Shown here piece by piece: positions 1-20,579 of a stretch of DNA of 20,579 bases. Both the position numbers and the translations under genes were made by a program. The first letter of the stretch is position 1, and the number at the start of each line of letters is the position of its first letter. Source of the DNA: a virus; the IMG/VR virus record IMGVR_UViG_3300024520_000593, positions 1 to 20,579 of that record. One strand, given 5' to 3'. The notes under the pieces are model-generated. The model had not been told where the DNA came from, searched no databases, and saw only the letters and a list, made by a program, of their open reading frames with translations.

Positions 1-1713
1 CTCGGTTGATTGAGTGATTTGGAGTTGTGCAGACGCGATACTCACATCAGCAGCATTCTTGTTCTGCTGGATCGCCAGGTGTTTGACGCGCTCATGGGAC
101 TGCGCCAGTGCGGTTTGACCTTGGATATTGGCCTCGTAGACGCGCACCAGGGCTACATAGTGCGCAACTGCACCCTCCAGTCTGGCTATCTCACCTTCCA
201 CTTCGGCCCGGGCGCCATCGACCTTGGCCTGAAACTCCTGCACCCGCAGCCCGCCAATGTCCACATCGCTGCGCGTTCTGGCGATTTCCACATCGGCGCC
301 GGCCTTGAATGCGTCAACCCGGCGACCAAAGGCGCTGGCTTGGGCCTCAAACACCTGAACCTTACCAAGCTCGCCTTGGATCGCGGAACCCCACGCCCGG
401 TACTCGGATTCCTTGGCTCCCTGTTCGGCTCGGTAGGCGTCGACTTCGGCGGCGAATGCCGCCACCCGCTCCGTGTTGACCTTGGCGACCGCTTCGGCTC
501 CGCTTACCTGGGCGATGTAGATGTTGATCAGCGCATTGACGCCCTGAACGTGTGCGATGTACCGTTCAATCTCCTGCTGGTTGATCTGGACCCTGAGCGA
601 ACGAATCTCCAGCTCGGCCTTCAGTTCCTCTACCTTGGCAAGCTCGGCCTCGATGAGCGCCTGAAACCGCAGAACCTCAACCTTGAAAATCTCAAGCTCG
701 ACGTTGTACCGCTGCACCTTGGCGTTAAACAGCGCAACACTGGCATCCAAGATGATTCGCCCGGCCTGCAGGGACCGCTCGTAGTAGGCGATATGATCGT
801 TGATCAGTTGCGTTTCAATCGCGATGCCTTGGGCCAGGTAGTGCTTGCGAGTCTCCACTTCATCGGTGCGCCGCGTGACGTAAATCTCCCGCGACAGGGC
901 CGACCGCTCGGAAGCGGTTTTGTGCGTGACCTCATTTTGCATTCTGACCAACGCGCCAGGTGGTAACTGGAACCCACGGGCGGCGAACTCTCGGTCGATT
1001 TCTCGGCGGGAACGAACACGATTGATTTCCTCGCGCCCATCGGCACGCTCAAACAGCGCATCCTCGACGGCGGCAGGCAGACTCGAACCATTGTTGATCG
1101 CATCGGTGATCGTGTTCTTGACCAGTGTGACCAGCGCGGAACCGTAGAACGCATTGGTGTAATCCCAACTCAGTTCAAGGTCGGGTATGGGCGTGCTCGG
1201 CGTCAGGGCACTGAAGGTTGGGATGTTGAGCGCCAGATCGGCCAGGTCATCGAGGTTGACCACGGTCAGGGTCGGCGCGTCGTCCAGGGTGATGGTCGGA
1301 ACGGCGGGCAGATTAACATCGTCCAGATCGGGCGCGGCAAAGGTCCGCGTGTCCAGGGGGCCGGGTTGCGCCGGGAACGACAATTCCGCCGGCTCGTCGG
1401 TGAACACGGGCGGGGCTCCAATGACCGGCACATGGACATCCTGCGCTGGTGGCGCGGCAGGACCGTTGTAAGTGATCGGGTAATCGTTCAAATCCAGTTC
1501 AGCGCCGAAGTTGGGCCAACGAAAACTGGTCAGGTCGCGTAGAAATGCCTCATCAAAATCAATATTGAAATTGACCGCATCGAGCTCAAAGTTTCCCAGG
1601 CCGGTGATGGCATTGCCTGCCGCCGCCAAGGAACCGTTGGCGTAAGACCTTGCGTCGGCAAGCCCTGCTTCGACAATCGCGTAGGGACCGTTGGGGGAAA
1701 TGCAATCACTCAC
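1..1713 (-). CDS. Large helical/coiled-coil phage virion protein, 3' end off the window (571 codons visible)
   Basis: An uninterrupted minus-strand frame runs from a GTG at 1713-1711 to the window edge, giving 571 codons without a stop. An in-frame TGA lies two codons upstream of the GTG, so no earlier start is possible. AGGAGAG sits six bases upstream and the gene overlaps the stop of the preceding gene by 8 nt. Residues 1-180 are Pro/Asp-rich with low-complexity linkers. Residues 222-255 contain a charged Arg/Glu stretch followed by FAARGFQLPPGAL, a pattern I recall from large structural proteins of other phages. From about residue 290 onward the chain is Ala/Glu/Gln/Val-rich with long heptad-like helices and almost no Pro or Gly, consistent with an extended coiled coil. 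It is probably a virion rod, tail-associated or internal protein, but no enzymatic motif is visible and the function is unknown. The true length cannot be given because the stop lies outside the window. Confidence 0.85.
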   Translation of the reverse strand, partial: MSDCISPNGPYAIVEAGLADARSYANGSLAAAGNAITGLGNFELDAVNFNIDFDEAFLRDLTSFRWPNFGAELDLNDYPITYNGPAAPPAQDVHVPVIGAPPVFTDEPAELSFPAQPGPLDTRTFAAPDLDDVNLPAVPTITLDDAPTLTVVNLDDLADLALNIPTFSALTPSTPIPDLELSWDYTNAFYGSALVTLVKNTITDAINNGSSLPAAVEDALFERADGREEINRVRSRREIDREFAARGFQLPPGALVRMQNEVTHKTASERSALSREIYVTRRTDEVETRKHYLAQGIAIETQLINDHIAYYERSLQAGRIILDASVALFNAKVQRYNVELEIFKVEVLRFQALIEAELAKVEELKAELEIRSLRVQINQQEIERYIAHVQGVNALINIYIAQVSGAEAVAKVNTERVAAFAAEVDAYRAEQGAKESEYRAWGSAIQGELGKVQVFEAQASAFGRRVDAFKAGADVEIARTRSDVDIGGLRVQEFQAKVDGARAEVEGEIARLEGAVAHYVALVRVYEANIQGQTALAQSHERVKHLAIQQNKNAADVSIASAQLQITQSTE

Positions 1714-2830
1714 TGTTCACTCTCCTGGTCAGCATGATGGGCATGAACTGGATGCTCTCCAGATCGAAGTCTGCGCCATCAATGTTCGCAAGCTCAAAGC
1801 CCCAATACCGGGACTTGACGCCGCCGCCGAGTTTCCGGCGGGCCTCACGGTACGTGTCAGCCGTCTGCTGCACCAACTCGTAGTGCCGCTCGGTCTTTGC
1901 CCCGTCCGCGGTGTCAATGATCTTCAGCAGCACCTGACCGTCCGTGGTGTAGCCCATATAGGCGTACTTCAGGCGCTTCAGATAGGTCGAATCGAAATCC
2001 AGCAGGCCGGAACGAATGTGCGCGTCGATCTGCGTGCCCGCATCGTCTGCGCCCTCCAGCAAGTAGATGCCGTTGTCTCTTGCGCCGTAGTATTGGCCGT
2101 CGATCAGAGCAAACGAGTTGTACGGAAAATTGGCGTAGTTGCTCGCCGCCTTGCTCTCGGTGTTCAGCACATAGGCCCAGTAGATTCTGTCATCAATGAC
2201 GATCTGGACCGCGATCTCGATGGTTTCAACCAACGAGTTAAATGCGTGTAATGTGTCGGCCAGCGTGGTGCCGAGAGAGACAGTCTCTGCGGCGGTCACG
2301 ACCGCCATCAGGGTCGGGATCGCGGCGGCGGTCATCAAAGCCGACTCAACCGCCGCCACGTTGGCGTTGTACAGGTCGGAGATAACCGCAGTCATCGAGA
2401 TCGTTTCCGAAGCGGTCGGGGCGAAACGGACCTCCAAGAGGTCGTTGATCGTCATGCCGGCGGCGATTTGATAGATCGCCTGAATCGGACTGAGCGCCAA
2501 ACTGCTCATGGTCAGAGCCTCAACAGCCCTGACCACGGTTGTCGCAAAGGCGGCGTCGGTGACGGTCATCGTCACTGATTCGGTTGCGAACACCTTGAAT
2601 GCGAGTTTAATTGCGTCGGAGAGCGTTGCGCCGTCGGCCAACTGCTCCAGCACCTGAATCGTTGGCGCGTCAGTCGCGGTCAGCGTAATGGTTTCCAACA
2701 ACCCGCTTATCAGGGTGTCGAGCATCACCGGGGTGATCGTGACGCTTTCCTGCAAGTGAATCTCGGTCGAGCCGTCGGCTGTTGGCGCCGCAATAGGCGC
2801 CGAACCGATAATCGCGGAGCCGAGCAACAT
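1706..2830 (-). CDS. Repeat-containing phage structural protein (tail/appendage-associated)
   Basis: The 374-residue protein has two parts. Residues 28-210 hold about ten degenerate repeats of 18-20 residues. Each begins with an acidic residue followed by alternating Ser/Thr and hydrophobic residues, for example ESVTIT, ETITLT, ESVTMT, ETISMT and ETVSLG. Residues 217-370 form a globular domain with motifs such as NSFALIDGQYYGA, GIYLLEGADDAG, KRLKYAYMGY and RYWGFELAN. I recall this domain from virion proteins of other tailed phages, without an assigned function. The start ATG overlaps the stop of the upstream gene by one base (TAATG), indicating translational coupling. It lies in the appendage cluster between a fiber-domain protein and a giant helical protein, so a role in tail or fiber assembly is inferred. 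No signal peptide, membrane helix or catalytic motif is visible. Confidence 0.8.
   Translation of the reverse strand: MLLGSAIIGSAPIAAPTADGSTEIHLQESVTITPVMLDTLISGLLETITLTATDAPTIQVLEQLADGATLSDAIKLAFKVFATESVTMTVTDAAFATTVVRAVEALTMSSLALSPIQAIYQIAAGMTINDLLEVRFAPTASETISMTAVISDLYNANVAAVESALMTAAAIPTLMAVVTAAETVSLGTTLADTLHAFNSLVETIEIAVQIVIDDRIYWAYVLNTESKAASNYANFPYNSFALIDGQYYGARDNGIYLLEGADDAGTQIDAHIRSGLLDFDSTYLKRLKYAYMGYTTDGQVLLKIIDTADGAKTERHYELVQQTADTYREARRKLGGGVKSRYWGFELANIDGADFDLESIQFMPIMLTRRVNSE
1714..1726 (-). promoter_or_regulatory. Ribosome binding site deciding a GTG start
   Basis: On the minus strand AGGAGAG (1726-1720) is followed by TGAACA and the GTG at 1713. The spacing is ideal and the site lies inside the 3' end of the upstream gene. 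It supports GTG as the real start of the large edge-truncated gene, whose frame has no ATG near this point. Confidence 0.7.
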
Positions 2831-3654
2831 TAGCCGACCTCAACCATATTGAGATGTCCGTGCCAGTGGATGCTATGACTGGCCGCACCCGTAACCTTGA
2901 TTGACAGCCTGTCGTTGGTGTCGTCGGCAGTGATTGCAACGGTCCAGGCTGCGTCGTCCTCTCCAATGACCGTGATTGTCGGAGTGCCTACCAGGGCGCA
3001 AGTCCCTGAAACCACCTTGATAGCTCCCTCAATGCGGTAAGCGCCGCAATCTCCCACCGTTGCGCCGCTGTATTGCCACGCACCGATTAGCCCGTCAAAG
3101 ACGTATAGGCGATCGTCAAGCAAATCCAGGTCTTCGTTAGTAGCGAAGTTTACAGCGCCAATCTGAAACTCGGCCGGGGTGGCGTTGGTCGTGACCATGC
3201 TGATGGGAACCTTATGCACCTGCGAGTCGCCGGTTACAGCGCGTCTGCCGTAAGCGTAGGTTCTCACGCCTTTCCATGCGGCAACAGGGAGATCGACCTG
3301 AACAGCAGCGCCGCCCTGTTTCACCTTGTAATCGCCCATCCCTTCCAGGGACGAAGCAACGACGATACCCATCGTCTTGTTGCCAACCGCCCAATCAACC
3401 GCAGAACCACTGTTGCTGCTTTCCAGCACATCGCCCCTGGTCAACGTCCCACCAGCTTCGGTCCAAACGCCGCGCACAACCTCCCAGTCAGTCCCGTTGT
3501 CTTCTTCGACGTAGTATTCAATTTCATCGCCCGTTAAAAGGGCGTCGGCAAACGTCTGATAGGTCGGGAATGCTGTGCCGATGACGGTGTAGCTGCCTGT
3601 TCCCGTTGTGGCCGTCTTGTCTTTGGTTCGCGCCGGTCTTACTGGCTGTGCCAT
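2830..3654 (-). CDS. Phage tail fiber-like / minor structural protein
   Basis: The protein has 274 residues. Residues 10-100 match a widespread phage fiber N-terminal module by pattern: a KDKTATTGTG stretch, a TYQTFADAL segment, WEVVRGVWTEAGGTLTRG, then VLESSNSGSAVDWAVGNK. In other phages this module (short strands with a conserved TxTTGTG...FxDA...Y...WE.G.G.....LTR....SS) lies near the start of tail fibers and minor virion proteins. The C-terminal 80 residues are a beta-rich Gly/Thr/Val domain with a WTVAITADDTNDRLSIKVTG motif, typical of phage appendage tips. The ATG follows an 8-10 nt gap after the upstream gene and the stop overlaps the next ATG. It probably contributes to a host-contact appendage, but no receptor-binding or depolymerase motif can be identified. 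Confidence 0.75.
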   Translation of the reverse strand: MAQPVRPARTKDKTATTGTGSYTVIGTAFPTYQTFADALLTGDEIEYYVEEDNGTDWEVVRGVWTEAGGTLTRGDVLESSNSGSAVDWAVGNKTMGIVVASSLEGMGDYKVKQGGAAVQVDLPVAAWKGVRTYAYGRRAVTGDSQVHKVPISMVTTNATPAEFQIGAVNFATNEDLDLLDDRLYVFDGLIGAWQYSGATVGDCGAYRIEGAIKVVSGTCALVGTPTITVIGEDDAAWTVAITADDTNDRLSIKVTGAASHSIHWHGHLNMVEVG

Positions 3655-3664
3655 TTCTGAATCC

Positions 3665-3997
3665 TCAAGTTATCGTTACGGGCAATGGGCCTAGAGTGAA
3701 TGTATCGGCACCCCTAACAACAACGGCCCCGAAATCTAAGTCCCCAGGGTCCCAATCCGTTTGAGCTAAAAGGATGTTCCACATATATTGCCGCAGAACG
3801 TCGCCACCACCTACGTCCGACCACGGGTCCCAGGTGATTATGTCAGTGCTTACGGTGTTCAATATCTTGACAATAAACCCACCGTTGAACTCACTCCAGC
3901 CACCGATGGTCAAAGAGTCCACTTCAGGGCCGGTCGCTGCTAATTTGTTGCCAGCCAACACGGTTAGTTCTTGGAGTTTGATTATCGGGTCTGCCAT
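3665..3997 (-). CDS. Small phage protein of unknown function (appendage cluster)
   Basis: A 110-residue, mildly acidic protein, rich in Val, Ile, Thr, Asp and Trp and predicted to be mostly beta. No domain is recognised. Its ATG overlaps the stop of the upstream gene by one base (TGATG), and the downstream gene starts about ten bases after its stop, so it is translated within the same operon. It has no signal peptide, no basic DNA-binding character and no cysteines. Its position between two beta-rich virion proteins suggests a structural or appendage component, which is inference from context only. Confidence 0.7.
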   Translation of the reverse strand: MADPIIKLQELTVLAGNKLAATGPEVDSLTIGGWSEFNGGFIVKILNTVSTDIITWDPWSDVGGGDVLRQYMWNILLAQTDWDPGDLDFGAVVVRGADTFTLGPLPVTIT

Positions 3998-4704
3998 CAG
4001 AGAGTGACCCCGCCACCAATGTGCATACTTGTAAAAACAGACGCATTTATTGACGGCCCCGAGATGCTGGCTGTAATCTCAAACGTCGCCGCAGGGGTGT
4101 CTTGGGCTACTGAAGCTATTGACAATATCCAATCCAACTCAAGCATCGCGTAAGGGCACCCAGTCAAATCCGCATCAGTATCTAACCACTGTGTTGGGGT
4201 TGCGCCGTCCAGCGCCACAACAGACCAGCTCCATGTAACGGTGTCGTCGGCGGTTGGGCCTGCGATGCAGAAGTCAAAATACCTATAGTCGGCAACAGCG
4301 GCGCCTCCGTCTACATCCACCAGGTCTGGCGTATAAATCTCAAAATGCAGGGGAGATGTGGAACCGCCAGAACCAGGACCGTGATCAGTACCAAACGACA
4401 TCCTGTACCAATCATCAGCCAGGTCTTCCGTCCCCCAAGAAGCAACGACGCTGCCGACGCTGGGGCTCTCACCGACAGGCGCAGCACCAACCTTGGCAAC
4501 ACCCATGACGCCCAGGTGAACAAACCTTACGGACCGCCCACCAGGCACGTTCATTTGCATCGACCACTTATCGACCCCGCCAATTTCGTGTCGATTAGCG
4601 GCTTGGCCTGCCGCCGACTTTATTGCGGCCTGGAGCTCGGCACTAGGCGATTCCCCATCTTCGATCTGCCAATTGATGGGCTTGTTGTAGAACCCGGCTG
4701 GCAA
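3997..4704 (-). CDS. Beta-rich phage protein of unknown function
   Basis: A 235-residue protein. The N-terminus contains NWQIEDGESPSAELQAAIKS, and the remainder alternates Gly/Ser-rich turns with strands ending in Trp, Tyr and Phe (DDWYRMSFGTD, PLHFEIYTPDL, TVTWSWSVVALDG). This suggests a jelly-roll or lectin-like beta sandwich, but no family is recognised by eye. The gene lies directly downstream of another beta-rich virion gene (10 nt gap) and overlaps the next gene by one base, so it is part of the appendage operon. A carbohydrate-binding or fiber accessory role is possible but unproven. Confidence 0.72.
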   Translation of the reverse strand: MPAGFYNKPINWQIEDGESPSAELQAAIKSAAGQAANRHEIGGVDKWSMQMNVPGGRSVRFVHLGVMGVAKVGAAPVGESPSVGSVVASWGTEDLADDWYRMSFGTDHGPGSGGSTSPLHFEIYTPDLVDVDGGAAVADYRYFDFCIAGPTADDTVTWSWSVVALDGATPTQWLDTDADLTGCPYAMLELDWILSIASVAQDTPAATFEITASISGPSINASVFTSMHIGGGVTL

Positions 4705-4714
4705 AGGGTGTGAC

Positions 4715-5302
4715 TTACGTGCTGGCGGCTGACAGGGTGTATTGAACGGTCAGGATGTCGGACACCGCCAAGGTTCTCGAGGAACCGAAGCGCGTCGCCG
4801 CTGCCAGTTTGCCAGTCACCGCAGATTTGGTCGAAACCGAAAGCAGGCCCGCGCCGTAGATCGTGCCACCGCCGGCAGACATCGTGAAGTCGGCCTTGAC
4901 AGCTGCGTTGGAGATGGCCTGACCGGATACCGCATCGTCAGCCCAGGTCACGCGGGCAGCTTCGTCGTAGTTGGTGAATTCGGTGGCGGTGCCGTCGAAT
5001 GTCGCCGCAGTCAAAGTGTTCGCAGGGGTGATGTTGCCTGAGAACGGCGCGATGTACCACGTAGCGCTTTGCGTGCCGTTGCCGAGCCACACATCCAGCA
5101 GATCATCGAGACCCTCGTCCGGTATGATGTTCGGCGTCACTTCGATGTCGGCACCGTTCACCTGGGTGATCCACGAGCCGCCGATCATGATTCCCATCGC
5201 GGGAAACACAATCACACCGTCAGTGCGGCGCTCGTATTTATGGGCGCCGATCCGTTGCAATACTTCCCGGCGGTGACTATCAATATTGATACATGGGTTC
5301 AT
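4715..5302 (-). CDS. Phage virion-associated protein, function unassigned
   Basis: A 195-residue protein. After a short N-terminal segment containing two Arg/His-rich turns, residues 55-105 carry the pattern TPNIIPDEGLDDLLDVWLGN, then TWYIAPFSGNITPA and TEFTNYDEAARVTW. I know this combination from hypothetical structural proteins of many tailed phages. The C-terminal half is beta-rich, with GGGTIYGAGLLSV and a run of small residues ending in LTVQYTLSAA. The start is supported by GGAG eight bases upstream of the ATG. A perfect 14-bp palindrome (5278-5291) lies within codons 4-9. The gene follows a 191-nt gap, unusual for this compact region, so it may be the first gene of a separately controlled transcript. 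A virion role is likely; the exact function is unknown. Confidence 0.77.
   Translation of the reverse strand: MNPCINIDSHRREVLQRIGAHKYERRTDGVIVFPAMGIMIGGSWITQVNGADIEVTPNIIPDEGLDDLLDVWLGNGTQSATWYIAPFSGNITPANTLTAATFDGTATEFTNYDEAARVTWADDAVSGQAISNAAVKADFTMSAGGGTIYGAGLLSVSTKSAVTGKLAAATRFGSSRTLAVSDILTVQYTLSAAST
5278..5291. repeat. Perfect 14-bp palindrome TATCAATATTGATA
   Basis: The sequence equals its own reverse complement over all 14 bases. It is AT-rich within GC-rich surroundings and sits at codons 4-9 of the gene starting at 5302. It could be an operator-like site just inside the gene, or a by-product of the codons used. Only the symmetry is directly seen. Confidence 0.5.
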
Positions 5303-5370
5303 GGATTCAGCTCCATTTTTTCAAGGGACAACTTGCGTGGACCAACCATGTTTTGGCCGGCATCACACAT
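5299..5370 (-). CDS. Tentative 23-codon leader-like ORF overlapping the next start
   Basis: In the otherwise gene-free gap, a minus-strand frame opens after a TAA near 5469 and stays open to a TGA at 5301-5299. That TGA overlaps the ATG of the next gene in an ATGA configuration. The first ATG in this frame is at 5370. The encoded stretch includes CDAGQNMVGPRKLSLEK, and upstream codons without an ATG continue with CPLSM, giving a CxxxxC-like spacing. No good ribosome binding site is seen. It may be a leader peptide, a remnant of a lost gene, or chance. Confidence 0.2.
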   Translation of the reverse strand: MCDAGQNMVGPRKLSLEKMELNP

Positions 5371-5440
5371 CGACAGAGGGCACAGCGGCCCAGGGGATTC
5401 AGGTAATTCGGGCAGGAAGTGCAAATATCGAGTCGGGCGT

Positions 5441-5474
5441 CCCGCTTACCCCTGCCCAGGATAAGCGGGTTTTT
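5441..5474 (+). terminator. Intrinsic terminator oriented along the plus strand
   Basis: CCCGCTTA (5441-5448) pairs perfectly with TAAGCGGG (5462-5469) across a 13-nt loop that can itself pair weakly (CCT with AGG). TTTTT follows immediately at 5470-5474. Read on the minus strand the hairpin is preceded by A5 but followed by ACGCCC, so it would not be a classical terminator in the direction of the genes. No plus-strand gene that would need it is evident. Confidence 0.55.
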
Positions 5475-5493
5475 CAAACCGTTGCCTGCGGGC

Positions 5494-5757
5494 TCATTTT
5501 TTCCTCACACCCGCCGGTTTCTTACCGCCCCTGACACGCGATTTCCTGGGTGGGGGCGGGGGCACCCATGCGGGTGCTTTTTGAATCTTTTGTAGAATTG
5601 CTGCTGCATTCTGTACAAATTGAATGCCTCCTGACTTGACACCCAGGTCAATTAACTGGACCAGAGCATCAAGTTCCGCACCAGTCCATTTTCCGAGGTC
5701 TTTAGTTGGTGTCGCTTGGCTCGGTTGTGGCTCCTCTTTTGGTGTTTCTTCGGTCAT
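5494..5757 (-). CDS. Small phage protein with proline and basic tail, unknown function
   Basis: The protein has 87 residues in three parts. The N-terminus is Pro/Glu/Gln/Thr-rich and flexible. Residues 21-55 form an amphipathic helical segment (KWTGAELDALVQLIDLGVKS, then a FVQNAAAILQKIQ helix). After that come a PPPPP stretch and a strongly basic Lys/Arg/Gly tail. AAGAGGAA lies nine bases upstream of the ATG, a strong ribosome binding site. It sits immediately downstream of the gene following the tail fiber and is the last gene before the 191-nt gap. The basic tail suggests nucleic acid or protein contact. No family is recognised. It could be a fiber-assembly accessory or a small virion protein. 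Confidence 0.7.
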   Translation of the reverse strand: MTEETPKEEPQPSQATPTKDLGKWTGAELDALVQLIDLGVKSGGIQFVQNAAAILQKIQKAPAWVPPPPPRKSRVRGGKKPAGVRKK

Positions 5758-5778
5758 ATCTTGGTTCCTCTTTTGGAA

Positions 5779-6084
5779 TTACGGGTCGGGCTCTACGGGT
5801 ATATCGACAAGGGCGCTTGCCTCTGCCGCGTCGATGTCGTCTTGGTGGGGCGTTGCTGATTTTACATCAGCAACCCGTACGTTTGAAATCTGACCTTGAC
5901 TGATCCGCTGGAACAACTGGACGTACCGACGGGCCAGGTCCTCTTCGCTCGGCTCGGGGTCTTCGATTCCAGGCTTGTAGCCTAACGTATCGGCGATGAT
6001 GATGTTCGTCTGCGGTACGCTGGTGTTTTCATCGCGCAAAGCGTTAACGATCCCTTTGGCTCTTATGACTGCTGGTTGTGGCAT
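5779..6084 (-). CDS. Small phage protein of unknown function, downstream of tail fiber
   Basis: A 101-residue acidic protein. Residues 1-50 contain the pattern RAKGIVNALRDENTSVP followed by IIIADTLGYKPG. Residues 50-65 form an acidic to amphipathic helix with a RRYVQLFQRIS segment, and the C-terminus ends in an Asp/Glu/Pro-rich tail. The ATG lies one base after the stop of the fiber gene, with GGGAG nine bases upstream, so expression is coupled to the fiber. No domain is recognised. Position directly after a fiber gene is typical of fiber-assembly or adaptor proteins, but that role is only inferred. Confidence 0.7.
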   Translation of the reverse strand: MPQPAVIRAKGIVNALRDENTSVPQTNIIIADTLGYKPGIEDPEPSEEDLARRYVQLFQRISQGQISNVRVADVKSATPHQDDIDAAEASALVDIPVEPDP

Positions 6085-6085
6085 T

Positions 6086-8818
6086 TCATGCTCCCGCCGC
6101 TTCGAGGCGACTTTCTAAATCAAATATTTTTTCTGTCAATTCTTGCACCGCCTTGATCAACGGAAACACAAACATGGATTTGCCTATCTGCTGCTCACCC
6201 GTTGGTGTTTGTTTCCATCCCGCAAAGTCATCCACACCGGCAGCATCCAGGGCTTGCCTGACATCCTGCGCCACCAGTCCGTGCATTACCTTTTCAGTGT
6301 TGACCGTGGTTCCCGGTTTAACTCCCCACTCATCGGGCCATTCAGTGGCTGGACGGAATTGGAATGTTTTTGGTCGCAGCGCATTGATGAAGTCCAGCCC
6401 CAATAGACTGGGCAGAATGTTGCGCTTTTTGCGCTCATCCGAGGTATTTGTCCAGACCGCATCGGTGCCGAAATCGTTTGATGTGATTGCGCCGGATTTG
6501 CCGATTGATGCTTGGTCGTCTGCTGTGGCGACGACTGTATCGCCAATACAGATTTGGTTGAGGGAGCCCGTTGCTGATGTGGCGGTGTCGTTGCCTACCA
6601 TCACGTTTTGACTGCCGGTGGTTACTATTGAGCAGGCGTTGAGCCCAATGCCGATATTGTCTATCCCGGTGGTGAGTTGATCCATTGCCTGCGAACCGAC
6701 CGCAGTGTTTCCTCCGGATGCGGAGCCGTTGGCGAGCAATCCCGCGTCTTTACCGAACCATGAGTTATTATCATCGCCAGCGCCCGCCTGTGATTTGCCT
6801 GCGTTAGACCCCGTCGCTGTGTTATTAATACCGGCAGAGTTGGTGAATAGTGCCTCGCTACCCATCGCCGTATTGTCCGACGCTCTATTTACCTTGAGAG
6901 CAGCGAACCCAACGGCCACGGTGTCCGTCACAGTTGTTGAGCCACCATCCCCTTTCATCGCCTCGTAGCCGACGGCCACATTTTGATCACCCGTGGTGAT
7001 TGCGTTCAGTGCCTTGTACCCAAAAGCAGCATTGAAGTTACCGCCACTCGCCAAGGCCGCCAAAGCTTCAAATCCAAAAGCAGTTACAGCGAACGTGTCC
7101 GTGGCTGCCGCTCCCGCTCCCGCTCCCATAATTGTGCTACTGGATGAAGTAGTCAGCGCCCCACCAGCATTGAAGCCCACGCATGTGTTGTCTATTCCGG
7201 TCAGCAGGGCGTCTAGGCAGAGGCTACCGACTCCCGTGTTGCCGCCCGATGCGCTGCCGTTTGCGACAGCGCCACAGTTATAGCCAATCCATGTGTTGTC
7301 ATCGTCGCCAGCACCAGCTTGAGCCGTTCCAGATTGGTATCCAACCGCAGTAACCCTTAGGGCTGCTGCGTTAGTGGACAGTGAATAAAAGCCTACTGCA
7401 ACAGTTCCCGTGGCTGTATTCAAATAACCAGCCCTGGTCCCTAGTGCCGTTGAGTTAGAACAATTCGCCAACCCAAGAGCAAGGTCGCCCACGCCCGCAT
7501 TAGACCCCTTGCTTGTAAGCCCCCACCCAGTGTCTGCACCAACTAGAACATTCCCTGAACCTGTGTTGATATTTTTCCCGGCCTCATTGCCTAAGCCTAC
7601 ATTTCGATCACCGGTCGTGAGCGCGGCGAGCGCAGAGGAACCTACCGCCGTCGCCTCCAATCCCCCCGAAACCAGTGCCGCGAGTGCGTTGAATCCAACA
7701 GCGGTACATCTTTCATTGTCAGTCGCCAAGGCCAAAGCCCCGGCACCAATAGCAACCAGCCCACTGGCAGTAGTAAGCGCCCCACCTGCATTGAAGCCCA
7801 TGCATGTGTTGTCTATTCCGGTGAGTAGGGCGTCAAGGCAAAGCGAGCCCACGCCCGTGTTGCCACCACTAGCAGAGCCGGTAGCGTACCTACCGCAGTC
7901 GTGACCCATCCAGGTGTTGTTGTCGTCGGTGGCTCCGGCCTGGGTTTGACCTGCTCGGTGGCCGACTGCGGTGTTTTGATTGCCGGTGATGTTCTGCTGC
8001 AAACATTCTGGGCCAATGGCAACATTCTCCGTACCCGAGGTGTTCTTCCATAAAGCCAGGAACCCCATGGCTGTGTTGTTGTGGGCGGTATTCACCTCCA
8101 ATGCCTGCGATCCAACTGCTGTGCATTGCGCATTATTTATCTGAGCATTGAGTGCGTTATATCCAATGGCTACACAATCATCCGCAAATTGACACGAGGC
8201 CAGTGTTCCGGGGCCAAGAGCCACATTTCTGAGTGCGCCCCCGCCTGTGTCAGCCGACAGCAACGACCCGGCACCAATACCGAGCGAGCCCGCATCAAGC
8301 GCTGAATTGAAAGCCAAGGCCGCGTTGGATTTCGGGGGCAGGGCGCCAGTCGCTGCGGTATAGAACCCGATGAAACAGGTAGTGTCTGCGGCCTCATCGG
8401 CCACGGTTGGCGGGTCGCTTGCATAGTTCGTCGCGTGAATGGTGCCGGCGCTCTCTGCCGCCCAGTCCACATGCTCGGCTGCAACAAAATCAGAGAAGGC
8501 ATCGTGGCCCGTGCCGGGGTTGAGGATGTTGCCTCCGATCAGATCGAGGTTTCCGCTGTCGTCGGCGGTCAATACACTCGTTCCGTTGACTGCCAAATCG
8601 AGGATTAAACTCGTCCCAGGCGCTGCCGTAGGGATCTGGTTCAAGCGGAGCAAAGTGTCGTTGCCACCAACCTTATTGACCGTGACATTCATATCCAGCG
8701 CAATCTCATTGGCGCTGGCGTGTTGCAAAGTAATGGGCAATAGCGCCGTGTCACCAACTTGGGGAGCCCCGCCCTGCGGGGTGCTTTCGTTGAGTGCAAG
8801 TAACTCTAATGCTGACAT
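6086..8818 (-). CDS. Tail fiber/spike with YadA-head-like repeats and S74 self-cleaving chaperone domain
   Basis: A 910-residue protein. Residues 1-110 are an N-terminal, probably virion-binding, segment. Residues about 150-775 consist of short repeats of the NTAVG/NVAIG type, each with an xAVGxxAL core and a TGxxN turn, the signature of trimeric left-handed beta-roll heads such as YadA. The C-terminal 118 residues are a peptidase S74 intramolecular chaperone. It begins at Ser793 in TSDERKKRNI, the conserved SDxRxKxxI cleavage site of endosialidase and T5 L-shaped fibers, continues with LRPKTFQFRP and HGLVAQDV, and ends in a coiled coil. The family is known to assist trimer folding and then cut itself off N-terminal to that Ser. 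A 67-residue module occurs three times (287-353, 494-560, 671-737). The ATG abuts the upstream TAG. This is probably the receptor-binding appendage; the receptor is unknown. Confidence 0.92.
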   Translation of the reverse strand: MSALELLALNESTPQGGAPQVGDTALLPITLQHASANEIALDMNVTVNKVGGNDTLLRLNQIPTAAPGTSLILDLAVNGTSVLTADDSGNLDLIGGNILNPGTGHDAFSDFVAAEHVDWAAESAGTIHATNYASDPPTVADEAADTTCFIGFYTAATGALPPKSNAALAFNSALDAGSLGIGAGSLLSADTGGGALRNVALGPGTLASCQFADDCVAIGYNALNAQINNAQCTAVGSQALEVNTAHNNTAMGFLALWKNTSGTENVAIGPECLQQNITGNQNTAVGHRAGQTQAGATDDNNTWMGHDCGRYATGSASGGNTGVGSLCLDALLTGIDNTCMGFNAGGALTTASGLVAIGAGALALATDNERCTAVGFNALAALVSGGLEATAVGSSALAALTTGDRNVGLGNEAGKNINTGSGNVLVGADTGWGLTSKGSNAGVGDLALGLANCSNSTALGTRAGYLNTATGTVAVGFYSLSTNAAALRVTAVGYQSGTAQAGAGDDDNTWIGYNCGAVANGSASGGNTGVGSLCLDALLTGIDNTCVGFNAGGALTTSSSSTIMGAGAGAAATDTFAVTAFGFEALAALASGGNFNAAFGYKALNAITTGDQNVAVGYEAMKGDGGSTTVTDTVAVGFAALKVNRASDNTAMGSEALFTNSAGINNTATGSNAGKSQAGAGDDNNSWFGKDAGLLANGSASGGNTAVGSQAMDQLTTGIDNIGIGLNACSIVTTGSQNVMVGNDTATSATGSLNQICIGDTVVATADDQASIGKSGAITSNDFGTDAVWTNTSDERKKRNILPSLLGLDFINALRPKTFQFRPATEWPDEWGVKPGTTVNTEKVMHGLVAQDVRQALDAAGVDDFAGWKQTPTGEQQIGKSMFVFPLIKAVQELTEKIFDLESRLEAAGA
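6608..7960 (-). repeat. Three copies of a 201-nt module inside the fiber gene
   Basis: Copies lie at about 7760-7960, 7139-7339 and 6608-6808. Each encodes the AGxxDDNNxW, GSASGGNT and LTTGIDN pattern. Copies 1 and 2 share near-identical DNA (for example CATGTGTTGTCTATTCCGGT), while copy 3 is more diverged. Spacings are 207 and 177 codons, so a longer block including the following repeats appears to have been duplicated. Confidence 0.8.
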
Positions 8819-10303
8819 CTATATCACCGTATGCTCGTTGCCATCACTGTCCAAAAAGACTTCCGTGATGCTGTGCGTGTTTCCGTCTGAATCCAAAACA
8901 TCTTTCGGGATCAGGAACACTGTCCCGGCAGAGTTCAGGAAGCTCATCTCGCCAAATAGATTAACGGTATCCACAACCGTATCGCTGATCGCTATTGAAT
9001 CGGTCAGCAGTTGCGGCGCAAAATGAACCGACGCCACGGCGCTATCCGCCGCTGCCAGCCCTGATGTTGTCTGTTTGCCGGTGGCGGCGATCAGAATCTG
9101 CTTGATCGTGTCGGACTCGCGGTACAGCGCCGCGCCGCGCTCAAAATCGTCGGCCACGTACCGATCATTGAGAATGATCACCTGACCACCGGGAATGCCC
9201 GCGACCGGGCGACCGTTTTTCGCCAGCCAGATCGGAACATGACCGGAATAATCAAGCCCCAAGTCTGTGCCGGGAGCGAACGTGCTGGAGCCCTCAACCG
9301 CGCCCACGGGGTACACAACCCCGATTTGTGCGCTGCCAGGGTCAGGGCCGTCCACGTAGTACGTGCGCTTATCGTCGGCGTAGAAGAAGCCACTTTCGGC
9401 GCCGTCGCTTACCGGCTCCAACAGGGTCACGCGCTTGGCGCTGCGAATGTAGTCCTCATGGACCTTGCTGAGTCCGTACCGCAACGGCTGACTGTAGTAG
9501 ATGGTCTGGTTATCCACCGAGATCAATCGCCCGTTTGCGTAGCGCACGATGTGCCCTGCGGGTGTCTGATCCATGAACAGGGTCGAGCATTGCTCGCCCT
9601 TGACTTGCTGATAGAGCGTGGCGGTCGTGGTCCCGTCCGGCAGGTCCGAATGATGAAACAGCACTTCGCCATCAGGATCGCTCACGAAAACCGCGATCGT
9701 TGTCACATTGTCATCCAGCGGTTGCGGGATGTTGGTCAGGTCGATGCCCTGGTTGTCCTGCAACGTGATCAGCATCGGCCCCGGTGCGCCCGATTCCCGT
9801 CCGTCTGCGTCAATGTAGGTGATCGTCACCTGGTAGCGGCCCGCCACGTAGGAGCCCACCGCGTTCGCCGTCAACGTGGGCACGCCAATCGGTGATGCCA
9901 GTCCCCACTGTTGAGTGGTCCGGTCGGCCTTGATGATTCCCGAGGTCCGCCCGTTGCTCCAAAAAAGATCCTCACCAATCTCTGTGTAGGAAATCGGCTC
10001 TCGCGGCCTGAGTCCCGTCACCAATGCGGTCGGCAACCCGGCTATCGGGGCACCAAAACGAAAGTACAGGTTGGTGGTCTCGGCCCATACGTGCCCACCG
10101 TTCCAACCGTAGAGCGAATGAACCGCGGTGCCGGTGTGTTTGAGGGTGGAACCCTGTCGGCGCCGCGCGCGACCATCGGTGCGAAAATCGACGTTCTCGG
10201 CCTCACGTACCGCGCCACCGGGCAGGGTCGCTTCGCCGGAGGTGTTGTCGGCCCCCTTGAAGCCCTTGTATCCCGGTAGCTCGCTTCGCCGATTCTTTGC
10301 CAT
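8819..10303 (-). CDS. P22 gp10-like tail hub / packaged-DNA stabilisation protein
   Basis: A 494-residue protein from the ATG at 10303-10301, which overlaps the stop of the upstream gene by one base (TAATG). A longer GTG start at 10348 lies inside the adaptor gene without a ribosome binding site, so I reject it. Residues 28-52 carry LPGGAVREAENVDFRTDGRA, and RRRQG follows; this hallmark is shared by phage beta-propeller hub proteins. The body contains blade-like strands and a YQVTITYIDADGRESG segment. YANGRLISVDNQTIYYSQP and SAKRVTLLEPV segments are typical of the same family. The last 60 residues hold a TDSIAISDTVVD repeat and two copies of LDSDGN. By order (portal, head, adaptor, then this gene) and composition it corresponds to the P22 gp10-type protein that closes the neck and joins tailspikes. 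Assignment is moderate because no full alignment was possible. Confidence 0.72.
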   Translation of the reverse strand: MAKNRRSELPGYKGFKGADNTSGEATLPGGAVREAENVDFRTDGRARRRQGSTLKHTGTAVHSLYGWNGGHVWAETTNLYFRFGAPIAGLPTALVTGLRPREPISYTEIGEDLFWSNGRTSGIIKADRTTQQWGLASPIGVPTLTANAVGSYVAGRYQVTITYIDADGRESGAPGPMLITLQDNQGIDLTNIPQPLDDNVTTIAVFVSDPDGEVLFHHSDLPDGTTTATLYQQVKGEQCSTLFMDQTPAGHIVRYANGRLISVDNQTIYYSQPLRYGLSKVHEDYIRSAKRVTLLEPVSDGAESGFFYADDKRTYYVDGPDPGSAQIGVVYPVGAVEGSSTFAPGTDLGLDYSGHVPIWLAKNGRPVAGIPGGQVIILNDRYVADDFERGAALYRESDTIKQILIAATGKQTTSGLAAADSAVASVHFAPQLLTDSIAISDTVVDTVNLFGEMSFLNSAGTVFLIPKDVLDSDGNTHSITEVFLDSDGNEHTVI

Positions 10304-10983
10304 TACATGAAGTGCGCGTAGGCAGACCGTCTGCCGTCCCGCGCCCACTTGATGAGCTCAAAGGCCGTTGGTCGCGAGCCAAAGCGAGCGGTGAAGTCGG
10401 CTATCTCCGTAAGGGCTTGGTCGGGGTCATGAGTGTCAACGTCATGCTGTGAGAAGAATTCGTAGGCCAGCCAGACCGCCAAATCCTTATGCGCCCAGGT
10501 CGGCAGGATCGTGGGCACATCCGAGCCATCCGACAATTCCTCGGAGGGGATCGGCAGACGCCACACCAGCATGTTCATGGTGTAAGTCTGGTCAGGCACC
10601 GGATACAGACGGATGGTGCGGCCCGACATATCCAACACGGCTGCGGCCGGCTCGCCCTCCTGCGTGGTGTCCCACCGACTTTCGGTGTGATCAATTTCGG
10701 AGAAGGTCAGCAACTCAAGAGGTTGCTTGCGCGTCCCATCGGTGAGGATGATTCGGCGAGGCACCACAACCGCATCGTGCAGGGTGTAGGTGGCGGTCGC
10801 CTGAGTCAGTGTGATGTTGCACACCGCTGAAGTCGCGTCATCGCGGAAGGCACGCGAGCGAAGACACGCTTCGACCACCGCATTGTTCGCCCACTGGGTA
10901 TAAACGGTTTGACTGAAGTGGTAAGGCACTACCTCGTCGTCGTTCCGTCGCCTGCCCGCCGCAATGATTTGAGTCAGGTTCAT
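10303..10983 (-). CDS. Probable head-tail adaptor (P22 gp4-like position)
   Basis: A 226-residue protein. The N-terminus has a conserved helical pattern YTQWANNAVVEACLRSRAFR, and the middle a beta segment (TYTLHDAVVVPRRIIL). VLDMSGRTIRLYPVP and TYTMNMLVWRLP strands follow. The C-terminus is helical (WAHKDLAVWLAYEFF, then an acidic and basic helix). This architecture, with an early Trp/Ala helix and a later RxLxxLxVP-type strand pair, is what I recall for phage neck adaptor proteins that seat on the portal. AGGGGACGGAA precedes the ATG, and the stop overlaps the next gene by one base. The order after capsid and decoration genes and before the hub gene agrees with an adaptor. The family was not verified by alignment. 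Confidence 0.65.
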   Translation of the reverse strand: MNLTQIIAAGRRRNDDEVVPYHFSQTVYTQWANNAVVEACLRSRAFRDDATSAVCNITLTQATATYTLHDAVVVPRRIILTDGTRKQPLELLTFSEIDHTESRWDTTQEGEPAAAVLDMSGRTIRLYPVPDQTYTMNMLVWRLPIPSEELSDGSDVPTILPTWAHKDLAVWLAYEFFSQHDVDTHDPDQALTEIADFTARFGSRPTAFELIKWARDGRRSAYAHFM

Positions 10984-10993
10984 TTCCGTCCCC

Positions 10994-11482
10994 TTACTTC
11001 GCCAGTGCTGCCTCGATGGCCCTTACGGCGCTCACCCGGGTCTTGCCCGACTTCTCGGCGAACAGCAACTCCTCCAGCTTCTGCTTGTTCATGCCGTGCC
11101 TGCCCTTCAACGCCTTACGAATTACCGGCACGGGGCGATCGAGGAACCCGTCATAGGCGCTCGGCGGGGTCGGGCTCTTCTCGGCGGGGGCGTCTGCGAC
11201 CGGGGCCGGACCCACGGCAGCGACTGGAGCGGCAGCGGCGGGCCGCGGCATGCCCTTCTTGCCCGTTTTGGGCATCTCGAAAATGGCATAGCCTTCGGGT
11301 ATGCGCATAAACATCGCAATGTCCCGGGCATCTTCGACCTTGGCGACCCGTGGCGACTCGTCGTCGTCAGGGTCCAGGCGGGCAAAATGGTATTTCTTGC
11401 CACTGACGCCGACCACTATCCTCGGCTTGTGCTTGGGGGCTGGTGGGTCTTTGCAGATTCGTTCAAAGTATCCTATTTCCAT
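10994..11482 (-). CDS. Small head/neck-associated phage protein with C-terminal HeH-like motif
   Basis: A 162-residue protein. Residues 20-70 form a small beta domain with GKKYHFARLDPDD and a DIAMFMRIPEGYAIFE segment. This resembles short structural proteins found near capsid genes of many phages, whose hallmark is an F-L-x-IPEGY end. Residues 80-110 are a flexible Ala/Pro linker. Residues 116-160 carry KALKGRHGMNKQKLEELLFA followed by EKSGKTRVSAVRAIEAA, the LeLLxxExxGKxRxxVxxAIE pattern seen as a SAP/HeH-like tail in small phage structural proteins. A strong AAAGAGGAA lies nine bases upstream of the ATG. It lies between the second decoration-like gene and the adaptor gene, so a head-completion or neck role is likely but unproven. 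Confidence 0.7.
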   Translation of the reverse strand: MEIGYFERICKDPPAPKHKPRIVVGVSGKKYHFARLDPDDDESPRVAKVEDARDIAMFMRIPEGYAIFEMPKTGKKGMPRPAAAAPVAAVGPAPVADAPAEKSPTPPSAYDGFLDRPVPVIRKALKGRHGMNKQKLEELLFAEKSGKTRVSAVRAIEAALAK

Positions 11483-11515
11483 TGGTGCGTTCCTCTTTGG
11501 GTTTCGCGGGGGCTA

Positions 11516-12019
11516 TCAGTCGGTCAGAGCGTCACCTTGACGCATGTTGCGATAAGCGACTGACAAGTAAATCGTGCCGGTCGTGGAGTCCGTTGCCGGA
11601 TCCTGATCGACCGTAATGATTATCTTTCGGCTACTCGCTGAGTAACCAATGTCGTGGAATGCTCCACCGGCATTGGTGGGTCCAACCTGCTGTTGAAAGG
11701 TGGCTCCAGTTGTGAAACCGACCATGATGGCGTCTTCGTCCAGGGTGCCTGCGATCGACACACCCACATTCAACAGCGCCGTGGGTGTAGCGTGTTCGTC
11801 CAGCTCATCGGACGCCAGATAGCAACCGGTTGGGATAAGAACACAGTTCGGCGGTAGCCACATCGCTTCGATGGCGTCGTTGTCGTTCAGTGCGGCACCA
11901 GCGTTGTCGTTAGCGAGATCGAACACGAAGTCCGAAGTGATCTGTTCTTCGTCTACCGGGAGCGGAACCCTTGTGGGCATTCTGTTTAGCCCACTGGGCA
12001 ATGTGAAGATGGTTGCCAT
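11516..12019 (-). CDS. Putative head decoration protein, copy 2 (paralogue)
   Basis: A 167-residue protein clearly homologous to the gene just upstream. Both start with MAT and a TL..GLN segment, share ALNDND, YLAS-ELD-HATPT, a LNxGVSxxGTLDEDAI segment and an IGYS motif, and end in TD. Roughly half of the positions look identical by eye. It is a compact, beta-rich, acidic protein without cysteine-rich or membrane segments. Its location two genes after the capsid gene, size and duplication fit a cement or decoration protein that binds the capsid surface, though that is inferred. It is separated from copy 1 by an intrinsic terminator and has its own ribosome binding site (GAGAGGAAACAAATC before the ATG), so its level may differ from copy 1. 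Confidence 0.65.
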   Translation of the reverse strand: MATIFTLPSGLNRMPTRVPLPVDEEQITSDFVFDLANDNAGAALNDNDAIEAMWLPPNCVLIPTGCYLASDELDEHATPTALLNVGVSIAGTLDEDAIMVGFTTGATFQQQVGPTNAGGAFHDIGYSASSRKIIITVDQDPATDSTTGTIYLSVAYRNMRQGDALTD

Positions 12020-12060
12020 GATTTGTTTCCTCTCGGTTCAAGGCGCGACACGCCCTCAAG

Positions 12061-12088
12061 CGAAAAGAAACCCGCCCCGAAAGGCGGG
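12061..12088 (-). terminator. Rho-independent terminator between the two decoration-like genes
   Basis: Read on the minus strand, CCCGCC pairs with GGCGGG around a TTTCGG loop (12088-12071), followed by TTTCTTTTCG. The stem is six G:C pairs with a strong U-rich tail. It lies just after the stop of copy 1 and before copy 2, so downstream genes would depend on read-through or another promoter. No clear promoter is visible between it and the next ATG. Confidence 0.8.
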
Positions 12089-12112
12089 AGTCTTAGAACT
12101 ACCGATCAAGAA

Positions 12113-12634
12113 TTAATCGGTGTTGGTGTCGCCTGCCCGCTTCATGCGATAACCGATCGTCAACTCAATAACGCCAGTTACCGTGTCATCGGCTGGATTA
12201 CCTTCGACAGTGATACTCACCGCCCGGGCGCTATCGGAATACCCGATTGATTCAAACGCGCCTGTTGCTACCAAGGCGTTGTTTGGACCATTCTGGATTT
12301 GCCAGGTTGCGCCGACGGTGAACCCGTCAATAATGGCGTCTTCGTCCAGCGTTCCACCAACGGAAACACCGAGGTTTAACACCATTGTTGGCGTGGCGTG
12401 GTCGTCCAGCTCGCCGGATGCGAGATAGACAAGACCAGGAACCAGCACACACAGCGCCGGCAACCAGACCATCTCAATGACATCGTTGTCGTTTAACGCA
12501 ACACCGGGAGTCGATCCGTCAGTCGCGAGATCGAACTTGTGGCTCGCGGTGACAGGCGTATTGCTTACCGGAGTTGGAACACCCGTGAATGGGGCATGAT
12601 TCAGGCCAGCGGCCAGGGTCAATAAAGTAGCCAT
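12113..12634 (-). CDS. Putative head decoration protein, copy 1
   Basis: A 173-residue acidic, beta-rich protein immediately downstream of the major capsid gene, with a paralogue next to it (11516-12019). Shared motifs include GVALNDNDVIE, a YLASGELDDHATPT segment, GTLDEDAI and a C-terminal GYRMKRAGDT end. No capsid-protein or enzyme motif is visible. Small genes directly after the capsid gene in tailed phages often encode decoration (cement) proteins that occupy capsid surface sites, and the copy number of two adjacent paralogues fits that role by inference. A hairpin without a U-tract lies between it and the capsid gene, and a terminator follows it, suggesting that its expression is set near that of the capsid. 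The ATG is preceded by AAAGGAAAT at a suitable distance. Confidence 0.65.
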   Translation of the reverse strand: MATLLTLAAGLNHAPFTGVPTPVSNTPVTASHKFDLATDGSTPGVALNDNDVIEMVWLPALCVLVPGLVYLASGELDDHATPTMVLNLGVSVGGTLDEDAIIDGFTVGATWQIQNGPNNALVATGAFESIGYSDSARAVSITVEGNPADDTVTGVIELTIGYRMKRAGDTNTD

Positions 12635-12670
12635 AATTCATATTTCCTTTGTGGTTGAATTAAGAGGCGA

Positions 12671-12695
12671 GAGGGCGGCAACATTGCCGACCCTC
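12671..12695 (-). promoter_or_regulatory. Stem-loop between capsid and decoration genes
   Basis: GAGGG-CGGCAA pairs with TTGCCG-CCCTC around a two-base loop with one bulged base. No poly-U follows in the direction of transcription, so it is not a classical terminator. It may protect or process the mRNA 3' of the capsid gene. Confidence 0.4.
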
Positions 12696-12717
12696 GTCCC
12701 AGACTTCTTGGTGAGAT

Positions 12718-13827
12718 TTACGGAGCGGCAGCAGCCACATCCACGGAGATAATGCCAAAGTCATCGCTATTGAACTGGCATTTCTTGATGCCGAAGATGA
12801 CATTTGATGTCACAACCAACTGGTTGCCACGGTCGTCAGTCTCTTCGTGCCAGTCGAACCGCAGGCCGGAGCCTGGTGATCCGAAGGCAATGACGCCAGC
12901 CTGCGCGCCCAGGAACAACGCCCGCGAAGCATCGACGTTGCTGCCGGCACCGTAGTCGCCGTAACGAATGACGCTCTTGTGCGAATGCAGCACAACACCA
13001 TCATGCAACCCGAGAGCGCCTTTGAAGATCGCGCTCTTGTTGCCGGTTGCGCCAGCAGCGGCCTTCTGGAGTTCCAACCAGTTGGACGCACCGGACGCGG
13101 TACGCAGGTCGAAAGCCGACCAGGGGTGCATCACCAGACAGTGATGTTCTTCGCCTTCAACCATGATCGGTCGAAGCTCACTCAACCCATCAGAACCACC
13201 GCCCTGTACGTCGGCCTTGGTCTTGACCTTTGAAATCAGGTCAGCAGTAACCACGCCAGCGGCTGTTACAGTCGCCTTTGTCGTTCCGTCGCCGTAAACG
13301 ATGTGATCAGCGTCGGGCGCTGTGAACGCATTGTTGCCGCGCCCGGTGTAACTGGCTTTGAAGATGTAGTTCGCCGACTTGTCGGACGTATTGGGACCGC
13401 CAGACAGGTACATGAAGAACTGCTCATCGAAGACACGAGACCAGTAATCTGACAGCCTGTTTCTGGCGATGGTCCGCAGGTTATGCAGCGTGCGCTTTCG
13501 CGTCATGCGGCCACCAGCGTTCACGCCGTGACGGGCTTGGTCGATGTAAACCGTGTCAGTGAAGTCGATCAGCGCCTCTTCGTTGCCTTCCAGGGTGTCG
13601 TCACCCTCGGTCGGCTCCTGCTTGAGTTGCATCGACAAATCGAAGCTGATTTGATCGCCAGCCTCGGATTCAAGATCGGTTAACCGCTGAATTGGATATG
13701 GAGAATCCGGCCCGTCACCCATGAACTTCTTGGTGAAGTATGCCTTTTTCCCAATATCAACCATCAGCTTCGCCGACCAGCGTTTTACCGCTTTTGCGTC
13801 GTTAAGACCCACGGTGGTGATAGCCAT
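12718..13827 (-). CDS. Major capsid protein, N4-gp56 family
   Basis: The protein has 369 residues. Residues 29-70 carry AYFTKKFMGDGPDSPYPIQ, and GDQISFDLSMQL follows. Residues 80-129 carry GNEEALIDFTDTVYIDQARH, with GVNAGGRMTRKRTLHNLRTI next and a RLSDYW helix. This order and wording are the signature of the N4-gp56-type capsid family (HK97-like fold). A later HCLVMHPWSAFDLR segment and the C-terminal GIKKCQFN segment also fit. Length is within the usual range for the family. The start ATG is preceded by AAAGGAG at seven bases. Many copies build the icosahedral shell around the scaffold. It is preceded by a scaffold gene and a CsrA-like gene and followed by decoration genes, the standard order of a head operon. 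Confidence 0.92.
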   Translation of the reverse strand: MAITTVGLNDAKAVKRWSAKLMVDIGKKAYFTKKFMGDGPDSPYPIQRLTDLESEAGDQISFDLSMQLKQEPTEGDDTLEGNEEALIDFTDTVYIDQARHGVNAGGRMTRKRTLHNLRTIARNRLSDYWSRVFDEQFFMYLSGGPNTSDKSANYIFKASYTGRGNNAFTAPDADHIVYGDGTTKATVTAAGVVTADLISKVKTKADVQGGGSDGLSELRPIMVEGEEHHCLVMHPWSAFDLRTASGASNWLELQKAAAGATGNKSAIFKGALGLHDGVVLHSHKSVIRYGDYGAGSNVDASRALFLGAQAGVIAFGSPGSGLRFDWHEETDDRGNQLVVTSNVIFGIKKCQFNSDDFGIISVDVAAAAP

Positions 13828-13871
13828 GTGGTACTCCTTTGGGATCGGGCACTACTGCGCCTGAATGGTTT

Positions 13872-13885
13872 TAGGGCCTGCCCTA
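13872..13885 (-). other. Small inverted repeat overlapping a stop codon
   Basis: TAGGGC and GCCCTA meet around a two-base centre, forming at best a 5-bp stem with a 4-nt loop. It includes the TAG of the CsrA-like gene and lies about 45 nt before the capsid ATG. It is too small for a convincing terminator, but it could be a protein-binding or RNA-processing site in front of the capsid gene. Confidence 0.25.
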
Positions 13886-14080
13886 CTGAGCAGCGCCGCC
13901 ATGCCGCCCGGGTCGTTCAAACCCAGGCGGGGTTGGCTCGGGCTCGTCGCCGTCGCCGTCTTGCGTTGTAAGTTCTTCAAGTTTTAAGCGGGCCTTGCGG
14001 CCGGATTTGTGTTCCAGCGTGATACGGACCTTGTTGACCGTTACGCTTTCGCCTGCGTCAAGCTCAAAGTGAAGCGCCAA
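13883..14080 (-). CDS. 65-residue CsrA-like protein in the head operon
   Basis: A small protein starting at a TTG (14080) three bases after the scaffold stop; no ATG is available in frame. Residues 3-35 align with the CsrA/RsmA core: HFELDAGESVTVN matches the LTRxxGExxxIG start, and VRITLEHKSGRKARLKLE matches the beta strands of CsrA up to its INAP segment. The Arg after that segment (CsrA Arg44), which binds RNA in genuine CsrA, and Arg near position 6 are not present. The remaining 25 residues are an acidic, Gly/Pro-rich tail. CsrA proteins bind GGA motifs near ribosome binding sites. If this one binds RNA, it could tune translation of the head operon; otherwise it is a structural fold relative. 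The alignment is by eye only. Confidence 0.55.
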   Translation of the reverse strand: MALHFELDAGESVTVNKVRITLEHKSGRKARLKLEELTTQDGDGDEPEPTPPGFERPGRHGGAAQ

Positions 14081-14083
14081 AAC

Positions 14084-14995
14084 TCAATGCTCGGCAAGAA
14101 ACGCGTTGGCCTCGCGGTCGTCCATGCGAGCGATCGCGTGTTCCATATCGGTGATGTCCATTTTGTCGATATGCGCCCACTTGGATTCTTCCCCGCTGTC
14201 TATATCGGCAGCGGGGAGGTTGCCAAGGGTCTTGCTGGACTCAGCCAATCTCTTTTCCTCTTCCTTGTTGCGACTGGGGCGAGGAGGGGGTGGATCTGCG
14301 GCGTCACGCTTGGTGCGCAGCGTCCCCAAACCGATCTCCACCTGTCGCTTGGTCTGCTGCAACAGCCACAGATAGGATTTGCCCGACGAGCCGTCCTGTC
14401 GCGCTACCTGGTCCATCGTTTGCGCGAAGAACCCCTTGAGCAGTTCGTTTTCGAGGTACTTGGCGTTTTCAGTGTCGGCGAAGAACGCCTCTTGGGCCTC
14501 GTTGAACAGGTTGTCGGCATCGGCCTGACGGGCGTTGTAAAGCTCAACGTCCTTGGCCCGGTCGCGCAACTCAATGCGTCTTTCCATCAACGCCTCGCGC
14601 TGGTCAATCAGTTCGGAGTCGCTGACCTCGCCGTTGGAGTGCTTCTCCGTCAAACCCTGTTTCTCTGTCTCCAGCCTTTTCATTTCGGCACTGAAATCCA
14701 CACCGGCCCAGCGTTGTGCCTCGGCATCGCTGGGATCGACTACGATCTGCGCCGGGCCCTCATCGAGTGCCGGCAGGTCATCGAGGTCCACTTCGTCGGC
14801 TGCGCCATCCTTGGCTGCGCCCGCATCCTGTGCGCTTTCTTCGCCTTCATCGGTTGGCGTGTCGTCAGCAGCGGTCAGTTCCGCTTTTTCCTCGTCAGTC
14901 AGTCCCTCAAGCTCGGCTTCCGTCGGCGTTTTATCGTCGGCGGGCGGGGTGTGGTTGGTGCTTGAGTTGTCGTGTCCTCTGTTCTCGTCGGTCAT
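14084..14995 (-). CDS. Putative scaffolding protein
   Basis: A 303-residue, strongly acidic protein placed between portal and capsid genes, the standard location for a scaffold. Residues 1-90 are Asp/Glu/Ala/Thr-rich and likely disordered. Residues 100-185 contain charged heptad-like helices (EMKRLETEKQGLTEK, then QREALMERRIELRDRAKDV). Residues 225-260 have a Pro-rich hinge and a basic patch, and a helical tail ends at the C-terminus (HIDKMDITDMEHAIARMDD). No catalytic Ser/His or protease motif is seen, so it is a scaffold without an obvious fused maturation protease. Scaffolds guide capsid protein into a procapsid and leave before or during packaging. The start is supported by GGAG nine bases upstream, overlapping the portal stop. 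Sequence similarity to a named family was not recognised. Confidence 0.72.
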   Translation of the reverse strand: MTDENRGHDNSSTNHTPPADDKTPTEAELEGLTDEEKAELTAADDTPTDEGEESAQDAGAAKDGAADEVDLDDLPALDEGPAQIVVDPSDAEAQRWAGVDFSAEMKRLETEKQGLTEKHSNGEVSDSELIDQREALMERRIELRDRAKDVELYNARQADADNLFNEAQEAFFADTENAKYLENELLKGFFAQTMDQVARQDGSSGKSYLWLLQQTKRQVEIGLGTLRTKRDAADPPPPRPSRNKEEEKRLAESSKTLGNLPAADIDSGEESKWAHIDKMDITDMEHAIARMDDREANAFLAEH

Positions 14996-14998
14996 GTC

Positions 14999-17152
14999 TT
15001 ACTCCTCGTGGATGTATTCGGCGGCAGAACCGCCCTCTTCCAAAAACCGATCTGCCGCTTGAACATCGCGGAGCGTCAGTTCGGCATCGGCCATACTCTT
15101 CGCGGCCTGCCCTTCCCGTTGGGCCGAAGTCGCTGACTTCGATCTGATCTCGGCCTGCGCAGCACCTTCTTCCAGGGCTTCCATGCGGGCCTCCTTGTCG
15201 GAGGCTTCGGCCTCGGCTTGCATTTGCATCTGCGCCTCTTGCGAGTTCGGGTCGGCGTTCGGATCCTTGACTCCCGTGAGGGAGCGAATGCGCCGTACAA
15301 TCTCGTCGCGTTGCGGCAGGTCGATCATCTCGACCACCAGATCAAGCAGGTTCAGGCCGATTTCTGGCGGCAATTGACCCACCAACTCAAGCAACTTCTC
15401 GCCGAGCGCCATGCGCATGGATTCGCGGAAGTCCTGCTGGTCAACCACGAAATCGGCGTGGGTACGGCTGATGTCGTTCTGCCACACCCACCGGCCCAGT
15501 TGCTCGTCAAAAAAGGGTTGATTGAGTTTCAGGAAGCTCAAGCCCCCTTGCCCTTCGCCCGCGATCCTGATCTGACGTTCCTTGATCATGAACTGCTCGG
15601 TCAGGCTCAGCATCTTTTCGCCACTGAGCTGGACGGCGAGCCGCAGATTGTCGAACAGGCCGGCAGAAGTCATCTGCCCCTGGTTCTGCTTCTTCTCGAC
15701 GGCAACACCGGACTGGCTGTTGGTCTCCAGGCCCATGTTCTCGCGAGTCACACCGGAAACGTCCATGATGTGATCCGCGTCCAACTGCATCAACTGGACA
15801 TGGCCCTGCTGAATGTCGGTGTTGTCCTTGATCTCGATCCGATTCCCACTGAGCGCCCCCGTTCGGACCTCAAGCATTCCGGCGGGGTTGGCGATCTGCG
15901 ACTGCCACTCGTCCACATCGGGAATCGAATCGGATTCGTAGAGCGTCTGCCGGGTTGACAGGATGTAGAGCGCCTTGCTCATGCGCTTGTTCAGGTCCAT
16001 CTGCGCGTCTTTCGCGCCGCGGATGAAGCCGTAGGGCATTCCGTCGCGATCGCGCCTGAAACACCAGATCGGCGTGAACGGGAAACGGTTGTGCGCGTAG
16101 GGCCGCTCTTTGTGGTACAGGAGCGTGCCGGGGATGAAGATGCAAACCTCCATCTGCATGGTGATCGCGTCAGTCAGGGTCGCCAGCCCGTTTTGGACCT
16201 CATCGACCATGTGTTCGTTTTTCTCGTCGTATGTCTCGCCGCCGAACGAATCGGCTGACCAGATGCGCTGATTACTCTTCGGCACCTTGTGCCAGCACTC
16301 GATGACACGTACCCGGCGGCGGGCCTTGCGTGGCGCGTCCACGATGCCGCTGTAGCTGGTCCGATACCGGCTGCGCCCATAGTGATCCACCTGTTGAAAC
16401 AGGGCGGGCAGATCAAAGTCCTCGTCGGGCGTTTCGCTGTTTGGAAAGATGTTCTGCGTCGCCTGCTCTACCAGGGCGCGGGCGTGCTTGGGGAAAAGTT
16501 CAACGGCAATATCCACATCGAGCCACAGCGAGCGGAACATGAACCGGCAATCGTCCATATCCAGTCGGCGCGATTGCGCATCCCACCAGACGTTGGCCCA
16601 ATGGAGATGACGTTGAAAGATTGGCTCCTCGTCCTCGTCGCCTCGGATGCCTTCTTCCATCCACCCGCAGCCGACCTTGGCCGCATCCTCAAACGCCTTG
16701 GAGCGTTCAAACGGTGTCCGCGATGTGTCGGAAATGTACTTGAGCAGAGCTTGCTTGAGATTCGCTTCCTGCAAATCTTCCTCAGTCCTGGGCAACACCT
16801 TGTGATCAACACGGGACCGGCGTTCGGAACCAATGATCCAATCAATCGCGATCTTGATCTTGTTGTAGACCAGCGGCGCTTGATTGCGAGCCCGCAGGAT
16901 TTGCATGTCTTCTTCGGTCCACTGAATGTGGTCGTAGAAATCAGCGTCGCCGCGCATCTCAATGCGGTTGTCGGCGTGGGCCTCACGGGTAATGAGCCAC
17001 CAGTCCTGAATCTTCTCCAGGCGCTGCTCGCGCTCTTTGGTCGTGAGTGTGCCGTCCTTGCGCTTGGCGGGCTTGGGTCCGTCCTCGTGGGTGCCTCCCT
17101 CGTCAAGCCCGGGCTGGTGCATTGGTTTGGTTCTGACGTTTTCAAATCCCAT
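14999..17152 (-). CDS. Portal protein, P22-like
   Basis: A 717-residue protein, close to P22 portal length (725). After a flexible basic N-terminus, residues 45-110 contain the helix DWWLITREAHADNRIEMRGD, with YDHIQWTEED and NKIKIAIDWIIGSERRSR next, typical of P22-type portals. Residues 371-398 hold GMPYGFIRGAKDAQMDLNKR followed by MSKALYIL, the best-conserved stretch. Residues 464-500 contain DVSGVTRENMGLETNSQSGV, then EKKQNQGQM. Residues 630-710 form a Gln/Ala/Glu-rich helix, resembling the helical barrel of P22 portal. Twelve subunits normally make the DNA channel and motor docking ring at one capsid vertex. GAGGG at the upstream stop codon serves as the ribosome binding site. The adjacency to scaffold and capsid genes supports the assignment. 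Confidence 0.9.
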   Translation of the reverse strand: MGFENVRTKPMHQPGLDEGGTHEDGPKPAKRKDGTLTTKEREQRLEKIQDWWLITREAHADNRIEMRGDADFYDHIQWTEEDMQILRARNQAPLVYNKIKIAIDWIIGSERRSRVDHKVLPRTEEDLQEANLKQALLKYISDTSRTPFERSKAFEDAAKVGCGWMEEGIRGDEDEEPIFQRHLHWANVWWDAQSRRLDMDDCRFMFRSLWLDVDIAVELFPKHARALVEQATQNIFPNSETPDEDFDLPALFQQVDHYGRSRYRTSYSGIVDAPRKARRRVRVIECWHKVPKSNQRIWSADSFGGETYDEKNEHMVDEVQNGLATLTDAITMQMEVCIFIPGTLLYHKERPYAHNRFPFTPIWCFRRDRDGMPYGFIRGAKDAQMDLNKRMSKALYILSTRQTLYESDSIPDVDEWQSQIANPAGMLEVRTGALSGNRIEIKDNTDIQQGHVQLMQLDADHIMDVSGVTRENMGLETNSQSGVAVEKKQNQGQMTSAGLFDNLRLAVQLSGEKMLSLTEQFMIKERQIRIAGEGQGGLSFLKLNQPFFDEQLGRWVWQNDISRTHADFVVDQQDFRESMRMALGEKLLELVGQLPPEIGLNLLDLVVEMIDLPQRDEIVRRIRSLTGVKDPNADPNSQEAQMQMQAEAEASDKEARMEALEEGAAQAEIRSKSATSAQREGQAAKSMADAELTLRDVQAADRFLEEGGSAAEYIHEE

Positions 17153-17162
17153 GCCAGCGCCC

Positions 17163-17576
17163 TCAATAAAACTCGATCAATTCGCCATTGGCGCGGATTT
17201 CAACGCGATCGCGCTCCATGCGTTTCAGCAGAGCATCCTTTTCCGCGATGTACGGTCGCACGTTGATGCACTCGGGGTAGTAGTCGAGAATGCTGTCAAC
17301 CAGTTTGCGAAAATCGGCCTTGGTCACAAACCCAAAAAGGATTTCGGCGTAATGGTACAACCGCTGATACGCCTCCTGGGTGCGCGTGACTGATGCGTGC
17401 GGCATCAACAGGTCCGACAGCACGCCCTCGCTGATCGCGACCGTCGCCTTGCGCCGGGGATGCCGGATGACCATGTGCGGGATCGGTTGGCGATCCTCGT
17501 CAATGCTGCCGGATTTGAACACCAGTGGGCCGTACTTCTTTTCCGCGATGTGGTTTGGTGTTGCTCTCATGTCCAT
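17163..17576 (-). CDS. Small phage protein between terminase and portal, unknown function
   Basis: A 137-residue (or 135-residue) protein, mixed charge, with a central helical segment (TRTQEAYQRLYHYAEILFGF, then TKADFRKLVDSILDY) and a basic/acidic C-terminal helix (EKDALLKRMERDRVEI). Two starts are possible. ATG 17576 has an AGG only two bases away. ATG 17570 overlaps the upstream stop (ATGA) and has that AGG eight bases upstream, so the second is at least as likely. No DNA-binding or nuclease motif is seen. It lies directly before the portal gene and shares its transcript. No family is recognised. Confidence 0.68.
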   Translation of the reverse strand: MDMRATPNHIAEKKYGPLVFKSGSIDEDRQPIPHMVIRHPRRKATVAISEGVLSDLLMPHASVTRTQEAYQRLYHYAEILFGFVTKADFRKLVDSILDYYPECINVRPYIAEKDALLKRMERDRVEIRANGELIEFY

Positions 17577-17806
17577 AACCTATTTAGGATGCCGGCAGCG
17601 TTGTCCGCCTCTTCCAGCACGCCCTCGCGGGCATCTTCCGGCGTGTAGGTCTCGCCAAATGGTTGATCGTGACTGCCACCGCCTGGGAGATGGTCAGCGC
17701 ACGAGTGAATTTCCTCGCAATGGTGTAGCGCATCCTCGACGCCCTGCCGCACGGCGGGAAGGCATCGGATGAAATTACGAGCAAACCAGAACTGAACAGG
17801 ATTCAA
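17567..17806 (-). CDS. Small His/Glu-containing phage protein, unknown function
   Basis: A 79-residue protein starting at a TTG (17806) that overlaps the upstream TGA; AGGA lies six bases before it. No in-frame ATG exists. It contains a short N-terminal hydrophobic/aromatic segment (VQFWFARNFIRCL), a central HHCEEIHSCADHLPGG cluster with His and Cys residues, and an acidic C-terminal helix. The two Cys and several His could bind a metal, but no defined zinc finger is seen. The 4-nt overlap with the following gene and the spacing of the upstream site support it as a real gene of the packaging operon. Function unknown. Confidence 0.55.
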   Translation of the reverse strand: MNPVQFWFARNFIRCLPAVRQGVEDALHHCEEIHSCADHLPGGGSHDQPFGETYTPEDAREGVLEEADNAAGILNRLWT

Positions 17807-17979
17807 TACTGTTCCTGTTGTTTCTTCTCGTGCGACGCCATTCGGTGCTTGATCGAGCGTTCCGCCTTATCCTTGGTCTCGGAACTGCCGACGATGTTGC
17901 CGGCGGCATCGAGAATCTTGAACGGGCGATTGCCCGCTTGCTGGTCGATTCGGTACTTCGGTGTTTCTTTTTCGTTCAT
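17803..17979 (-). CDS. 58-residue basic phage protein, easily missed by size
   Basis: The gene starts at ATG 17979, with AGAGGAGACC just upstream, one of the strongest ribosome binding sites in the window. It lies 18 bases after the large terminase stop. The middle carries FKILDAAGNIVGSSETKDKA followed by a basic ERSIKHRM helix. This resembles small phage/bacterial proteins of the form KxxDxxGxVVGxSxTxxKAxxSxxxRN, whose function I do not know. The C-terminus is Lys/Gln/Glu-rich. Its stop overlaps the TTG start of the next gene. Function unknown; a role next to DNA packaging is only suggested by position. Confidence 0.7.
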   Translation of the reverse strand: MNEKETPKYRIDQQAGNRPFKILDAAGNIVGSSETKDKAERSIKHRMASHEKKQQEQY

Positions 17980-17997
17980 AGTGGTCTCCTCTGAATA

Positions 17998-19569
17998 TCA
18001 AACGTGACGCCAGTCCATGCGCTCCGCCACCTTCTTGCGGCGGCGCGAGGTGCCGGTCTGGACACCACGATCCTCTTGATACGCTTGCGCCTCTTGTCGG
18101 AAGGCGTCTGCGCCGTGGACGGCCCAATTTTTCAGGGGCCTGTCGTGGAAGCACTCTTGCTGATCGTTCCACTTTTTTCTGTAGTTTTTCAGCGACGGTA
18201 GACCGCCGCGATCGTTTTCATCCGGCCCGCAATACTTGCGGTCGAACCGGCAGCGCGTGATGTGGGCCCGTGTCCAGTCGATGCCTTGTTGCAGGTCATC
18301 GACCCTGGGCAGTATCTCAACCTTGAACCCCGCATCGCGGAGATACTGGTCGCGTGGCTTGTTGCCAGCAGAGGACCAGTCGGTGTTGGCCCCGTCGTGC
18401 GGCAGAAAGCAAGTGCCGTAGATCGTGAAACCACGATCTTCCCTGATCTCAAGCAGTTTCGCGATGTAGTGATCGACGCCTTCGCCAGAGTTCTCGTAGT
18501 AGTCAACGTGGTCGAACCAGGGACCGTTTTTTTGCACGAACCAAATGGCGGTCGAGTCCGATCGGCCAATGTCCCAGTAGGTGTAGACCGGCGCCATCGG
18601 ATTGAGCGGCAGCTCCAGCACCCGTCCGTCCTTCTCCGCTTTCGCCAGTTCGGTCGCGTAGTACGCGCCAACGATGCTGGCTTGGAACGCCTCTTCTGCC
18701 GTCGAGGGATGCTCCGAAAACATATCGGAGGTCTGTTCCTCTTGTTTTTTCACGTACCAAGCGCGTTGCCCGGTCGTCAGTTCGACGTCGGCAGAAACTT
18801 CGAGTTTGCCGAAATAGGACTCCAGTTCCCGCGAAACCACCACACCGTGGGGATTCATGCGGTTGGCAACGTCCACGTACCAGGGGAAAAAGAAGAACTT
18901 GTAGTCCCGGTCCGACAACTCAGCGGTGCCCGCCCTGATCATTCGATCGAGCTCCATGGCGCGCTTGCACTTGATGTAGAAATCGCCCTCGGTGCCCATC
19001 GCCGTGGACTCGATGACGACCATTGCGCCCTCGTGGACGGTGTTCAATGCACCGGTCTTGACCTCCTGCGCCTTCTCGGGGTATTTGGCCCACATGGGGC
19101 CGTACTCCGAGATATGCAGAAAATCCAGTGTGCCGCCTCGGAACGAGGTACTGACACTGACAATACTGCTCTTTTTCGGCACCCCGATCTCCAGAACGCC
19201 ACCACCGTCGCGGATGATCGGCTTCTGCTCCCGCAACCAACCAGGTAGCATCTCGTAAGCGAACTTCACCTTGTCGCGAAAGAACGCCTCGGCGTCCTGC
19301 TTGTTGTGCGCGATGATGCCACCCCTGAAGTTGCTTTGAAACAACGCCGAGTCCAAGGCGCGGATACACGAGTAAGTGGTCACTCCGTGCTGCCGTGACT
19401 TCAGGATCAGATTCAACCAAGCAAGATTGTCATCAATGACCGTCTGCACCCAGTTGGGCCGGAATGTCACGACGTTCTTGTGCTTGTCGCGAATCTTGTA
19501 CAGGTGGTTCAGGCGCCACCAGCGATCCTTGAGCTTTTCCCCGACCTTCTTTTGATCGAGGTGGATCAA
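17998..19569 (-). CDS. terL: Terminase large subunit
   Basis: A 523-residue packaging motor and nuclease. N-terminal ATPase: residues 57-65, KSRQHGVTT, form a deviant Walker A loop with the Lys at its start, as in lambda gpA. Residues 149-155, DFLHISE, are Walker B with catalytic Glu155. IESTAMG at about 187 is the coupling motif. C-terminal RNase H-like nuclease: D333 in TYWDIGRSDST, D392 in LPHDGAN, and D488 in AVHGADAFR are the three metal-binding acids. The enzyme uses ATP to pump DNA through the portal and cuts concatemers. The ATG overlaps the small terminase stop in an ATGA, indicating coupled translation. All expected motifs are intact, so it should be active. The C-terminus is basic (RRRKK). 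Confidence 0.95.
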   Translation of the reverse strand: MIHLDQKKVGEKLKDRWWRLNHLYKIRDKHKNVVTFRPNWVQTVIDDNLAWLNLILKSRQHGVTTYSCIRALDSALFQSNFRGGIIAHNKQDAEAFFRDKVKFAYEMLPGWLREQKPIIRDGGGVLEIGVPKKSSIVSVSTSFRGGTLDFLHISEYGPMWAKYPEKAQEVKTGALNTVHEGAMVVIESTAMGTEGDFYIKCKRAMELDRMIRAGTAELSDRDYKFFFFPWYVDVANRMNPHGVVVSRELESYFGKLEVSADVELTTGQRAWYVKKQEEQTSDMFSEHPSTAEEAFQASIVGAYYATELAKAEKDGRVLELPLNPMAPVYTYWDIGRSDSTAIWFVQKNGPWFDHVDYYENSGEGVDHYIAKLLEIREDRGFTIYGTCFLPHDGANTDWSSAGNKPRDQYLRDAGFKVEILPRVDDLQQGIDWTRAHITRCRFDRKYCGPDENDRGGLPSLKNYRKKWNDQQECFHDRPLKNWAVHGADAFRQEAQAYQEDRGVQTGTSRRRKKVAERMDWRHV

Positions 19570-20042
19570 TGGAGCGTGTCGGTGTCGGTGTCGTTACTGG
19601 GCTGGTCCCGACGACCCTTGGACCGCCCCGGGCCGATGTCGGCATCTGCTTCGACGGATTCCATCAGGGAGCGCAAAGACTCGTTGGCGCCGTGAGTGTG
19701 GTCGATGCGATCGCCGTAGGTGTTCGGCACCAACTTGACCAGTGCCCACTTGCGTGTGTCAACGGCGAGCTTCACCGCCTGCACGCCCGCCGAGTCCTCG
19801 CCCTTGGCCGAGTCAGCGAGTTCGATCAGTTCGTCGTAGTGGCCCTCGACCTGAATCTCGCGGGCGGTCTTGTACATGCGGGCAAATTCCTCATGCTCGC
19901 CATCCAAGCGCCAGCGGTGGATCGCCGTCTTTTTCGGCATCCCGCGCATCCGGCAAACCTCCACCAAGGACATGCCATCGGCAAGACGCTCACAGATTTT
20001 CATCGCTAGTTCGAGACTGTAGGTAACGCTGTTTTTTCTCAC
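19566..20042 (-). CDS. terS: Terminase small subunit, Sf6-like
   Basis: A 158-residue protein with a GTG start at 20042. The next in-frame ATG (residue 14) would cut off the Tyr-Ser start of the conserved domain, so GTG is preferred. Residues 8-46 carry YSLELAMKICERLADGMSLV and continue with CRMRGMPKKTAIHRW, the DNA-binding helix-turn-helix typical of Sf6-type small terminases. Residues 50-75 form the central helix (EFARMYKTAREIQVEGHYDE). Residues 87-112 contain VQAVKLAVDTRKWALVKLVP followed by TYGDR, a characteristic C-terminal signature. The last 45 residues are a charged tail, with a DTDTDT run encoded by a short GTGTCG-type repeat. It recognises viral DNA to start packaging and presents it to the large subunit. 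Its ATGA overlap with terL and operon order support the role. Confidence 0.88.
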   Translation of the reverse strand: MRKNSVTYSLELAMKICERLADGMSLVEVCRMRGMPKKTAIHRWRLDGEHEEFARMYKTAREIQVEGHYDELIELADSAKGEDSAGVQAVKLAVDTRKWALVKLVPNTYGDRIDHTHGANESLRSLMESVEADADIGPGRSKGRRDQPSNDTDTDTLH

Positions 20043-20058
20043 AACTTACCGTCCATTT

Positions 20059-20579
20059 CTACACGCACTCGACCCTGAACCCCGTGACCGCCCCGGTTTC
20101 AGCCGAGAACCCGAACGTCGGCAGCACAATGACCGTGCAGTTTTCCGGCAGCGTCTGATTGAAGCTGTCTGTCCACTGATTGATCTGACTCTGGTCCCAA
20201 TCGCCGTTGACCAGATTGCCCTGAACCCGGGTGGTGGTCGTTTCGTTCCTCGTGTTGCTCACCGTCGAGTTGCCGCTGTCTCGGGTGATTGTCGTTCGAC
20301 TGTTATCCACCGCGCCCGGTGCTTGAATATTCTCATAGCCGACCCGGTTGGTCTTCGACATTTCGCGGACAGTTCCGTAAATGGCGCCGTAGCCGAAGCC
20401 GCCGACGATACCGTTCACAACTGCGAGCCCGAAATCACCCCAGCCCGGACCATGCGGCGGCTGGCTGTGCATTTCAGCAACGACAGCTTTCAGATCGTCG
20501 CCGGCAGCTTTCGCGCACTCCTCTTGAGATCGCCTCACAAGGCCCATACAGCCCGCAGGGTTCGCATCTTTGGCGCAAG
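20059..20579 (-). CDS. Phage protein with glycine-rich membrane-like segment, 5' end probably off the window
   Basis: The frame ends at a TAG at 20061-20059. An ATG exists at 20547, but the frame remains open upstream to the window edge. Those extra codons (including CAKDANPAGC) contain two Cys and look like coding sequence, so the start is likely outside. With ATG 20547 the protein has 162 residues. Residues 35-62 form a Gly-rich hydrophobic segment (GDFGLAVVNGIVGGFGYGAI) with GxxxG spacing, a probable membrane helix. The C-terminal half is polar and Thr/Asn/Ser-rich, and ends ECV. A Cys near the upstream start could suit a lipoprotein, but no lipobox is visible in the window. It sits just upstream of the terminase genes. 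Possible roles are lysis accessory or virion protein; none is supported by a motif. Confidence 0.6.
   Translation of the reverse strand, partial: CAKDANPAGCMGLVRRSQEECAKAAGDDLKAVVAEMHSQPPHGPGWGDFGLAVVNGIVGGFGYGAIYGTVREMSKTNRVGYENIQAPGAVDNSRTTITRDSGNSTVSNTRNETTTTRVQGNLVNGDWDQSQINQWTDSFNQTLPENCTVIVLPTFGFSAETGAVTGFRVECV

Follow-up and report, generated by a model that had tools for sequence, protein, structure and literature searches.

Proteins of the CsrA/RsmA/RsmE family (PF02599) are known to repress translation by covering the Shine-Dalgarno (SD) sequence of a target or to activate it by remodelling the leader (PMC7652899). Their consensus site, CANGGANG, is a hexaloop closed by a C-G pair, and canonical CsrA requires Arg6 and Arg44 (PMC6692469, PMC7652899). 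Changes at Arg44 and Arg6 are among those that most weaken RNA binding by E. coli CsrA, and in RsmE a salt bridge between Arg6 and Glu46 supports both structure and activity (PMC6692469). Homologues of CsrA are also encoded by phages, for which a list has been published (PMC7366521). In phage Mu, a short leader hairpin located beside an inhibitory structure is bound by the small protein Com, which thereby makes a late-gene start accessible (PMC6483171). The CsrA-like gene described here is itself already known (PHROG 8397), and genes at such loci have been annotated and published (PMC9144972, PMC10269572, PMC7366521), with the label of moron or host-type CsrA (PMC9144972, PMC10269572, PMC8310193). 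What is new here is a conserved, covarying hairpin in the leader of the capsid gene. On sequence and thermodynamic evidence, we consider it reasonably likely that these phage members of the CsrA family form a branch of trans-acting regulators which switch the translation of phage late genes, direct binding, direction of control and timing being putative.

The window, which is the whole stretch of DNA that was analysed and comprises an entire IMG/VR record of 20,579 bases, is probably a fragment of a phage genome, and its minus strand carries phage late genes. The order within the head block on this strand is portal gene, scaffold-like gene, a 65-aa ORF and the major capsid protein gene (Table 1). 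Pfam, NCBIfam and PHROGs agree on the identity of the capsid gene, and the scaffold role of the gene preceding the ORF is suggested by its position and by its acidic, probably helical make-up. Right behind the capsid gene lie two neighbouring, clearly similar genes of ~170 aa (11516-12019 and 12113-12634, minus strand), which are an apparent decoration-protein duplication; relatives carry one virion structural (cement-like) gene there. Further along the same strand, positions 6086-8818 encode a 910-aa protein with many degenerate 'TAVGxxAL'-type repeats; its C terminus is similar to an intramolecular chaperone, and the protein probably serves as a tail fibre or adhesin.

Table 1. Coordinates of head-block features in the window
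Feature	Position	Strand	Basis or remark
Portal gene	14999-17152	minus	head block
Scaffold-like gene, 303 aa	14084-14995	minus	PHROG 8246 (no function), 5e-22; same neighbour in relatives
CsrA-like protein gene, 65 aa, TTG start	13883-14080	minus	PHROG 8397, fold, L003 homologue, dN/dS
Non-coding leader of capsid gene, 55 nt	13828-13882	minus	from CsrA-like stop to capsid ATG (13827)
Leader hairpin CAGGCGC-AGTA-GTGCCCG	13846-13863	minus	GCGC-ANGA(N)-GTGC class; loop AGTA here
SD AAAGGAG of capsid gene	13834-13840	minus	sequence
Major capsid protein gene, presumed target	12718-13827	minus	Pfam Phage_capsid_3 4e-60, PHROG 334, TIGR04387

The ORF is present as given in the preliminary description, beginning at a TTG three bases past the scaffold TGA; the strand, which that description left unnamed, is the minus strand. 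Its product matches the PHROG 8397 profile, 'CsrA-like regulator', over residues 1-34 (E=7e-7) and has a 78%-identical homologue in the same place in L003. The dN/dS between these two gene copies is ~0.23, indicating that the window protein is still under selection. A chance ORF is ruled out by these three results. When the window protein alone is compared with PF02599, no match is obtained even at E<=1; 14 of the 17 members of the alignment do match at E<=1 (best E=2e-9), and a profile of all 17 sequences, the window protein included, retrieves experimental structures of RsmE and CsrA (best E=4e-8). Structures were modelled with AlphaFold (AF2) as monomers only. The model of the relative L170 has a pLDDT of 83.5 and that of the window protein a pLDDT of 75, the latter covering the first four strands of a CsrA fold (residues ~2-36) and, from about residue 41, a poorly predicted tail in place of strand 5. 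The best PDB matches found by Foldseek were all CsrA/RsmA/RsmE proteins, 15 in a row for L170 and 13 for the window protein, with E-values that are modest (best 4.5e-3 and 0.098, respectively), as its small size leads one to expect, and 2jpp fits the L170 model at 0.9 A over 44 columns. We conclude that the ORF is a real gene and a CsrA relative; the CsrA-like fold and family proposed earlier are supported by the PHROG, profile and structure matches, the window model showing strands 1-4 only.

It had also been noted that the RNA-binding arginines are missing, and this is indeed the case: position 6 of the window protein is Leu, and there is no strand 5 to align with Arg44, both strand 5 and Arg44 being gone from the L003 copy as well. 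Arg6 is found in 0 of 138 distinct family cores, its place being taken by Leu (73), Val (32), Ile (23) or Met (6), and position 44 is Arg in 33 cores and Lys in 24. Residues common among the same cores are Asp/Glu5 (110), Lys25 (121), Gly27 (127) and Arg31 (104). Going by these positions, the family is not canonical CsrA. Since the GG of the target is read via backbone groups of strand 5 and the preceding loop, the family may still bind RNA with altered side chains.

Because the short CsrA-like alignment has no conserved stretches suited to contig profile scans, we anchored a survey of relatives on the capsid protein, which yielded 194 loci, and sought the CsrA-like gene in them with an iterated HMM. 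A relative of the gene was found in 159 of the 194 loci, nearly always immediately ahead of the capsid gene, and in 131 loci an ORF of 240-420 aa ends <=40 nt from its start. The preliminary description had suggested looking for conservation of the small gene between scaffold and capsid genes, and the gene does hold the same position in most relatives. Its claim that the position is unusual does not stand, as Bcep22-like phages and related ones have this arrangement as a rule and it had been published before; an unusual insertion is ruled out by the survey.

The leaders that separate the CsrA-like and capsid reading frames measure 40-145 nt in 142 loci, and capsid leaders carry a hairpin of the form GCGC-ANGA(N)-GTGC. 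The strict pattern is present in 126 of 159 loci, compared with 0.8% of shuffles. The first scans demanded a C-G closing pair; when a repeat scan dropped that requirement, ANGA(N) hairpins were observed in 114 of 140 distinct leaders versus 28 of 475 control windows drawn from the coding sequence of capsid genes, and the closing pair was C-G in 107 of the 114. Five of seven stem pairs have changed on both sides, giving a covariation score of 0.277 as compared with 0.102 when shuffled (0/500; kinship not weighted), and every slid register scores below the true one. The phage motif, CANGA(N)G, is the CsrA site (C-ANGGAN-G) minus one G. The pattern match in the window falls at 13849-13860, and an RNA covariance model, R1, built from 51 leaders with a short calibration, matches the window at 13825-13863 (E=9e-6), the window leader being among the training sequences. 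The hairpin is kept in both the window and the L003 leaders.

A DNA-palindrome site is unlikely, since stem position 2 is usually G-T (G-U in RNA; 111 of 131) and the functional-looking sites are sense-oriented to their genes. A known Rfam element is ruled out: no match at the gathering score was obtained in 10 loci, and the window leader gave only a chance-level match (E=8.9). Neither Rfam nor the open-licence papers searched describe the hairpin. The preliminary description had pointed to the GGA of AAAGGAG as the kind of sequence that CsrA recognises; this is an ordinary SD and non-specific, and the hairpin that immediately precedes it is more likely to be the element recognised. The broader idea of regulation through the capsid leader fares better, because an ANGA hairpin, here and at other late genes, appears to track the CsrA-like gene. 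Small ORFs right ahead of the capsid gene in L038 and L064 look like strongly diverged CsrA-like genes that were missed by the HMM, and L038 also retains a variant hairpin. A GIY-YIG homing endonuclease-like ORF lies between the CsrA-like and capsid genes in L004 (L004:1298-1915), and the usual leader hairpin was not found at this place. In relatives that lack the CsrA-like gene (L123, L125, L133, L144 and L097), the capsid gene is preceded by other recurrent strings (~CATAGCC or TATAGCTCCTCTG), which may represent a promoter or a different control element.

Most capsid leaders have a 3' arm (GA-N-GTGC) that can pair alternatively with bases just ahead of the AUG (GCAC-N-TC), and the pairing of a leader's own arm and pre-AUG bases beats swapped pairing to an extent that 0 of 20000 permutations reach (kinship not weighted). 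Computed native ensembles correspond to a closed state, with a median hairpin probability of 3e-5 and a median open-SD probability of 1e-5. When the hairpin is forced, the predicted median SD openness is 0.010, compared with 6e-6 without the hairpin, and more than twofold opening of the SD is obtained in 53 of 65 leaders (82%) versus 33% of shuffled controls. These predictions are consistent with a switch in which the ribosome site would be closed by default, through pairing of the 3' arm just ahead of the AUG, and in which the CsrA-like protein would bind or hold the hairpin, thereby freeing the SD and turning capsid translation on, as Com does for mom in phage Mu. The presumed target would be a hairpin with a GCGC/GTGC stem and the motif C-ANGA(N)-G, ~25-60 nt ahead of the capsid start codon.

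The leader of the window itself is predicted to form the hairpin unaided (P=0.96), and forcing the hairpin barely alters SD openness, as is likewise found for the L003 leader. Taken together with the missing strand 5 and the loop AGTA, the weak alternative fold suggests that control in the window may be relaxed or altered. The same features, along with the low-confidence tail of the protein, would also fit a copy that has lost its regulatory function in the window lineage and is degenerating or repurposed, the family as a whole being a regulator. We regard such a loss as rather unlikely, given that the dN/dS relative to L003 points to a gene still constrained and that the hairpin is conserved in both leaders.

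Whether a hairpin is present in a given phage appears to follow the CsrA-like gene and not the capsid family. R1 matches 22 of 22 phage records or contigs with the gene and 0 of 5 without it, many of the matches being in genomes that trained the model. The hairpin is lacking in loci of the same capsid family (L123, L133, L144, L152 and L189) for which a search of the whole genome found no CsrA-like gene. There are also two cases of a hairpin in a genome in which no CsrA-like gene was found, namely a strong one in L120 and a weak variant in L158. The capsid and scaffold genes are far apart in PBC5, Atu_ph08 and rhizobial prophages, where the hairpin accompanies the former and the CsrA-like gene remains behind the latter. 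We count this retention of the hairpin in phages with separated genes in favour of an action in trans, to which it would point. It also bears on the reading, raised as an alternative in the preliminary description, of a CsrA fold reused structurally, which would make the protein a minor component of the virion or its assembly and leave the hairpins with another reader or purpose. In favour of such a role are the head-operon position in 159 of 194 loci, the disappearance of Arg6 throughout the family, and one unique peptide of JC1 gp47 detected in CsCl-purified virions (PMC9144972). However, the authors of that study call this lone peptide not definitive. When scaffold and capsid genes are separated, moreover, it is the scaffold gene that the CsrA-like gene accompanies, and among phages with a common capsid family the gene's presence goes along with that of a CsrA-like RNA hairpin. 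We regard a virion part as an unlikely reading.

The hairpin is not confined to capsid genes. It is found in sense orientation shortly ahead of the endolysin/lysozyme start in PBC5, Atu_ph08, POI1126, Itty13, Pavtok and Skulduggery, ahead of the DarB start in PBC5, Atu_ph08 and POI1126, and ahead of virion-protein genes in POI1126 (gp21 and gp26) and Atu_ph08 (gp23); it also precedes the scaffold gene in 19 of 140 loci. At a few sites the annotated start overlaps the hairpin, and there the next ATG was used. Among non-capsid sites, 42 of 119 have a start codon with an SD downstream of them, compared with 4 of 68 for the reversed pattern. Where a locus has a second site, this site and the capsid site are of one stem type (GCGC/GTGC or TCGC/GTGA) in 32 of 32 cases, as expected of one shared reader, although relatedness contributes too. 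A late-gene regulon appears to exist, in which the endolysin, DarB, virion-protein and scaffold genes of relatives would carry the same target as the capsid gene. In scaffold leaders the loop, AGGA(G), or else the 3' arm is often the SD itself; where loop or arm overlaps the SD in this way, as it does in some relatives, binding would turn translation off. It is about an even call, leaning slightly against, that a CsrA branch with an altered RNA surface and site (ANGGAN to ANGA/ANGAN) activates translation of capsid, DarB and endolysin genes and, in a subset of phages, is a repressor of the scaffold gene that tunes the scaffold-to-capsid ratio. Six loci of the rhizobial type (L018, L137, L147, L148, L151 and L161) have a capsid gene and a divergent endolysin gene, each with its own sense hairpin, back to back. 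In the group with TCGC/GTGA stems (L040, L041, L042, L043, L049, L050, L066, L073, L076, L088, L090, L091 and L112), protein position 26 is Lys/Arg in 13 of 13 cases, versus 4 of 84 in the GCGC/GTGC group. This link is a possible instance of protein-RNA co-evolution, or perhaps just one clade, for which reason it is not used as proof.

Hairpins close to the 5' end can stabilise mRNA. The element could be a passive 5' stabiliser, or be read by a host factor (host CsrA, a ribosomal protein or a nuclease), and merely travel with the CsrA-like gene in one lineage; the co-occurrence statistics ignore kinship, and L120 has a hairpin without a detected gene. We find this explanation quite improbable, since loop and stem are conserved in sequence and not merely in fold, since stem types change in concert within genomes, and since F116, which lies outside the R1 training set and has a different gene order, retains both gene and hairpin (three R1 matches, best E=3e-7). 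In addition, Bcep22-like phages have Burkholderia hosts in which a chromosomal csrA is reported to be missing (PMC7366521). The published annotation and the label of moron suggest a horizontally acquired host-type CsrA that reprogrammes genes of the host for carbon storage, biofilm or virulence (PMC9144972, PMC10269572, PMC8310193), and plasmid homologues such as RsmQ do act on host targets (PMC9928087). This reading is very hard to reconcile with its fixed head-block position across many genera, the loss of the canonical RNA-contact arginines and the phage-encoded set of hairpins. The CsrA-like gene is probably the phage's own virion-protein switch and not a stray host gene.

If the switch proposed here is correct, a gene that in many phages is labelled a moron or a carbon storage regulator of host type becomes a phage's own regulator of virion assembly and lysis, and a protein of the CsrA fold has changed its target site and lost its canonical arginines. 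Genome annotation would gain a new RNA element, the scaffold, capsid and lysis genes would be linked at the level of translation, and many unannotated small ORFs ahead of capsid genes would become interpretable.

Among described proteins, the window protein is by profile a member of PHROG 8397, together with BcepIL02 gp49, JC1 gp47, Pavtok gp9 and Parlo gp62, with which it shares the position between scaffold-like and capsid genes; it differs, as does the L003 copy, in lacking strand 5 and Arg44. The PHROG annotation does not say on which phage gene the regulator would act, and the open-licence papers searched describe no RNA element. RsmM, RsmQ and similar proteins are likewise CsrA-family members carried on phages and plasmids (PMC7366521, PMC9928087), RsmQ differing in that it acts on host functions. 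F116 and H66 have been placed with RsmM (PMC7366521); in our analysis F116 gp47 shows the features of the head-module proteins, an aliphatic residue at position 6 and a KKSG turn, and F116 carries the hairpin. The proposed mode of action would, if the model is right, resemble that of Mu Com, with relief through the hairpin predicted for most leaders and weak in the window. Com is a zinc finger of unrelated fold with one target, mom, whereas here a CsrA fold would serve several late genes. With CsrA/RsmA/RsmE (PF02599), the phage family shares fold, size and the A-N-G-A loop order closed by C-G near the SD. It differs from them in having Leu, Val, Ile or Met for Arg6 in essentially all members with Arg44 mostly lost, in its signature Lys25-(Ser/Thr)26-Gly27, in a loop, ANGA/ANGAN, that is one G shorter than ANGGAN, and in a predicted target set of a few phage late genes, in contrast to the global host network of CsrA.
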